Below are positions 1 to 64,000 of a stretch of DNA of 64,000 bases, piece after piece (position 1 is the stretch's first letter; each line of letters starts with the position of its first letter). Both the position numbers and the translations under genes were made by a program. The notes beneath the pieces are model-generated. The model was given only the letters and a program-made list of their open reading frames with translations, was not told the origin of the DNA and made no database searches. The stretch lies in contig NC_016025.1 of NCBI RefSeq assembly GCF_000226295.1, positions 62,001 to 126,000 on the forward strand, written 5' to 3'. Origin of the DNA: Chloracidobacterium thermophilum B. Its GTDB lineage: Bacteria; Acidobacteriota; Blastocatellia; Chloracidobacteriales; Chloracidobacteriaceae.

Positions 1-1380
1 CTGCGGGCAGCCGGTGCCACCACGCTGCGTGGAACCGTGCAGACGGCGGCAAGTGACACTGGCAGCTTTACGCTCGACCGCCGCGCCCCCAACCAGTTGC
101 GTCTGGAACTCGTGTTTGAGGATGACCGTCGCTGCCTGGGCATCAATGGCACTTCAGCCTGGGTACAGACGACCCGCGACGGTGCTTCGACGCTCGTGGA
201 TGAGATTGGCCGGCAGCGCTTGCTCGAAGGCTGGATTCTGGCCGGAAACCTGCTCGACGCCAAACAGCAGGGAATCGCCCTGCGTTCGCTGCCGGTTGTG
301 GAACTCGCCGGGCAGCCCTGCTACCGCGTTGTCTTCACGTCACGCGAACGGGCCACAGCCACCGGCTATTTTGCCGCCGCTTCCGGTTTGCTCGTCCGCC
401 TCGAGAGCGGGGAAGGTGCGGCGCGGCAGGTCTTTCAGTTTGCCGACTACCGTCTGGTCAACGGCCGGCGTGAACCTTACACCCTGACCCTCGAAGCGCC
501 CGGCGAGCCGTCCCTGACCCTGACGGTGCAGGAAGCGATACCGGTCAACAGCTTTGCCACCAACCATTTTGACATTCCCACGGGCGATCCGGCCCTCGAT
601 GTGCCAGCACTGCTGACACGCATCGCACAGAACCAAAAGGCATTGGATGAGCGCGTGACGCAGTACACCTACACGCTGACGGAGACCATCCGGCGGCTGG
701 ACGGCGATGGACGGGTCAAGGAAACCGAAGTCAAGGTGTATGAAGTCTATCCCCTGACCGGCGGTGTGCGCGCCCGAAAGCTGGTCGCGGTCAATGGGAA
801 ACCGCTTTCACCTTCGGAAGCTGAAAAGGAACAGCGCCGGGTGACGAAGTTCATCGAGGAAAACGAAGAACGGCAGCGAAAGGGCCAGGCCGGGAAAGTG
901 GATGATAACGATGAAGCCCAGCGGCGACGCCTTGCCATTTCGCAGTTTCTGCGTGCCTGCGAGTTCTATAACCCGCGCCGGGAAAACCTTCGGGGGCGGG
1001 AGGTCATCGTCTGCGACTTTCGTCCACGCCCTGGCTACAAGCCGACCAATGACGCCGGGAAAATCATCCAGAAGCTCGTCGGCACAGTCTGGCTCGACGC
1101 CGAAGACGAGGAAGTGACGCGGCTTGAAGGACGCTTTGCGAGTGATTTCAAGGTTGGCGGCGGATTGCTGGCGTCGCTCAAGCGGGGGGCGGCATTTGTT
1201 TTTGAGCAGACCCGCAATGCGGAAGGCGTCTGGTTGCCGCTGCGCGAGGATTTCAACGCCGGCATCAAGGTCCTGCTGTTGGCAGGCCTGAACATCAGCG
1301 TTGAGAACCGCTACAGCGATTACCGGAAGTTTTCGACCGAAACCAAAGACGTTACCGAAAACCCACCCGCCACACCGTAG
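1..1380 (+). CDS. Outer-membrane lipoprotein-sorting-like protein (5' partial)
   Basis: The reading frame is already open at base 1, so the true start lies upstream; a GTG at 37 is only the first start-like codon inside the window. About 459 residues are visible. The N-terminal half, with short beta-strand-like segments and alternating charged residues, resembles LolA/LppC-type periplasmic lipoprotein-carrier folds. The second half, after a Lys/Glu/Arg-rich stretch around window codons 270-310, looks like another domain of the same kind, with conserved Cys-Glu-Phe and Cys-Asp-Phe segments. The gene ends in a palindromic repeat at 1378-1403 and faces the convergent gene at 1418. The family assignment is by general appearance only, and no catalytic motif is visible. 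Confidence 0.6.
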   Translation: MRAAGATTLRGTVQTAASDTGSFTLDRRAPNQLRLELVFEDDRRCLGINGTSAWVQTTRDGASTLVDEIGRQRLLEGWILAGNLLDAKQQGIALRSLPVVELAGQPCYRVVFTSRERATATGYFAAASGLLVRLESGEGAARQVFQFADYRLVNGRREPYTLTLEAPGEPSLTLTVQEAIPVNSFATNHFDIPTGDPALDVPALLTRIAQNQKALDERVTQYTYTLTETIRRLDGDGRVKETEVKVYEVYPLTGGVRARKLVAVNGKPLSPSEAEKEQRRVTKFIEENEERQRKGQAGKVDDNDEAQRRRLAISQFLRACEFYNPRRENLRGREVIVCDFRPRPGYKPTNDAGKIIQKLVGTVWLDAEDEEVTRLEGRFASDFKVGGGLLASLKRGAAFVFEQTRNAEGVWLPLREDFNAGIKVLLLAGLNISVENRYSDYRKFSTETKDVTENPPATP

Positions 1381-1403
1381 GGGCGATTGGTCAATCACCC
1401 CTA
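1378..1403. repeat. REP-like palindrome between convergent genes
   Basis: A 12-base arm TAGGGGCGATTG is followed by a 2-base loop and its complement with one mismatch. It starts on the stop codon of the upstream gene and lies between two convergent genes, so it may also serve as a bidirectional terminator. Its core resembles the GGGCGGTTGG/CCAACCGCCC palindrome at 2440-2460, suggesting one dispersed family. Confidence 0.6.
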
Positions 1404-1417
1404 CAGGAAAACGTCCG

Positions 1418-2365
1418 TCACACACCAACGGCCGCGCCCTGATGCTTCGGGCGGTAGGCAATAGCCGGCTCGACGGCTGGCCGCGGGTGCAGCGCCGGAT
1501 GCAGCGCATGCGCCAGAATCTCCAGGCTTTCAACCAGGCGCGGCCCCGGACGGCTGAAGTAATGCGAGCCGTCGGTGACATAGACCTGCCCCTGCCGGAC
1601 GGCCGGCAGGGATGACCAGACGGGATGTGCTGCCAGCAGGTCGAGGTCTTCCAGCGTACGCTCAACCGAAAAGCCGCAGCAGGCCACGAACACGACTTCG
1701 GGACGGGCGGCAGCGACTTCTTCCCAGGTGAGCGTCCGGGAGGGTACGCCGGCCCGTCCCAGCACTTCTTCGCCACCAGCCAGATGTACCAGCTCCGGAC
1801 TCCAGTGGCCGCAGGAAAAGGGCGGATGGAGCCATTCCAGCAGGGCCACCCGTGGACGCCGGTCAACCATGGCGCTGCGGCGGGCAACGGCTTCTACCCG
1901 CGCCTGCAAGCCGGCGACGACTTCTTCGGCCACGGACTGCCGCCCGGTAGCGGCGGCCACCTGGTGTAGGCTGGCGAAGACTTCCTCCAGGGTTTGGGGT
2001 TCGAGATTGATGACCTGTGGGTTGCCGGGCAGACGGCAGGCAGCGGCTTTGACTTCTTCTTCCGCGACGGCGCAGACATCACACAGCGCCTGCGTCACGA
2101 TCACGTCTGGCTGCAAGGCTTCGAGGACGGGCAGGTTGAGGGTGTAAAGCGCCTGTACCGACTGGAGCCGCTCGCGTACGAGGTGGTCTATTTCCTGGCT
2201 GGTGGCGTCGGTCGGAATGAGCGTGTGGGTGACTTTGGGCAGGTCCCGGACAGAAGGCGGGTAGTCACACTCGTGCGTCACGCCGACAAGCTGCGCTTCA
2301 AGGCCAAGGGCGCAGATGATTTCTGTGGCGCTTGGCAGCAGGGAAACAATGCGGAGGTCGGTCAT
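1418..2365 (-). CDS. Periplasmic-binding-protein-like protein, BtuF/cobalamin type
   Basis: This 315-residue protein has the TroA/BtuF-like fold used by vitamin B12 and siderophore binding proteins. It opens with RIVSLLPSATEI, the hallmark start of this group, followed by GVTHECDYPP, PDVIVTQALCDVC and a C-terminal RPGPRLVESLE segment. I see no clear signal peptide in front of the fold, so it may be cytoplasmic or start further upstream; the ATG at 2365 begins directly at the fold. Members of this subgroup are usually annotated as cobalamin-binding proteins. No transporter permease or ATPase is adjacent. A B12 role would suit an organism with B12-dependent radical SAM enzymes, but this is inference. 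Confidence 0.8.
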   Translation of the reverse strand: MTDLRIVSLLPSATEIICALGLEAQLVGVTHECDYPPSVRDLPKVTHTLIPTDATSQEIDHLVRERLQSVQALYTLNLPVLEALQPDVIVTQALCDVCAVAEEEVKAAACRLPGNPQVINLEPQTLEEVFASLHQVAAATGRQSVAEEVVAGLQARVEAVARRSAMVDRRPRVALLEWLHPPFSCGHWSPELVHLAGGEEVLGRAGVPSRTLTWEEVAAARPEVVFVACCGFSVERTLEDLDLLAAHPVWSSLPAVRQGQVYVTDGSHYFSRPGPRLVESLEILAHALHPALHPRPAVEPAIAYRPKHQGAAVGV

Positions 2366-2439
2366 CGGGGCGGGTCTCCAGAGCATTTTGGGCTGGCGGC
2401 CGCGGAGTTTATACCGCTGCTGGGGCGTCCACCAAGCAG

Positions 2440-2460
2440 GGGCGGTTGGGCCAACCGCCC
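2440..2460. repeat. Perfect palindrome GGGCGGTTGG-g-CCAACCGCCC
   Basis: Two perfect 10-base arms flank a single G. It lies between the start of the BtuF-like gene (2365) and the end of the FAD oxidoreductase gene (2481), both on the minus strand. Its right arm is the first unit of the 20-base tandem repeat that follows. Confidence 0.75.
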
Positions 2461-2530
2461 ACACCGTTGTCCAACCGCCCTTACCTTTGGCCAACCGTCC
2501 CTACCATTGGCAACCCGCCCACAACCGGAC
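2451..2530. repeat. Four-copy 20-bp degenerate tandem repeat
   Basis: Units begin at 2451, 2471, 2491 and 2511, each opening with CCAACCGCCC or a close variant (the last is CAACCCGCCC). The period is exactly 20 bases. The array runs into the 3' end of the minus-strand FAD oxidoreductase gene and encodes roughly its last 16 residues, which are Gly/Val-rich and outside the conserved fold. Confidence 0.7.
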
Positions 2531-3722
2531 GGTTGGCCTGCCCCCGCTCGACAATGTGCGCCAGACGATCCGCCGCCTTGCGTGCGCCGGCAATGTTGCG
2601 CGCCGTCGGCCCAAGTTCGAGTTCGGCCAGCGGCCCCATGACGTACAGCCCACGCGCCCACCGCAGAGCTTTGGAAACCACGGGATAACCACATGGAGCG
2701 ACCGGAAGCCCGTAGGCCGCAATTGCCTCATCAAGCCACGGCCCGCCGGGGCGCTGTGGTTCAAAACCGGTCGCCAGCAGCAGGTTGTCGGTCTCCAGGG
2801 TGTCGCCGGTCATCAGTGACAACAGCAGCCGCCCATCACCTTGGGGCGTCGCTCCTGTGACGTTGGCTTCCCGAAGACAAAGCTCGCCATGCTCTGCCGC
2901 GCGCCGCAGGTCGTGATAGACATCCTTGGGCATCGAACCCCGGTGGCGCGCCTCACGAATCATCTGCCGCCGCCGTTCCAGTGAGGTTTCAGCCTCGAAG
3001 GCGCGCATGTACTTGGGCCCCAGCCAGCCCGGATCGCTGTCGAACTGGTGAATCCGAACCGGATGCGGCATCAGCAGCGTCACTGTGCCCGGTTGCCGGG
3101 CCGCCAGCGCCAACGCCAGTTGGGCCGCGGAAATCCCGCCACCAAACACCACGGCGTGACGCCACAGCGGTAACTGTGCTGTATGCACGTCACGGTCGAA
3201 GACATGACGCACCGGTGCGCCGGCTGCCCGGCAGAGACGCGCCCAGTCAGGGTAAGCCGGCCGGTCACTCAAACCGAGCGCCAGAATGATGCGGCGCGCT
3301 TCAAGGCTGCCGTCCGGTGTTTCGACCTGCCAGCCGCGCTCACCCAACCGCCGCAGACCGAGGGCTGCACCCTGAAGATGCAGCTCTGTCAGGCGGTGCT
3401 GCGCCAGCAAGTGCTGGCAGTGCGCCTGGAAAAGAGCATAACCGGGGCGGTCGTAGGGCGGCGCAAAAGCGGCAAACGGTTTTCCTTCGGGAGTGCGCGA
3501 AAACTCAAAGAGGTCAAACGCTCCCAGCCCAAGGTGGTGCACCAGCGGAGAGCGCAGAAACGGCATCTGAACGTTGCCCGTACACTGATTCCAGCGCGCC
3601 AGCAGCGTGGGCTGCGGATCGAGAATGCGCAGCCGGTCCGTGGCCACTCCGGCCCGGACCGTCAGAACCAAGGCGGCATGGGTGCCGTGAATCCCCCCGC
3701 CTATCACCAACCAGTCCAGCAT
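2481..3722 (-). CDS. FAD/NAD(P)-binding oxidoreductase
   Basis: A 413-residue flavoprotein. The N-terminus LVIGGGIHGTHAAL is a Rossmann dinucleotide-binding motif for FAD, and a second motif VVFGGGISAAQLALALA near residue 190 would bind NAD(P)H. A C-terminal LLATGFEP segment, the typical ATG(F) motif of N-hydroxylating and Baeyer-Villiger-like flavoproteins, is present near residue 325. The substrate cannot be told from the sequence. The last residues come from the 20-bp tandem repeat at 2451-2530, so the C-terminus has probably been extended by repeat growth. The ATG at 3722 starts directly at the FAD motif. Confidence 0.8.
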   Translation of the reverse strand: MLDWLVIGGGIHGTHAALVLTVRAGVATDRLRILDPQPTLLARWNQCTGNVQMPFLRSPLVHHLGLGAFDLFEFSRTPEGKPFAAFAPPYDRPGYALFQAHCQHLLAQHRLTELHLQGAALGLRRLGERGWQVETPDGSLEARRIILALGLSDRPAYPDWARLCRAAGAPVRHVFDRDVHTAQLPLWRHAVVFGGGISAAQLALALAARQPGTVTLLMPHPVRIHQFDSDPGWLGPKYMRAFEAETSLERRRQMIREARHRGSMPKDVYHDLRRAAEHGELCLREANVTGATPQGDGRLLLSLMTGDTLETDNLLLATGFEPQRPGGPWLDEAIAAYGLPVAPCGYPVVSKALRWARGLYVMGPLAELELGPTARNIAGARKAADRLAHIVERGQANRPVVGGLPMVGTVGQR

Positions 3723-3922
3723 GGTCTCTGTCCAGTCTGCTTTTGAAGATGGCTTGATTCGTAAAAATACGATTTACATTCAGCAAGCTAGGTCCACAAG
3801 TTGCATAGGGTCAAGTATTTTTGACTGAAAACGACACACGGCACCGGGTGGACAACGGGACGCTTATTCAAGTAAACAGGAATTGTCTTGAAATTATGTT
3901 TGTCTTCTCCAAGGAGTTACCT

Positions 3923-6900
3923 ATGGTTGAACGCATACGTGTCTGGTTTGGGCGGCGCCTCTGGGCCGTGGCGGCTGTGATCTGGCTGTGCAGCTTCATG
4001 TGGAGCCTGACCATACTCGCCGGGCCGACGGGCACCATCACCGGCGTTGTGCGGGACAGCGGCGGCGCGTTCATCAGTGGCGCGGAAGTCTCCGCCACGA
4101 ATCTGGCGACCAACTTCACCCGTACGGCCATGACCAACGCCTCCGGGCGCTACGTCATTGCCGAACTGCTGCCCGGCGACTACCGGCTGGAAGTCAAACG
4201 CGACGGTTTTCAGACGGCCGTGGAAACGCGGGTGGTCGTCAACGTCGAGGCCATCGTCGCCAAGGATTTCACGCTCGTGGCCGGGGCGATCAGTGAAACC
4301 ATCACGGTCGAAAGTGACAGCGATCTGGTCAACCGCGAGTCGGGCGCCGTCGGCACGGTGATTGAACGCAAGTTCGTCGAAAACCTGCCGCTCAACGGAC
4401 GCAGTTTTCAGGCGCTCATCGAGCTGACGCCGGGAGTCGTGCTGGCGAGACCAAGCATTTTTTCGACCGGGCAGTTCAGCATCAACGGACAGCGTACCAA
4501 TGCCAACTACTTCATGGTGGATGGCGTCAGCGCCAATTTCGGGGCGGCCGTCACCGCGCAGTCCTTCCAGCAGGGCGCCGGGACGCAGCCGGCGCTGACG
4601 ATCTTGGGAACTACCAGCAGTCTCGTCCCGGCCGATGCCATGCAGGAATTCCGCGTCCAGACCTCCAGCTTTGCCGCTGAATACGGCCGGACGCCGGGCG
4701 GACAGATTTCCATCTCAACCCGCAGCGGTAGCAATGATTTCACCGGCTCGCTGTTTCATTACTTCCGCAATGAAAAGCTCGATGCCAACGACTGGTTCAA
4801 CAACCGCAACGGACTCCCACGGTTGCCACTGCGGTTGAATCAGTTTGGCGGGACCTTTGGCGGACCCATTCGGATTCCGGGGCTGTATGACGGACGCAAC
4901 CGGTCATTTTTCTTTGCTACGTACGAAGGGCTGCGGCTGCTTGTGCCGGGAACGGTATTTGTCGCCCGCGTGCCGTCGCTGGCGGCCCGCCAGGCCGCGC
5001 CGGAGCCGTTTCGGGCCGTGCTCAATGCTTTTCCGCGTCCGAATGCGCCGGCAGAACCTGGCGACCCGGCCGATGCAGCGCGCTACATCACCGGGATTTC
5101 CGACCCTTCGGAAATTGACACGGTCAACCTGCGCTTTGACCAGAAGTTCGGGCAGTCGGCCAACCTGTTTTTCACCTTCCTGAACTCGCCTTCCGGGAGC
5201 CGCTTCCGGTCGTTTCCGAGCCAGGAAAACGCCTTCGAGCGCAACAACCGCAGTCTGACCGGCGGCCTGACCTGGGCCATTCGTCCCAATCTGGTGTTGG
5301 ATACACGCCTCAACTTCGGGCGTTCGCGCGGCAACTTCGACTTTCGTGGCGTCGAGCGCGACGGCGCGGTGCTGCCGCCGGATTCACTCGTCTTTCCGTC
5401 CTTTGCGCCCCGCGCCACGACGGCCGTGAGCCTCCAGACCATTCCCGGTGTGTCGGGCGTTTCGGCGGCCAACCTCACGCAGGGGCGCACGCTGGGGCAG
5501 CTTCAGCGCCAGTTCAACCTGGTCAGCAGCGTGACCTACGTTGTTGGCAACCACGAAATCAAGGTCGGCGCAGACTATCGTCTGCTGCGTCCCATTCAGG
5601 ATACGCGGTCACTGTCCATCAGCTATGTCTTCGGTACCGTGGCAAGCCGGGCCAATGGCGTCCCAACCTCGATTTCCATTCAGGCTTTCGCGCCGGTCAC
5701 GGGTTTCCGCATCCACAACTTTTCGTCGTTCGTGCAGGACACCTGGCGCGTCCGGCCGCGTCTGACGCTCACTTTCGGGTTGCGTCATGACCTCAATCCG
5801 CCGCTGGCCGGCGAGCGTTTGCCCTTCTCCATTGACGGGCTGGAAAACCCGCTCACGGCCAGGCTGGCTCCGGCCGGCACGCGCCAGTGGCGGACGCGCT
5901 ACACGGATTTTGCCCCCCGGCTGGGCGTGGCCTACCAGTTTGCCGAACAATCCGGCTCGGCGCTGGGACGGTTCTTCGGCGGCTGGATTCTGCGCGGCGG
6001 TTACGGGATATTTTACGACCTCGGAACCGGCACGGCGCTGCGTGGGTTCAACAGCTTCCCCTACAACACACTCCGAACGATTACGAACCCGGCCCAGCTC
6101 CGCTTTCCGGCCAACGAAGCTGACCTTCAGCCGCCGCCGTTTCTTGATCCCAACAACCTGCCTATCAACGCCAGCTTTTTCGTCTTTGACAGAAACCTGC
6201 GCCTGCCCTATACGCACCACTGGAACGCGACGCTCGAACGCGCCATCGGGCGCCACAATGCCATCACCATTTCGTATGTCGGCGCGGCGGCGCGGCGGCT
6301 GTTGCGCGCCGAACAACTGCGGAACTACAACGAAGCCTTTGCCCGGCAGAACTTTGGTCTGGACCGGCCGGTGATTGTCATCAACCCGGCTGTGTTTGGC
6401 CCGGCGCCTTCGGCTTCGCCAGCCGCCGGCTCGCCGGTCAGTGTCACCCGCAATGCAACGGCGTCAAACTACAACGCCCTGCAGATGCAATACCGGCGAC
6501 GGCTGTCACGGGGCCTTCAGGCGCTGGCTTCGTACACTTGGTCCAAGTCTATTGATGACGTGTCGGATGAGGTCCTGCAGGGCATTCCGCTGGAGGGGTA
6601 CAATCAGCGTTTGGAACGCGGCCCCTCGGATTTCGACATCCGGCACACCTTTACGGCGGCTGCAACCTATGACCTGCCGACCCTGACGCAGCAGCCCTTC
6701 GTGAAGGCGCTCATCGGGGGGTGGTCCATCAACGGCATTTTCCGGGCGCGTTCCGGGGCCCCGCTCAACGTCATTTCCCAGTCCTTTGATGTCTTCAACA
6801 TCGGGACGACACGCCGCGTTGACCGCGTTCCGGGGCAGCCGGTGTTTATCAGCGACCGGAATGCGCCGGGTGGCCGGCGGCTGAACCCGGCGGCCTTTGC

Positions 6901-7258
6901 CGAGCCGGCCCGCAACCGGCAGGGGACGCTGGGCCGCAACAGCCTGCGCTGGCTGGCCGCGACGCAGTGGGACCTTTCCGTTCGCCGTACGTTCAACTTC
7001 GGCGAGCGCCTGCGGTTGCAGTTTGCGACGGATTTCTTCAATGCCTTCAACCAGGCGAACTTCACGCCGCCTAGCCCGACGCGGCTGCCCAACGGCACCC
7101 TGGTGGGCAACGGAGAGGCGTCGAGTATGCTGGGGCGGGCGCTGGCGGGTGTTGGCGGCACAGCTACCCGGCAGACGAGTCCGTCCAACGGTTTCAACCA
7201 GCTTTTCCAGTTTGGCAGCCCGCGTTCGATTCAGTTCTCGCTGCGCCTGCTGTTTTAG
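3923..7258 (+). CDS. Oar-like TonB-dependent receptor with carboxypeptidase-regulatory domain
   Basis: This 1111-residue outer-membrane protein starts at the ATG 7 bases after AAGGAG (3911-3916); upstream in-frame codons give an implausible leader. An N-terminal hydrophobic segment (about residues 15-35) is the export signal. Next comes a carboxypeptidase-regulatory-like beta-sandwich (GTITGVVRDSGGAF), then a plug domain (NLPLNGRSFQALIELTPGV) and a long beta-barrel. The barrel carries repeated acidobacterial signatures such as EYGRTPGGQISISTRSGSN and YTWSKSIDDVSD, and the chain ends in an aromatic residue (LRLLF), as outer-membrane proteins do. The ligand is unknown; related receptors are thought to import glycans, peptides or metal complexes. 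A strong terminator follows at 7265. Confidence 0.9.
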   Translation: MVERIRVWFGRRLWAVAAVIWLCSFMWSLTILAGPTGTITGVVRDSGGAFISGAEVSATNLATNFTRTAMTNASGRYVIAELLPGDYRLEVKRDGFQTAVETRVVVNVEAIVAKDFTLVAGAISETITVESDSDLVNRESGAVGTVIERKFVENLPLNGRSFQALIELTPGVVLARPSIFSTGQFSINGQRTNANYFMVDGVSANFGAAVTAQSFQQGAGTQPALTILGTTSSLVPADAMQEFRVQTSSFAAEYGRTPGGQISISTRSGSNDFTGSLFHYFRNEKLDANDWFNNRNGLPRLPLRLNQFGGTFGGPIRIPGLYDGRNRSFFFATYEGLRLLVPGTVFVARVPSLAARQAAPEPFRAVLNAFPRPNAPAEPGDPADAARYITGISDPSEIDTVNLRFDQKFGQSANLFFTFLNSPSGSRFRSFPSQENAFERNNRSLTGGLTWAIRPNLVLDTRLNFGRSRGNFDFRGVERDGAVLPPDSLVFPSFAPRATTAVSLQTIPGVSGVSAANLTQGRTLGQLQRQFNLVSSVTYVVGNHEIKVGADYRLLRPIQDTRSLSISYVFGTVASRANGVPTSISIQAFAPVTGFRIHNFSSFVQDTWRVRPRLTLTFGLRHDLNPPLAGERLPFSIDGLENPLTARLAPAGTRQWRTRYTDFAPRLGVAYQFAEQSGSALGRFFGGWILRGGYGIFYDLGTGTALRGFNSFPYNTLRTITNPAQLRFPANEADLQPPPFLDPNNLPINASFFVFDRNLRLPYTHHWNATLERAIGRHNAITISYVGAAARRLLRAEQLRNYNEAFARQNFGLDRPVIVINPAVFGPAPSASPAAGSPVSVTRNATASNYNALQMQYRRRLSRGLQALASYTWSKSIDDVSDEVLQGIPLEGYNQRLERGPSDFDIRHTFTAAATYDLPTLTQQPFVKALIGGWSINGIFRARSGAPLNVISQSFDVFNIGTTRRVDRVPGQPVFISDRNAPGGRRLNPAAFAEPARNRQGTLGRNSLRWLAATQWDLSVRRTFNFGERLRLQFATDFFNAFNQANFTPPSPTRLPNGTLVGNGEASSMLGRALAGVGGTATRQTSPSNGFNQLFQFGSPRSIQFSLRLLF

Positions 7259-7264
7259 GAAGGC

Positions 7265-7301
7265 ATAGCGGCCACAGGCAAAACTGGCCTGTGGCCGCTA
7301 T
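7265..7301 (+). terminator. Hairpin terminator after receptor gene
   Basis: A perfect 15-bp stem (ATAGCGGCCACAGGC and its complement) with a 7-base loop begins 6 bases after the receptor stop codon. The U-tract is poor (ACTTTG), so termination may be only partial or Rho-assisted. Confidence 0.7.
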
Positions 7302-7387
7302 ACTTTGACACGGCGTAAGGTTTTCCAGCCCCGGGGCATCTCTGCGTCTGCCATCGGTTGGCAGTCGCTGTCGCCCTCTTCTATCCG

Positions 7388-7780
7388 TTACTCAAACCCG
7401 GCCGCTTTTTTGGCGGCAGCGGAAATGACGAACTTGAGCCGTTTCCGGGCTTTGATGGTGATTTTTTCACCAGTGCGTGGATTGCGCCCCTCACGCGCCT
7501 TGTATTCCCGCACAACCAGCTTCCCAATCCCTGGAATCATGAAGCCGACCTTGGCCTGAGCGGCTGCGAGCCGGGCCTGTTCATCGAAAAACTCCCGCAC
7601 CTTCTGTTTCGGGAGGCCGAACTTTTCGGCGAAGTGGTTGACGATTTCGGTTTTGGTCATCGGCTTGGCTGCCGCTTTCTTAGCCGGTGCCTTTTTGGCT
7701 GGTGCCTCCTCCTTGGGAGCGGCTGCTTTGGCCTTGGTTGTGGCTTTGGTTGCCGTGGATTTTGGAGCTTTAGCCGCCAT
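7388..7780 (-). CDS. HU-family DNA-binding protein with Lys/Ala-rich N-terminal tail
   Basis: This nucleoid protein has 130 residues, against about 90 for ordinary HU. Residues 41-130 form the HU/IHF fold (MTKTEIVNHFAEKFG, then GFMIPGIGKLVV and REGRNPRTGEKI, the DNA-clasping arm). The first 40 residues are almost entirely Ala, Lys, Pro and Thr with repeated AKKAPAKKA units, like a histone H1 tail. Such extensions are known in some HU proteins, usually at the C-terminus; here the tail is N-terminal. It probably binds DNA non-specifically and compacts or protects it. The gene is single, with about 280 bases of non-coding sequence in front. Confidence 0.93.
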   Translation of the reverse strand: MAAKAPKSTATKATTKAKAAAPKEEAPAKKAPAKKAAAKPMTKTEIVNHFAEKFGLPKQKVREFFDEQARLAAAQAKVGFMIPGIGKLVVREYKAREGRNPRTGEKITIKARKRLKFVISAAAKKAAGFE

Positions 7781-8061
7781 GGCAGTGGATCCTCCTGAAA
7801 GCGCAAGTACGCACGTGATGTGATTTACCCTTGTCGTGAAGCGGATTCTTCCGCGAGACTAGCCGGCAATCCGCATGAAATCAAGCAATTTTTGTATGCC
7901 CCACGACCGATAGTGCTTGTAGCCGTTCTATCCGCCACGGGTAGTGTCCGTTTTCTTGTGGCAAGCAACCGGAACACCACAATATCAACCCCGTGACAAC
8001 CGTGCCCTGGCATGTACAATTGGGACTTTTCCCTGCACGCCGTTCGAGCCAGAGGATAACC

Positions 8062-9705
8062 ATGAAAATTGCGCTTGCCCAAATCAACACCACGGTCGGG
8101 GCTTTTGTCTCCAACGCGGCCAAGGTCCGCCAATATGCCCTGCGGGCGGCGTCACAGGGGGCCCGGTTGGTCATCTTTCCCGAATTGACGATTCCGGGAT
8201 ACCCGCCGCTCGATCTGCTTGACCGCCCGGCGTTTATTGCGCGCAACCTGGCTGCGCTGGACGACCTGGTACGCTTTTCAGCTACGGTGGATGCGGCCCT
8301 GTTGGTCGGGTTCGTGGCAGAAAATCCCGATGACTTCGGCAAGCCGCTCTACAATGCTGTCGCCCTGCTCGAAGGCGGCGAACTGCGGGCCATCCGCTAC
8401 AAGACCCTGCTGCCCACCTACGATGTCTTTGATGAGGCGCGGCACTTTGAACCCTCTGAACGCCGGGAAATCATCCACTGGGACGGCTATCGGCTGGGTG
8501 TTTGCGTCTGTGAAGACGCCTGGAACAGCCGTGAATTCTGGGACACCCACCTGTATGAGGTCGATCCCGTCCGGGAACTGGCCGAGCAGGGGGCGCAGGT
8601 CATCATCAACGTCTCCGCCTCACCGTTTCACCGGGGCAAAGGGGCACTCCGGCAGGCCATGCTGGCCCATCACGCAAGCACCCTGAAGGTGCCCGTGGTG
8701 CTGGTCAACCAGGTCGGCGGCAATGACAGTCTGGTGTTCGATGGGCGCAGTCTGGTGCTCAATGCGCAGGGGGAACTGGTGCTCGAAGCCCATGCCTTTC
8801 AGGAAGACCTCCGCATCGTTGATCTGGCTGAGCTACCGGCACCCATCACGCCCCACCTCGCCGACGAGATTGCCGACATCCATGACGCACTCGTACTGGG
8901 CATCCGGGATTACTTGGGCAAGTGCGGTTTCCGCCAGGCCGTGGTGGGCCTGAGCGGCGGGATTGACTCGGCCGTGACGGCAGCCCTGGCCGTACAGGCG
9001 CTCGGGCCGGAAAACGTCACCGGAGTGGCGATGCCCTCGAAGTATTCTTCAGACCACAGCCTTGAGGACGCGGCCGAACTGGCTCGCAACCTGGGAATTG
9101 GCTTCCACGTCGTGCCCATCGAACCAGCCGTCAGCGCCATGACGCAGATGCTGACGCCGGCCTTTGGCTTTCCCCCGCAGGGCGTGACCGAAGAAAACCT
9201 GCAGGCCCGACTGCGCGGCGTGACCCTGATGGCCTTTTCCAACCAGTCGGGCGCGCTGGTGCTGACGACTGGCAACAAGTCGGAACTGGCCGTAGGGTAC
9301 TGCACGCTCTACGGCGATATGTGCGGCGGACTGGCCGCAATTTCTGATGTCCCCAAAACCGATGTTTATCGCCTTGCGGCCTACATCAACCGGCAGCGGG
9401 TGATCATCCCAACCCGTACCATCACCAAACCGCCTTCCGCCGAACTGCGCCCTGGCCAAACGGACCAGGATACCCTCCCGCCCTACGACATCCTCGATGC
9501 GATTCTGGAGCGTTACATCGAGCGGTACCAGAGCCTGGATGAAATCGTGGCCGAGGGATTTGACCGGGCCACGGTCGAATATGTTGCCAAACTCATCAAC
9601 CGCAACGAGTACAAACGGCAGCAGGCCGCGCCCGGCATCAAGGTGACACCCAAGGCATTTGGGCGCGGCCGGCGTGTGCCGATTGCCGCCGTCATTGAAA
9701 GCTGA
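8062..9705 (+). CDS. nadE: Glutamine-dependent NAD+ synthetase
   Basis: A 547-residue two-domain enzyme that makes NAD+ from deamido-NAD+, ATP and glutamine. The N-terminal nitrilase-type glutaminase domain shows the Glu-Lys-Cys set in FPELTIPGYPPLDLL, RYKTLLPTYDVFDE and GVCVCEDAW. The C-terminal synthetase domain carries the PP-loop GLSGGIDSA and the downstream TGNKSELAVGY segment. Both halves are complete, so free glutamine rather than ammonia alone can serve as nitrogen donor. The ATG at 8062 follows AGAGGA; upstream in-frame codons are not conserved in appearance. Confidence 0.96.
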   Translation: MKIALAQINTTVGAFVSNAAKVRQYALRAASQGARLVIFPELTIPGYPPLDLLDRPAFIARNLAALDDLVRFSATVDAALLVGFVAENPDDFGKPLYNAVALLEGGELRAIRYKTLLPTYDVFDEARHFEPSERREIIHWDGYRLGVCVCEDAWNSREFWDTHLYEVDPVRELAEQGAQVIINVSASPFHRGKGALRQAMLAHHASTLKVPVVLVNQVGGNDSLVFDGRSLVLNAQGELVLEAHAFQEDLRIVDLAELPAPITPHLADEIADIHDALVLGIRDYLGKCGFRQAVVGLSGGIDSAVTAALAVQALGPENVTGVAMPSKYSSDHSLEDAAELARNLGIGFHVVPIEPAVSAMTQMLTPAFGFPPQGVTEENLQARLRGVTLMAFSNQSGALVLTTGNKSELAVGYCTLYGDMCGGLAAISDVPKTDVYRLAAYINRQRVIIPTRTITKPPSAELRPGQTDQDTLPPYDILDAILERYIERYQSLDEIVAEGFDRATVEYVAKLINRNEYKRQQAAPGIKVTPKAFGRGRRVPIAAVIES

Positions 9706-9868
9706 AGGGCACCTGCCGGCGTAATTTTTGAGCTGGATATAGCTTTTGCAGCGTTGATTGTTTGTCAGCCTGCGTGAAGATGAGACATCTGCCGATGGCA
9801 AGACAGCAGTTGCCAGGTTGGCTGTGGCGTGGGGTCCTACACCTGGCATCCTGACGCGATGCCATCTT

Positions 9869-10438
9869 TCAGGCTGTTATGCCCAGCACCAGCACCGGGA
9901 TGTCAATGTCAGAGACACCACGGTGCTCCAGGTCCCAGACAAACTGCTCGAAATAGGAAACACCGGTTGACATTTCGTTGGCAAAAGATTTGACGGGTAC
10001 GATTTCAATGCCTGCATCTATCACATTCAAATTGTGAAAAATAGTCATTTTCGCACACACATTGTACACCATGAAAGCGTATTTGCCGAATTGAACCTCT
10101 ACACCGAGACGATTTTTTACAAAATCAATTTCGCGGAATGCGCTCTTTGGTTTTTCTGCAGGATGAAAGTCTTCTGTGTAGTATTCACTGGAATATGTAC
10201 ATTCTATTCTATACCTTTTCCAATTTTGCCTTGCAAACTCTTCTGTGAATGCTTTATTCAGTTCTTTTGAATTGTAGAGCTTTCTTCCAGACATTGTTTT
10301 TTCCCTGCTGATTTTCGTTCTGCACCTTTCGCTGTCTATGCTGTGGATGATATTTTTGATTTCGCTGAATTCCAGATTGTATTTGCTTTCGACAACTTCT
10401 TTGCCATTATTGAACGAGTAAATGCCTGCAATTTTCAT
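9869..10438 (-). CDS. BglII/BstYI-type restriction endonuclease
   Basis: A 189-residue protein that looks like the BglII/BstYI family of type II endonucleases. The segment around residues 105-125 contains D105, E114 and Q116 (VEVQFGKYAF). BglII uses an unusual Asp ... Glu-x-Gln catalytic set in place of E-x-K with the same Asp-to-Glu spacing of nine. A C-terminal MSTGVSYFEQ ... VLVLGI segment also fits the BstYI branch. Its start codon overlaps the stop of the upstream methyltransferase (10435-10438, ATGA), so the two are translationally coupled. Recognition of an RGATCY- or AGATCT-like site is possible but not shown. It is AT-richer than the flanking chromosome, which suggests transfer. Confidence 0.8.
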   Translation of the reverse strand: MKIAGIYSFNNGKEVVESKYNLEFSEIKNIIHSIDSERCRTKISREKTMSGRKLYNSKELNKAFTEEFARQNWKRYRIECTYSSEYYTEDFHPAEKPKSAFREIDFVKNRLGVEVQFGKYAFMVYNVCAKMTIFHNLNVIDAGIEIVPVKSFANEMSTGVSYFEQFVWDLEHRGVSDIDIPVLVLGITA

Positions 10439-11427
10439 TCAGCTTTGTTCCGATTTTCGCTAATGCCAGTCTGTAGGTTTTCTTTCCATTCATCTGGAAC
10501 CTGCGATACCTTCTCTCTCCCCGTCGGCTGATGAACCGGCTTGCCTATTGGGCGATACCCAAGGGTGCCGTTGAAATAGTCGGACAGGCGCCGGCGGGCA
10601 ATTTCAACATAGGTGGCTTCTTTGTCGCATCCTGCAGCCCGCCGGCCGTGCCTGACAGCCGCCACCAGTGCTGAGCCAACGCCCATGTAGGGGTCAAAAA
10701 CCCAATCCCGCTCGTTGGTCAGTGCCAGTACGCAGCGTTCGGCGAGTTCAATGGGAAACTGGCAGGGATGGATGGTCTTTTCAGGATGATTGGATTTTAC
10801 ATTGGGAATGTCCCATACCGCGGCTTCCCAGTCCTGGATGAGTATCTCCCAGACATCGGATGGGTTTTTACCAAGGGGATTGCCTGATGGCTTTCCCCTG
10901 TTTGGTCCCTTGAAGTGACGTTTTCCCGGATATTTTGAGGGAACACGAACGGAGTCGAGATTGAATATGTAGTCATCTGACTTGGTAAACCATAGTATTG
11001 TTTCATACCGACCAGAAAAACGTTTGGAGTAATGCAGTCCATGTCCAAACGTCCATATTATCCGATTGCGCAACTTCATTCTAAACTTTTTGAAAATGGG
11101 ATAATAGAAAATATCCAATGGATAGATTTCTCCATCTTCCACGAAGTTACCAACCTGCCAGCATATACTCCCGTTTGGTTTCAGTATCCTGCAAAGCTCC
11201 GAAATCAGACTGGATTGGGTTTCCAGATAGTCACTTATCGTTGTGCGGTTTTCGTAGATTTTTCCAAGATTGTATGGCGGGGAAGTGATAATGAGTGTGA
11301 TGGATTCATCTGGAATCTGTGCCACAAAGTCCGCCACATCGCCATTGAAAGCTACGATTTCAGCTTCCTGATGAAAAGTGGCTTCAATTGATTTGACTGG
11401 GTGAAACAAAGGCAGGCTGCTCATCAT
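10435..11427 (-). CDS. Site-specific DNA methyltransferase (beta-class, TSPPYN type)
   Basis: This 330-residue amino-methyltransferase protects host DNA against the nuclease encoded just downstream. The catalytic motif TSPPYN lies at residues 48-53 and the AdoMet-binding motif FDPYMGVGS near residue 246, an order typical of beta-class enzymes. A TSPPY rather than DPPY motif is more common in N4-cytosine methylases, as in the BamHI and BglII systems, so N4-methylcytosine is the likely product. A second ATG two codons in (11421) could also be used. With the 4-base overlap to the nuclease gene this is a complete two-gene type II system, inserted between nadE and a transposable element. Confidence 0.88.
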   Translation of the reverse strand: MMSSLPLFHPVKSIEATFHQEAEIVAFNGDVADFVAQIPDESITLIITSPPYNLGKIYENRTTISDYLETQSSLISELCRILKPNGSICWQVGNFVEDGEIYPLDIFYYPIFKKFRMKLRNRIIWTFGHGLHYSKRFSGRYETILWFTKSDDYIFNLDSVRVPSKYPGKRHFKGPNRGKPSGNPLGKNPSDVWEILIQDWEAAVWDIPNVKSNHPEKTIHPCQFPIELAERCVLALTNERDWVFDPYMGVGSALVAAVRHGRRAAGCDKEATYVEIARRRLSDYFNGTLGYRPIGKPVHQPTGREKVSQVPDEWKENLQTGISENRNKAE

Positions 11428-11473
11428 GGACTTCTCTGAATCCAGGATACTTCCAGAGGCAAAGCGTTTTTGA

Positions 11474-12825
11474 CATACTCCCCTGCCTAAAGGCAGGGGA
11501 TTCTTGTTCTTGGTTCTGCGAGCGCACTTACTTCATCAGGTTGCCCCTCTAAAGCAGCGGTGCATCTCTCCCCAAGCGTTCCCTCTTTCGAGGCAGTTCC
11601 CTTTTGCCCAAAGGTACTGTTTTGCCACTCCATTCCCAAGATGCTTAGTCCCTTCTTGAGGATGTTCAAAGCCGCATTCTGGTCTCTGTCTGATTCAAAT
11701 CCACATTTAGGACAACTATGGGTTCTGGTGGATAGGGTTTTTACTACCCTATGCCCACAGTTACTACAGTCCTGTGTGGTGTACTGCGGTGGTACGCTGA
11801 CTACTGCCTTGTCCCATACCTTACCGTAGTAGTCTAACCACTGGGTGAACTGCGACCAGCTAGCATCATGAATGGATTTGGCAAGATGATGGTTCTTGAC
11901 CAGGTTCTTCACCTGCAAGTCTTCGTACACCACGACATCGTGAGATGCCACCACGCACCGAGCTAACTTAATCACCCAGTCTTTACGCTGGCGTTGGACT
12001 TTCAGATGTGCTTTGCCTAGTCTTTTCTTTTGCTTGTGGTAGTTCTTAGATTGAGGTTTCGCCCCTTTCTTGAACTTCCTACTCAACCTGCGCTGGTGGC
12101 GCTTTAGCCGCTTCTCCGCTTTCCGCAGATACTTAGGACACTCTACAGGGTTGCCGTTCTGGTCGGTGTAGAAAGCCTTTAAGCCCAAGTCAATGCCAAT
12201 CACATTGCCTGTGTATGCTCCCTGCTCTTTGCGCTCCACATCCAAGCAGAACTGGGCATAGTACCCATCTGCCCTGCGTATCACCCGCACCCGATTGATT
12301 TTGGAGTTTAGGATATGGTGTCTTGCCTCACCATTGCAGTACAAGGCGAATGTTCCTGCGTTGAAGCCGTCGGTGAACGTGATGGACATGCCGTCAGGAG
12401 ACAGCTTCCAGCCGGACAGCTTGTACTCGACCGACCGACAGTTCTTCTTGAACTGCGGATAGCCTTTCTTGACCGCCTTGTTTCTGCAGTTGGTATAGAA
12501 CCGAGAAATGGAAGCCCAAGCTCGCTCTGCACTTGCCTGCCTTGCCGCTGAGTTTATCTTCCTGGCAAAGTCAAACTCTTTGGCCAGGTCTTTGCAGTGG
12601 GCATAGAGAACAGCTTTGTTGACGCTCTTGTTGTCCATCCAGTACCGCACACATTTGTTTCTGACAAACTGTGCGGTACGGATGGCTTCATCCAGAGCCT
12701 GATACTGCTCTGCTGTCCCGTTGAGTAGCTTGGCTTCCATGACTCTCATACTGCTATTTTATCACAGGTTTGGCTTGATAAAACAGCGTGCGCCTTATAT
12801 CCCTGCCCTAAAGTGCAGGGCTTTA
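11474..12825 (-). mobile_element. Solo-TnpB IS200/IS605-type element (IS1341-like)
   Basis: A single tnpB gene is bounded by short GC-rich hairpins: CCCCTGCCT/AGGCAGGGG at 11480-11499 just at its 3' end, and CCCTGC/GCAGGG at 12801-12820 upstream. There is no tnpA, so movement would need a transposase in trans. The 3' hairpin region is where a guide (omega) RNA would end. Exact ends are estimates. Confidence 0.75.
11487..12749 (-). CDS. tnpB: TnpB, RNA-guided nuclease of IS200/IS605 elements
   Basis: A full-length 420-residue TnpB. The RuvC-like catalytic residues appear intact: Asp in VIGIDLGLKAF, Glu in VVYEDLQVKNL, and the final Asp in the SDRDQNAALNI segment. The zinc finger CSNCGHRV ... 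CPKCGFE sits between the last two. The N-terminal part is the usual helical and wedge region rich in Lys and aromatics. The stop codon lies inside the 3' hairpin. Family knowledge says TnpB cuts DNA next to a transposon-adjacent motif using an RNA transcribed from its own 3' end. No frameshift is visible, so this copy could be active, unlike the IS607-associated copy at 48.4-49.7 kb. Confidence 0.92.
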   Translation of the reverse strand: MRVMEAKLLNGTAEQYQALDEAIRTAQFVRNKCVRYWMDNKSVNKAVLYAHCKDLAKEFDFARKINSAARQASAERAWASISRFYTNCRNKAVKKGYPQFKKNCRSVEYKLSGWKLSPDGMSITFTDGFNAGTFALYCNGEARHHILNSKINRVRVIRRADGYYAQFCLDVERKEQGAYTGNVIGIDLGLKAFYTDQNGNPVECPKYLRKAEKRLKRHQRRLSRKFKKGAKPQSKNYHKQKKRLGKAHLKVQRQRKDWVIKLARCVVASHDVVVYEDLQVKNLVKNHHLAKSIHDASWSQFTQWLDYYGKVWDKAVVSVPPQYTTQDCSNCGHRVVKTLSTRTHSCPKCGFESDRDQNAALNILKKGLSILGMEWQNSTFGQKGTASKEGTLGERCTAALEGQPDEVSALAEPRTRIPCL

Positions 12826-12901
12826 CGGCGTTTTTTCGGTAAACTTCCCTCAAGGCACCGGGTAGGATTCCTGACCGGTGAGGAAATGGCAATGGCAGCT
12901 T

Positions 12902-14512
12902 TCAGTTCCCGTTCCCGTGCTGGTTGGCGGGCGGCGTGGCCGTCCGCCGTGGGGAGCGTGGCGCTGTCGGCTGGGGGCGCAAAAGCAACAACCGCGCGCC
13001 ATGTGGCGGTACGAGCGCGGCAAACACCTGGTCAAACGTCCCGACATCACGCCGCTGCCACACATCCCGTACAGTACAGCGCCCGCGCAATCCCAGGTCA
13101 CGCCAGTTCGCTGTAACCGTCTGCGTGTCGTTGCTGCGGTTGAACAACCCGACCGCCAGACGGCCGTCAGCCAGCGGACGCGCCCAGACTTCCGTTCCAT
13201 CCTGTGCTGTATCGCGCCGGGTGGCTGGTACGCCCAACTCGTCCTGGTCAATGCCAATGACTTCGGGATTCGTCAGCAGCCGCCGGGTGAACTCATCCAG
13301 CCGGGTCAGATCACAACCCAGGATGAGCGGGGCTGCCAGCAGCGCCCACAACGTCATGTGCGTAATCTGTTCGTCCGGCGTCAGGCGCGTCGGACGGGTC
13401 TTTTCCCCCCACCCGACAACCCCCAGCACAAGCATGTCCGGGTCATTCCAGCCGCCGGGCCCGGCAAACCGCGCCAGCGGCGAGTGTCGAAACCCAATCT
13501 CCGAGACGCTTTGCCACGTGTCTTCGATGTCGCCCGTTGTCCGCCAGAGGTTGCCGCCAATGTTGGGCTGGCGCGCCCACGTCCACACTTCACCCATACC
13601 GTATTGACAGATGGCATAAACGATGTCGCGGTCGGTTTTGTCGAGTGCCGCCCGCATCACGATGTATGGCTGCTGCAGCACCTCCGGTGTCTTCTGCCGC
13701 GCAATGCCCTCGTAGGAACACCAGTCATGCTTGAGGTAATCCACACCCCAACTGGCATACAGCCGGGCATCGGCTTCCTCGTGTCGCCAACTACCAAGGT
13801 AGCGCCCGCAGGTAAACGGCCCTGGCGAGGTGTACATCCCGAAAAGGAAGCCTCTGGCATGCAGCCAGTCGCCAAGGGCTTTCATGTCCGGGAATCGTTC
13901 ATTGGGCTGCATGACACCCTCTGGCGTACGGCGGCCCTGCCAGCCATCGTCAATGCAGACATAACGATAACCACAAGCCGCCAGTCCCGTGCGCTCAAGG
14001 GCTTCGGCGGCGGCGCGTACCTTTTCGTCCGAAACCTGTGTGCCCCAGACGTTCCACGAGTTCCAGCCCATTGGTGGTGTCAGCGCCAGTTTGTTCCGGC
14101 CAGCGACGATGCGCAGCGTGGCCCGCGCCGTGCCGTAGCGGTTGCGTACGGTAATCGCAACCGGTGTCGTCCCTTCCTTTTCGACCCGGCCGCGGATGAC
14201 CCCTGTGGCGGCATCGAAGGTCAAGCCGGGCGGCAGATTGGTGACGGTGCAGGTCAGCGGGGCGGCGCCGGTTACGGGCAGGCGGTAGATGAACTCGCGC
14301 CCCGGCGTCGTGCCCACCACACGAGGGCCGTTGAGGCGTGGCGTCGGTTCGTCGTTGGCCGCGATGTCCGGGTAGCTTGGTTCGGCCGGAGGCTCTTCCG
14401 CCCTGACCTCTACAGCCGTGGTTTTCACTGGACGGACCGCCCGCGCGGCGTGGACAACCGGCCACGGCCAGGCCAACAGACCCAGTAACAGCACGCTGAT
14501 AAGAAACCGCAT
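12902..14512 (-). CDS. Secreted GH27 alpha-galactosidase
   Basis: A 536-residue glycoside hydrolase, probably periplasmic or secreted: the first 23 or so residues are a signal peptide ending near VHA. Residues of about 65-140 form a putative Ig-like domain (LPPGLTFDAATGVIRGR). The GH27 barrel follows with PPMGWNSWN, the nucleophile Asp in YLKHDWCSYEG and the acid/base Asp in GDIEDTW. A beta-sandwich and a Pro/Arg/Asn-rich tail close the chain. The expected reaction is release of terminal alpha-linked galactose, although GH27 also includes N-acetylgalactosaminidases. I prefer the ATG at 14512 to the TTG at 14521, because the TTG lies too near AAGGA. A very long antisense open frame is a codon-bias shadow. 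Confidence 0.9.
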   Translation of the reverse strand: MRFLISVLLLGLLAWPWPVVHAARAVRPVKTTAVEVRAEEPPAEPSYPDIAANDEPTPRLNGPRVVGTTPGREFIYRLPVTGAAPLTCTVTNLPPGLTFDAATGVIRGRVEKEGTTPVAITVRNRYGTARATLRIVAGRNKLALTPPMGWNSWNVWGTQVSDEKVRAAAEALERTGLAACGYRYVCIDDGWQGRRTPEGVMQPNERFPDMKALGDWLHARGFLFGMYTSPGPFTCGRYLGSWRHEEADARLYASWGVDYLKHDWCSYEGIARQKTPEVLQQPYIVMRAALDKTDRDIVYAICQYGMGEVWTWARQPNIGGNLWRTTGDIEDTWQSVSEIGFRHSPLARFAGPGGWNDPDMLVLGVVGWGEKTRPTRLTPDEQITHMTLWALLAAPLILGCDLTRLDEFTRRLLTNPEVIGIDQDELGVPATRRDTAQDGTEVWARPLADGRLAVGLFNRSNDTQTVTANWRDLGLRGRCTVRDVWQRRDVGTFDQVFAALVPPHGARLLLLRPQPTAPRSPRRTATPPANQHGNGN

Positions 14513-14801
14513 TGCAGGCAAAATCCTTCACCTCGCCAGAAAAATCCCCGCCAGCCGGGACTTTACCGCTTCGGAACACTGCGGCCAATTTGTTGAGTCC
14601 AGGATACTTGGTGCTGTGGACAAAGGTCTGGCGCAGCGTTCAATGTCTGACCTGCTCCGGATTGTGCTGCCAATTCCGCCGGCGTTTCTGAAAACTCCCG
14701 GAAACGGAACACGGCGAGAGATGCAGGACACCGAATCTGCTGTATGAAAGCCAGTGTGCTGGGGTTCGTTCTGTGAACAGCCGATGAACAGGTCATCTGT
14801 A
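14513..14801. other. Intergenic stretch at left edge of duplicated locus
   Basis: The non-coding sequence between the alpha-galactosidase start and the decayed methyltransferase copy holds the galactosidase upstream region and, from about 14783, the left boundary of the 0.88-kb direct repeat. I see no tRNA, terminator or clear promoter. Confidence 0.5.
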
Positions 14802-15668
14802 ATGAGGGCGGAACAGCTTGGACAACGCTACGCCGGCGACTGCGCGTATCAGGCCGTGGGGAACTCCGTGGTAATTCACGCCGACTGCCTGGAGTGGATG
14901 CGTCGCGTGCCGGGCGAATGTTTCCATGCCATTGTCACCGATCTGCACCTATGGACTGAGATAGCGTATGACCCGGAACCGTTGGCCAAATGCTCCAACA
15001 GTCACAGCGGTATCTGGCGCATCCCACCTTGATGGCCATACACGCGCACTGCTTCCGCGCTTCACGGCCCTGAACGGGAAGGAGCGGGAGCAATTGAAGT
15101 GTATTTTCAGGAGTGGGTAACGCTTGCTCTGCGGGTCCTGTACCCAGGCGGGCATCTTTTTCTTGCCTCCAATGTCTTTCTGTCGCAAACCGTTTTTGCG
15201 GCTCTGGTGCGCGCCGGCCTGGAGTTTCGGGGGCAGGTCATCCGGTTGGTGAGAACCCTGTGGGGTGGGGACAAGCCCAAAAATGCCGAAGAGGAGTTTC
15301 CCGATGTCTGTTCCATGCCGCGTGGGTGTTACGAACCCTAGGGCATCTTCCGCAAGCCACTACCTAAAGGCATGACCGTCAGCGAGTGCCTGCGACAGTT
15401 TCAGACCGGCGGCTTGCGGCGCAAGCCCGATGGCAATCCTTTCGAGGACGTCATTGAAAGTGAACGCACGCCACGAAAAGAACGGATGCTGGCCAATCAT
15501 CCGAGCCTGAAACCGCAATCTTTTCTGCGCCAGCTTGTGTATGCTCCTTTGCCGCTTGGCGAAGGCATTCTTCTTGACCCTTTTATGGGTTCAAGCTCCA
15601 CGATTGCGACTGCCGGGGTGGTTGGATATTCTACCCTTGGTATCGAGAAAAATCCGGGTTACTACTAC
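14783..15668 (+). repeat. Direct repeat copy A (about 0.88 kb)
   Basis: The sequence from GATGAACAGGTCATCTG onward matches 17728-18613 closely over its whole length and diverges sharply after the ATCGAGAAAAA ... GGTTACTAC region. Differences cluster between about 14940 and 15110. Together the copies enclose a nuclease/methylase cassette. Confidence 0.88.
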
Positions 15669-15677
15669 AGCAAGTAG
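14802..15677 (+). pseudogene. Decayed copy of DPPY methyltransferase
   Basis: This is a broken paralogue of the intact methyltransferase at 17745. The catalytic DPPYG is replaced by DLHLW, a stop is met at about 15032 after a small deletion, and the frame resumes near 15099 (YFQEWVTLALRVLYPGG). A TGG-to-TAG change makes a second stop at 15339-15341. The C-terminal part from 15372 is open to 15677 and keeps LDPFMGSSST, with a Gly-to-Ser change in the AdoMet loop. Multiple independent lesions show long-standing loss of function, while the rest of the nucleotide sequence is still close to the intact copy. Confidence 0.9.
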
Positions 15678-15681
15678 CAAA

Positions 15682-16696
15682 ATGAACACCACAGGCAGAA
15701 TTAAGGGCATTACTTACAGATTCTTTCTTGTAGAAAGTTTACAAGAAATCAGAATTGCAGAGTTTGACATTAGCAATACTCCTCCTGCCTGCATTATCAA
15801 AGATGATACACACACTTTTGCGGTTTCAAAATGGGTTTCGCCAAAACGTACCCGCTCTTATCCGTTTGAGAGAGTTTACAACACATTGGCTTACCCGAAA
15901 AGGGTAACAGTGATTCCAGTAATCAAGGATGAAGGTGCAGTAGGTGATAGAGATTTTATCCAATGGGATACAATATCACTGATGAGTTTACTTGACGTGT
16001 TTGTTGTGCTCGCTTATTACGATAAAGCAAAAAAGGAGGGTGAGAAAATAACCAGTCAGCAGTTTGACAATGAATATATATTAACAAAAATCAGAGAAAT
16101 AAAACAATACCGTAGTTCAGCTTTACATTGGAACTTGAAAGAACTAAAAGTTAATTTGGAAAGTATTATAGAAAAGGTACAAGCTGCCTACAATAAGATT
16201 GAAAAAGAAACAGGAGTCAAGCTCCACAGCTCCAATGGAATAGCAAAATTCAAAGATTAAGATCAGGCAGGATATATCGCAATATATGAAATCTTCAAGG
16301 GAAAACGCACAAAAAGCGCAAATGAGAGAATATGCTACTGTTCAGCCGAAAGAAAAATTGTCAAACTTTACAAAGGCAAAACTAACTATTGAAGATTACC
16401 TAGGTGGGCAGTATTTTCTTACTGTGGATGAGGTTCAGCCAGGTAAAACTGTTTCATTGATTGAGGCAAAGCACAGTAAAAATACTTTGATACCCAGTAA
16501 GAGCGACATCAAGGACGGATTATTGAAGATGGTTTTATATTCCAATCTTTCCGACACAAAGGTGAATGGGGCGAATGTCGTATGTAACCCAACCTTGAAG
16601 TTGACATCTGAAAAATTAAGTGGCTACATTAGTTCTAAGTCCTCAGAAGAAGAACTCAAAAATTTCTTCAGCGCGAATCGTCTCAATGAGACGTAA
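15682..16696 (+). pseudogene. Frameshifted putative restriction endonuclease
   Basis: Two AT-rich open frames appear to be one gene. The first (15682-16260, 192 residues) starts MNTTGRIKGITYRF and stops at 16258. The second is one base out of frame; reading back from its ATG at 16286 it is open through KIRQDISQYMKSS into the A-rich stretch at 16240-16258, so one extra base there explains the split. The second part (to 16696) contains LTVDE ... VSLIEAKHSK, an acidic residue followed by E-A-K, as in PD-(D/E)xK nucleases. I do not recognise the specificity family. The position between two methyltransferase genes supports a restriction role. It may be inactive, or the split could be a sequencing error in a short A-run. 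Confidence 0.6.
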
Positions 16697-16766
16697 AAAA
16701 GATTGATAGAGCAACTCTTCTTAGAAGCAAAAAGTAATAATTTTGAGGTAAAAGTGCAAGAAGCCA

Positions 16767-17615
16767 ATGATCGGAAGTCCACTTAGATACCCAGGAGGTA
16801 AAAGCCGCGCAGTAAACTTGATCGCCTCGCTTGTGCCTCAATTCGAAGAATACCGTGAACCATTTCTCGGCGGGGGATCTGTATTTATCTATCTCAAGCA
16901 AAAATTTCCGAACAGAAAATTTTGGGTTAATGACTTGCACCTTCCACTTTTTAAATTTTGGAAGATGTGCGAATCTGACGTGGAATGCATAATCAAAAAA
17001 GTCTATGAATGGCGCGAGCAATTCCAAGAAGGTAAAGACTTACATAGATTTCTCGTCAGCAATACTTCTGCATTTGATGACATTGAAACTGCTGCTGCAT
17101 TTTTTATTCTCAATCGCATGACATTTTCTGGAACAAGTGAAAGTGGTGGGTACAGCGAACAAGCATTTCGAGGAAGATTTACTGAAAGTAGTATTCATCG
17201 ATTGAAAAAGTTTGCAGAGGTCATTAAGGGAACAAAGATCACTAATGAAGATTTCCAAAAAGTTGTTGGGCAGGAAGGTAAAAATGTGTTTCTTTTTCTT
17301 GATCCGCCCTACTATTCCGCAACTAAATCTGCATTGTATGGTAAGAATGGAAACTTACACAAATGCTTTGACCATGTTCGTTTTGCCGAGACGATGAAAA
17401 GGTGCCGCCACGATTGGCTCATCACGTATGATGATAGCGAGTACATCAGAGAACTCTTTTCATTTGCGACAATCTTGACTTGGGATTTGAAATACGGAAT
17501 GCGTAATGTTACCCCTCACTCCAATCAGACGGGCAAGGAACTCTTTATTTCAAACTATTTGACTAAGCTGCACGAAAGGAATTTGCAAGAGAAACAACTA
17601 AGTTTTCTGTGGTAG
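16767..17615 (+). CDS. D12-class N6-adenine DNA methyltransferase
   Basis: A 282-residue Dam-like (D12, alpha-class) methylase. The AdoMet motif RYPGGKSR is at residues 7-14, FLGGGSVF at 33-40, and the catalytic DPPYY at 179-183, the alpha-class order. It probably methylates adenine at the site cut by the neighbouring nuclease. Base composition is clearly AT-richer than the flanking GC-rich genes, like the frameshifted nuclease before it, so the two probably arrived together. If the nuclease is dead, this is an orphan methylase that still marks the genome. Confidence 0.9.
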   Translation: MIGSPLRYPGGKSRAVNLIASLVPQFEEYREPFLGGGSVFIYLKQKFPNRKFWVNDLHLPLFKFWKMCESDVECIIKKVYEWREQFQEGKDLHRFLVSNTSAFDDIETAAAFFILNRMTFSGTSESGGYSEQAFRGRFTESSIHRLKKFAEVIKGTKITNEDFQKVVGQEGKNVFLFLDPPYYSATKSALYGKNGNLHKCFDHVRFAETMKRCRHDWLITYDDSEYIRELFSFATILTWDLKYGMRNVTPHSNQTGKELFISNYLTKLHERNLQEKQLSFLW

Positions 17616-17727
17616 AACGTCATAGCAAGAATAATCCAGGTCTTCCGCTGGAAAACTTGCTATGTTTGATATGGTAATACGCTTATTAGTGATGAAGCTC
17701 GTGGTAGCTTATTTCAAAATGTATCAG

Positions 17728-18613
17728 ATGAACAGGTAATCTGAATGACTGCGGAACAGCTTGGACAACGCTACGCCGGCGACTGCGCGTATCAGGCCGT
17801 GGGGAACTCCGTGGTAATTCACGCCGACTGCCTGGAGTGGATGCGTCGCGTGCCGGGCGAATGTTTCCATGCCATCGTCACCGATCCGCCATACGGGCTG
17901 AAAGAGTATGACCCGGAACAGTTGGCCAAACGCTCAAACGGTCACGGCGGTATCTGGCGCATCCCACCTTCCTTTGATGGGCACACCCGATCACCGCTCC
18001 CGCGCTTCACGGCCCTGAACGGGAAGGAGCGGGAACAAATCGAAGTGTATTTTCAGGAGTGGGCAATGCTTGCCCTGCGGGTCCTGTACCCAGGCGGGCA
18101 TCTTTTTCTTGCCTCCAATGTCTTTCTGTCGCAAACCGTTTTTGCGGCTCTGGTGCGCGCCGGCCTGGAGTTTCGGGGGCAGGTCATCCGGTTGGTGAGA
18201 ACCCTGCGGGGCGGGGACAAGCCCAAAAATGCCGAAGAGGAGTTTCCCGATGTCTGTTCCATGCCGCGTGGGTGTTACGAACCCTGGGGCATCTTCCGCA
18301 AGCCACTACCTAAAGGCATGACCGTCAGCGAGTGCCTGCGACAGTTTCAGACCGGCGGCTTGCGGCGCAAGCCCGATGGCAATCCTTTCGAGGACGTCAT
18401 TGAAAGTGAACGCACGCCACGAAAAGAACGGATGCTGGCCAATCATCCGAGCCTGAAACCGCAATCTTTTCTGCGCCAGCTTGTGTATGCTTCTTTGCCG
18501 CTTGGCGAAGGCATTCTTCTTGACCCTTTTATGGGTTCAGGCTCCACGATTGCGGCTGCCGAGGCAGTTGGGTATTCTGCCCTCGGTATCGAGAAAAACC
18601 CGGATTACTACCA
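17728..18613 (+). repeat. Direct repeat copy B (about 0.88 kb)
   Basis: This is the partner of 14783-15668. It contains nearly all of the intact methyltransferase gene; only the last 25 or so codons lie beyond the homology. Recombination between the copies would delete the 2.9-kb nuclease/D12 methylase segment. Confidence 0.88.
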
Positions 18614-18689
18614 CTTAAGCCTGACGTCCATACCGGCTTTATCGGCACTTGACGTCAAGGAAAATCAAATGTCTCTTCAGTTGCCCTAA
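17745..18689 (+). CDS. DNA methyltransferase (DPPYG type), intact copy
   Basis: A 314-residue amino-methyltransferase with DPPYG at residues 47-51 and LDPFMGSGST near residue 260. The catalytic-motif-first order is that of beta-class N6-adenine or N4-cytosine enzymes. The middle region (VCSMPRGCYEPWGIFRKP) probably carries the target-recognition part. Its stop overlaps by 4 bases the stop of the convergent nuclease gene (18686-18689), a tight tail-to-tail R-M arrangement. It lacks all lesions seen in the copy at 14802. GC content is like the host, so this system is older or better adapted than the enclosed AT-rich cassette. Confidence 0.9.
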   Translation: MTAEQLGQRYAGDCAYQAVGNSVVIHADCLEWMRRVPGECFHAIVTDPPYGLKEYDPEQLAKRSNGHGGIWRIPPSFDGHTRSPLPRFTALNGKEREQIEVYFQEWAMLALRVLYPGGHLFLASNVFLSQTVFAALVRAGLEFRGQVIRLVRTLRGGDKPKNAEEEFPDVCSMPRGCYEPWGIFRKPLPKGMTVSECLRQFQTGGLRRKPDGNPFEDVIESERTPRKERMLANHPSLKPQSFLRQLVYASLPLGEGILLDPFMGSGSTIAAAEAVGYSALGIEKNPDYYHLSLTSIPALSALDVKENQMSLQLP

Positions 18690-19306
18690 GTCCGGTATAT
18701 CCAGTTTTGCTTCATCTTCTCAAGTCCACTTTTGTTGACGCTGGCTGTTATCGTCCGACGGCTCGTGGCTGAGCGGCCGGAAAAATTCCAGTCTTGCTTG
18801 TCAAGTTTGGCCCCATAAACCGCCTTGAACTGAAAAGGCTTGGGTTGCGTGACCTTCTCATTGGGTGAGTTGCAATCAATCTGAAATACCAGAAGCCAAA
18901 CGGATTCAGGATTATGTCCCTGCCAACCACTTGAGTATTTTGAAGCCTTTACTTCTATGCCCTCGTCTGTGTGAAGAACGGCATTTTGGGGGAAAATTCC
19001 TGTTGGAATCAGGTCTGGATGCCCATTGTGGTGTTGATTCTTTACCAGTTGCGTGCAGTAGAAGGGAATTCTGTAAACGATGTACTCTCCAACCAAACTA
19101 CTGAAGGTTGCTGGCATAAGAAGACATTCGAGGCGGGGTATCCCTTTTGAGTAAAGCTGCCTGTTGACAAAGCCCAGAAAGTCCAGAAAGTCATTCATGG
19201 CCTGGTGCAGTTGATTGAGTTGCAAGCCATACGGAAGTGTGGACTTTTGGTTGAAGCCGCCTGGATTCACCGGGACAGGTGTGCAGACGGCAGCAGTATC
19301 CAACAT
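18686..19306 (-). CDS. Putative type II restriction endonuclease, PD-(E)xK type
   Basis: A 206-residue protein convergent with, and overlapping by 4 bases, the DPPYG methyltransferase. The catalytic signature is visible as NGHPDLIP (P97, D98) followed after 19 residues by GIEVKAS (E118, K120), which is PD-X19-EVK. A WQGHNPE motif follows and may contribute to DNA contact. I do not recognise a named specificity. It lies 14 bases downstream of ligA on the same strand and may be co-transcribed with it, which would place a toxic nuclease under a housekeeping promoter. The nuclease reading is inference from the motif and the partner gene. Confidence 0.7.
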   Translation of the reverse strand: MLDTAAVCTPVPVNPGGFNQKSTLPYGLQLNQLHQAMNDFLDFLGFVNRQLYSKGIPRLECLLMPATFSSLVGEYIVYRIPFYCTQLVKNQHHNGHPDLIPTGIFPQNAVLHTDEGIEVKASKYSSGWQGHNPESVWLLVFQIDCNSPNEKVTQPKPFQFKAVYGAKLDKQDWNFSGRSATSRRTITASVNKSGLEKMKQNWIYRT

Positions 19307-19320
19307 AGCGGCAGGTCTTC

Positions 19321-21396
<2,076 letters not shown>

Positions 21397-21708
21397 TCAG
21401 TCGTCGGCCAGAAGTTCATCTATGGCCTGCTGCAACTCCGCTTCGGTCAGGGAAGTGACGACAAAAATTTCCTGGACGCCCCCACTGGAACGCGCCTGAA
21501 GTTTGAAGCCGCCGACAATCGGCACTGTGACCCGAATCGTCAGAGGCAGCGGGCGGCCCTTGGCCTGTCCCAGGCGTCCCGGCGTCACCGTCTTGACGCC
21601 GGGCACTTTGCACAGGCGCGTCAGCACGGGGATGAGTCCCGGAATGTGGGTCGAATGGTTCCACACCAAACGCCCTTCGGCTGCTTCTGAAGACTTTTTC
21701 CTGACCAT
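21397..21708 (-). CDS. DUF2103 predicted metal-binding protein
   Basis: A 103-residue small protein resembling the DUF2103 family. RLVWNHSTHIPGLIPVL near the N-terminus, TVTPGRLGQAKGR in the middle and GFKLQARSSGGVQEIFVV later are the recognisable blocks; the WNHSTH histidines are the presumed metal ligands. I chose the ATG at 21708, seven bases after GGAGG, over the TTG at 21723. No experimental role is known to me. It is just upstream of ligA and could be in the same transcript. Confidence 0.75.
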   Translation of the reverse strand: MVRKKSSEAAEGRLVWNHSTHIPGLIPVLTRLCKVPGVKTVTPGRLGQAKGRPLPLTIRVTVPIVGGFKLQARSSGGVQEIFVVTSLTEAELQQAIDELLADD

Positions 21709-21794
21709 GCCGACGCCTCCCAAAAGAAAGCTGCCAGTGGAGGGCCTTCAATTGCCTGTCCCAGGCCCGTTGCCCGGCCCGGGCAGCCGGCCTG

Positions 21795-22688
21795 TCACTG
21801 TAGCGTCATGGGCTTGGGCTGTTTCGGGTCGCTGTAGTCGTAAAAGCCGCGTCCGGTTTTGCGACCCAGCCAGCCAGCCGCCACCATGCGCGTCAGAAGC
21901 GGCGGGGGCGCGAACCGCCGTTCCCGGAAGGCATCGTACATGACATTGGCCACGTTGAGGAGGACATCCAGCCCCACCAGGTCGTTGAGCATCAGCGGCC
22001 CCATGGGATGCCCCGCCCCCAACTTCATTGCCTGGTCAATGTCGGCTATCGAGCCGACGCCCTCTTCCAGCGCACGGATGGCGTCGAGGGAGTAGGGCAC
22101 GAGCAGGCGGTTGACGATAAAGCCCGTCTTGTCCGTAGCCTGAACAGGCGTTTTCCCAATCGCCTGCACAAAGGCCGTGACCTGCTCGGCCACGGCGGCG
22201 TCGGTCAGAAACGACCGGACGACTTCCACAAGCGCCATGCGCGGGACGGGATTGAAGAAGTGCAGGCCGAGAAAGCGGGTCTGCCGCGCCGGTGAAACGA
22301 CACCCGCCATCTGGGTAATCGAGAGCGAGGAGGTGTTGCTGGCAAAGACCGTTTCAGGCCGGCACAACGCATCCAACTGGCGGAACAACGTCTGCTTGGC
22401 GGCCAGGTCTTCCACAATAGCCTCGATGATGAGGTCACATCCCGCCAGCGCCGAAAGCTCGGTCGAGCCACGCAGCCGCTGCTGGGCCGCACTTTTGGCT
22501 TCATCTTCCAAAAGGCCCTTCTCGACCAGTTTCGACAGGGATGAAACAATCGTCGTAAAACCGCGTTGCAGCCGGTCATCGTCCGTTTCGACCACCACCA
22601 CATCCAGGCCAGCCTGAATCACGGTTTGGGCAATGCCGGCACCCATCGTGCCGCAGCCGACGACGCCTATGTTGCGCAGTTCAGTCAT
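21795..22688 (-). CDS. 3-hydroxyacyl-CoA dehydrogenase (3-hydroxybutyryl-CoA type)
   Basis: A 297-residue NAD(P)-dependent dehydrogenase of the PaaH/Hbd type, interconverting 3-hydroxyacyl-CoA and 3-oxoacyl-CoA. The Rossmann motif VVGCGTMGAGIAQ is at the N-terminus, followed by SNTSSLSIT and the catalytic His in GLHFFNPVPRM, with the paired Glu in the following helix. The C-terminal dimerisation domain has KTGFIVNRLLVPY and AGHPMGPLMLNDLVGLD. It is a single-domain enzyme without a fused hydratase. Upstream in-frame codons to 22730 are Arg/His-rich and not part of the fold. Confidence 0.93.
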   Translation of the reverse strand: MTELRNIGVVGCGTMGAGIAQTVIQAGLDVVVVETDDDRLQRGFTTIVSSLSKLVEKGLLEDEAKSAAQQRLRGSTELSALAGCDLIIEAIVEDLAAKQTLFRQLDALCRPETVFASNTSSLSITQMAGVVSPARQTRFLGLHFFNPVPRMALVEVVRSFLTDAAVAEQVTAFVQAIGKTPVQATDKTGFIVNRLLVPYSLDAIRALEEGVGSIADIDQAMKLGAGHPMGPLMLNDLVGLDVLLNVANVMYDAFRERRFAPPPLLTRMVAAGWLGRKTGRGFYDYSDPKQPKPMTLQ

Positions 22689-22845
22689 ACCGTTATGATT
22701 CCTTTCAAATGAAAAGTGCTTGCGCCTCAATGTCGCAAAAGTTCAGCTCCACAGCGCAAAAATTCGTGTCAGAAAAATTCGTGCCAGTCCGCCTGGCGGC
22801 TGGTAAGGTAACACCGATTTTCAGGAAACGAGGTCTGAATGTCTC

Positions 22846-23241
22846 ATGGGCGCTTACACCGATGAACATGCCAGAAAGGGGCTGGATGCACCGCTGCCAC
22901 CCATCGAGTGCTGGGCCAACCAGTTTCCGAACTACCGAATTACGATTCGCATCCCGGAGTTTACGTCCGTGTGCCCGCTCACCGAGCAGCCGGATTTTGG
23001 GACGGTGACCATCACCTACGTGCCCCGTGACCGCTGCCTGGAGCTGAAATCGCTGAAACTTTACATTCACGCCTACCGCCAGTTGGGGATTTTTTACGAG
23101 AACGCCATCAACCGCATCCTGCGGGATGTCGTTGCCGCCTGCGATCCGGTCGAATGTACGGTCACGGGCGACTTTACGCCACGCGGCGGCATCAGTTCCC
23201 TGATCGAAGCCACCTACCGGGCTACCCACCGCCCGGCCTGA
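22846..23241 (+). CDS. queF: NADPH-dependent 7-cyano-7-deazaguanine reductase
   Basis: A 131-residue unimodular QueF. It reduces the nitrile preQ0 to the amine preQ1 in queuosine synthesis for tRNA wobble position 34. The catalytic Cys43 and Asp50 are in TSVCPLTEQPDFGT; the QueF motif and substrate-binding ELKSLKLYIHAYR follow, as does the T-fold end GDFTPRGGI. The start at 22846 gives the normal length. No other queuosine genes are adjacent. Confidence 0.95.
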   Translation: MGAYTDEHARKGLDAPLPPIECWANQFPNYRITIRIPEFTSVCPLTEQPDFGTVTITYVPRDRCLELKSLKLYIHAYRQLGIFYENAINRILRDVVAACDPVECTVTGDFTPRGGISSLIEATYRATHRPA

Positions 23242-23275
23242 ACCCGTCCATTTGCGCCTACGGAGGAATTGTCCT

Positions 23276-24043
23276 ATGACCGCACCTGCGCCGCTGAGTG
23301 TTCGTGACCGTGTCTCGCCGGAAGAATGGCAGGCGCGGGTTGATCTGGCCGCCATGTATCGCCTCACGGCGCTGTATGGCTGGGATGACCTTGTGTTTAC
23401 GCACATTTCAATGCGCGTCCCGGGGGAGGACCACCACTTTCTCATCAATCCCTACGGTCTGCTCTTTGAAGAAGTGACGGCCTCGAACCTGGTCAAGATT
23501 GATCTCAATGGGCAGATCGTCATGGAAACACCCTACCGCATCAATCCGGCCGGCTTCACCATTCACGGCGCCATTCATGCCGCGCGGGAAGATGCCCGGT
23601 GTGTGTTCCACACGCACACGCCACATGGCATTGCCGTTGCCGCCCAGGCCGAAGGGCTGCGGCCGCTTTCCCAGCAGTCGCTCTTTGCCCTTGCCAGCCT
23701 TGGGTATCACGACTACGAAGGCGTGGCGCTCAATGAAGACGAAAAGCCACGTCTGGTGGCCGACCTGGGCGACAAGCAGATTCTCATCCTGCGCAACCAC
23801 GGCCTGCTGACCGTCGGCCGGACGGCCGCCGAAGCCTTCCTGCTGATGTACGTTGTGGAAAGCGCCTGCCGCATCCAGGTTCTGGCGCAGTCCGGCGGGC
23901 AACCGCTCGTGACGATTCCTGAGCCGATTCTGCGGGGCATTCGCGCCCAGGCTGACCAGGTGACGCTTGGGTTGGGCGCCGAACTGGTCTGGCCTGCGCT
24001 GCTGCGCAAACTCGACCGGGTGGACGCCTCATACCGTAACTAG
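23276..24043 (+). CDS. Class II aldolase/adducin family protein
   Basis: A 255-residue class II aldolase/adducin-fold protein. Metal-binding histidines are visible in FTIHGAIHAAREDARCVFHTHTPHG and later in LRNHGLLTVG. The N-terminal RVDLAAMYRLTALYGWDDLVFTHISMRVP is the usual opening. Family members are metal-dependent sugar-phosphate aldolases, or non-catalytic relatives; the substrate cannot be deduced here. The ATG at 23276 is preceded by GGAGG at 23262-23266. It is 34 bases downstream of queF and 19 upstream of plsY, suggesting a shared transcript. Confidence 0.88.
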   Translation: MTAPAPLSVRDRVSPEEWQARVDLAAMYRLTALYGWDDLVFTHISMRVPGEDHHFLINPYGLLFEEVTASNLVKIDLNGQIVMETPYRINPAGFTIHGAIHAAREDARCVFHTHTPHGIAVAAQAEGLRPLSQQSLFALASLGYHDYEGVALNEDEKPRLVADLGDKQILILRNHGLLTVGRTAAEAFLLMYVVESACRIQVLAQSGGQPLVTIPEPILRGIRAQADQVTLGLGAELVWPALLRKLDRVDASYRN

Positions 24044-24062
24044 TGCAACGATACCGGAACCG

Positions 24063-24731
24063 ATGGCAACCGTACCGCTGGCAACCTGGTTTGTCGCTCT
24101 GACGCTGGCCTACCTCATCGGCGGCCTGCCTTCGGGCTTCCTGATTGCCAAGGCCGTGACGGGTGAAGATGTCCGCGCTTCCGGGTCGGGAAGTACCGGG
24201 GCGACGAATGTCGTCCGCAAGGCCGGACTCGCCGCCGGACTGGCCACCTACATACTGGATGTTTCCAAGGGCATGCTGGTGCTGTGGCTGGCGGTGCGGT
24301 GGTTCGGATTGTCCGCGTCCACAGCTCAGGGCGCCGTGGGGCTGGCAGCCATCCTGGGCCACATGTTTCCGGTCTATCTCGGCTTTCGCGGCGGCAAAGG
24401 CGTGGCGACCGGAGTGGGCGTGTTTCTGATGCTGTCGCCGTGGGCCACGCTTCTGTCGCTCGGAGTCTGGGTGGTTGCCTTTGCCCTGACGCGCACAGTG
24501 TCGCTGGGTTCGCTGCTGGGGGTGGTCGCGCTGCCGTTTGGCATCTGGAGTTGTGATGGCTGGTGGGCGGGGCGTCCACCAGCCGTCTGGTTGCCGACCC
24601 TGGTGTGGTCGGTTGTGATAGGTCTGGTCATTGTTGCGCGCCACCGCGAGAACCTCCAGCGGCTCTATCGGGGCACGGAATTGACCTTTGGAGAGACGCG
24701 GCTGCGTTCGACGCCGCCACAGGGGTCATGA
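24063..24731 (+). CDS. plsY: Acyl-phosphate:glycerol-3-phosphate acyltransferase PlsY
   Basis: A 222-residue inner-membrane enzyme that starts phospholipid synthesis by acylating glycerol-3-phosphate from acyl-phosphate. The three conserved loops are visible: IGGLPSGFLIAK and GSGSTGATNVVRKAG near the N-terminus, GHMFPVYLGFRGGKGVATG in the middle, and VARHRENLQRLYRGTE near the end. About six hydrophobic segments are present. The ATG at 24063 gives a standard N-terminus. The stop lies 4 bases before the next gene, implying coupling to the histidine kinase. Confidence 0.95.
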   Translation: MATVPLATWFVALTLAYLIGGLPSGFLIAKAVTGEDVRASGSGSTGATNVVRKAGLAAGLATYILDVSKGMLVLWLAVRWFGLSASTAQGAVGLAAILGHMFPVYLGFRGGKGVATGVGVFLMLSPWATLLSLGVWVVAFALTRTVSLGSLLGVVALPFGIWSCDGWWAGRPPAVWLPTLVWSVVIGLVIVARHRENLQRLYRGTELTFGETRLRSTPPQGS

Positions 24732-24735
24732 GCTT

Positions 24736-25941
24736 ATGTCCAACACAGTGCTGGTGGTGGATGATGAATCCACTGTACGTCTGTTATTCAGAAAAATCCT
24801 GACCAGGGCCGGCTTTGCCGTACTGGAAGCTGTGAATGGCGAAGATGCCTTGCAGCAGGTGGATGCTGCCTTGCCGGGGGTGATTCTGCTGGACTGGGTG
24901 ATGCCGGGTCTGGATGGGCCTGAGGTGTGCCGTTTGATTCGCACCAATCCCAAATTGCTCGACAGCCAAATCATCATGCTGTCGTCGCGCAGCGAACTCG
25001 AAGACCGGGTGCAGGGGCTTGATGCCGGGGCGGATGACTACCTGGTGAAGCCCTGTGAAACCAAGGAACTTCTGGCGCGGGTGCGCAGCGCCATGCGCAT
25101 TCACGAACTCAAACACCAACTGCGCGAAAAAGCTGCCCAGCTTCAGGAAACCGTCGCCAAGCTGGAAGAGCTGGCCCATCAGCGGGAGGAGTTCACGGCC
25201 GTGCTCGTCCACGACATCCGCTCGCCACTCGCCACGGTCTATGGGGCGCTGGAGTTGACGGAACTCCGGGCTGAGGAAACCGGCATCATAGACGATGAAC
25301 TGCGCCGGATTTTTCAGCACGCTTACCGTACCCTCGACCACATCACCCGGCTCGTCAACGAAGTGCTGGATTTCTCCAAGGCTGAAGCCGGGGAAGCCAC
25401 ACTTGAACTGGAGCTGGTGGCCGCCGGGGAACTCGTCCAGGAAGCGGCTGATCAGGTCTCCCTCAACGCCGAGCGCAAGGGCATCACCCTGCGCGTCGAG
25501 TACCCGGCTGACCTGCCCAGTCTGCTGCTTGACCGGGGCAAAATGCTGCGTGCCATCGGCAACCTGCTCTCCAACGCCATCAAGTTCACGCCTGCCGGCG
25601 GCACGGTGACGCTGCGCGCCGAGCGAACGGAAGGCGTCGGGCTGGACGCGGGTAAAAGTTTTCTGGTCATTCACGTCGAAGACACCGGGCCGGGCATTCC
25701 GGCCAAGGACCTGCCTTACATTTTCAACCCGTACTACCAGGCCCGGCAGCGCACCCGGCAGTTGGGCACGGGACTGGGACTCGCCATTGTGCAGCGCATC
25801 ACGGCCGCCCACGGCGGGCAGGTGAGCGTGAAAAGCACCGAAGGCGTCGGAACCGCCTTTACCATCGTCCTGCCGACAACGAAAACATGCCCGCTTTCTT
25901 CCTCCTCCGCGCTGTCGGCCGCCGACACAGAAATGGGTTGA
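24736..25941 (+). CDS. Hybrid response regulator-histidine kinase
   Basis: A 401-residue soluble signalling protein. Residues 1-120 are a receiver domain with phospho-acceptor Asp53 (LLDWVMPG) and Lys105 (LVKPCE). A coiled-coil linker (about 122-152, HELKHQLREKAAQLQETVAKLEELAHQREEF in short pieces) joins it to a HisKA domain with His159 in LVHDIRSPL. The HATPase domain follows with NLLSNAIKF (N box), DTGPGIP (G1) and GTGLGLAIVQ (G2). There is no membrane segment or sensor domain, so input probably comes as phosphoryl transfer to the receiver. The output partner is not in the window. It is immediately downstream of plsY. Confidence 0.93.
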   Translation: MSNTVLVVDDESTVRLLFRKILTRAGFAVLEAVNGEDALQQVDAALPGVILLDWVMPGLDGPEVCRLIRTNPKLLDSQIIMLSSRSELEDRVQGLDAGADDYLVKPCETKELLARVRSAMRIHELKHQLREKAAQLQETVAKLEELAHQREEFTAVLVHDIRSPLATVYGALELTELRAEETGIIDDELRRIFQHAYRTLDHITRLVNEVLDFSKAEAGEATLELELVAAGELVQEAADQVSLNAERKGITLRVEYPADLPSLLLDRGKMLRAIGNLLSNAIKFTPAGGTVTLRAERTEGVGLDAGKSFLVIHVEDTGPGIPAKDLPYIFNPYYQARQRTRQLGTGLGLAIVQRITAAHGGQVSVKSTEGVGTAFTIVLPTTKTCPLSSSSALSAADTEMG

Positions 25942-25998
25942 CAAGGTTCTCCGTTATCATCCATCGTTCGTCCGTCATAACGGATGATTTGACAACCT

Positions 25999-27479
<1,481 letters not shown>

Positions 27480-27581
27480 AACCTGCGAGCTTCGTCGGCG
27501 CCGGCGCTCTCTTGTGACGGTTCGGGCTGAGAGAGTTTCCGTCCCAGCGCCTGGCGTCGGCGATGGTTTTTTCCTGCGGCG

Positions 27582-27608
27582 CTTTTCCTTCCCGGCGGGA
27601 AGGAAAAG
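27582..27608. terminator. Perfect hairpin between metY and metX
   Basis: A 12-bp perfect stem CTTTTCCTTCCC/GGGAAGGAAAAG with a 3-base loop lies in the 154-base gap between metY and metX. There is an A-run (AAAAAAA) about 15 bases downstream but no T-run on the plus strand, so it may be an RNA-processing or stability element rather than a terminator. Confidence 0.55.
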
Positions 27609-27633
27609 TTGCCGGGGCTCTGAAAAAAACGCC

Positions 27634-28698
27634 ATGGATGCCATCGAACCAACGGTCGAGTGCGATGTCACCCTCGACGAGCATCCCTTTCACCTGGAGG
27701 ACGGGGGTGAACTGCCGGAGGTGACACTGCGGTGCGCCTGGTACGGCGACCCGGAAGCGGCCCCCGGCGGCGTCATTCTCGTCTGCCATGCCCTGACCGG
27801 TTCAGCCCGGGTGGCCGACTGGTGGGGCGGACTGGTCGGGCCGGGGCGCCTGCTGGACCCGGCGCACTATGCCGTCGTGGGCATCAATGTGCTTGGTTCC
27901 TGCTATGGTTCGACCGGGCCGACGACGCTTGACCGACGGCGTGGACGCCCCTACGGAGCGCGGTTTCCGCTGGTGACCATCGGGGATATGGTGCGCGCCC
28001 AGTACCTTGCGCTGCGGCAACTGGGCATCCTGCGCCTGACGGCCGTGATTGGCGGTTCGATTGGGGGCATGCAGGCACTGCGCTGGGCCACGGATTTCCC
28101 CGCCCTGCTCGATGTCTGCTGCGCCATTGGCGCGACGCCACTGCCGGCCATGGGGTTGGCGCTGAACCATCTTCAGCGGCAGGCCATCCTGTCCGACCCC
28201 GCCTGGCAGGATGGCGACTACACGACGCAGCCGGTGGCCGGACTCGCCCTGGCCCGCGCCATTGCCATGTGCAGTTACAAGTCAGCGGCGCTGTTTGATG
28301 CCCGTTTCGGCCGCCGTCCCGACCGGTCAGGTGAAGACCCCCGAAAGATGCTGACCGGAAGATACGACGTAGCCGGCTATCTCGACCACCAGGGAGAAAA
28401 GTTCGTCCGGCGGTTTGATGCCAACAGCTACCTTGTACTGAGCAAAGCCATGGACACCTTCGACCTCACCGATGCGGAACTGGCGCGGATTCGCGCCCGG
28501 ATACATCTGGTGGGGCTGTCTTCGGACTGGCTTTTTCCGGCCGCTGGCGTGCGCGCGCTGGCCCACCGGCTGCGGGCAGTCAATGTGGCGGTTCAGTATG
28601 ATGAAATCATAACCGACCATGGCCACGATGGCTTTCTGGCCGAACCCGATGCCGTTGCCCCCTGCCTGCGTGCGGCACTCACAACCCAACCCACATGA
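27634..28698 (+). CDS. metX: Homoserine O-acetyltransferase
   Basis: A 354-residue alpha/beta-hydrolase-fold enzyme that acetylates homoserine from acetyl-CoA, supplying MetY. The catalytic Ser142 is in IGGSIGGMQALRW; Asp and His lie in GLSSDWLFP and DHGHDGFL near the C-terminus. NVLGSCYGSTGP and RFPLVTIGDMVRAQ are typical MetX blocks. I chose the ATG at 27634 because upstream codons fall in the hairpin region. The 4-base stop/start overlap with lysC (28695-28698) indicates translational coupling. Succinyl-transferring variants exist and cannot be excluded by eye. Confidence 0.94.
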   Translation: MDAIEPTVECDVTLDEHPFHLEDGGELPEVTLRCAWYGDPEAAPGGVILVCHALTGSARVADWWGGLVGPGRLLDPAHYAVVGINVLGSCYGSTGPTTLDRRRGRPYGARFPLVTIGDMVRAQYLALRQLGILRLTAVIGGSIGGMQALRWATDFPALLDVCCAIGATPLPAMGLALNHLQRQAILSDPAWQDGDYTTQPVAGLALARAIAMCSYKSAALFDARFGRRPDRSGEDPRKMLTGRYDVAGYLDHQGEKFVRRFDANSYLVLSKAMDTFDLTDAELARIRARIHLVGLSSDWLFPAAGVRALAHRLRAVNVAVQYDEIITDHGHDGFLAEPDAVAPCLRAALTTQPT

Positions 28699-30119
28699 AC
28701 CCAACACCATCTCTTTCTGTGCCTTCGGCCGCCAACCCCGGTCTGTGCCCCGTGGTGATGAAGTTTGGCGGCACTTCGGTTCAGGACACGGCGGCCTTTG
28801 AGCGGGTGGCCGCCATCATTCGTCGGCAGCAAGGTCAGCCGCCCCGACAGCAGCCCGTCGTCGTGGTGTCGGCGATGGCCGGGATGACCGATGCGTTGCT
28901 GGATGCCGTCAAGCGTTCCCTGGAACAGGACACGACGGCGGCGCTGGAGTGGCTGGAACCCCATTTTGCCCGCTACAGCGAGGTGGCCGAACGGCTGACC
29001 GAAGGGAGTGCCTACGGTGAGTTCGTCCACGTGCTCTATGCCGCGCGCGAACGCATCGCGCAGGCATTGGAGGTGATGCGCCGCTATCCGGGCACCATTC
29101 CACCGCTGCGCGATGAAGTCGTGGCCTATGGCGAACACCTTTCCGCCGCGCTGCTGACGGCCGTTCTGGCCGGTGACGGTACGCCCTGTCGCACGGTGGA
29201 TGCCCGGACGTGCATCGTGACAGATGATGTTTACGGACGCGCGCGCCCGCGCTGGGAGGCAACCCAGGCCTACACCCGTCAGGTTTTGGGGCCGCTGCTG
29301 GCGGAAGGAGTCATCCCGGTGCTGGGCGGCTTCATCGGCGCGACCTTTGAGGGCGCGACCACGACACTTGGCCGCGGCGGCTCGGATTATTCGGCCACCC
29401 TGATTGGCGCCGCACTTCAGGCCTGCGAAGTCCAGATTTGGACGGATGTCGCCGGCATTTACTCGGCCGATCCACGTCTGGTTGCCCAAGTGCGGCGGCT
29501 GGACACACTGGCTTACGGGGAAGCCACCGATCTGGCGCTCTACGGGGCGAAAGTGTTGCATCCACGCACCATCGAGCCGGTCGAGCGGTTGAGCATTCCG
29601 GTGAGCATTCGCAACTCGTACGACCCGGAAGCTGGCTACTCGACGATTAGGGCTTCATCCGGCGCCCCGGCCGGGGCCATTCTGGCCGTCACCCACCGCA
29701 ACGGTGTGGCCGCCGTTCACGTGCGTCCACGGGGGAGCTGGCGCACGGCCGTGGCCCTGGACGAAATGGCCCAGATTCTGGACGCCCACGGCATCCTGGT
29801 CGAGCACCTGGCGGCCTCGCGCCTGGGGCTGACGGCCACAGTGGAGGACGGCGAGGCACTGGAAGCGGCCCGGCGCGACCTTCAGACCTGTGGCGACGTG
29901 CAGGTGACGACCGACCGCGCGCTGCTGTGTGTCGTCGGCAACTTCGGAACTGAGGCCACGGAACTACATCCGGCGCTGAGCGAAATTCTGGCCGAGTTTC
30001 GTTCCACGCCGCTGTTGCCCCATCCATCGCCCCACGCGCGTCTGTTTCTTCTGGCGGAAGCTGCCGCGCCGACGGCCGTCCAGAAGCTGCACGCGCAGCT
30101 CATTGAAAATCCAGCCTGA
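28695..30119 (+). CDS. lysC: Aspartate kinase
   Basis: A 474-residue monofunctional aspartokinase, first step of the aspartate family pathway. The N-terminal VMKFGGTSV is the kinase signature; GGFIGATFEGATTTLGRGGSDYSATL is the ATP/aspartate site block near residue 215. The C-terminal 150 residues form two ACT domains for feedback control. It lacks a homoserine dehydrogenase domain, unlike ThrA or MetL. It overlaps metX by 4 bases, so its synthesis should be tied to the methionine genes and the upstream SAM-II riboswitch. Confidence 0.95.
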   Translation: MNPTPSLSVPSAANPGLCPVVMKFGGTSVQDTAAFERVAAIIRRQQGQPPRQQPVVVVSAMAGMTDALLDAVKRSLEQDTTAALEWLEPHFARYSEVAERLTEGSAYGEFVHVLYAARERIAQALEVMRRYPGTIPPLRDEVVAYGEHLSAALLTAVLAGDGTPCRTVDARTCIVTDDVYGRARPRWEATQAYTRQVLGPLLAEGVIPVLGGFIGATFEGATTTLGRGGSDYSATLIGAALQACEVQIWTDVAGIYSADPRLVAQVRRLDTLAYGEATDLALYGAKVLHPRTIEPVERLSIPVSIRNSYDPEAGYSTIRASSGAPAGAILAVTHRNGVAAVHVRPRGSWRTAVALDEMAQILDAHGILVEHLAASRLGLTATVEDGEALEAARRDLQTCGDVQVTTDRALLCVVGNFGTEATELHPALSEILAEFRSTPLLPHPSPHARLFLLAEAAAPTAVQKLHAQLIENPA

Positions 30120-30171
30120 GCGTGTCACCGTGTCACCCGTGAAACGCCCCAACTGCCGGAGGTGATCCGCC

Positions 30172-30903
30172 ATGGCGGAACTTTCCGATGCCAGCCTGCT
30201 TGTCCGCTCCTTTATGCGCGCCTACCGCTACACGGTATCCGTCTGGCAACCGGCGCGGCTGACCAAGCCGCTGTCCGCCTGCAAGGTCGGCTTGGTGACG
30301 ACGGCCGCCTTTCACCTGCCCACGCAACCGACGTTTGATCTCAAGCTGGCCGGCGATCCGTCCTTTCGCATCATTCCGACCGACTGTGACCTCACCACGC
30401 TCAAGGTCGGGCATGTCAGCCCTTCGTTTGATCACACGGGTATCGAGCGCGACCCGAACCTGGCACTGCCCATCACCCGTTTTCAGGAACTCGTGGCGGA
30501 AGGTGTCGTGGGCGAACTCAACGCGCGGGCCTGGTCATTTTGCGGTTCGATTGCCAAGCCGGGGGAACTCATTGCCCGTACCGCGCCGGAAGCTGCCGCC
30601 CAGGCCCGGGCCGACGGCGTGGAAGTCGCCCTGCTGACCCCGGTCTGACCGATGTGCAATCAGTCGGTCGGACTGATTCAGGCTGCATTTGAAAACGAAG
30701 GCATCGTGACGGTCTCGATTTCACTGTACCGGTTCGTCACCGAGAAGGTACGTCCGCCGCGCGCCCTGTGGGTACCGTTCCCGCTGGGGTATCCCCTGGG
30801 CGAACCCCACAACCCGGCGCTCCAACGGCGGGTTATCCTGGCGGCGCTGGAGTTGTTGACCGCCGATGAGCCGTTGCCGCTCATCCGCGACTTTCAACCA
30901 TGA
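30172..30903 (+). CDS. GrdB-family selenoprotein (in-frame TGA = selenocysteine)
   Basis: One 243-codon gene of the glycine/sarcosine/betaine reductase selenoprotein B (GRDB) family, read through TGA at 30646-30648. Before the TGA are GDPSFRIIP, HVSPSFDHTGIERDPN, FCGSIAKPGEL and VEVALLTPV; after it, in the same frame, come PMCNQSVGLIQAAFENEGIVTVSIS and PPRALWVPFPLGYPLG. The TGA falls at residue 159, giving U-P-M-C, the redox UxxC motif of this family. A SECIS-like hairpin lies at 30658-30678. The ATG at 30172 follows GGAGGTGA. The reductase partners (GrdA, GrdE) are not here; short stand-alone members have no defined substrate, and a thiol/selenol redox role is likely. Its stop overlaps the cruF start by 4 bases. 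Confidence 0.88.
30658..30678 (+). promoter_or_regulatory. Bacterial SECIS-like hairpin
   Basis: A perfect 8-bp stem AATCAGTC/GACTGATT with a GGTCG loop. The loop begins 17 bases after the TGA, inside the window in which bacterial SECIS loops are found, and starts with G-G-T like the SelB-binding loop of E. coli fdhF (which contains GGUCU). It lies in coding sequence, as bacterial SECIS elements must. Confidence 0.82.
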
Positions 30904-31697
30904 CCGATCTGCTGCATCGCCTGGCGGGGACCGTCCTGCTGCGTCCCTACGTCTTTGTGTTCCTGCTGGCGTACCTGTTTCTGGCTGTGGCGCGGCTGGG
31001 CTGGCTGCGTACCCTGGTCTGGACTGTTACGGCGTATCTCATCGCCTGGGCCTGTGAATGGAGTTCCGTTCACAACGGGTTTCCCTTCGGGCGGTACGAC
31101 TACATTGACCGCACGAGTGACCGCGAACTGTGGGTGGCGGGCGTGCCTTTTTTTGATTCGCTGTCCTTTGCCTTTCTTTCCTTCATCAGCTTTGAAGCGG
31201 CTGTCATCCTGCGTACGCCGTTGACTTCCTGGCATGTGTCGCCCGATGACGCTCCGGCGCGGCGGTCATGGCTGACGACCGTCTATGCCGGACTGCTGAT
31301 GATGTTTCTCGATGTGGTGATTGATCCGGTGACGCTCCAGGGTGAGCGGTGGTTTCTGGGGCAAATCTACGGCTACCCACACGGCGGCCCACACTTTGGC
31401 GTGACGATTGAAAACTATGTCGGGTGGTTTGTGGTCAGCGTACTCATCACCACGACCTTTCGCCTGTGGGAAGCAACGCTGCTGCGTGGTGTGGCGCGCA
31501 CGGGAAGCTTTGCCTTTCCGTTCCAGCATGTTGCTCCGCTGGGGGTCTATTTCGGCATCTTTGCCTTCAACATTGCTGTCACGTTCTGGATTGGCGAGAC
31601 GACCATGGGCTGGGCCAGCACCTTCATCGCGTTCCTCATCGGCTGGATGTTCGTGCAGCACGCCCTCTCGCCCTACCGAAGCCGGTCCGGCGAGTGA
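30900..31697 (+). CDS. cruF: Carotenoid 1,2-hydratase-like membrane protein (CruF family)
   Basis: A 265-residue integral membrane protein with about seven hydrophobic segments. It matches the CruF/DUF422 type: ACEWSSVHNGFPFGRYDY near residue 50, then VPFFDSLSFAFLSF, LDVVIDPV and WFLGQIYGYPHGGPHFGVTIENYVGWF. CruF hydrates the psi end of carotenes such as gamma-carotene on the way to glycosylated carotenoids (myxol-type). That suits a phototroph whose chlorosomes and membranes contain carotenoids. The start overlaps the selenoprotein stop. The partner glycosyltransferase CruG is not nearby. Confidence 0.85.
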   Translation: MTDLLHRLAGTVLLRPYVFVFLLAYLFLAVARLGWLRTLVWTVTAYLIAWACEWSSVHNGFPFGRYDYIDRTSDRELWVAGVPFFDSLSFAFLSFISFEAAVILRTPLTSWHVSPDDAPARRSWLTTVYAGLLMMFLDVVIDPVTLQGERWFLGQIYGYPHGGPHFGVTIENYVGWFVVSVLITTTFRLWEATLLRGVARTGSFAFPFQHVAPLGVYFGIFAFNIAVTFWIGETTMGWASTFIAFLIGWMFVQHALSPYRSRSGE

Positions 31698-31726
31698 CGG
31701 CGGAAACAACAGCCACAGAAAAACAC

Positions 31727-31760
31727 CCCGGCCCGGCGGGTTTACACACGCCGGGCCGGG
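31727..31760. terminator. Terminator between cruF and rpsN
   Basis: A perfect 12-bp stem CCCGGCCCGGCG with its complement and a 10-base loop. On the minus strand it is followed by GGTGTTTTTCTG, so it should end the ribosomal protein transcript; it may also stop cruF transcription from the other side. Confidence 0.75.
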
Positions 31761-31821
31761 TGGGGAAGTCGGTGCTGGTGAACGTAAGGGCCGGTAAGTC
31801 GGTTGCGCCATGTGGCGGACG

Positions 31822-32127
31822 TTACCAACTGGCCTTTCTGACACCCGGAATCTCACCCCGCAGGGCCAGTTCGCGGAACTTGATGCGCGACAGGCCGAAC
31901 CTGCGCAGATACCCGCGTGGGCGTCCCGTGATAGCGCAGCGGTTGCGAATGCGTACCGGGGAGGAGTTGCGCGGCAGGTCCTGGAGCTTGTATAGCGCCG
32001 CTTCGCGCTCTTCGTCAGTTGCGTTCGGGTTGCGGATGATGGCCTTCAGCGCGGCCCGCTTTTCGGCATACTTGGCGACAAGGCGCTTGATTTTCTCAGC
32101 TTTGGCAATGCGACTTTTCTTGGCCAT
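31822..32127 (-). CDS. rpsN: 30S ribosomal protein S14 (uS14), zinc-free form
   Basis: A 101-residue S14. AKKSRIAK starts it, and [27 protein letters not shown] is the hallmark C-terminal block. The long form without CxxC pairs does not bind zinc. It sits alone beside bL31 instead of in the spc operon, where S14 is normally found. The gene for bL31 is 69 bases upstream on the same strand. Zinc-free S14 and L31 copies are often grouped and de-repressed by Zur in zinc shortage; no Zur operator is obvious here. Confidence 0.96.
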
Positions 32128-32196
32128 AACGACTCTCGTGAAATGAGCAATGTTGACTCACCCACCGGCTCTGGCGGGCAGCCGCCACAGTGTCTG

Positions 32197-32484
32197 TCAC
32201 TTTGACGCCTTCGCCGCTGGTTTGTCCGCGGCCCCGGTCGTCTTCTTCCCATAGCGCCGGTTGAAGCGGTCAACGCGCCCGGCGGTGTCCACAAACTTCT
32301 GCTTCCCGGTGAAGAAGGGATGGGAAGCCGCGGAGATGTCCAGCATCACCAGCGGGTATTCCTGCCCGTCAATGGTGATGGTCTTGTTGGTTTTGACTGT
32401 CGAACGGATGATGTAGTTGACATCGGCGGATTCGTCCCGGAACACGACGGGACGGTAATTTTCGGGATGGATGCCTTTTTTCAC
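32197..32484 (-). CDS. rpmE2: 50S ribosomal protein bL31 type B
   Basis: A 95-residue type B bL31. MKKGIHPENYRPVVFRDESAD, SASHPFFTGKQKFVDTAGRVDRFNRRYG in short blocks and the lack of the CxxC zinc ligands identify the type B form. The C-terminal tail is Lys/Ala/Pro-rich. It is followed by rpsN. Whether a zinc-binding type A L31 exists elsewhere cannot be seen. Confidence 0.96.
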   Translation of the reverse strand: MKKGIHPENYRPVVFRDESADVNYIIRSTVKTNKTITIDGQEYPLVMLDISAASHPFFTGKQKFVDTAGRVDRFNRRYGKKTTGAADKPAAKASK

Positions 32485-32712
32485 TGCTCACCTTCCTGCC
32501 AGACGGGCGCCGGATGCTATGCCATTTTCACTGGACGCCCTGTTTGGTCTTGCACAAACTCACCGGCTGAGACGCGCCGGGCCGAAGCCAAAGCGAAACC
32601 GTAATCCTACACGGAAGCGCCGCCCTTCGCCAAGCGCAAATTTTCGGAAAGGATGTATCCCCGCCCCGGCCCCGTGTGCCTGCGGACTGCTGAGGAAGGC
32701 GGGACGTTGCCT

Positions 32713-33420
32713 ATGTCACTTCAGGAACAGGTTGTTGTCATCACCGGCAGTACCGGCGGGTTGGGGCCGGCCGTCGTGCAGGCCTGTCTGCGCGCCGGAG
32801 CCGTGGTTGTAGCGGGTCATCGCGGACACGTTGCCCCCGATGAATGGCGATCCCGGTTTGAGGGCGCAGACGGGCAGCTTGCGCTTGTGTCAGCCGACCT
32901 GACGGATGAAACCAGCGTCCCGGCACTGGCCGACCACGCCATACAGCAGTACGGCCGACTCGACGGCTGGCTCAATCTGGTCGGCGGCTATGCCGGGGGA
33001 ACGCCCGTCGCCGACCTCGAACTGGCAGAGTTTGAAGCCATGCTGACGCTCAACCTGCGGACGGCCTTTCTGGGCAGCCGCGCTGCCTTCCGCGCCATGC
33101 AACCGCGCCGCCGGGGCAGCATCGTCAATGTCTCCTCGCTGGGGGCGCTGCGCGGCACGGCCGGGCATGCCGGTTACGCTGCCGCCAAAGCTGCCGTCAT
33201 CCGCCTGACCGAAACCCTGGCTGCGGAAGGAGCGCCCTACGGGATTCGGGCCAATGTCGTCCTGCCCGGCATGATTGACACGCCGGCCAACCGGGCGGCG
33301 ATGCCGGGGGCGGACCGCGCCACGTGGGTTGCACCGGAAGACATTGCCGCCGTGCTGGTGTTTCTGTTGTCCGATGCCGCCCGGGCCGTCAGTGGCACCA
33401 GCCTTCCGATAGGAGGCTGA
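32713..33420 (+). CDS. SDR-family short-chain dehydrogenase/reductase
   Basis: A 235-residue classical SDR. The cofactor motif TGSTGGLGPAV is at residues 11-21, LNLVGGYAG replaces the usual NNAG block near 90, and the catalytic set Ser (VNVSSLG), Tyr and Lys (YAAAK) lies around residues 140-160. PGMIDTPANRAAMP and SGTSLPIGG close the chain. The substrate is unknown; NADP(H) and NAD(H) cannot be told apart with certainty. I used the ATG at 32713 because the upstream extension is Pro/Arg-rich. Confidence 0.9.
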   Translation: MSLQEQVVVITGSTGGLGPAVVQACLRAGAVVVAGHRGHVAPDEWRSRFEGADGQLALVSADLTDETSVPALADHAIQQYGRLDGWLNLVGGYAGGTPVADLELAEFEAMLTLNLRTAFLGSRAAFRAMQPRRRGSIVNVSSLGALRGTAGHAGYAAAKAAVIRLTETLAAEGAPYGIRANVVLPGMIDTPANRAAMPGADRATWVAPEDIAAVLVFLLSDAARAVSGTSLPIGG

Positions 33421-33467
33421 AAGCTGGCTGGCTGGTTGTGTGCCTGGCGCGTCCGTTCAACCGGTGC

Positions 33468-33980
33468 TCAACCGGCGTTCGTACTGCCGGCCTGGTCAGG
33501 TGGGGGCGGCGCTTGTGGCGGGTCTGACTGGGGCTGGTCTTCGGCGGTGAAGTCGTACTCGACCGGAATTTCCGAGGCGACGAGGTTCCACGCCTGAAAG
33601 GACTTCATCATCGCCATGACGAGGCTCATGTTGCCCTCGATTTTGTAGTCCGGCGATGACAGCGCCCGCTGCACGGTGATTTCACCCCGGTTGAGCCGGG
33701 CCGCCTTGTCGTAAGTCATCGTCGTACGCGACACGAAATTGGCGCTGAAGGGTTCTTCCCGCAGTGCCTGCCATGGGCTGGGGTGGTCTTCGTACTTCCA
33801 TTCGATGGCCTTGCCCTGCTTGAACGTCCACTGGGTCCGCCGGTCCTTGCCGTCCGGGCCGTCATAGACCCGAAAGACGAACGTGCCGTTGAGTTTTTTG
33901 CCATCTGCCAGAAAGCGCGGGTCGGTCTCCATCCGCCGCGCCATTTCATCGAGCCATGCCTTGGAATAGAACTTGATCAT
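33468..33980 (-). CDS. SCP2-like sterol/lipid-carrier domain protein
   Basis: A 170-residue protein with the SCP-2 fold: GTFVFRVYDG, WTFKQGKAIEWKYED and MTYDKAARLNRGEITVQRALSS with a final MSLVMAMMKSFQAWN helix. SCP2 domains bind fatty acyl or other hydrophobic ligands in a tunnel; no catalytic residue is expected. The C-terminal 25 residues are Pro/Gln/Asp-rich and probably disordered. It is divergent from the ATP-grasp gene at 34069. Confidence 0.75.
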   Translation of the reverse strand: MIKFYSKAWLDEMARRMETDPRFLADGKKLNGTFVFRVYDGPDGKDRRTQWTFKQGKAIEWKYEDHPSPWQALREEPFSANFVSRTTMTYDKAARLNRGEITVQRALSSPDYKIEGNMSLVMAMMKSFQAWNLVASEIPVEYDFTAEDQPQSDPPQAPPPPDQAGSTNAG

Positions 33981-34068
33981 AATGCTTCCTGAAGGAACTG
34001 GAGTCCGGGGGAGATTAACGCACAGTCATTCACCGGGTGCGTTGGCGTCAAGCCCTGACAAGGACGCC

Positions 34069-35061
34069 ATGGGGGACGTTCCGGGTGAACCGCGCCTGTG
34101 GTACGTCAACACCGATTTTGAGGCCGAACTGGCGGCTCTGTCGCAGGGGCGGCGCTACGTCCCGACCGGACGCTTTGCGGGACGCAACCGGGTGATCGCC
34201 TACAACCTGCTGAAATACCTGCTCCGGCCCGGTGATGCCCTGCTGACGCCCGACGCCTGGCGGACGTCGTTGGAGGACGTGGCCGCCCGGCGCGGCATCG
34301 CCCTGCTGCCGCAGGAAAGCACGCGGGAGGCGTCTGCCTACCACTTCACGCCCTGGGGCTGGACGCCCACGGCGCTGGCCGTTGGAGTGCGCGCTGGCGC
34401 GCGGCTGTCACCGCCGCCACTGAACAGCGTGGCGCGGGTCAACTCGAAAGTCTACAGCCACAGTCTGGAAGTCGAACTCGCTGTAGCCGATGAACGGGCG
34501 CGGCTGGTGGCGTCCGAGGCGGAACTCATGGCGCATGTGGCGCAGGTCTGTCCGCAGGCGGAAGCCAAATGGGTCATCAAGCACCCTTACGGCGTGGCGG
34601 CCCGCGAGCGGGTGCTGGGGCGGGGGCCCCGGGTGCCGCCGCCGGCCGCCGCCTGGTGTCGCCGGCGCTTTGCCGAAGGGGTGCCACTGCTGTTTGAACC
34701 CTGGTATGACGTGCAGCGGGAATACGGCCTGTGCGGCTTCATTGGCCCTGATGGCGACCTGCGGCTGCCGGGCGTCAGTCGTCCTGTCACCAATGGGGCC
34801 GGTGTGCTCATTGGCTATGAATTGCAGTCTGCATCGCTGCCGGCGGCGGTGTTGTCCCTGGGAAGGCAGGTCGGTGTGCGCCTGGCTGCGGAGGGCTACC
34901 GCGGCCCGTGGGGGATGGACATTCTTGAACACACGCAGGGGTGGCGCTGCCTTCTGGAAATCAATGCCCGCTGGACCGTTGGCTTTCTGGCTCTGTGTGT
35001 GATGGCCCAGTCCGCACAGGGGGTTGAACGCTGGGCGCTGGAGCTGCCGCCCGGCGCCTGA
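34069..35061 (+). CDS. ATP-grasp-like protein of unknown substrate
   Basis: A 330-residue protein with ATP-grasp hallmarks in the second half: KWVIKHPYGVAARERVLG (ATP lysine and glycine-rich loop), LLFEPWYDVQREYGLCGF (hinge), and DILEHTQG ... CLLEINARWTVG with the paired metal-binding Glu/Asn. The first half (PRLWYVNTDFEAELA and DALLTPDAWRTSL) resembles the pre-ATP-grasp Rossmann part. It should join a carboxylate to an amine or thiol using ATP, but the substrate is unknown and no peptide-synthesis neighbours are present. The ATG at 34069 follows AAGGA; an earlier in-frame start at 33973 would overlap the divergent gene. Confidence 0.72.
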   Translation: MGDVPGEPRLWYVNTDFEAELAALSQGRRYVPTGRFAGRNRVIAYNLLKYLLRPGDALLTPDAWRTSLEDVAARRGIALLPQESTREASAYHFTPWGWTPTALAVGVRAGARLSPPPLNSVARVNSKVYSHSLEVELAVADERARLVASEAELMAHVAQVCPQAEAKWVIKHPYGVAARERVLGRGPRVPPPAAAWCRRRFAEGVPLLFEPWYDVQREYGLCGFIGPDGDLRLPGVSRPVTNGAGVLIGYELQSASLPAAVLSLGRQVGVRLAAEGYRGPWGMDILEHTQGWRCLLEINARWTVGFLALCVMAQSAQGVERWALELPPGA

Positions 35062-35310
35062 CGCCGTGCGTTCCGGGCCTGCGCTGCGCGTTCCGGGCCT
35101 GATACGGAAAAACTTCAAAGAATTTTTTTGCGATGCCATAAACCGTTCTATAGCTTGGTTTCAGGCTCACCCAGTCCCTCACAGCCTTCCCCCCTCACCT
35201 GCCTGCTGGAAGGTGTGCGTCCCCGAATCGCGTGAGTCCCATCCGAGGCGTGTCCTGCCGGGAAAGCCGGCGGTGCGCTTGCTTTGGGTTTCAGAAGAGC
35301 GTTTTCGGGT
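35062..35310. other. Upstream region of the bacteriochlorophyll cluster
   Basis: 249 bases with no gene. A 14-base direct repeat GCGTTCCGGGCCTG occurs twice, at 35068 and 35088. An AT-rich tract follows around 35105-35160, where a bchH promoter would be expected, but I cannot place -35/-10 boxes with confidence. Confidence 0.45.
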
Positions 35311-38300
35311 ATGAAGTTTCTTTTCATCGCACTCGATGGACAGGCCGATCTGGCCCTTGCTGTTGCTGCGGCGCGGGTCCGTGAGCAGCACGGCGTCAAT
35401 CTCCAGGTGGCCTTTCACATTGCAGCCGAACTTGACCGGGCTGAGGCCATTGAAAAGCTCCGCGCCGACGCGGCGGAAGCCGACCTGGTGTTTGTCGTCC
35501 ACCAGTTTGACGACGAAAAAATTGCCCTTATCCGGGAGTTGCTCCACCGCCATGCCGCCCGCTACCAGGCTGTCATCTGCGTGATGTGCGCGCCGTCGCT
35601 GATTCGGGAAACACGCCTGGGGCGCTTCATACTGGCCAAAAAGGACGAAGGCGAAACGCCGTGGTATTCACCACTGCGCATGATTCGGGCCGTCAAGGAT
35701 TCCTTCAAAAAGGACGACGACCCGGCCGCCGAACCCAAGGCAGCCCAGCCGCCGGGGCGCACCATGCTCACCATGCTCAAGAATGCCGGGAAGATTATGA
35801 AGTACATCCCCGGCACGGCGCAGGACATTCACGCCTACATGATGAGCATCCAGTACTGGCTCAATGCCTCGGCTGACAATCTGGAGCAGTTTCTGCTGTT
35901 TTTGCTGACGCGCTACACGGAAGCCTACCGTGGCCGTTTCAACCCGAAGCCGCCGGTTGAATACCCCGATGTGGGGCTGTTTCACCCCCGTGAAGGGCGC
36001 ATTGTCGAATCCATCAGGGAACTGCGGGCGCACGTCCCGGCGCGGCCCAATGCCCCCACGATTGGCGTGCTGATGTTGCGGTCCTATCTGCTGTCGGGCA
36101 ACCGGGCGCACTATGCGGCCGTCATCGAAGCCCTTGAACAGCGTGGCGCGAATGTCATTCCGGCCTATGCCTTTGGGTTGGACGGCCGGCCGGCGGTGGA
36201 AAAATACTTCCTCGAACGCGGCCGCCCGGTGGTGGATGCCGTGCTGTCACTGACCGGGTTTTCTCTCGTCGGCGGGCCGGCCTACAACGACGCCCTGGCG
36301 GCCGAGCGGCTGCTGAAGCAGCTTGACGTGCCCTACATCTGCGCGCCCTCGCTGGAGTTTCAGACCATCGAGGAGTGGCTCTCCGACACTCAGGGACTGA
36401 ACCGCCTTCAGGCAACGCTGATGGTCTCCATTCCAGAGCTGGACGGGACGACCGATCAGATTGTCTTTGCCGGCAAGTCCGGGAACTCGCGCCTGCTGGA
36501 ACCCATCCCGGATCGGGTCGAGCGTCTGGTTGGGCGGGTTATGGCGCGGGTCCGGTTGCGCCGCCTGCCGCCGGCCAAACGGCGCGTTGCCATCGTGCTG
36601 TTCAACTTTCCGCCGAGCCAGGGCAACGTTGGCACGGCGGCCTACCTTGATGTGTGGACAAGCCTGCACCGCCTGCTCGGCAAAATGCAGCAGGCTGGCT
36701 ACCACCTCACCGACGTGCCGGCCACGGTGGACGAATTGCGCGACAGCATCGTTCACGGCAATGCCGTCCAGTACGGCCAGCCGGCCAACGTCTGTGACCT
36801 GTTTCCACGGCTGGAATACGAGCGGCTCGTGCCGATCTACCGCGAAATCGAGCGGTCGTGGGGACCCTCGCCAGGTGAAAAGAACGTCTATGGCGGGGAC
36901 TTCGCCATCATGGGACGGGTGTTTGGCAACGTCGGGGTGTTTGTCCAGCCGAGTTTTGGCTTTGAAGATGACCCGATGCGCCTGCTGTTTTCGGAGGATG
37001 TCACGCCCAACCACGGTTTTACCGCCTTTTATGCGTATCTCAACCGGATGTGGGGGGCGGATGTCCTGCTCCACTTCGGAACGCACGGGGCGACGGAGTT
37101 TATGCCCGGCAAGCAGGTTGGGTTGAGCCGGTTCTGCTGGAGCGACCGGCTCATTGGCGACCTGCCTAACATTTATGCCTACTGCGCCAACAACCCGTCG
37201 GAAGGTCTCATTGCGAAGCGCCGGGGTTACGCGACGCTGGTGAGTTACCTCAGCCCGCCCATTGAGGCAGCGGGTCTGTACAAGGAATTCGTGACGCTCA
37301 AGGAAACCATGGACGGTTTCCGCAATGAACCGACCCGGCGCGAGGCCTACGTTCCGGCCATCGTCGAAAAGGCCAAGGAACTCAACCTGCTCGACCACGA
37401 CTTCACTCCCGACGAACTGACAACCGAACGCTTCCAGAAGCTCTACAACGACCTGCTGGAACTGGAGTACAGCCTCATTCCAACGGGGCTGCACACGATG
37501 GATGACGGTCTCGACAGCCAGGAACTCGTCGGCATGCTGCGCGTCGTGGCGGATTTTCCGGTTGCCGGGCAGCGCCTGCCGAGCCTGACCAAAACCGTCC
37601 TGGCTCACTGGGCCGAACTGAACGCGAAGTCGGCCGCCGGAACTGCCGGAGGGGATGACGCGCTGGCGGCCTTTTCACGAAACGTTGAACTGGAGCGACA
37701 GGCGCGGCATTTCATCGGCGAGGCCATCCTGGAAATGCACCAGAAGCGTTCGGCCAGCGCCGGGGCCAGCCACCTGGCCAAACTCTGCCGCGCCAAACGG
37801 AGTCTGTTTGACGCGCACTTTGCATTTCTGTTTGACCTGCACGAAAAGCTCCGCACCAACGCTGAACTCGATGCCATCCTGCGGGCTTTGGACGGGCGCT
37901 ACATTGCGCCGGTGGCGGGCGGGGATGTCGTGCGTGACCCCGGCATTCTTCCGACCGGGCGCAACCTGCATGCCATTGACCCGTACCGCATGCCGACCTA
38001 TGCCGCAACGCGCGAAGCCCAGAAGTCTGTGGAGCAGCTTCTTGAGCGGTATGCGCGCGAACACGGCGGCACACTGCCGCGCAGCGTGGCGCTCGTGCTG
38101 TGGGGTACCGACAACCTGAAAAGTGGCGGCGTGGGCGTGGCCCAGGCCCTGTGGCTGCTGGGAGCGCGGGCCGTGGCCGATGAAATGGGCCGCATTGCCA
38201 ACGTTGAACTCATCCCGCTGACCGAGTTGAGCCGGCCCCGGATTGATGTCGTGCTGACGCTGTCCGGCATCTTCCGGGATGTATTGCCACAGCAGATACG

Positions 38301-39144
38301 TCTGCTTGACCGCGCTGTGCGCCTGGCAGCCGAGGCGGATGAGCCGGAGACACAAAACTTCATCCGCGCCCACGTGCAGGAAATGCTGCGGCAGGGGGTG
38401 ACCTGGGAAGATGCCGTCCGGCGGATTTTCTCGAATGCTGCCGGCAGCTACGGCGCCAACGTCAACCATCTGGTGGATTCGTCCACGTGGGAAAACGACA
38501 GCGAAATTGCCCAGACGTTCCTCTCACGCAAGGGCTTTGCCTATGACCCGAACGGGCAGTTCGTCGCGGCCCGGGCCGACTATGAACGGGTTTTGGGCAG
38601 CGTCACGCTGGCGTTTCAGAACGTGGATTCCACCGAAATGAACATCACCGATATTGACCACTACTACGAGTACCTGGGCGGCGTCACCAGCGCCGTCAAG
38701 CACCTGCGGGGCGATGGCACCGCGCCGGCTGTGATGCTGGCCGATGCGACGGGAGCCGAAGCCAAGGTGCGCAGTCTCGAAGAAACGGTCCGGCTCGAAT
38801 CCCGTACCAAGCTGCTCAATCCCAAGTGGTACGAAGCCATGCTGGAGAACGGCTACGCCGGTGTGAGCCAGATCGAACGGCAGGTCTCCAACACCTTTGG
38901 CTGGAGTGCGACCTGCCAGGCTGTGGATGACTGGGTGTATGACGGCGTGGCGCAGACCTACGTGCTCGACGAAGCCATGCGTGCGCGGTTGCAGCGCCTC
39001 AACCCCAGCAGTTTGTCGAAGTTGACCCGCCGGTTGCTTGAAGCCCATGGGCGGGGGCTGTGGAAAACGGACGAGGCGACGCTTGAACAGTTGCGTGAAG
39101 CCTACGCCCAGATGGAAGACGCACTGGAAAACGTGACTTTGTAA
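35311..39144 (+). CDS. bchH: Magnesium chelatase subunit H
   Basis: A 1277-residue porphyrin-binding subunit of Mg-chelatase, full length for BchH. It binds protoporphyrin IX and, with the ATPase subunits BchI and BchD (not in the window), inserts Mg2+ in the first committed step to bacteriochlorophyll. Recognisable blocks are the N-terminal MKFLFIALDGQADLALAVA, LHFGTHGATEFMPGKQVG with the putative chelation His/Glu residues, FNFPPSQGNVGTAAYLDVW, and the C-terminal DHYYEYLGG and NPKWYEAML segments. The ATG at 35311 was chosen as it begins the conserved strand. It heads the cluster and is followed 44 bases later by hemA. Confidence 0.97.
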   Translation: MKFLFIALDGQADLALAVAAARVREQHGVNLQVAFHIAAELDRAEAIEKLRADAAEADLVFVVHQFDDEKIALIRELLHRHAARYQAVICVMCAPSLIRETRLGRFILAKKDEGETPWYSPLRMIRAVKDSFKKDDDPAAEPKAAQPPGRTMLTMLKNAGKIMKYIPGTAQDIHAYMMSIQYWLNASADNLEQFLLFLLTRYTEAYRGRFNPKPPVEYPDVGLFHPREGRIVESIRELRAHVPARPNAPTIGVLMLRSYLLSGNRAHYAAVIEALEQRGANVIPAYAFGLDGRPAVEKYFLERGRPVVDAVLSLTGFSLVGGPAYNDALAAERLLKQLDVPYICAPSLEFQTIEEWLSDTQGLNRLQATLMVSIPELDGTTDQIVFAGKSGNSRLLEPIPDRVERLVGRVMARVRLRRLPPAKRRVAIVLFNFPPSQGNVGTAAYLDVWTSLHRLLGKMQQAGYHLTDVPATVDELRDSIVHGNAVQYGQPANVCDLFPRLEYERLVPIYREIERSWGPSPGEKNVYGGDFAIMGRVFGNVGVFVQPSFGFEDDPMRLLFSEDVTPNHGFTAFYAYLNRMWGADVLLHFGTHGATEFMPGKQVGLSRFCWSDRLIGDLPNIYAYCANNPSEGLIAKRRGYATLVSYLSPPIEAAGLYKEFVTLKETMDGFRNEPTRREAYVPAIVEKAKELNLLDHDFTPDELTTERFQKLYNDLLELEYSLIPTGLHTMDDGLDSQELVGMLRVVADFPVAGQRLPSLTKTVLAHWAELNAKSAAGTAGGDDALAAFSRNVELERQARHFIGEAILEMHQKRSASAGASHLAKLCRAKRSLFDAHFAFLFDLHEKLRTNAELDAILRALDGRYIAPVAGGDVVRDPGILPTGRNLHAIDPYRMPTYAATREAQKSVEQLLERYAREHGGTLPRSVALVLWGTDNLKSGGVGVAQALWLLGARAVADEMGRIANVELIPLTELSRPRIDVVLTLSGIFRDVLPQQIRLLDRAVRLAAEADEPETQNFIRAHVQEMLRQGVTWEDAVRRIFSNAAGSYGANVNHLVDSSTWENDSEIAQTFLSRKGFAYDPNGQFVAARADYERVLGSVTLAFQNVDSTEMNITDIDHYYEYLGGVTSAVKHLRGDGTAPAVMLADATGAEAKVRSLEETVRLESRTKLLNPKWYEAMLENGYAGVSQIERQVSNTFGWSATCQAVDDWVYDGVAQTYVLDEAMRARLQRLNPSSLSKLTRRLLEAHGRGLWKTDEATLEQLREAYAQMEDALENVTL

Positions 39145-39188
39145 TCCCCAAGCCTTTATCCGGGAATGAACCCCCCAAGTGAGTTGCC

Positions 39189-40496
39189 ATGAAGTTTGTA
39201 CTCGTTGGCCTTAATCACCATACGGCGCCCGTTGCGGTCCGCGAACGTTTTGCCTTCAGCAAGCACTACCTGCCTGAAGCCCTCAACCTGTTCGTGGATG
39301 GGCAAAACATCTGCGAAGGGATGATTCTCTCCACCTGCAACCGGGTTGAACTGCTGGGTGTAACGCCTCACGAAGGAACCCAGGGTATCGCCTGCGTCAA
39401 GAACTTCCTCAAGGCCATTCATCAGAAGTGCGACAGCTACGACGAGCACCTGTACTACTACACCGACCAGGATGTGGTACGGCACGTCTTCCGGGTAGCG
39501 TCGAGCCTGGACTCCATGATCATCGGCGAGCCGCAGATTCTGGGACAGGTCAAGGACGCCTACGCCACGGCGCAGGCGCTGAACAAGACCGGGACGCTGC
39601 TCAACAAGCTGATGCACAAGGCGTTCAGCGTTGCCAAGCGGGTCCGCACGGAGACGAAAATTGGCGCCAACGCCATTTCGGTCAGTTACGCCGCCGTCGA
39701 GCTGGCGCGGCGTATTTTCACCAGTCTTGAAGGGCAGACCGTCATGCTGGTCGGCGCCGGGGAGATGGCCGAGCTGGCCGCTACCCATCTGATGAGCGCC
39801 GGAGCCAGCCACATCGTCGTGGCCAGCCGGTCCTTCGACAAAGCCGTTCAGTTGGCCACCAAGTTCAATGGCTCGGCGGTGATTTTTGACCGCTTCCGGG
39901 AGCGGTTGCCGGAAGCCGACATCCTTATCTTTGCCACGGCGGCCCCGCACTTCGTCGTGCGCGTGGCCGATGTGGCGGCGGCCATGGAGCGGCGGCGGCA
40001 CCGCCCGATGTTCATCATTGACATTTCCGTGCCACGCAACGTGGACCCGTCCATCAATGACCTGGAACAGGTCTTTGTGTATGACGTGGATGACCTGCAG
40101 GCGGTGGTCGAAAGCAACCTGCGCGAGCGGAAACAGGAAGCCGAACGGGCCAGTCGCATTGTCGAGGAGGAAGTCGCGGCCTTTGTGGCCGAATGGCGCA
40201 GCATGGCCGCTGCGCCTTTCATTGCCGCGCTCAATGCGCACCTTGTGGAGATGGCCCAGACGGAATATGAGCGCCATCGCAAGCGCATTGAACGGCTCGG
40301 AGGCATGCCGCCTGAAATCGAGCGGTACGTACGCGAGGTCATCATCACCTCGATTCTGCGCAAATTCGCCCATCCACTTATCGAAAACATCCGTGAAGCG
40401 GCGGCGCAGGGCGAGCAAAGCCGGCTGTGTGAAACCTTCGGGCTGGAAGTGCGGGTTGGTGCTCAACAGCAGGTGCGCCTGGCGCGTTCGGCCTGA
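39189..40496 (+). CDS. hemA: Glutamyl-tRNA reductase
   Basis: A 435-residue enzyme reducing glutamyl-tRNA(Glu) to glutamate-1-semialdehyde, the first step of the C5 route to 5-aminolevulinate. Its catalytic Cys50 is in STCNRVEL after LVGLNHHTAPVAVRERF. The SLDSMIIGEPQILGQVK and KRVRTETKIGANAISVSYAAVELA blocks, the NADPH site VGAGEMAELA, and the C-terminal dimerisation helix (about 300-420) are all present. The position between bchH and bchL couples tetrapyrrole supply to bacteriochlorophyll synthesis. Use of the C5 pathway rather than ALA synthase follows from this gene. Confidence 0.97.
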   Translation: MKFVLVGLNHHTAPVAVRERFAFSKHYLPEALNLFVDGQNICEGMILSTCNRVELLGVTPHEGTQGIACVKNFLKAIHQKCDSYDEHLYYYTDQDVVRHVFRVASSLDSMIIGEPQILGQVKDAYATAQALNKTGTLLNKLMHKAFSVAKRVRTETKIGANAISVSYAAVELARRIFTSLEGQTVMLVGAGEMAELAATHLMSAGASHIVVASRSFDKAVQLATKFNGSAVIFDRFRERLPEADILIFATAAPHFVVRVADVAAAMERRRHRPMFIIDISVPRNVDPSINDLEQVFVYDVDDLQAVVESNLRERKQEAERASRIVEEEVAAFVAEWRSMAAAPFIAALNAHLVEMAQTEYERHRKRIERLGGMPPEIERYVREVIITSILRKFAHPLIENIREAAAQGEQSRLCETFGLEVRVGAQQQVRLARSA

Positions 40497-40583
40497 AATG
40501 ACATCTGTGATGGAGGGTTGGAACCGGCCCTTCGTCCCCTGACCAGTTTTCATCCATTCCAACCCCAGGTGAGGTGCTGATTC

Positions 40584-41462
40584 ATGATCGTTTCAATCTA
40601 CGGCAAAGGTGGTATTGGCAAATCCACGACCTCTTCCAACATCGCCATCGCCATGGCCAAGCGTGGCGCGCGTGTCCTTCAGGTGGGTTGTGATCCCAAA
40701 CATGATTCGACCTTTACCATCACCAAACGGATGATCCCGACCCTCGTCGAAATCCTCGAAGAGCACGACTACCACCACGAGGAAATCGAGCCATCCGAGG
40801 TGATTTTCAGGGGCAAGATGGGCGTGGATGCCATGGAATCCGGCGGCCCGGCTGCCGGCGCCGGTTGCGGCGGGTATGTGACCGGCGAAGCGGTGAAGTT
40901 TTTGCGCGACCACAAGCTGATGGATGAATACGACGTGGTGATTTTCGACGTGCTGGGCGATGTCGTCTGCGGCGGTTTCGCCACGCCACTCAACCACTCG
41001 GATTTCGCCTGTGTGGTGACGGCCAACGATTTCGACTCGCTCTTTGCGGCCAACCGCATCTGTGCCGCGGTGATGGCCAAGGCCAAAAACTATCCCATCT
41101 ACATTGCCGGTCTGATTGTGAACCGCTGCCCCGACACCGACCACGTCGAACGGTACTGCGACCGGACCGGCGCGCGGATTGTCGGGCACGTCCCGCAGAT
41201 TGACGAAATCCGGCGGTCACGGCTGGCTGGGGTTTCCATCTTCGAGATGAAGCGCATCGGCGGAATTGCCCTGGCGCAGGATCGGTATCTCGAAATTGCC
41301 GACTACCTGCTGTCCGAACCGGAAGCCCTCAAGGTCAAACCCCTGACCGACCGGGAAGTGTTCGAGCATCTGCGCAGTGAGTACATCAACATCAACATTC
41401 AGCGTTTCAATGCCGAAGACCTGGAGTTGCTTGAAGACCCTTCGTGTCTGGCTCTGAACTGA
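40584..41462 (+). CDS. bchL: Light-independent protochlorophyllide reductase, iron protein BchL
   Basis: A 292-residue NifH-like ATPase that reduces the BchNB catalytic part of dark-operative protochlorophyllide reductase. The P-loop YGKGGIGKSTTSSN is at residues 6-19; GCDPKHDSTFT, AGAGCGGYVTGE and VLGDVVCGGFATPLNHSD carry the two Cys per monomer that hold a bridging 4Fe-4S cluster. The GGPAAGAGCGG form and overall length favour BchL over the chlorin reductase subunit BchX. bchN and bchB are not adjacent. It enables chlorophyllide formation in darkness and low oxygen. Confidence 0.95.
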   Translation: MIVSIYGKGGIGKSTTSSNIAIAMAKRGARVLQVGCDPKHDSTFTITKRMIPTLVEILEEHDYHHEEIEPSEVIFRGKMGVDAMESGGPAAGAGCGGYVTGEAVKFLRDHKLMDEYDVVIFDVLGDVVCGGFATPLNHSDFACVVTANDFDSLFAANRICAAVMAKAKNYPIYIAGLIVNRCPDTDHVERYCDRTGARIVGHVPQIDEIRRSRLAGVSIFEMKRIGGIALAQDRYLEIADYLLSEPEALKVKPLTDREVFEHLRSEYININIQRFNAEDLELLEDPSCLALN

Positions 41463-41584
41463 GGTTGTGAAGCGAGGAAAGCCGGCCCAACGCTGCCCAC
41501 AGTGGAAGCCGTGGGCTGGGAAAAGATGAGCCGTGAGCGCCGGTAGCGCGCATTTTGGACGGACATGTTCCAGAAAGGCAATCT

Positions 41585-42886
41585 ATGGCAACCCCACTGC
41601 CCATTGTGAAACCGGATGCCGCGGAGCGGTTTTCGCGCATTTGCAGCGACTGTGGCATCTGCACGTCCAGTTTGCGCCCGCACGTCAAGGAGGCCTGCGC
41701 CTTCCTGGTGCAAAAATACGATGAACTGGAGCTGACCGTGCAGGGACACGCCCGGCGGGCCGGAACGGATGAGGTGTATTTTGGGCCGTACAAAAAAATC
41801 CTGCGCGTCCGGCGGCAACGCCCCATCGCCGGGGCGCAGTGGACGGGGGTGGTGACGACCATTGCCATGCGCGCCCTGGAACAGGGGCTGGTGGAAGGCG
41901 TCATCCTGACCGGCACGGAACCCGGTACGCTCAACAAACCCCAGCCCGTTCTGGCGCGCACACCGGAAGAAGTGCTCGCCTGTCGCGGCAACAAGTTCGG
42001 CCTTTCACCGACCCTGGAAAAGATAGATGACGCCATCGCTGCCGGCCTGAAGCGCGTCATGGTAGTCGGCACGCCGTGTCAGTTCCACGCCCTGCGCGTC
42101 ATCGAGTCAACCCTGCCCTTTGACGAGTTGTGGTGCCTGGGCATTCTGTGCAGCGACAACACGACGCACGAAAACTACATGACGTTTCTGAAGTCCGTCA
42201 GCCGTTCGCCGGACACGGTCGTGCACATGGAGTTCATGCCGGATTTCCGCCTGTGGATGCGGCATACCAACGGGGAAGTCGAAAAGCTGAACTTCGTCGA
42301 AATCCCGATGCACGAGATTGGCCCCGACCTCATCGCGCCTTCCTGCCGGGTGTGTTTCAACTACACGAACTCGCTGGCCGATTTGTCGGTGGGCTACATG
42401 GGCGGCGGCATGCCGGACAACCAGTGGTTGCTCATTCGGAATGCCAAGGGCTGGCGTTTGCTTGACCTCATCCGCGATGACGTGGAGTTGTCCGAGCCGA
42501 CCGAGAGTGGCAGCCGCGCGCTGGCGATGAAGGGCTTTTTGTCCCAGCTTGGGAAGCCCTACACCAAAGGCGCGCCCCGTCCGGTCAAAAAACTCATCGC
42601 TTTTCTCCAGCGCCGGTTCGGGCCGCGGGGGCTGGAGTTTGCCCGGACCCGCGTCGAGATGAAGCTGGCGGAAGGGCTGTTTACGGTACGCCGCAAGGCC
42701 GGACACCGGGAGGCACTGCTCGTTCCGCGCTACGCCTATGTCCCGCTTGAAAAGTACGTCCTGCCGGGCGAGACCCAGCCGCCGCGTCCGCCTGTCGGCG
42801 TGAAGCGCCCGCGTCGGTTAGCGACGTTGGGTAAGCCCGTGAAGGACAGGATTCTGGAAAGCAGTGATCCGGTTGGCGTTGGCTGA
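41585..42886 (+). CDS. bciB: Ferredoxin-dependent divinyl (proto)chlorophyllide 8-vinyl reductase BciB
   Basis: A 433-residue FeS/FAD protein of the F420-hydrogenase beta-subunit family. The N-terminal RICSDCGICTSSLRPHVKEAC supplies Cys ligands; GVILTGTEPGTLNKPQPVLART, GTPCQFHALRVIE, ILCSDNTTHENYM and SCRVCFNYTNSLADLSVGYMG are conserved blocks for FAD and a second cluster. BciB reduces the C8-vinyl to ethyl using ferredoxin; BciA is the NADPH alternative. The cluster position beside bchL and bchF supports this over a formate or F420 role. The C-terminal 30 residues are basic and Pro-rich. Confidence 0.92.
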   Translation: MATPLPIVKPDAAERFSRICSDCGICTSSLRPHVKEACAFLVQKYDELELTVQGHARRAGTDEVYFGPYKKILRVRRQRPIAGAQWTGVVTTIAMRALEQGLVEGVILTGTEPGTLNKPQPVLARTPEEVLACRGNKFGLSPTLEKIDDAIAAGLKRVMVVGTPCQFHALRVIESTLPFDELWCLGILCSDNTTHENYMTFLKSVSRSPDTVVHMEFMPDFRLWMRHTNGEVEKLNFVEIPMHEIGPDLIAPSCRVCFNYTNSLADLSVGYMGGGMPDNQWLLIRNAKGWRLLDLIRDDVELSEPTESGSRALAMKGFLSQLGKPYTKGAPRPVKKLIAFLQRRFGPRGLEFARTRVEMKLAEGLFTVRRKAGHREALLVPRYAYVPLEKYVLPGETQPPRPPVGVKRPRRLATLGKPVKDRILESSDPVGVG

Positions 42887-42931
42887 TGGATCACAGACAC
42901 ATCACACAGGTTCATCTGGGAGGTTACACCC

Positions 42932-43501
42932 GTGTCGACCTACACCCCGGAGCAGATGCTCCGCCGTCAGAAAAGCAAATGGATGCCAGTGCAGGCATTT
43001 CTGGCCCCGGTGCAGTTCGTCATTTTCTTTATCAGTTTGGCGCTCATCATCTATTTCCTCTCCACTGGCCGCGGATTCTGGCTGGCCAACATAAGCGTGA
43101 TGGTCAAAGTCTTCGTATTGTGGGTTATGGCCATTACAGGGGCGTTTTGGGAAAAAGATGTTTTCGGCCACTATGCCTTTGCCAAAGAGTTCTGGTGGGA
43201 AGATTTCTTCTCGACCTTCGTCCTGATCTCACACACGCTCTACGTTATCGGCTTTTTCCTCAAGTGGGAGGAAATGACGCTGGCCTATGTGGCCCTTGTG
43301 GCCTATCTGACATACTGCATCAATGCATACCAGTTTGTGCGTAAGTACGTCATCAACCGGCAGAAACTGAAAAGCCACGGTTATACGATTGCCGGGGACA
43401 TGCCTTGGGCTTCTGGTTCCTTAAACACCACGAAAGCAGAGTTCTTATGCCGGTATTGCAGGCTGTTGAAAAATTGGAGCGTTATGCGCCGGGCGGAGTA
43501 G
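42932..43501 (+). CDS. bchF: 3-vinyl (bacterio)chlorophyllide hydratase BchF
   Basis: A 189-residue membrane protein. YTPEQMLRRQKSKWMPVQAFLAPVQF in its two halves, VKVFVLWVMAITGAFWEKDVFGHYAF and FFWEDF-like EFWWEDFFSTFVLISHTLY are BchF hallmarks; about four hydrophobic helices are visible. BchF hydrates the 3-vinyl group to 3-hydroxyethyl, needed for bacteriochlorophylls a and c. It starts with GTG at 42932, eight bases after GGGAGG. The last 35 or so residues (after KSHGYTIAGD) are Cys/Arg-rich, unlike a membrane anchor, and overlap the next gene by 55 bases, so the C-terminus may be a recent extension. Confidence 0.9.
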   Translation: MSTYTPEQMLRRQKSKWMPVQAFLAPVQFVIFFISLALIIYFLSTGRGFWLANISVMVKVFVLWVMAITGAFWEKDVFGHYAFAKEFWWEDFFSTFVLISHTLYVIGFFLKWEEMTLAYVALVAYLTYCINAYQFVRKYVINRQKLKSHGYTIAGDMPWASGSLNTTKAEFLCRYCRLLKNWSVMRRAE

Positions 43502-44166
43502 ATACGGACACGCCGAGTTGGGGGCGCGAAGGTGCCATCGTGCTCTACTGGTTGGGGGCTTTTGCGCTCACCTGGCTGTTCCGTATCCCGGAGCCTTTTG
43601 TTTTCAATGTCAACCAGACCATTGCCTCGGTCTGGGGCATTGCTCTGCTGATTGCGACCCTTGGCTTTTCCCAGTGGCTTTATGCCCAGGTAGCCATTCA
43701 CGAAGAACGTCCATTCAATCTTGTTGGCACGCCCATCTTCATCATCGGCAACAGTCTTGGAGAGACACTGGCGTTTCTGCTGGTCTTCAAATGCGGGGCA
43801 GCAATAGGAACCTGGTTGGTGAACCTCGTGGGACTGACCGGGATACCCTTTCACCTGCTCGTTTTCGGCAGCGGCTTTTTCACCTTTCTCATTTACGGGG
43901 GCGCCATCCACGGTCTTTTCTGGATGCGCATTTTCCCTCCTCACTTTCGGGAAGACGAGTGGGCGCGAAGGATTCGGAAGTTTCGGCTCTGGTCAGAAAG
44001 CGCGCTTTCTTTTTCCTGGTGTTTGACGTTTTATGTTTTTGAGGATTTCTGGAGTGTCGTTTTCTTTCACGCCATCGTGGACACAGTGCTGATGCTGAGG
44101 GTACGTCCCCGGATTTTCCGTTTTGCTTCCCAAGGTGTCAGCTCCGGTCCGTTGAAGCTGGTATGA
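43447..44166 (+). CDS. Conserved-position membrane protein of unknown function in bch cluster
   Basis: A 239-residue integral membrane protein with about six hydrophobic segments. It has no family signature I recognise. Visible features are a hydrophilic N-terminus (residues 1-32, ending SWGREGA), IPEPFVFNVNQTIASVWG, IFIIGNSLGETLAFLLVFKCG with a buried Glu in a helix, YGGAIHGLFWMRIFPPHFRED and WCLTFYVFEDFWSVVFFHAIVD with His/Asp/Glu near membrane faces. These buried acidic and His residues could bind a pigment or metal. The frame overlaps bchF by 55 bases; an upstream TTG at 43405 is a less likely start. Its location between bchF and two radical SAM genes suggests a role in (bacterio)chlorophyll modification, which is inference. 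Confidence 0.7.
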   Translation: MPVLQAVEKLERYAPGGVDTDTPSWGREGAIVLYWLGAFALTWLFRIPEPFVFNVNQTIASVWGIALLIATLGFSQWLYAQVAIHEERPFNLVGTPIFIIGNSLGETLAFLLVFKCGAAIGTWLVNLVGLTGIPFHLLVFGSGFFTFLIYGGAIHGLFWMRIFPPHFREDEWARRIRKFRLWSESALSFSWCLTFYVFEDFWSVVFFHAIVDTVLMLRVRPRIFRFASQGVSSGPLKLV

Positions 44167-44288
44167 GATGAGCTTGGGTGAAACCAGGTAGCGTGCAGTT
44201 TCCGCCAAACAGGTTTGTTCATTGAACCTGTATGGCATCAGTTGTTTGAATCAATCAGGGATTACTGTCATAGGGAGAAAACATCGCC

Positions 44289-45677
44289 ATGAGGAAAAAG
44301 CCCAAGTGCTTGTTTGTCAACCCCCCGGTCATCGAGAAGGTAGCCGAACGCTTCAGCTTCATCAGCATGCCGTTGGCTATTCTCTACATTGGCACGTTCA
44401 TCCAGTCGCACGGCTACGAAGTTGAACTCTGTGATATGAACGCTGGCCAGGAGCCTGTCTTCGGGGATGACATTGATATCGTTGGCATCTCCTGTGACAC
44501 AGTGAAATATACGGTTGGGATGCGGGTGGCCAAGGCGGCCAAGGCGGCCGGAAAGTATGTGGTGATGGGGGGAACGCATCCCACTTTTGACGATGAAGCC
44601 ACCTTGCGCTCCGGCTACGTGGATGTCGTCGTGCGGAGTGAAGGGGAGTATCAAATGCTGGAAATCGTCCAGCAGTTTGAGGCCAACGGCAAGGTTGATC
44701 CTTCGACCATCAAGGGTGTTTCCTGGCTCGATGGCGACCAATTTGTGCGCAATCCGCCGATGCCGTTCATCAAAGACCTTGACAGCCTGCCGATTCCCAA
44801 CCGGGAACTGCTGGATGTGCCGCGCTACTGGAAACAGACCCGCTCCTGGTTGGGGAGATTCGCTGATCCGGTTTACAACATTTCAGGCTCACGGGGCTGC
44901 CCCTATGACTGCTCGTTCTGCATTGTGACGGCCAACTACGGGGCCAAGTGGCGGTATCGTTCGGTTGACTCGATTATGCAGGAAATCGAGGAAGGTTTTT
45001 ACAAGTACAAGTACCGGACATTTTTCTTTACGGATGACATTTTCAATGCCAGTCCAAAGCGTGCCATGGCGATTTCACAGGCCATCATTGATGCCGGTCT
45101 GGCAGACAAAATCAAATGGACAGCGCAGTGCGTCACCAACATTTTTGTGAAGTTCCCGGAAGTCGTCGAAATCATGGCTGCGGCCGGCTGCATGGGCGTC
45201 ATCATGGGGATTGAGTCCATGGACCCGGAAACCCTCAAGGACTACAACAAGACGGCAACCAGCGACGACAATGCCGAGTGCATCCGCCTGTTGAAAAAGC
45301 ACGGGATTGCTTCGATGGCTTCGATCATCATCGGGCATCCAAAAGAAACCCGTGAGTCACTCCAGGCGACGATGAAGTACATGTGCGACCTCAACCCCGA
45401 AATGCTTTGGATTAACATCCTGACGCCTTACGTCGGCACGACCATGCGGCGTGAATTCATTCAGTCGGGAAGGCTGCTGCCGAATCTGTCCTGGGAAGAC
45501 TATGACATCTCACATGTGACCTTCAAACTGGACCATCTCGAAGCCTGGGAAATTGAAGTCACGCGCAAGGCCATGACGGCGATGTATTACACCCGTCCGA
45601 GATACATTCTGGAGAATCTTCCACGTCTGTTTTTTGGAAAAGTGCCTACGCCCGTGGTGAAACAGGCTGCCTGCTGA
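44289..45677 (+). CDS. B12-binding radical SAM protein, BchQ/BchR-like candidate
   Basis: A 462-residue radical SAM enzyme with an N-terminal cobalamin-binding Rossmann domain (CLFVNPPVIEK, SMPLAILYIGTFIQSHGYEVELCDM, VVMGGTHPTF) and a radical SAM barrel whose 4Fe-4S ligands are C204, C208 and C211 (SRGCPYDCSFC). The C-terminal domain (LDHLEAWEIEVTRKAMTAMYYTRPRY) resembles those of methylases acting on chlorophyll side chains. In green bacteria BchQ and BchR methylate C8 and C12 of bacteriochlorophyll c. BchE (oxygen-independent cyclase) is another relative, but the N-terminus does not look like BchE. The position in the cluster favours a pigment substrate. Confidence 0.8.
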   Translation: MRKKPKCLFVNPPVIEKVAERFSFISMPLAILYIGTFIQSHGYEVELCDMNAGQEPVFGDDIDIVGISCDTVKYTVGMRVAKAAKAAGKYVVMGGTHPTFDDEATLRSGYVDVVVRSEGEYQMLEIVQQFEANGKVDPSTIKGVSWLDGDQFVRNPPMPFIKDLDSLPIPNRELLDVPRYWKQTRSWLGRFADPVYNISGSRGCPYDCSFCIVTANYGAKWRYRSVDSIMQEIEEGFYKYKYRTFFFTDDIFNASPKRAMAISQAIIDAGLADKIKWTAQCVTNIFVKFPEVVEIMAAAGCMGVIMGIESMDPETLKDYNKTATSDDNAECIRLLKKHGIASMASIIIGHPKETRESLQATMKYMCDLNPEMLWINILTPYVGTTMRREFIQSGRLLPNLSWEDYDISHVTFKLDHLEAWEIEVTRKAMTAMYYTRPRYILENLPRLFFGKVPTPVVKQAAC

Positions 45678-45750
45678 TGACCTGTGGGAGCGCGTCATCC
45701 GGGCCTGTGGCTCAACTTTTTGCATCCCTCCAAGGAGACCCCTCGTTGCC

Positions 45751-47169
45751 ATGCCTGTCGTCGTTCAAATCAAGCGTCGCAAGAAACTCGGCCAGCATCG
45801 TCCGCTCAACATCCGGTTGGTTTTGCCCCGGTACTACAACCCGGAAAAAGGACAGCAGCACAAGCCGTTCATGATTTTTCCAAACATCGTCCTGCCGACG
45901 CTGGCGGCGATTACGCCGGCACCGCACAAGGTGACGATTGTGGATGAGAATGTTGAGGAATTGCATATCCCTGACGACACCGACCTGGTGGCGATCACGA
46001 CCTACACCCGCAACGTCCAGCGTGGCTACCAGATTGCGGATGAGTGCCGGGCACGGGGCATTCCGGTCGTCATGGGGGGCATTCACGTCAGCTTCATGAT
46101 TGAAGAGGCGCTTCAGCACTGCGATGCCGTGGTGTCCGGCGAAGGGGAAGCCCTCTGGCCGCAAATTCTCGAAGATGTGCAGAATGACGACCTCAAGCCG
46201 GTGTATCAGGGGGGGCATTCGCAGGATTTGAATGAGTTGCCGGTGCCACGCTGGGACCTGCTCAAACTCGAACGTTACTTCAAGCCCATTCCCACGCTGA
46301 AGATGCCCATCATGAGCATTCAGACCTCCCGTGGGTGTCCGCACAAGTGTGACTTCTGTACGGTGCCGGTCTTTGCCGGCGGTAAGATGCGCTACCGTGA
46401 CCCGGCGCATCTGCTGCGCGAAATTGATGCCTACGGGGCAGAATTTTTCTCGATTGCCGATGACAACCTCATCGTCAATCCCGATGCGGCGGCACAACTG
46501 TTCAAGACCCTGGCCAAGCGTAAGCTGAGCTGGTTTGGATTTTTTGACACCCAATCCATCAAGCGGCCGGAGTTGGTGGAGTTGGCCGCCAAGTCCGGTT
46601 GCCGCCGGGCCTTTCTGGGCATTGAAAGTATCCACCCGAACGAACTGGCCTCGGTGAACAAAAAGTTCAACCGGCCGGAGAAGTACGAAGAACTCATCCG
46701 CCTCTTTCACCGGAACGGCATTGCCGTGGATGTCGGCATTCTTTTCGGATTTGAGGATGAGACCGTCGAGAGCACACTGGAGACCATCGAAGAACTCAAA
46801 CGGTGCAACGTGGAGACGGCCATCTTCTCCGTGATGACGCCCTTTCCGGGAACGGCGCTCTACCAGCGCACGAAGGATAAGCTGCTGCACACCGACTGGG
46901 ACCGTTACACGGGTGAGGAAGTCGTCTGGGTGCGCGAAGGGACAGATGCCGAGCAGACCCGCCGGTTGTTGCAGCTTGCCTTCGAGCAGTTCTATTCCGT
47001 GCCTTCCATTTACAAACGGGTGCTGTCGCCACGCTCCCATGCCCAGCGCAAGCTGCTGGCGACCATTTCCAATCTCCGTTTCCGCAGCATCATCAAGCAT
47101 CGGTTCCCAGAGCCGCTCCCGCCGGATTTCCTGCGCAGCGCCCGCCAGGCCCGTCTGGCTTATGCCTGA
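45751..47169 (+). CDS. B12-binding radical SAM protein, second BchQ/BchR-like candidate
   Basis: A 472-residue protein of the same architecture as its upstream neighbour but not a close copy. The cobalamin domain covers about residues 20-150 (IRLVLPRYYNPEKG, VTIVDENVEEL, VVMGGIHVSF, VVSGEGEALWP); the cluster ligands are C196, C200 and C203 (SRGCPHKCDFC). A C-terminal helical domain follows VMTPFPGTALYQRTKD. The ATG at 45751 is preceded by AAGGAG. With the previous gene it makes a tandem pair that could supply the two methylations of bacteriochlorophyll c (C8 and C12). Which gene acts where cannot be told. Confidence 0.75.
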   Translation: MPVVVQIKRRKKLGQHRPLNIRLVLPRYYNPEKGQQHKPFMIFPNIVLPTLAAITPAPHKVTIVDENVEELHIPDDTDLVAITTYTRNVQRGYQIADECRARGIPVVMGGIHVSFMIEEALQHCDAVVSGEGEALWPQILEDVQNDDLKPVYQGGHSQDLNELPVPRWDLLKLERYFKPIPTLKMPIMSIQTSRGCPHKCDFCTVPVFAGGKMRYRDPAHLLREIDAYGAEFFSIADDNLIVNPDAAAQLFKTLAKRKLSWFGFFDTQSIKRPELVELAAKSGCRRAFLGIESIHPNELASVNKKFNRPEKYEELIRLFHRNGIAVDVGILFGFEDETVESTLETIEELKRCNVETAIFSVMTPFPGTALYQRTKDKLLHTDWDRYTGEEVVWVREGTDAEQTRRLLQLAFEQFYSVPSIYKRVLSPRSHAQRKLLATISNLRFRSIIKHRFPEPLPPDFLRSARQARLAYA

Positions 47170-47206
47170 TGTGGCTGGCCGCTGTCCGGTGCCACCAGCC
47201 GCAGCC

Positions 47207-47242
47207 GCCCGTCTGTGTTCCAGGATATGGACGGGCTTTTTT
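47207..47242 (+). terminator. Intrinsic terminator closing the bch cluster
   Basis: GCCCGTC (47207-47213) pairs with GACGGGC (47230-47236) and is followed by six T. It lies 38 bases after the second radical SAM gene and before the convergent kdsC gene. Confidence 0.75.
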
Positions 47243-47299
47243 GGTTGTGCGGTGTAGCCGGTGCCGGCTGAAGTGTCGCGGAGACGCCCCAGGTGAGGT

Positions 47300-47824
47300 T
47301 CAGGCAAGAAAAAGAAACTCGGCGTTCCACTTGCCCTGTGCTTTGAGAATCAGCTCAATGGCTTCCCGGACGGCCCCGCGCCCGCCTGTCCGGGTGGTGA
47401 CGTAGTGGGCCGCCTGTTTGACTTCCAAGACGGCGTTGGCTACAGCAATCGCCAACCCGACCTGCTGCATCACCGGGACATCCGGCAGGTCATCGCCGAT
47501 GAAGGCTACCGCCTGCCGGGGGATTGCGTGGGCCGTCAGCAGTTCGGTCAGCGCCTGGGCCTTGTCGCTGGTGGCCTGGCAGAGGAATTCGATGCCGGTT
47601 TCGCGCGCCCGCTGTTCGAGCGCCGGTGAGTGCCGCCCGGTGATGACGCCGGTCCGAATGCCGGCCCGCCTGGCCAGTTTGAGTCCGTGACCATCCTGTG
47701 AGTTGAAGCTTTTGAGTTCCGTTCCATCCGGGAGAAGATGGATGAAACCTTCGGTCAGCACGCCGTCGCAATCCATCAGCAGCAGACCGATATGGCGGGC
47801 GCGTTCCGCCAGGGGATCGCTCAT
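47300..47824 (-). CDS. kdsC: 3-deoxy-D-manno-octulosonate 8-phosphate phosphatase
   Basis: A 174-residue C0-type HAD phosphatase without a cap domain. Asp18 and Asp20 in MDCDGVLTEG are catalytic; ITGRHSPAL, Lys in SDKAQAL and FIGDDLPDVPVM complete the motifs, and a C-terminal GGRGAVREAIELIL tail closes the neighbouring subunit's active site. It releases phosphate from KDO-8-phosphate in lipopolysaccharide inner-core synthesis, agreeing with an outer membrane carrying TonB receptors. No other kds gene is adjacent. Confidence 0.93.
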   Translation of the reverse strand: MSDPLAERARHIGLLLMDCDGVLTEGFIHLLPDGTELKSFNSQDGHGLKLARRAGIRTGVITGRHSPALEQRARETGIEFLCQATSDKAQALTELLTAHAIPRQAVAFIGDDLPDVPVMQQVGLAIAVANAVLEVKQAAHYVTTRTGGRGAVREAIELILKAQGKWNAEFLFLA

Positions 47825-47842
47825 AGGCAGCCCTCCAGGTTG

Positions 47843-48340
47843 TCAGACAAAGGGAGGTTTGCAGGTGGGGCTGAAGGTTGAATGTGAGAGGGACCGCCCC
47901 ACCAGTGTTCCCCGACAGCGCGGCGCGCCACAAAAGCAGGGGTAGTCCCGCCGCCAGGTTTCAGGGTCTCCATCGGCAACTTGCAGGTGATAGTCCATGG
48001 TCAGTTCGACGCCTGGCGGGATGTCCGTAATCGCCTCGATAAAAACGCGGCCACTGGCTTCCTGGAGGCTTTCACAGTTGGGTTCGCAGGAGTGGTTGAT
48101 GTAGCGCGCCAGGTTGCCGAAGCGACCGCCATCCAGGACCGTGTGTTCGTCCAGGATAAAGAGAAACGTATGGGTCGTCCGCTCCAGTTTGCGCGCATAG
48201 CGCCGGTCGGCTTCTTCCCGGCTGATGCGTTCGCCACGGTATTCAATGATGCGGGTGCGGGCTTTGATGAACGTTGTGGCAAAGACGCCCCAGCCATGAA
48301 TGGATGAACGACGTAACTCGCAAAGGTGATGGCGTTGCAT
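47843..48340 (-). CDS. SET-domain protein lysine methyltransferase
   Basis: A 165-residue compact SET protein. HGWGVFAT at residues 16-22 is the first AdoMet loop; NHSCEPNC at 82-89 is the SET pseudoknot motif; ELTMDYHL carries the catalytic Tyr region; CFCGAPRCRG near 140 is a post-SET zinc-like cysteine cluster. These are the features of eukaryotic-type histone methyltransferases. In bacteria the targets are usually unknown; the HU protein with a Lys-rich histone-like tail at 7.4 kb is a possible substrate, by inference only. I chose the ATG at 48340 after AGAGG; a TTG at 48394 would add a hydrophobic leader. Confidence 0.88.
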   Translation of the reverse strand: MQRHHLCELRRSSIHGWGVFATTFIKARTRIIEYRGERISREEADRRYARKLERTTHTFLFILDEHTVLDGGRFGNLARYINHSCEPNCESLQEASGRVFIEAITDIPPGVELTMDYHLQVADGDPETWRRDYPCFCGAPRCRGTLVGRSLSHSTFSPTCKPPFV

Positions 48341-48378
48341 AGCGCCTCTGGCAACAGGGAGAAGCAGGGATACTGCTA

Positions 48379-49714
48379 TCAAGAATGTGCGCAAAAGTGC
48401 GCACGGTTCTCTTCCTGCCCCGACGTGTCCTGTTGACCACCGTCGTATCTGACAGGCGTGACTTTCCCGACTACGGCGGGGACGGTCCCCGCCGCAGCGC
48501 CGCCATTGCTGGACGGACTCGCCACGGGTAGGGCAGTTTCGGTTGCCAGCCGTTTCAGGTTCAGCGCCGCATTGAGGTCACGGTCATGGTGCGCACCACA
48601 TTGAGCACACACCCATGTTCGATCTCTCAATGTCAGCGCCTCGTTCTTCCAGCCACAGATGGAGCACAGTCGGCTACCTGGATACCAGCGATCAGCGATG
48701 GTAAGCTGAGTACCGTAGCGCCGGGCCTTGTATTCCAACTGCGAGCGCAACATCCCAAAACCCACGTCAGAGATGGCGCGGGCGACTTTCTCGTTCTGCA
48801 GCATCCCTTTGACGTTTAAATCCTCGATCACCAACGCTTGGTTTTCGCGGCAGAGTCGAGTCGTGAGCTTGTGGGTGAAATCCGCTCGGATATTGGCCAT
48901 GCGGGCATAGAGCCGTGCCAATATCGCAGCGGACTTCTGCCGGTTTGTTCGATACCGGCAGGCGCGTTCTTTCAGGCAGGCGGGCATGGCGTTCAAATCC
49001 GGCTGCCTTCCTGGCGGCTTCCAGCTTGCGGCTGAGACGTCGGCTACGGATTTCCAGACGGCGCAGCGCTGCTTTGAGCGGCTTTGGCGCCTCGATGACT
49101 TCACCGCTGGAGATCGTTGCGGCAGCCTTGATGCCCAGGTCAATGCCGTTGACCTCGTGCGACGTGCGACGCCGATAAAATTGCGCATCAGGCACCTCGA
49201 CCTGTATGGCCACAAACCAACGATCCGCGGTGCGAGAAACCGTTGCGCCCAAAATCCTGCCCGCGAAGCGCAGCTCCTTGGTCATGGCGACTTCACCGAT
49301 CCTGGGCAGACGGATCGTCTTGCCTTCCAGGGTGAACTTGTCGTTGGCAACATAAAAGCTGTCGCGGCAACGACCCTTTTTCTTGAGCCGTGGCTCGTGC
49401 GCTTCTTTGCCCCCCTTGGCGAAGAACCGTTCCCAGGCTTTGGCGAGATTCCTGAACGGCTGGGCGTGGGCATCCCGGTGAATGTCTTGCAACCAAGGCC
49501 GACCGTTCTCATCGAGCCACTGCGGGTCGGTGTACTTGATGGCGTTGAACTGTTTTTTGAGCGCCATGGCGTTTGGCCTGCCGCCTGCCGCGTATTGCCT
49601 GTTCCACTCATTGAGCGCCCAGTTCCAAACACGCCGCGCCGTGCCGCAGGCGCGCTTGAAGCAGTCCACCTGCTCAGGAGTCGGACAAAGAGCGATCTTG
49701 TGGGTTGGTTGCAT
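48379..49714 (-). pseudogene. tnpB: TnpB of IS607-type element, frameshifted
   Basis: The N-terminal frame (49714 down to about 48985) carries MQPTHKIALCPTPEQ, the helical domain and NGIDLGIKAAATISSG with the first RuvC Asp. The remainder is in another frame (48379 side): ENQALVIEDLNVKGM (Glu), then CSICGWKNEA ... CAQCGAHHDRDLNAALNLKR. The switch lies near GAACGCCATGCCCGCCTGCC at about 48975-49000, a single-base change. Joined, the protein would have all catalytic residues. As read, it is broken, so the nuclease is probably inactive. Confidence 0.85.
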
Positions 49715-50355
49715 TGTTGGGCCTTTTTGACGTCATTCGCATCCTGTTTCAGCGCTTCATCCAACTTCTTTCGATAGTTCCTCAAACCGTACAGCCGGGA
49801 CGAAAAACAGCGCACGATGGTCATTAAGTCTTGCACCATTTCCTGTTCGGGAGACAGCCGTTCCTGGTTGAGGACCAGCACTTCGCAGCCATGGGTTTGG
49901 GCGTAATGTTCGAACCACTCAAAGCCGAAACGGGTGAGGCGGTCCCGGTGAGCGAGAATCAGCATCCTGACTTCCCGTCGCCCGATCTCGTCCATAAGGG
50001 CCAGAAACCGCTTGCGCCTGAAGTCCAGCCCGCTGCCCACTTCCCCGATAAACCCGACCCCCGCCAATCCCTTCGCCACCACGAACTCTTCCAGCACTTT
50101 GCGCTGATTCGCCAGGTCCGGCTTCTGCGCCGCACTCGATACCCGACAGTAGGCGACAAGCTTTGTTGGCGCATGGTTGGCCTGCCGCAAACCGATGAAC
50201 TCACGGACCTGCGTCTCAGTGTAGAGGCGGCGGTTGCTGTCCGTTCGGGCCACCGGAATCAGCCTTCCTTCGCGTTCCCAACGCTGCAACGTCTTGACCG
50301 GGACACCAAGGAGTTTTGCCGCCTTGCCTGTGCTTATAGTGCTTTCCATGGGCAT
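49282..50355 (-). CDS. tnpA: IS607-type serine recombinase TnpA with aberrant C-terminal extension
   Basis: The frame is 357 codons, but only the first 210 or so look like TnpA. Residues 8-55 form a MerR-like helix-turn-helix (STGKAAKLLGVPVKTLQRWEREGRL); VAYCRVSSAAQKPDL contains the catalytic Ser; LILAHRDRLTRFGFEWFEHY and the terminal helix RCFSSRLYGLRNYRKKL complete the core. The normal stop is missing and the frame runs 143 codons over tnpB in the wrong frame. It may be a sequencing or mutational loss of the stop. The core could still be functional if the tail does not interfere. Confidence 0.75.
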   Translation of the reverse strand: MPMESTISTGKAAKLLGVPVKTLQRWEREGRLIPVARTDSNRRLYTETQVREFIGLRQANHAPTKLVAYCRVSSAAQKPDLANQRKVLEEFVVAKGLAGVGFIGEVGSGLDFRRKRFLALMDEIGRREVRMLILAHRDRLTRFGFEWFEHYAQTHGCEVLVLNQERLSPEQEMVQDLMTIVRCFSSRLYGLRNYRKKLDEALKQDANDVKKAQQCNQPTRSLFVRLLSRWTASSAPAARRGVFGTGRSMSGTGNTRQAAGQTPWRSKNSSTPSSTPTRSGSMRTVGLGCKTFTGMPTPSRSGISPKPGNGSSPRGAKKRTSHGSRKRVVAATAFMLPTTSSPWKARRSVCPGSVKSP

Positions 50356-50477
50356 TATTATACACTATCGCGTACTATACGGCAAGCTAGAGTCCGGCTC
50401 CCGGTCGCAGCAAGCAGGGCCACACTTCCGGGAGCCACCGGCTGACAGTTTTGTGAAGAAGTTTCCGGTCAGCGGAT

Positions 50478-51152
50478 TCAGGTCATCGGAATCGTGGACG
50501 CACCACTGGGTTGCCAGCAAATCCGAAACCGGCACTCCGGTGCCCCTTCGCGCCGACAGCCCGTGATGGTGACTTCAGGGTGAATGCCGCCACACAACTC
50601 GACGGCGCGGCGGAAATAGCCAATACCTGACTGGCAGTACTGTGACGGCGGTGCTGTGTCATACGCCAGGCAGACCGTGCCGGCGCGAACCAACCCCGTT
50701 TTGTTTTCCGGCTCATAGCGCGCACTGCCAAAGGTCTGGAACGTGGGGGAGACAACAGCCGAAAGCTGGAGAAAGCCCTCCACATCCCGCTGCACCAGGC
50801 TTTCGTAGGTGCCGCCGATGTTGAGTTCAGCGGAAAATGCGCCCAGCGCCTCCAGCAGGTCGGGTGTGGTCGCACCCAGTTCCGCCACAATTGCGGCGTC
50901 GAGCCGGATGAGCAACCCCAGCTCATACCACTCGCCCACAAAGACGGTTTTGGTGAGAACGGCACGATCCGCTTCGCCAAGGCTCTGCAGGATGTGCTTG
51001 AGCGTGGCAATGCCATGCTTCATTTGCAGGTACAGCAAACGTGACTTGATAAGGCTGCCCTGAACTTTCCAGTGGCGAACCGTGGAGAGCTGGGCGGCGC
51101 GCTCATCATCTGTAACGGGGCGGCAGCAGATGGGGCGTGGCAGGGTATCCAT
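50478..51152 (-). CDS. DUF2378/TIGR02265-like protein
   Basis: A 224-residue protein resembling the TIGR02265 (DUF2378) family first noted in myxobacteria. The C-terminal block with GIGYFRRAVELCGG, then ITGCRREGAPECRFRICW, is the recognisable part and looks like a heme-NO/4-vinyl-reductase-type fold end. No catalytic role is known to me. The ATG at 51152 is preceded by CGGAG. It lies downstream of dnaB on the same strand, separated by 113 bases. Confidence 0.6.
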   Translation of the reverse strand: MDTLPRPICCRPVTDDERAAQLSTVRHWKVQGSLIKSRLLYLQMKHGIATLKHILQSLGEADRAVLTKTVFVGEWYELGLLIRLDAAIVAELGATTPDLLEALGAFSAELNIGGTYESLVQRDVEGFLQLSAVVSPTFQTFGSARYEPENKTGLVRAGTVCLAYDTAPPSQYCQSGIGYFRRAVELCGGIHPEVTITGCRREGAPECRFRICWQPSGASTIPMT

Positions 51153-51265
51153 GGGCGGACTCCGCAAGCTTGAGTGGACAGAATTTTTACCTGTGGACAG
51201 CAGGATGTCTTGACATGAGGTGGGTGACGGTACGGGGGGAAACCGTCAGGACTTTGGCCACCACT

Positions 51266-52690
51266 TCATAAGTCTTCTTCCCAGAGGTTGTCAAAGCGGG
51301 TGCAGGCTTTGATGAAGGTCAGTTCAACCGTGCCCGTAGGGCCGTTGCGCTGTTTGGCGACAATGAGTTCCGCCCGCCCGGCATTGTCTTCTGTGGGGTT
51401 ATACATCTCTTCGCGGAAAATAAACGCCACAACATCCGCATCCTGCTCGATGCTGCCGCTTTCACGTAAATCCGACAGGATCGGACGGTGGTCGGAGCGA
51501 TTTTCTGACGCACGGCTGAGCTGGGACAGGGCAATCAACGGAATGTCGAGTTCCTTGGCCAGCCCCTTCAGATCGCGGGAAATCTGGGAAACTTCCGTCT
51601 GGCGGTTTTCGTGCCGTCCGCGGGCCCGCACGAGTTGCAGGTAATCCACAATGAGCAGATCAAGGCCGTGCTGCGCCTTGAGCCGCCGCGCCTTGGCACG
51701 CATCTCAGCGACCGAAATGCCTGGTGTGTCGTCAATGAAGATGGGGGCGGTCGTGAGTTCCTGGAGGGCTTCGGCGAGTTTTCGCCATTCCTCACGGCTC
51801 AGGTAGCCGCTCCGCAACCGCTGTGAATCCACGCGGCTCTGGGCGCACAGCAGGCGCATCACCAGCGATTCCTTGGACATTTCCAGGGAAAAGATGCCCA
51901 CCCGCTTGCCGTCCGCCACGGCTGCATGCTGTGCGATATTGAGACAGAAGGCCGTTTTGCCCGCCGACGGCCGCGCCGCGACGATAATAAGGTCTGATGG
52001 CTGAAGGCCATTCGTCAGGCGGTCGAAGTCGGTAAATCCTGTGGCCAGCCCCGTCAGGCGGCCGCTGTTGCTCTGGGCGGCTTCAACCTGTTGGAGCTGT
52101 GTGCGGGCCACCTCGGCCACCGGTACGAAGCCACTGCGGATACGGGCTTCCCCGACCTCGAAAATACTGCGCTCCAGCTCGTCAATGATGCTGTGCGCGT
52201 CCTGTTCTTCCAGTCGGCAGGCCCGGATGCCGGCCTGACAGATGTCAATGGCCCGGCGGAGCATGGACTTGTCTTTGACAGTTTTGGCATAGGCCTCGAG
52301 GTTGGCCGGGATGGCATAGGCATCCAGCAGCGCCGAAAGGGCAGGGATGCCGCCGACTTTGTCGAGCTGACCCCGCTGGCGCAGGAGTGTGGCCAAAGTG
52401 GTCGGATCAATCGGCTGTCCGGTTTCCGACAGCTCGCGCATGGCCGCAAAAATCTGCTGGTGACTGGGCCGGAAGAAGTCTTCCGGCTGGAGCAGTTCCA
52501 GCGCCTCGTGGCACACCTCGTTGTCCAGCAGAATTGAAGCCAGAATGCTGCGCTCGGCGTCCAGGTCGTGCGGCAGGGTGAAGCTTTCTTCCGTGGTTTT
52601 GGCGTCGGCTTTGGACCGCCCCTTCGGAGAACCCGTGTAGAAGGCGAGCATGGGACCTTCGGAGTCGGTTTTGCCTGATCGTCCTGACAT
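51266..52690 (-). CDS. dnaB: Replicative DNA helicase
   Basis: A 474-residue DnaB. The N-terminal domain starts LPHDLDAERSILASILLDNEVCHEALELL in blocks; the RecA-like domain has the Walker A ARPSAGKTAF, VGIFSLEMSKESLVMRLLCAQ, and Walker B DLLIVDYLQLV, then ALSQLSRASENR and DLRESGSIEQDADVV. It unwinds DNA ahead of the fork as a hexamer. I take the ATG at 52690; the longer open frame to 52921 adds a sequence without DnaB features. No intein is present. Confidence 0.96.
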   Translation of the reverse strand: MSGRSGKTDSEGPMLAFYTGSPKGRSKADAKTTEESFTLPHDLDAERSILASILLDNEVCHEALELLQPEDFFRPSHQQIFAAMRELSETGQPIDPTTLATLLRQRGQLDKVGGIPALSALLDAYAIPANLEAYAKTVKDKSMLRRAIDICQAGIRACRLEEQDAHSIIDELERSIFEVGEARIRSGFVPVAEVARTQLQQVEAAQSNSGRLTGLATGFTDFDRLTNGLQPSDLIIVAARPSAGKTAFCLNIAQHAAVADGKRVGIFSLEMSKESLVMRLLCAQSRVDSQRLRSGYLSREEWRKLAEALQELTTAPIFIDDTPGISVAEMRAKARRLKAQHGLDLLIVDYLQLVRARGRHENRQTEVSQISRDLKGLAKELDIPLIALSQLSRASENRSDHRPILSDLRESGSIEQDADVVAFIFREEMYNPTEDNAGRAELIVAKQRNGPTGTVELTFIKACTRFDNLWEEDL

Positions 52691-52914
52691 ACTGGGCCTG
52701 ACGTGGGGCAAAAGGGCGCAGGTCTGACCTCCAAGGTGAAGAACAGACGGCTGTGCCCGGTGTCGCTTGAACCTGGTTTCCCAAACGACGCTTGACGGAT
52801 GGCGCGCCGGGCCCGGCAGGTCAGGCCCCGGCGCGGGTACATATCGTATGGTCCCTGGCAAACCGTACCAGACCCGCGGCTGGACAGCATACCGGTTCTT
52901 TGTGGGCGTAAGGC

Positions 52915-53250
52915 TCAGCACGGATAAGCCGGCGGATGAAATTCCTCCGGGAACAGCGGAGTGACGTTGACACTCCAGTAGCTGTCAGAGCGCTCCAGGC
53001 TGCCCACCGCCAGGATGATCAGGTGATTCATGCCGACGACCAGTGTACCGGCTGACCCTACAATGAGAAATCCCTGCTCTTCGAGCGCCTCCCGGGCCGA
53101 GCGATTTTTTTTCTCACAGAACGGTACAACAAAACCCTCCTGCAGGGCCTGTTTCCAGCGTGACAGCAGGGCAAAGGCGTAGGATTCAAGTCCGCCCACC
53201 GCAAGGGCTTCCGCCTTGGGAAAGGTTGCCTCCCAGAATTGCATGTTCAT
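52915..53250 (-). CDS. Hypothetical protein
   Basis: An 111-residue protein that I do not recognise. It begins MNMQFWEATFPKAEAL after GAGGTG at a suitable spacing; a GTG at 53271 is an alternative. The middle FVVPFCEKKNRSAREALEEQGFLIVG is basic and helical, and GTLVVGMNHLIILAVG is hydrophobic with Gly, perhaps a strand-rich core rather than a membrane segment. It sits between dnaB and the M20 amidohydrolase on the same strand. Confidence 0.55.
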   Translation of the reverse strand: MNMQFWEATFPKAEALAVGGLESYAFALLSRWKQALQEGFVVPFCEKKNRSAREALEEQGFLIVGSAGTLVVGMNHLIILAVGSLERSDSYWSVNVTPLFPEEFHPPAYPC

Positions 53251-53391
53251 GGCCACACCTCGTACGCTCACCCGGAACGGACAAGCTCGTCAGTGGTTAT
53301 CGGCAAGTCGTGCTGTCATTGGCATGCGTGCGTTGTCGGGTTGGGGACAGTTGTCAAAGATGTCGTTCTCAGAGGTCAGAGCTGCTGTTGA

Positions 53392-54648
53392 CTAAGCGGC
53401 CAGAAAATCCAGTGCCAGCGCAGACATTGCCCGCACGCCGGTGGCAATACAGACTTCATCCACCGCAAACCTGGGGGTGTGGATGTCGCCCTCAATACCG
53501 GCCGCAGGATTGGAAACGCCCAGCGAATAAAACATCGCTGGCACGGCGCAGGCAAAGTAGGCAAAGTCTTCGGCACCCATCCGTGGGGCATGCTCAATCA
53601 CGCGCTCGGCGCCGATCACCCGCTGGAGTGTCGGCAGCATCTGCCTGACCAGCGACTGGTCATTGACCAGTGGTGGAACGAGCCGTTCATAGCGAATGTC
53701 GCAACTGGCTCCGCTGCCGGCTGCCGCATTTGAGACGATCTGGTGAATCAGGTGCTCAGTCTCGGTCCGCACGGTTTCGTCAAAAGCCCGTACCGTGCCT
53801 TCCATGACAACTTCATCAGCGACAATGTTGTAGCGCCGTCCGCCCTGCATCCGTCCGACCGTCAACACCATCGGCTGCTGGGCGTCAATCATCCGGCTGC
53901 GGATGGTCTGAAGCATCATGACGATGGTCGAAGCCACGACGATGGCATCCACGCCCCGGTGCGGATAGGCCCCGTGGGCCATGCGCCCTCGGACGGTGAT
54001 GGTAAACCGGTCACAGCTCGACATCATCACGCCCTCGTTGTAACCAAGCTGTCCGGCGGCCAGCGGCGGGTAGCAGTGCAGGGCAAACATGGCGTCCGGG
54101 CGCTGGGGTTCCAGCGCGCCTTCGTCCAGCATCAGCTTGGCCCCACCTGCCTCGCCCGGCGGCGGCCCTTCTTCGGCCGGCTGGAAGAAGAAGCGAACGG
54201 TACCGCAGAAGTGCTGGCGCAGCCGTGCGAGCACCTCTGCCGTACCCAAGGCCACCGTCATGTGAACGTCGTGGCCGCAGGCATGCATCACGCCCGGCAC
54301 GGTTGAGGCAAAGGGCAGTCCCGGTGGTTCGTCAATGGGCAGGGCGTCCATATCGGCCCGGATGCCGACGACCTTGCCGGGCTGCCGGCCGTGGAGCGTG
54401 GCCACGATGCCGTGGTGGGCAACGTTTGTGCGCAGCTCAAAGCCGCCGATTTCACGCAACCGGTGAACCAGAAAGCGCGAGGTGCGGACTTCGCGGTTGG
54501 AAAGTTCCGGGTGCTGGTGCAGTTCGCGCCGGGTGGCAATGAGCCGGGGTTCGAGGTGGGCTACCAGATCGGCCACATACCGGTCACGGTGTTTGACCGA
54601 ATCTAACGAGCGCGGGTGAGTGGAAGTGGTGACAGCGTCATCGGGCAT
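53392..54648 (-). CDS. M20-family amidohydrolase (IAA-amino acid hydrolase-like)
   Basis: A 418-residue metallopeptidase of the M20D type. Metal-binding residues are in GIRADMDALP, VMHACGHDVHM and FQPAEEGPPPGEAGGAKLML; the late His and Glu are in HAPRMGAEDFAYF. A lid domain occupies about residues 195-310 (FTITVRGRMAHGAYPHRGVDAIV). Enzymes of this group release amino acids or ammonia from N-acyl amino acids (hippurate hydrolase-like). It is divergent from the CAP-domain gene at 54833. Confidence 0.9.
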   Translation of the reverse strand: MPDDAVTTSTHPRSLDSVKHRDRYVADLVAHLEPRLIATRRELHQHPELSNREVRTSRFLVHRLREIGGFELRTNVAHHGIVATLHGRQPGKVVGIRADMDALPIDEPPGLPFASTVPGVMHACGHDVHMTVALGTAEVLARLRQHFCGTVRFFFQPAEEGPPPGEAGGAKLMLDEGALEPQRPDAMFALHCYPPLAAGQLGYNEGVMMSSCDRFTITVRGRMAHGAYPHRGVDAIVVASTIVMMLQTIRSRMIDAQQPMVLTVGRMQGGRRYNIVADEVVMEGTVRAFDETVRTETEHLIHQIVSNAAAGSGASCDIRYERLVPPLVNDQSLVRQMLPTLQRVIGAERVIEHAPRMGAEDFAYFACAVPAMFYSLGVSNPAAGIEGDIHTPRFAVDEVCIATGVRAMSALALDFLAA

Positions 54649-54832
54649 GGTCTTGCAAACGGTGATTCACGATTTCAAACGGCATTTCGGAGAAGTTCCA
54701 TTGAGAAATAGTCCAATGGTAATCTTACCTGCGCCCGCTGGAAATCATACTTTGCAAAAACGGTCAGTCCACTGCGGCTGGGCGTGCAGTGCAGGTTGGA
54801 TTGGACGCGCAGCGCGGGGAGGTCGCAGACGC

Positions 54833-55768
54833 ATGCGGTGCAGGTTAGCCGGCTGGTGGTTTCTGGTGTTGGTGCTGCTGCCTGGGGCGCACCCTGAATC
54901 GGCAGTGGACGCCGCCGGGGCGCAAACCACAAATGAAACGAAGGTGGACTTCGACCGTATCCAGCGCGAACTGCTGGATGTCATCAACGCCCAGCGCGCG
55001 CGGGCCGGTGCGCCGCCTGTCGCGCTCGATGACCTCGCCGGTCAGGTTGCCGAAGCCCATGCACAGGAGATGGCACAGTACAACTACCTGAGCCACTGGA
55101 ACCGCGATGGCTTCCTGCCCTACATGCGCTACGGGCTGCGGGGTGGGACGGCCTACTGCGCCGAAAATGTCTCCATGCTTTCGGGGTTGTCACCACGTGC
55201 CGGCACGGCCGAAGTCAGGGAAGCCATCCTCCAGCTTCAGCAGTCCATGCACGATGAAACGCCACCCAATGACGGGCATCGCCGTACGATCCTTAACCCG
55301 GAGCATACCCACGTCGGTCTGGGCCTGGCGGTGGTTGGGAAGGAGCTGCGCTTGGCACAGGAGTTTCTGAGCCGCTACATCCGCTTTGAACCGCTGCCCA
55401 CCAAGGCCCGGCCAGGCGACCGGTTGAATGTCGTCGGACAGGTGCTCAACCCGGATGCGTATGCCTTCTATGCTGCCGCGGTATATCACGAGCCGCTGCC
55501 CCAGCCGCTGACGCTCGAACGTCTCCGCCAGCCGCGCCCCTATGCCCTGCCGGAAACCTCCCGCATGCTCAAACCCCGCCTCACCGACGGTTCGCAATAT
55601 ACCGATGGCAAGACCGGGGAAGTTGAAGTCGGCGCTGGCGGGCGCTTCAAATTCGAGTTGTCTTTTCCCAAACGCGAGCCGGGCGTCTATACGACCCTCG
55701 TCTTCGTGCAGCGCGGCGTCAAGGGCAAACCCTTCCCGGCAGGAAGTCTCTGCTTCTGGGTCGAGTAG
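54833..55768 (+). CDS. Secreted CAP-domain (SCP/PR-1-like) protein
   Basis: A 311-residue exported protein. Residues 1-28 form a signal peptide (RLAGWWFLVLVLLPGAHP). The CAP domain spans about 40-180: LLDVINAQRARAGAPPVALDDLA, AEAHAQEMAQYNYLSHWNRDG, YCAENVS and GHRRTILNPEHTHVGLGLA with its His and Glu residues. A C-terminal beta-rich region (about 190-311) is unassigned. Bacterial CAP proteins are extracellular and of mostly unknown action. The ATG at 54833 was chosen because it starts the signal peptide; the open frame runs back to 54620 without signal features. Confidence 0.85.
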   Translation: MRCRLAGWWFLVLVLLPGAHPESAVDAAGAQTTNETKVDFDRIQRELLDVINAQRARAGAPPVALDDLAGQVAEAHAQEMAQYNYLSHWNRDGFLPYMRYGLRGGTAYCAENVSMLSGLSPRAGTAEVREAILQLQQSMHDETPPNDGHRRTILNPEHTHVGLGLAVVGKELRLAQEFLSRYIRFEPLPTKARPGDRLNVVGQVLNPDAYAFYAAAVYHEPLPQPLTLERLRQPRPYALPETSRMLKPRLTDGSQYTDGKTGEVEVGAGGRFKFELSFPKREPGVYTTLVFVQRGVKGKPFPAGSLCFWVE

Positions 55769-56113
55769 CGGGGGCTTGGCCGGTAATGAAATTTTCGTAG
55801 GACAACTCAAGTTTTTGGATGTCGCTCCGAAATTCTACATCCCCGGTGCCGGGCTGCATCCCCGGCCATACCTGCAAGCGGGTGGCGCACGACCGAAGTT
55901 GCGCTATAAAATCAGACTCTACAACATTTTACGTTTTTACCTGAGTTACCTCCCCGTGTCTCCAGCGTCGGCGATGACCTCTTCCGTGCCGGTTGGCGAT
56001 GGTTTGGTAAGGTAACGTCTGTGTGGCATCAAAGTTGCCCCTACCTGTCCGGGCAAAACCGGCAGCCAAAACAAGCCGAGTGGTTTTCTGCGCAGCAGAG
56101 AGGAGAAAGCAGT
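55769..56113. other. Intergenic region upstream of second receptor
   Basis: 345 bases with no gene. An AT-rich part around 55910-55945 (TATAAAATC and TTTTACGTTTTTACC) may hold the receptor promoter, but I cannot fix -35/-10 boxes. There is no riboswitch or repeat I recognise. Confidence 0.4.
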
Positions 56114-59100
56114 ATGACGAACTGGATGAGTCGTCTGGTGTACGCCGTCGTCCTGGTGTTCGGGTTGGTGACGGCAGGTTATGCCCAACTCGACACCGGA
56201 ACGATCACCGGGACGGTAGCCGATGAATCCAAGGCCGTGGTTGGCAACGCCACCGTCACCGTGCGCAATGTCCGTACAGGACTGACCCGCACGACCCAGA
56301 CGGATGGCGAAGGTCGCTTCCGTTTCAGCAGCCTGCCTGTTGGGGGCTATGAGTTGACGGTGGAAGCCGCCGGACAGGCCAAGTATGTCCAGCAGGGCAT
56401 CGAACTGCTGGTCAACCAGGTGGCAGTGTTGGAAATCGAGTTGAGAGTCGCGGCAACCCAGGAAGTTATCACGGTCACGGGCGATGCCTCGATTCTGAAC
56501 ACCACGAACGCTGAAGTCAGCACCCGTTTTGACTCCAAGCGGCTGATGAACCTGCCATTTGCGACGAATGGCAACGTGTACAACATCCTGCTGTCTGTTC
56601 CGGGCATCAGCCAGCTTGGTTCCGGGCAGACCGGGTTTGCCAACGGCATCAGCTTTTCGGCCAACGGGGGTCGCGTCCGCTCCAACAACTTCATGGTGGA
56701 CGGGCAGGACCTCAACGACCCCAGCGTGGCTGGTGTGCAGCAGCCGCTCAACAACCCTGATCTCATTCAGGAAGTGCGTATCATCACGAGCCAGTTTGCG
56801 CCGGAGTTCGGACGCAACAGCGGTTCGGTGGTCAACATGATCACCAAGAGCGGCTCGAACGAGTTTCACGGTTCTTTGTTCTGGTTCAACAACAACAATG
56901 CGCTCAATGCACGGAGCAACCTCGACAAGCGGGCCGGGCGGACGGAAGCCCCCTTCCGCATCGAAAACCGCATCGGTGGCTCCCTGGGCGGTCCGATCTG
57001 GCGCAACAAAACCTTCTTTTTCGGGACGCTTCAGCGGTGGACCGACCGGGCGCTGGGTGCGGGCTTCACGCTGAACGGCGCGCCGACGGAAGCCGGCCGG
57101 CAGGTGTTGCAGTCCGCAGCCGGAGACCGTCCGCAGGTTGCGGCCCTGCTGCGCTTCCTCCCTCCGGCGCAGGCGCCGATTGGCCGCAGCGAGAGTTTTA
57201 CCATTGGCAACCAGACCTTTACCGTGCCGCTGGGGTCGCTGACCGGTTCGGCGTCGCAGAAGTTTGACAACTGGCAGTGGTCCACCCGGGTTGACCACCA
57301 GTTTGATGAGCGCAACCGGATTTCGGGCAGTTTTCTGTTCAACGACCAGCTTTCGTCGGGTTTTGGACAGGTGACGCCGCCGGGGCTGACAACCCGCGTG
57401 AAATCCCGTCAGCAGGCGCTCAATCTCACCTGGACGCACATTTTTTCGCCGCGTTGGATCAATGAGTTCCGCGCGGCATACAACCGCTTCAACTCTGTCA
57501 CCAATGCCAGCGACCCATCTTCCCAGGAAATTCCCTCCATTGAGATCAACTCGCTGGGGATGCTTGGCTTCAATGCCGCGCCCAGCCGGACGGCTATCGG
57601 CTTGGCCGTCAACCTGCCGCAGGCGCGTACGAACAACACCTACCAGTTTCAGGATGTAATGACCTACACGGTGGGCAATCACACCATGAAGTTCGGTGTG
57701 GAAGTGACCAACCGGGATGTGCGGAGCTTCTTCTTCCCGACGATTCGCGGGCGGTTGCAGTACACAACGCTCCAGAACTTCGTCAACGACGTGGCCCAGA
57801 TTGCCCAGATCAACCTGCCGCTGCGCGGCGGACAGGCCATTCAGTACTATGACTTCACGGATGTTTTCGCCTTCTGGCAGGACGAGTGGCGCATCCGGCC
57901 CAACTTCACCATCACTTACGGGTTGCGCTACGAGACGCCGGGCAATCCTATGGAAAACCTCTACCGCCTCAATGATCGCATTGTGGCGGCCAACGGCAAC
58001 GATCCGAACTTCCGTCTCCAGGAGCGTCCCGGACGCGACACCAACAACTTCCAGCCGCGTTTCGGTTTCAACTGGAATCCACGGACACAGGCGGACGGCA
58101 TCTGGGGTGCGATCACCGGCGGCGACAAGCTGGTGGTGCGGGGCGGTTATGCCCGGACATTCGATGCTTCCTTCCTCAACATTGCGCTCAACGTCGGCAC
58201 GGCGTCACCGTTTGCCGCAACGGTAACGTTGCCTTCCAATGGGGCTTTTGCCGCGCTGCGCGCCGTACAGCCTTTTAGCGGCAATCCCCGCCTGCTGGCG
58301 GCGACGATTGTTGCGCCGGATTTTCGCTCGCCTTTCTCTGAGCAGTTCAGCCTTGAAGTGCAGCGTGAGTTGACGCGCGACGTTGTGATGCGTGTCGCGT
58401 ACGTTGGGACGAAAGGCACGGCGCTCTTCCAGACGGTTGACGGCAACCCGAATCGTCCCCGGACGACTCCACCGACATCAACCGACCCGAATGTCCGCCT
58501 TGACCCGACTCGTGGCCCGGTGCGCCTGCGGGCCAATGCGGCCTCTTCGATTTACCACTCGCTCCAGATCAGTGTGGACAAGCGACTGAGCCGTGATTTC
58601 AGCGCCGGCGTGCACTACACCTGGAGCAAGTTCATTGACGAGGCTTCGGAGATATTCAACCCCTCGACGGGTGAAATTGCGCTCCCACAGGATTCGTTCA
58701 ACCGCCGGGCTGACCGTGCCGTGTCAAGCTATGACCGGACGCACCGTCTGACGGGTAACTTTGTTTACGAATTTCCTTTCTTCAAAACTCAGCAGGGTGT
58801 CGTTGGGCGGTTGCTTGGTGGGTGGCAGACCTCCGGGTTTATCACCTTCCAGAGCGGCGCGCCGTTTACGGTGCTCAACGGTTCAGACCCACTTCAGTCG
58901 CTGGCTGGCATCAATGCGCTGGTAGGCGATCCGATCCGTCCGAACCTCAACACAACCCGCAATCTCAGCCGCATGACGGTGGCTGAAATCCTGCGGGCCG
59001 GGGGCGCGAGCCTGTTTGCACCCCTGCGTCCGGGGCAGCGCGTTGGTGACGCCGGGCGCAACATTCTGCGCGCCGACGGGATTGGCAACGTTGACCTGAG

Positions 59101-59287
59101 CATTGCCAAGAATACGCGCATCGTGGAAGGGCATAACATCCAGTTGCGGGTGGACTTCTTCAACATGACGAACACGCGCAACTTTGGGATTCCGAACGCC
59201 ATCCGCACGTCGGCAGCCTTCCTCAACCAGTGGGGCACCGACGGCGGCAACCGGCGCATCGTGTTTGCTTTGCGTTATTCCTTCTGA
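56114..59287 (+). CDS. Oar-like TonB-dependent receptor with carboxypeptidase-regulatory domain (second copy)
   Basis: A 1057-residue outer-membrane receptor related to, but not a close copy of, the one at 3923. It has a signal peptide (about residues 1-24, ending TAGYAQ), a carboxypeptidase-regulatory sandwich (TGTITGTVADESKAVVGNATV), a plug with MNLPFATNGNVYNILLSVPGISQ and NNFMVDGQDLNDPS, and a barrel with EFGRNSGSVVNMITKSGSNEFHG and YTWSKFIDEASE. It ends in FALRYSF, an aromatic outer-membrane-protein terminus. The ATG at 56114 follows AGAGGAGAAAG. A strong terminator follows. The ligand is unknown. Confidence 0.9.
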   Translation: MTNWMSRLVYAVVLVFGLVTAGYAQLDTGTITGTVADESKAVVGNATVTVRNVRTGLTRTTQTDGEGRFRFSSLPVGGYELTVEAAGQAKYVQQGIELLVNQVAVLEIELRVAATQEVITVTGDASILNTTNAEVSTRFDSKRLMNLPFATNGNVYNILLSVPGISQLGSGQTGFANGISFSANGGRVRSNNFMVDGQDLNDPSVAGVQQPLNNPDLIQEVRIITSQFAPEFGRNSGSVVNMITKSGSNEFHGSLFWFNNNNALNARSNLDKRAGRTEAPFRIENRIGGSLGGPIWRNKTFFFGTLQRWTDRALGAGFTLNGAPTEAGRQVLQSAAGDRPQVAALLRFLPPAQAPIGRSESFTIGNQTFTVPLGSLTGSASQKFDNWQWSTRVDHQFDERNRISGSFLFNDQLSSGFGQVTPPGLTTRVKSRQQALNLTWTHIFSPRWINEFRAAYNRFNSVTNASDPSSQEIPSIEINSLGMLGFNAAPSRTAIGLAVNLPQARTNNTYQFQDVMTYTVGNHTMKFGVEVTNRDVRSFFFPTIRGRLQYTTLQNFVNDVAQIAQINLPLRGGQAIQYYDFTDVFAFWQDEWRIRPNFTITYGLRYETPGNPMENLYRLNDRIVAANGNDPNFRLQERPGRDTNNFQPRFGFNWNPRTQADGIWGAITGGDKLVVRGGYARTFDASFLNIALNVGTASPFAATVTLPSNGAFAALRAVQPFSGNPRLLAATIVAPDFRSPFSEQFSLEVQRELTRDVVMRVAYVGTKGTALFQTVDGNPNRPRTTPPTSTDPNVRLDPTRGPVRLRANAASSIYHSLQISVDKRLSRDFSAGVHYTWSKFIDEASEIFNPSTGEIALPQDSFNRRADRAVSSYDRTHRLTGNFVYEFPFFKTQQGVVGRLLGGWQTSGFITFQSGAPFTVLNGSDPLQSLAGINALVGDPIRPNLNTTRNLSRMTVAEILRAGGASLFAPLRPGQRVGDAGRNILRADGIGNVDLSIAKNTRIVEGHNIQLRVDFFNMTNTRNFGIPNAIRTSAAFLNQWGTDGGNRRIVFALRYSF

Positions 59288-59316
59288 GTCGTCCTTTCTT
59301 TGGTTGGTGACGACAC

Positions 59317-59352
59317 CCCCGTGCAGCCGCCTGCTGCACGGGGTCTTTTTTT
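59317..59352 (+). terminator. Intrinsic terminator after second receptor
   Basis: A 10-bp stem CCCCGTGCAG/CTGCACGGGG with a 7-base loop is followed by TCTTTTTTTC. It starts 30 bases after the receptor stop. Confidence 0.9.
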
Positions 59353-59399
59353 CGGTGGTGGCTTGACAGGTTGCATTCCTCTGGTATGACCGGCCCTGC

Positions 59400-61103
59400 A
59401 TGACGCCAACCACAATTCGCCCTATGTCCTATCGGCTCGTCGCCGGGTCGCCAATGCTGACCGTTTTGATCTTTCTGGCGGCACTGGTGGCATTGGTGAT
59501 TGGTTGGAAAACCTTCTGGTTTCTGACGGACGACGCCTACATTGCCTTTCGCTACGTCAGCAACTACCGGCTCGGTTACGGGCTGGTGTGGAATCCGCCG
59601 CCCTTTCGGCCGGTCGAGGGCTACACGAGCTTTCTGTGGGTGATGTTGCTCGCGTGGGTCTGGAAGGTCACAGGCTTCGATCCGCCGACAGCCGCCAACT
59701 ACCTTGCGCTGGCCTGTGGCGTGCTGACGCTGGTGTTGACCGGCGTGGCCGTGCTGCAGCTTCCACTGCGGCCTTCCCTGGCTGCCGGACGCCACGCTTT
59801 GCTGGCAGCGGTGTTCATCGGCCTGTTGAGCAACCGGACGTTTCTCGCCTGGACGAGTTCGGGCCTCGAAACGGCCCTGTTCAACGCGCTTTTGCTGGCC
59901 TGGATGCTGGCCTGGTGGTGGCTGCCGCGTGGAACACCCGCACGTCTGGCCGTGGTGGCCACCCTGGCATCTTTGGTCTATCTGACCCGCCCCGATGGGC
60001 TGCTTTTCGTCCTGGCTTCAGTGGCGCTGTTTGCCGCCGATGCCTGGTGTCGGGAGGGCCGGTGGCGTGCTGCGGACTGGCTCGCTGTCATGCCCCTGCT
60101 GCTCATCCCGGCGCATCTGCTCTGGCGGAAGTCCTTTTACGGTGAGTGGCTGCCAAATACCCACTATGCCAAATCGGACCCGCGCTGGCTCTGGGTGATG
60201 AGCGGTCTGCGGTATGCGCTTTCCTTCATCATCGAGTACGCCCTCTGGTTCTGGATCGCGCTGGCGCTGGCGACGGTCTGGGTGGGGATACGCCGTCGCA
60301 TGTTCGTCATGGGCTGGCTGCGGGAGCATCCGGCGCATCTGGAAAGCGCCATGGGCTGGAGCATCATCGGACTCAGCATCGGGGCGCAGGTGGCTTACTA
60401 CACGCTGGTCATCGGCGGTGACCACTTCGAGTTTCGCGTGTACAGCCACCTGCTGCCGCTCATCTTTCTGAGCGCCCTCTGGATGCTGAATGCGCTTCAG
60501 TTCCGGTTTGGCTCGGCCGTCATCTTTCTGGCGCTCTTTCTGGCCGCTTCCCTCGTCATTCCGTGGACGCACTGGCTGGCAACGAAGGACCGCATGACGC
60601 GCGAAGCCACCAGTTACATGAAGGTTTCCGTCGCCGACGCCCTGGCGCAGCGTGTTCCAGCCCTGCCGGACATCGTTCTGGCTTATGTCCGCCTGTATGA
60701 CCGCTTGCAGTTCTGGCTCATTGACCATGCCGCATGTATGCGCCACCAGGAACACAAGGGCTTTCACATGTTTCTGATGCAGGTGCTGCCGCCGCGCGCG
60801 GTTGGGGAAAAGGTACGGGACGATGCCTATCCGGTTGTGACCCAGACTTCCGTCGGTGTCATGGCGTGGGTGTTACCCTATGTCAACGTCATAGACGAGC
60901 ATGGTCTGAACGATTACGTCATCGCCCGCAACCGGCAGGCGACGGGGAACCTCATGGCGCACTTCCGCAGCCCGCCGCCCGGATACCTGGAGTGCTTCCG
61001 CCCGAACGTGGCGATTCGGAACGGTCACGTCACCATTCTCCCACGGGACGTTCCGCTCACCGCCGATGACATCCGGCGCTGCGAGGAGAGTTTCAGACCC
61101 TGA
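59400..61103 (+). CDS. GT-C-like polytopic membrane protein (putative glycosyltransferase)
   Basis: A 567-residue membrane protein with about ten hydrophobic segments. The first periplasmic loop carries TDDAYIAFRYVSNYRLGYGLVWN and PVEGYTSFLWV; the Asp-Asp pair at residues 44-45 is the usual GT-C catalytic/metal site next to the first helix, as in arabinofuranosyl- and mannosyl-transferases using lipid-linked sugars. The C-terminal 170 residues are soluble and would lie in the periplasm. The sugar donor and acceptor cannot be determined. It converges with the M61 peptidase gene. Confidence 0.75.
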   Translation: MTPTTIRPMSYRLVAGSPMLTVLIFLAALVALVIGWKTFWFLTDDAYIAFRYVSNYRLGYGLVWNPPPFRPVEGYTSFLWVMLLAWVWKVTGFDPPTAANYLALACGVLTLVLTGVAVLQLPLRPSLAAGRHALLAAVFIGLLSNRTFLAWTSSGLETALFNALLLAWMLAWWWLPRGTPARLAVVATLASLVYLTRPDGLLFVLASVALFAADAWCREGRWRAADWLAVMPLLLIPAHLLWRKSFYGEWLPNTHYAKSDPRWLWVMSGLRYALSFIIEYALWFWIALALATVWVGIRRRMFVMGWLREHPAHLESAMGWSIIGLSIGAQVAYYTLVIGGDHFEFRVYSHLLPLIFLSALWMLNALQFRFGSAVIFLALFLAASLVIPWTHWLATKDRMTREATSYMKVSVADALAQRVPALPDIVLAYVRLYDRLQFWLIDHAACMRHQEHKGFHMFLMQVLPPRAVGEKVRDDAYPVVTQTSVGVMAWVLPYVNVIDEHGLNDYVIARNRQATGNLMAHFRSPPPGYLECFRPNVAIRNGHVTILPRDVPLTADDIRRCEESFRP

Positions 61104-61114
61104 CGCGAGGCTTT

Positions 61115-62956
61115 TCACTCGCCACGCAATGCCACCCGCAGCGCCTTCTGGGCCGGAGTTGGGTTGGGCAGGGGGCCGACGGCCACATCGAGCGTGGTGA
61201 TAACCTCCGGGGTCAGAGTGACGGTCAGGGGGCGTTTTTCCCGGAGGACCGTCAGCTTGACCGCTTTCTGCGGCTGAAGGGTGGACAGCACCGCCGCAAA
61301 ATCGGCTTCACTGCGGACAGGTTTGCCGGCCACGGTGCGCAGCAGGTCACCTTCTTCAAGGTCAGATTCCCCGGCCGGCGAATCGGGATCAATCTCGACG
61401 ATTTCCAGTCCGGCCGGTGTGGCTTCCAACTCGAAGCCGAAATCGAGTTCCGTCATGGGTTCGGCCAGCATGGCCATGCCCATGTGGTTCAGGGCCGTCT
61501 CCAGCGGCAGCTCGTCCGTTCCTTCCACGTAGCGCCGGAACCAGCTTTCCAGGTCTGTCCCAGCCAACTTGCTGGCCGTGGCTATGATGTCCTCGTGCCG
61601 GTAGCCCTGGCTTTCGGGCGGAAAATCCCGCATAAGCTGCCGCATGAGGTCGTCGAGACCGCGTGCATTTGACGTACGGGTGCGGATTTCAATGTCGAGC
61701 AGCAGCCCGACGATAAAACCCTTGCGGTAGTAATCGAGCGGGATGTCCTCGAAGCTGCTCGTGCCGGTCAGCCACGTGCCGATGGACGCTTCGGCCAGAC
61801 TGACCTGCCCGGCGGCCGGGTTGTTGGCCAGATAGGTCAGGGTGCTGCGGATGGCTTCATCGAAATCGGCCGCGGAAATCAGTCCGGCCCGCCGCAGCCC
61901 GCGCCAGGCATAGTATTCCGTGACACCCTCGGCAAACCACAACTGCGGCGTGTACAGCTCGCGGTCAAGTGTGTAGTCGGCAAACTCCCGTGGCCTGAGA
62001 CGTTTGACGTTCCACGCATGGAAGAACTCATGCGCCGTCACTACCAGCCAGTTCTTCGTCTGGGGCTGGTCGAGCAGGTCTTCCGGCGCGTAGTTGATAA
62101 GGGTTCCGTTGGCGTGTTCGAGGCCTTCCAGCCGCTCGTCGTCTTCGTCGGCGAAGGGCAGGTACTGGAACATGTACTGCTCGAAGGGCAGGCCGCCCAT
62201 CAGGTCGGCGTAGGTTTCAATGATGGTTGTCACAGCCTTCTGCAACCCGGCCGGGTCTTTGGGCGGGCGCGTCGTGACAATGGCAATGGGTTTGTTCCGT
62301 ACCGAAATGTCCAGGCGCGTCAACCTGCCAACCGCAATTGGGGCGTCAATGAGTGCGTCATAGCTTTCAGCCGTGTAACTCTGGTCAGCGCGGCGGGGTA
62401 GCGGCAGAGCCGCCTGCCAGCCCTGGGGAAGGTGGAAGGTAAGCGTTGCGGGCCAGTGTCGTCCATCCGGGACGTAGAGCAACGTTGCCGCGCCGGCAAG
62501 CTGCCCGTAATCCGGGCCAAGCCAGTTGGAATCCACGCTCTGGCGGTCGCACAGCAGTCCATACCGCAGGATGACCGTGGACTGTCCGGCACATCGGACG
62601 CGCCAGGTCTGTTTGTCCCGTCGCCGCAGCAGCAGCGGTTGCCCATCAGGGCCCTGGGCCGTCAACTCGAAGAGATGTTTGGCGTGGTTGAGAATTTCGT
62701 AGGAACCCGGCGTCCAGGCCGGAAGGGCGACATCCAGGGTTTCGCGCCCGTCAAGGTTGTGAATCGTCATTTCGATGCGCGCTTCGTCGTCGCCGGGCGC
62801 GCTGATGGTGATGCGGTAGTCCACCGTCGGCTGCGCCACGGCCAGCAGCGGCGTCCAGCCGAGCAGAAAAAACCAGAGCAGAAGCTGCGACGGAAAACCT
62901 GCCGGTCGAAGGGGTAATGACCGGACACGAAACGTACGAACGGAAAAAGGCATCAT
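61115..62956 (-). CDS. M61-family peptidase with PDZ domain
   Basis: A 613-residue exported peptidase of the glycyl-aminopeptidase (M61) type. The N-terminus has a signal peptide (LLLWFFLLGWTPLLAVAQ); a beta-domain follows, then the zinc site HEFFHAWNVKRLRP near residue 310 and the downstream Glu in WFAEGVTEYYAW. A PDZ domain is at about 500-590 (IDPDSPAGESDLEEGDLLRTVAGKPV). These enzymes act on peptides in the periplasm, often preferring N-terminal Gly or Ala. It converges with the GT-C gene; the ATG at 62956 begins the signal region. Confidence 0.9.
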   Translation of the reverse strand: MMPFSVRTFRVRSLPLRPAGFPSQLLLWFFLLGWTPLLAVAQPTVDYRITISAPGDDEARIEMTIHNLDGRETLDVALPAWTPGSYEILNHAKHLFELTAQGPDGQPLLLRRRDKQTWRVRCAGQSTVILRYGLLCDRQSVDSNWLGPDYGQLAGAATLLYVPDGRHWPATLTFHLPQGWQAALPLPRRADQSYTAESYDALIDAPIAVGRLTRLDISVRNKPIAIVTTRPPKDPAGLQKAVTTIIETYADLMGGLPFEQYMFQYLPFADEDDERLEGLEHANGTLINYAPEDLLDQPQTKNWLVVTAHEFFHAWNVKRLRPREFADYTLDRELYTPQLWFAEGVTEYYAWRGLRRAGLISAADFDEAIRSTLTYLANNPAAGQVSLAEASIGTWLTGTSSFEDIPLDYYRKGFIVGLLLDIEIRTRTSNARGLDDLMRQLMRDFPPESQGYRHEDIIATASKLAGTDLESWFRRYVEGTDELPLETALNHMGMAMLAEPMTELDFGFELEATPAGLEIVEIDPDSPAGESDLEEGDLLRTVAGKPVRSEADFAAVLSTLQPQKAVKLTVLREKRPLTVTLTPEVITTLDVAVGPLPNPTPAQKALRVALRGE

Positions 62957-63137
62957 TGGCAGACCTGATGTGAACAGAATGACCGGCGCGACGGATGCCT
63001 GATGACACCGGGATTGTCAAGCTGCCAATGGCCTACAGTCGTTGGTGGACGTTGCCCAAGCGGCTGTGAAAAACTGCGTTTCCCCAGTCCTGCCGGGGTC
63101 ACTGCCCAGTGCCGCGAGAAAGTTCTTCGAGGAACGC

Positions 63138-63947
63138 ATGCTCACCGAACGCGCCATCGAGAAGTACATCCTTGAAAAAGAGCCTTACTACCTGCCGGTC
63201 GGCAACGAGATCGAACTGTTTACGGCTGCCTATCAGGCCAAGCTGCCCGTCATGCTGAAGGGCCCGACCGGGTGCGGCAAAACCCGGTTTGTCGAGCACA
63301 TGGCCTGGCGGTTCAAACGTCCGCTGGTGACGGTGGCCTGTCATGAAGACCTGTCCGCGACCGATCTGGTGGGCCGTTATCTGCTGGAGGGGGAAGAAAC
63401 CGTCTGGCACGACGGCCCCCTGACGCTGGCCGTCAAGCATGGTGCCATGTGCTACCTGGATGAAGTCGTCGAAGCCCGCAAGGACACGCTGGTGCTCATT
63501 CACCCGCTCACCGATGACCGGCGTATCCTTCCGGTTGAAAAACGCCGCGTCGTCCTTGAAGCCCCGGATGAGTTTCAGTTCGTCATTTCCTACAATCCGG
63601 GCTACCAGAGTGTGCTCAAGGACCTGAAACAATCCACCCGGCAGCGTTTCGTCGCCATCGAGTTTGACTACCCGCCGTTTGACATTGAAGTGGCGATTGT
63701 GGCGCACGAGGGGCAGGTGGATGAATCCACGGCGCGCGATCTGGTGACGATTGGGCAGAAAGTGCGCAACCTGCGCGGGCATGGCCTTGAAGAAGGCGTG
63801 TCCACACGCCTGCTCGTCTATGCCGCACAACTCATCCGGGGCGGTATTTCGCCCGTCAGTGCCTGCACCGTAGCCATCGTCAACCCCATTACGGATGACC
63901 GCGACCTTCAGCGGAGCATCCAGGAAATCGTCACCACCGTCATTTAG
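63138..63947 (+). CDS. MoxR-type AAA+ ATPase (CbbQ/NirQ/NorQ-like)
   Basis: A 269-residue AAA+ ATPase. Walker A is [16 protein letters not shown] near residue 47, Walker B is [25 protein letters not shown], sensor 1 is [10 protein letters not shown], and the arginine-finger segment is [16 protein letters not shown]. The CbbQ/NorQ group remodels metalloenzymes (Rubisco, nitric oxide reductase) with a VWA-domain partner (CbbO/NorD) usually encoded next. The partner would start just past the window edge. The ATG at 63138 follows GAGGAA. Confidence 0.92.
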
Positions 63948-64000
63948 CCCTTGTTCCTGCACCATAAGGTAAGCCGGCTGACATGACGCGCTGCGTTCTT

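Follow-up and report, generated by a model that had tools for sequence, protein, structure and literature searches.

A predicted PrdB-like selenoprotein gene with an in-frame TGA and a SECIS-like hairpin in Chloracidobacterium thermophilum

Described relatives and the gene in the window

In the E. coli fdhF SECIS, a short hairpin directly 3' of the UGA carries G-U within a small loop. Selenocysteine (Sec)-containing PrdB proteins with a UxxC motif have been reported from the Sargasso Sea set (42 genes; PMC1088965) and from GOS (235 genes; PMC2398784), where 'proline reductase PrdB' is named as a Sec family of marine metagenomes, and the family also appears in reviews (PMC13188914, PMC9312934). 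For the Acidobacteria, three families with four selenoproteins are listed in one source (PMC1794560), and one acidobacterium with three selenoproteins in another (PMC12013277). No account of Chloracidobacterium selenoproteins was found in the open-licence PMC literature, as represented by titles and the beginnings of abstracts, and none of a 'PrdB-like' selenoprotein was found in the open-licence PMC literature. The Sec-containing PrdB family is already published and the gene described here is a further member, apparently without the usual enzyme partner.

The window is a stretch of 64,000 nucleotides, positions 62001–126000 of contig 2 in a genome made up of two contigs (3,695,372 bases in total). 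Within it, a single open frame runs from ATG 30172 to TGA 30901–30903, broken solely by the TGA at 30646–30648 (Table 1). A first-pass annotation had proposed a continuous frame split at this codon, with Sec159 followed by P-M-C, and translation across the TGA agrees, giving 243 residues with U159-P-M-C162 and conserved protein sequence on both sides of the UGA. Ka/Ks in four comparisons of Chloracidobacterium-group genes was 0.102–0.133 before the TGA and 0.036–0.081 after it. The TGA and the hairpin that follows it are, on the sequence evidence, under selection, and the half of the gene beyond the TGA under selection at the protein level.

Likenesses to PrdB (TIGR04483) are the UxxC motif, a size of about 26 kDa, a UGA predicted to be decoded as Sec and profile similarity over residues 23–230; the window protein differs in falling under the equivalog cut-off and in belonging to a phototrophic acidobacterium, not an amino-acid-fermenting clostridium, whose genome has no match to PF09338, presumably the family of pyruvoyl partner subunits that covers PrdA. 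GrdB, the selenoprotein B of glycine/sarcosine/betaine reductase (PF07355), belongs to the same superfamily, and the window protein can be aligned with the C-terminal region of GrdB-type models, but these models have about 430 residues against 243 here, the Pfam cut-off is not reached and, again, PF09338 is unmatched. The hairpin in the window resembles the fdhF element in being short, in its place just after the UGA and in having G-U in its small loop, and differs in that its loop is GGUCG on a perfect 8 bp stem.

Table 1. Features of the PrdB-like locus and of the second TGA-containing gene (window positions unless a locus is named)
Feature	Position	Strand	Basis
PrdB-like selenoprotein gene (predicted)	30172..30903	+	243 aa, Sec at residue 159; homologue alignment, Ka/Ks
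Shine-Dalgarno-like sequence GGAGGTGATC	30158..30167	+	5' of ATG; read in sequence
In-frame TGA, predicted selenocysteine; UPMC motif with Cys162	30646..30648	+	same column TGA in 82 of 130 loci
SECIS-like hairpin, 5' arm AATCAGTC	30658..30665	+	sequence, covariation, frozen codons
Apical loop GGTCG	30666..30670	+	identical loop in the genome's second TGA gene
SECIS-like hairpin, 3' arm GACTGATT	30671..30678	+	sequence, covariation, frozen codons
CruF-like carotenoid gene	30900..31697	+	PF04240 71 bits; CruF models below cut-off
Aspartate kinase gene, possibly in the same transcription unit as the selenoprotein	28695..30119	+	upstream; profile matches
Redoxin (PF00578), predicted second selenoprotein	L178:2077-2613, C2 near 578399	-	in-frame TGA, UPFC motif, hairpin

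The probable selenocysteine codon, its hairpin and the decoding machinery

A search of 396 genomes of the phylum gave matches in 102, comprising 64 with at least one match carrying an internal TGA and 38 with only TGA-free matches. The alignment comprised 130 loci (L016–L145), among them the copy in the window itself (L021), a near copy (L022), a fragment lacking the site (L138) and one match judged spurious (L145). The Sec column shows TGA in 82 loci, Ser in 28, Cys in 13 and Asp or Glu in five, with one gap and one Thr (the spurious L145). The TGA loci include three GrdB-like genes (L142–L144), six in which the second Cys lies one residue later, and one (L076) with a second TGA in place of the second Cys. 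In a quick tree of 124 rows, reconstructed with the site blanked and without L021, L022, L138 and L142–L145, the window fell in a set of 36 rows, itself included (SH-aLRT 99), and the 28 Ser rows formed one side of a single branch (SH-aLRT 100); deep branches of this tree are weak and several rows are long. Close relatives with a codon other than TGA or Cys, which the first-pass annotation had named as counter-evidence, were not found, as all 36 rows of the clade carry TGA; Ser, Asp or Glu occupies the site only in distant homologues outside it. TGA was also found at the site in all five named relative contigs, of which one Blastocatellia MAG and two MAGs of Chloracidobacterium stand nearest (88, 87 and 86 % identity), in a comparison that may omit records very near the window's genome. 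The natural Ser, Asp and Glu versions provide ready-made comparisons for the role of selenium. In the Ser-bearing PrdB-like branch (28 loci, including L084–L086, L090, L093 and L095) the second Cys is kept and the hairpin is lost.

The perfect 8 bp hairpin with a GGTCG loop that had been described after the TGA is present at 30658–30678. Its reported distance of 17 bases from the TGA is correct for the start of the loop and incorrect for the stem, which starts 9 bases after the TGA. As a single sequence, the hairpin is not remarkable and folds only mildly better than shuffles (z −1.28 for a 39-base stretch beginning at the TGA, −1.38 for one of 49 bases and −2.11 for the 33 bases that follow the TGA). 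A 61-base fragment beginning upstream reached z −3.10, but through a different, longer hairpin that takes in the UGA; this alternative (30641–30675) beats the SECIS-like hairpin once upstream sequence is included. That the hairpin stands above chance follows instead from comparison, namely the TGA in 82 of 130 loci, covariation and codon freezing.

Folding was compared with 300 synonymous-codon shuffles per gene for 128 loci. The mean z was −1.67 in the 82 TGA loci (39 at P≤0.05) and −0.07 in the 28 Ser loci (none at P≤0.05), while some folding signal was kept in the 13 Cys loci (mean −0.99, three at P≤0.05) and the five Asp/Glu loci (mean −1.05, one at P≤0.05). The mean number of pairs kept, out of eight, was 7.29 in the 76 TGA loci with UxxC spacing (L076 included), and 6.00 in the six with the later Cys; for the Ser, Cys and Asp/Glu loci it was 4.29, 4.69 and 4.40, respectively. 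A few TGA loci in the UxxC register keep just 0, 3, 4 or 5 pairs (one locus each). Across the 53 distinct hairpins of these 76 loci, 91.6 % of the cells are paired when seven pairs are counted, and shuffling of entire arms gave 72.5 % (maximum 77.9). A further count used 45 chosen sequences, the window (whose hairpin is identical to that of L016) and 44 of 52 distinct sites, leaving out the GrdB-like L142–L144 and the divergent L078, L117, L123, L131 and L140. In this set, a choice that favours structure, 97.5 % of 315 cells paired (81.2 shuffled), 57 cells had changed on both sides (15.1 shuffled) and covariation was 0.535 (0.209 shuffled), and versions of the hairpin slid along the sequence were 19–44 % paired, at most 43.5 %. 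Two measures were less clear: five pairs with a double change against 3.1 shuffled (38 of 500 shuffles as high) and 13 further pair types against 11.1 (58 of 500 as high). These counts describe a conserved, covarying stem-loop directly downstream of the codon, and point to a hairpin that is kept by compensatory changes and lost where the site is Ser.

Codon usage was compared among five Chloracidobacterium-group genes (the window, L016, L017, L018 and L023). Identical codons were found at 45 of 181 degenerate positions with an invariant amino acid, and the longest identical run, codons 161–168 (eight codons; next longest two), covers the greater part of the hairpin. Variation at the final hairpin base leaves L023 without the outermost pair. 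An Rfam search of 30500–30900 gave no match up to E 1. A genome-wide run of the hairpin model R1, in which 150 of 3011 candidates were scored, returned the selenoprotein gene at E 3.2e-9 and the next match at E 1.55.

Machinery for Sec, which the first-pass annotation could not see in the window and proposed to seek as selA, selB, selD and selC in the genome, is encoded elsewhere in it, with all four components present. A tRNA-Sec lies at C1:1597326-1597419 (62.4 bits, cut-off 47), and ARAGORN calls the locus tRNA-SeC(tca). This call matters because the tRNA-Sec search also gives matches at E≤0.001 in each of 14 control genomes, five of which exceed the cut-off; a second match over the cut-off in the genome itself (49.2 bits) is tRNA-Leu by ARAGORN. 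The proteins SelB (358.2 bits), SelA (501.7) and SelD (383.8) were all over their cut-offs and without an internal stop, as compared with two, one and two of the 14 control genomes, respectively. Among the 64 genomes with a TGA copy, selB was found at E≤1e-60 in 63 and selA in 62, and each has one or both: G055, an assembly of 370 contigs without a selB match, has selA, and G104 and G226, without selA, have selB. The gene selB was also found in 34 of the 38 genomes having only TGA-free matches, the other four (G197, G307, G181 and G219) carrying Ser versions, and in 256 of the 396 genomes overall. A Fisher test of its association with a TGA copy gave P=3e-12, uncorrected for kinship. With 256 selB genomes against 64 TGA-copy genomes, the phylum commonly has the Sec trait, and the majority of its selB genomes are without a TGA copy of this gene.

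Taken together, conservation of the TGA, covariation of the hairpin, codon freezing, the Sec machinery and a second TGA gene in the genome indicate that 30172–30903 is very probably one working gene with UGA 30646 read as selenocysteine. The alternative that translation stops at the TGA and is resumed from ATG 30652, with a gene caller's two ORFs being two separate short proteins, draws on an ATG that begins three bases past the TGA and opens an 83 aa ORF. However, an ATG occupies this position in only 29 of the 82 TGA loci, while the preceding Pro codon is found in 78; this lack of conservation led to rejection of the restart. A covarying hairpin, a single-chain PrdB profile that spans the join and the presence of Sec machinery also argue against two proteins, a reading that is highly improbable. 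An in-frame stop within a conserved frame is likewise the usual sign of a decaying pseudogene or a sequencing error, but the identical TGA recurs in many separate genomes and Ka/Ks stays low beyond it, so that a pseudogene is rejected and decay or error as a whole is left with a negligible probability. The selenoprotein reading proposed from the first inspection has thus passed the sequence tests applied to it (site conservation, hairpin, codons and machinery). At this UGA, SelB carrying Sec-tRNA(Sec) would bind the hairpin just downstream, with its GGUCG loop, and selenocysteine would be inserted in place of termination; we infer both the binding and the insertion. Genes such as this one would appear split or truncated in annotations from gene callers blind to UGA decoding.

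Protein family, partner subunit and neighbouring genes

The best model for the window protein was PrdB, at 121.8 bits against an equivalog cut-off of 300, and GRDB was just missed (19.7 bits, gathering cut-off 22). All 34 aligned members matched the PrdB model, and all 34 matched GRDB at E≤0.1 (best 5e-14). The earlier label of GrdB family is therefore right as to superfamily and inexact as to family, the protein being closer to PrdB and just under the Pfam cut-off.

A further alternative is that the protein is a selenoprotein and a true subunit of D-proline or glycine reductase. Such a reading is favoured by PrdB being the best model and matching every aligned member, but the score is far below the equivalog cut-off and a profile search for PF09338 found no match in the protein's own genome or in 62 of the 64 TGA-copy genomes. 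The remaining two (G371 and G123) did give matches, evidence that the search is able to detect the family, and both of these genomes also have long GrdB-like TGA genes. A subunit of either reductase is accordingly very unlikely, and the name 'proline reductase' may mislead for stand-alone copies, since the partner family is mostly absent. From that absence, our best guess, which we hold as evenly balanced, is that the protein is a stand-alone selenol-thiol reductase acting through its Sec/Cys pair (or with Sec as a nucleophile), which would serve its substrate without the pyruvoyl partner used by clostridial PrdB. The PrdB-like selenoprotein lineage is spread over the Acidobacteriota, mostly without the usual partner family. 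The long GrdB-like TGA genes L142 (G123:C1) and L143 (G371:C53) lie beside PF09338 genes on the same contig and likely belong to glycine/betaine-type reductase systems.

A confident structure prediction, made with Cys substituted for Sec (pLDDT 92.5, pTM 0.91), has an alpha-beta-alpha, Rossmann-like fold, in which Sec-Pro-Met-Cys would occupy a loop before a helix, with residue 159 between strand 152–156 and helix 162–175. Foldseek returned no match at E≤0.001. The best fold-search matches (best VIA Z 8.2) were LacI-type and other Rossmann-like domains, near background and possibly reflecting only a common arrangement. A weak Thioredoxin_3 match was seen in four of the 34 members (best E 0.011). 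A sequence search of solved structures with the single protein gave no match at E≤1, and a profile match at E 2.9 to a designed protein was taken as chance.

Upstream of the selenoprotein gene lie genes for O-acetylhomoserine sulfhydrylase, MetX and aspartate kinase, and downstream the ATG of the CruF-like gene overlaps the final TGA (ATGA). Adjacency and overlap with cruF were seen at all six Chloracidobacterium-group loci, and aspartate kinase with MetX at five. At the sixth, L147, from a congener, the selenoprotein–cruF pair stands behind different upstream genes, suggesting that the pair may move as a unit. At 20 loci outside the Chloracidobacterium group, some ending at contig ends, metY, metX, lysC and cruF had no match, an SDR gene had one weak match (25 % identity, L151), and no neighbours informative for function were found. 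Translational coupling gated by selenium is an improbable proposal for this genus, in which, because of the ATGA overlap, ribosomes would reach the CruF-like start efficiently only after reading UGA 30646 as Sec; if true, selenium supply would set carotenoid synthesis in a phototroph. Further downstream, 31822–32484 on the minus strand holds small side-by-side ORFs that resemble, by eye, ribosomal proteins S14 and L31.

A second TGA-containing gene

Formate dehydrogenase-type selenoproteins were sought among three PF00384 genes, which have no stop inside the matched stretches. A search of the genome with PF00578 gave 17 matches, one with an internal TGA. In this redoxin, U72-P-F-C precedes a hairpin that shares the GGTCG loop; this hairpin is absent from the nine matches of model R1, and its folding alone is unremarkable (z −0.80). 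The redoxin was found in nine of 98 genomes of the class; the TGA is kept in all seven of the genus, the genome's own included, and is lacking in two distant homologues (34–38 % identity). Its longest run of identical codons, six, lies over the hairpin (next longest two), with 14 % of 130 codons identical; the seven sequences compared were picked by the hairpin string, a selection that excluded none, as every one of them contains it. The PrdB-like gene and the redoxin are unrelated, and a loop shared between them would be expected if both were served by one SelB. The phototroph is predicted to incorporate selenium into its proteins, two selenoproteins being a lower bound. One of the redoxin sequences, L182, also has a TAG within the matched stretch.
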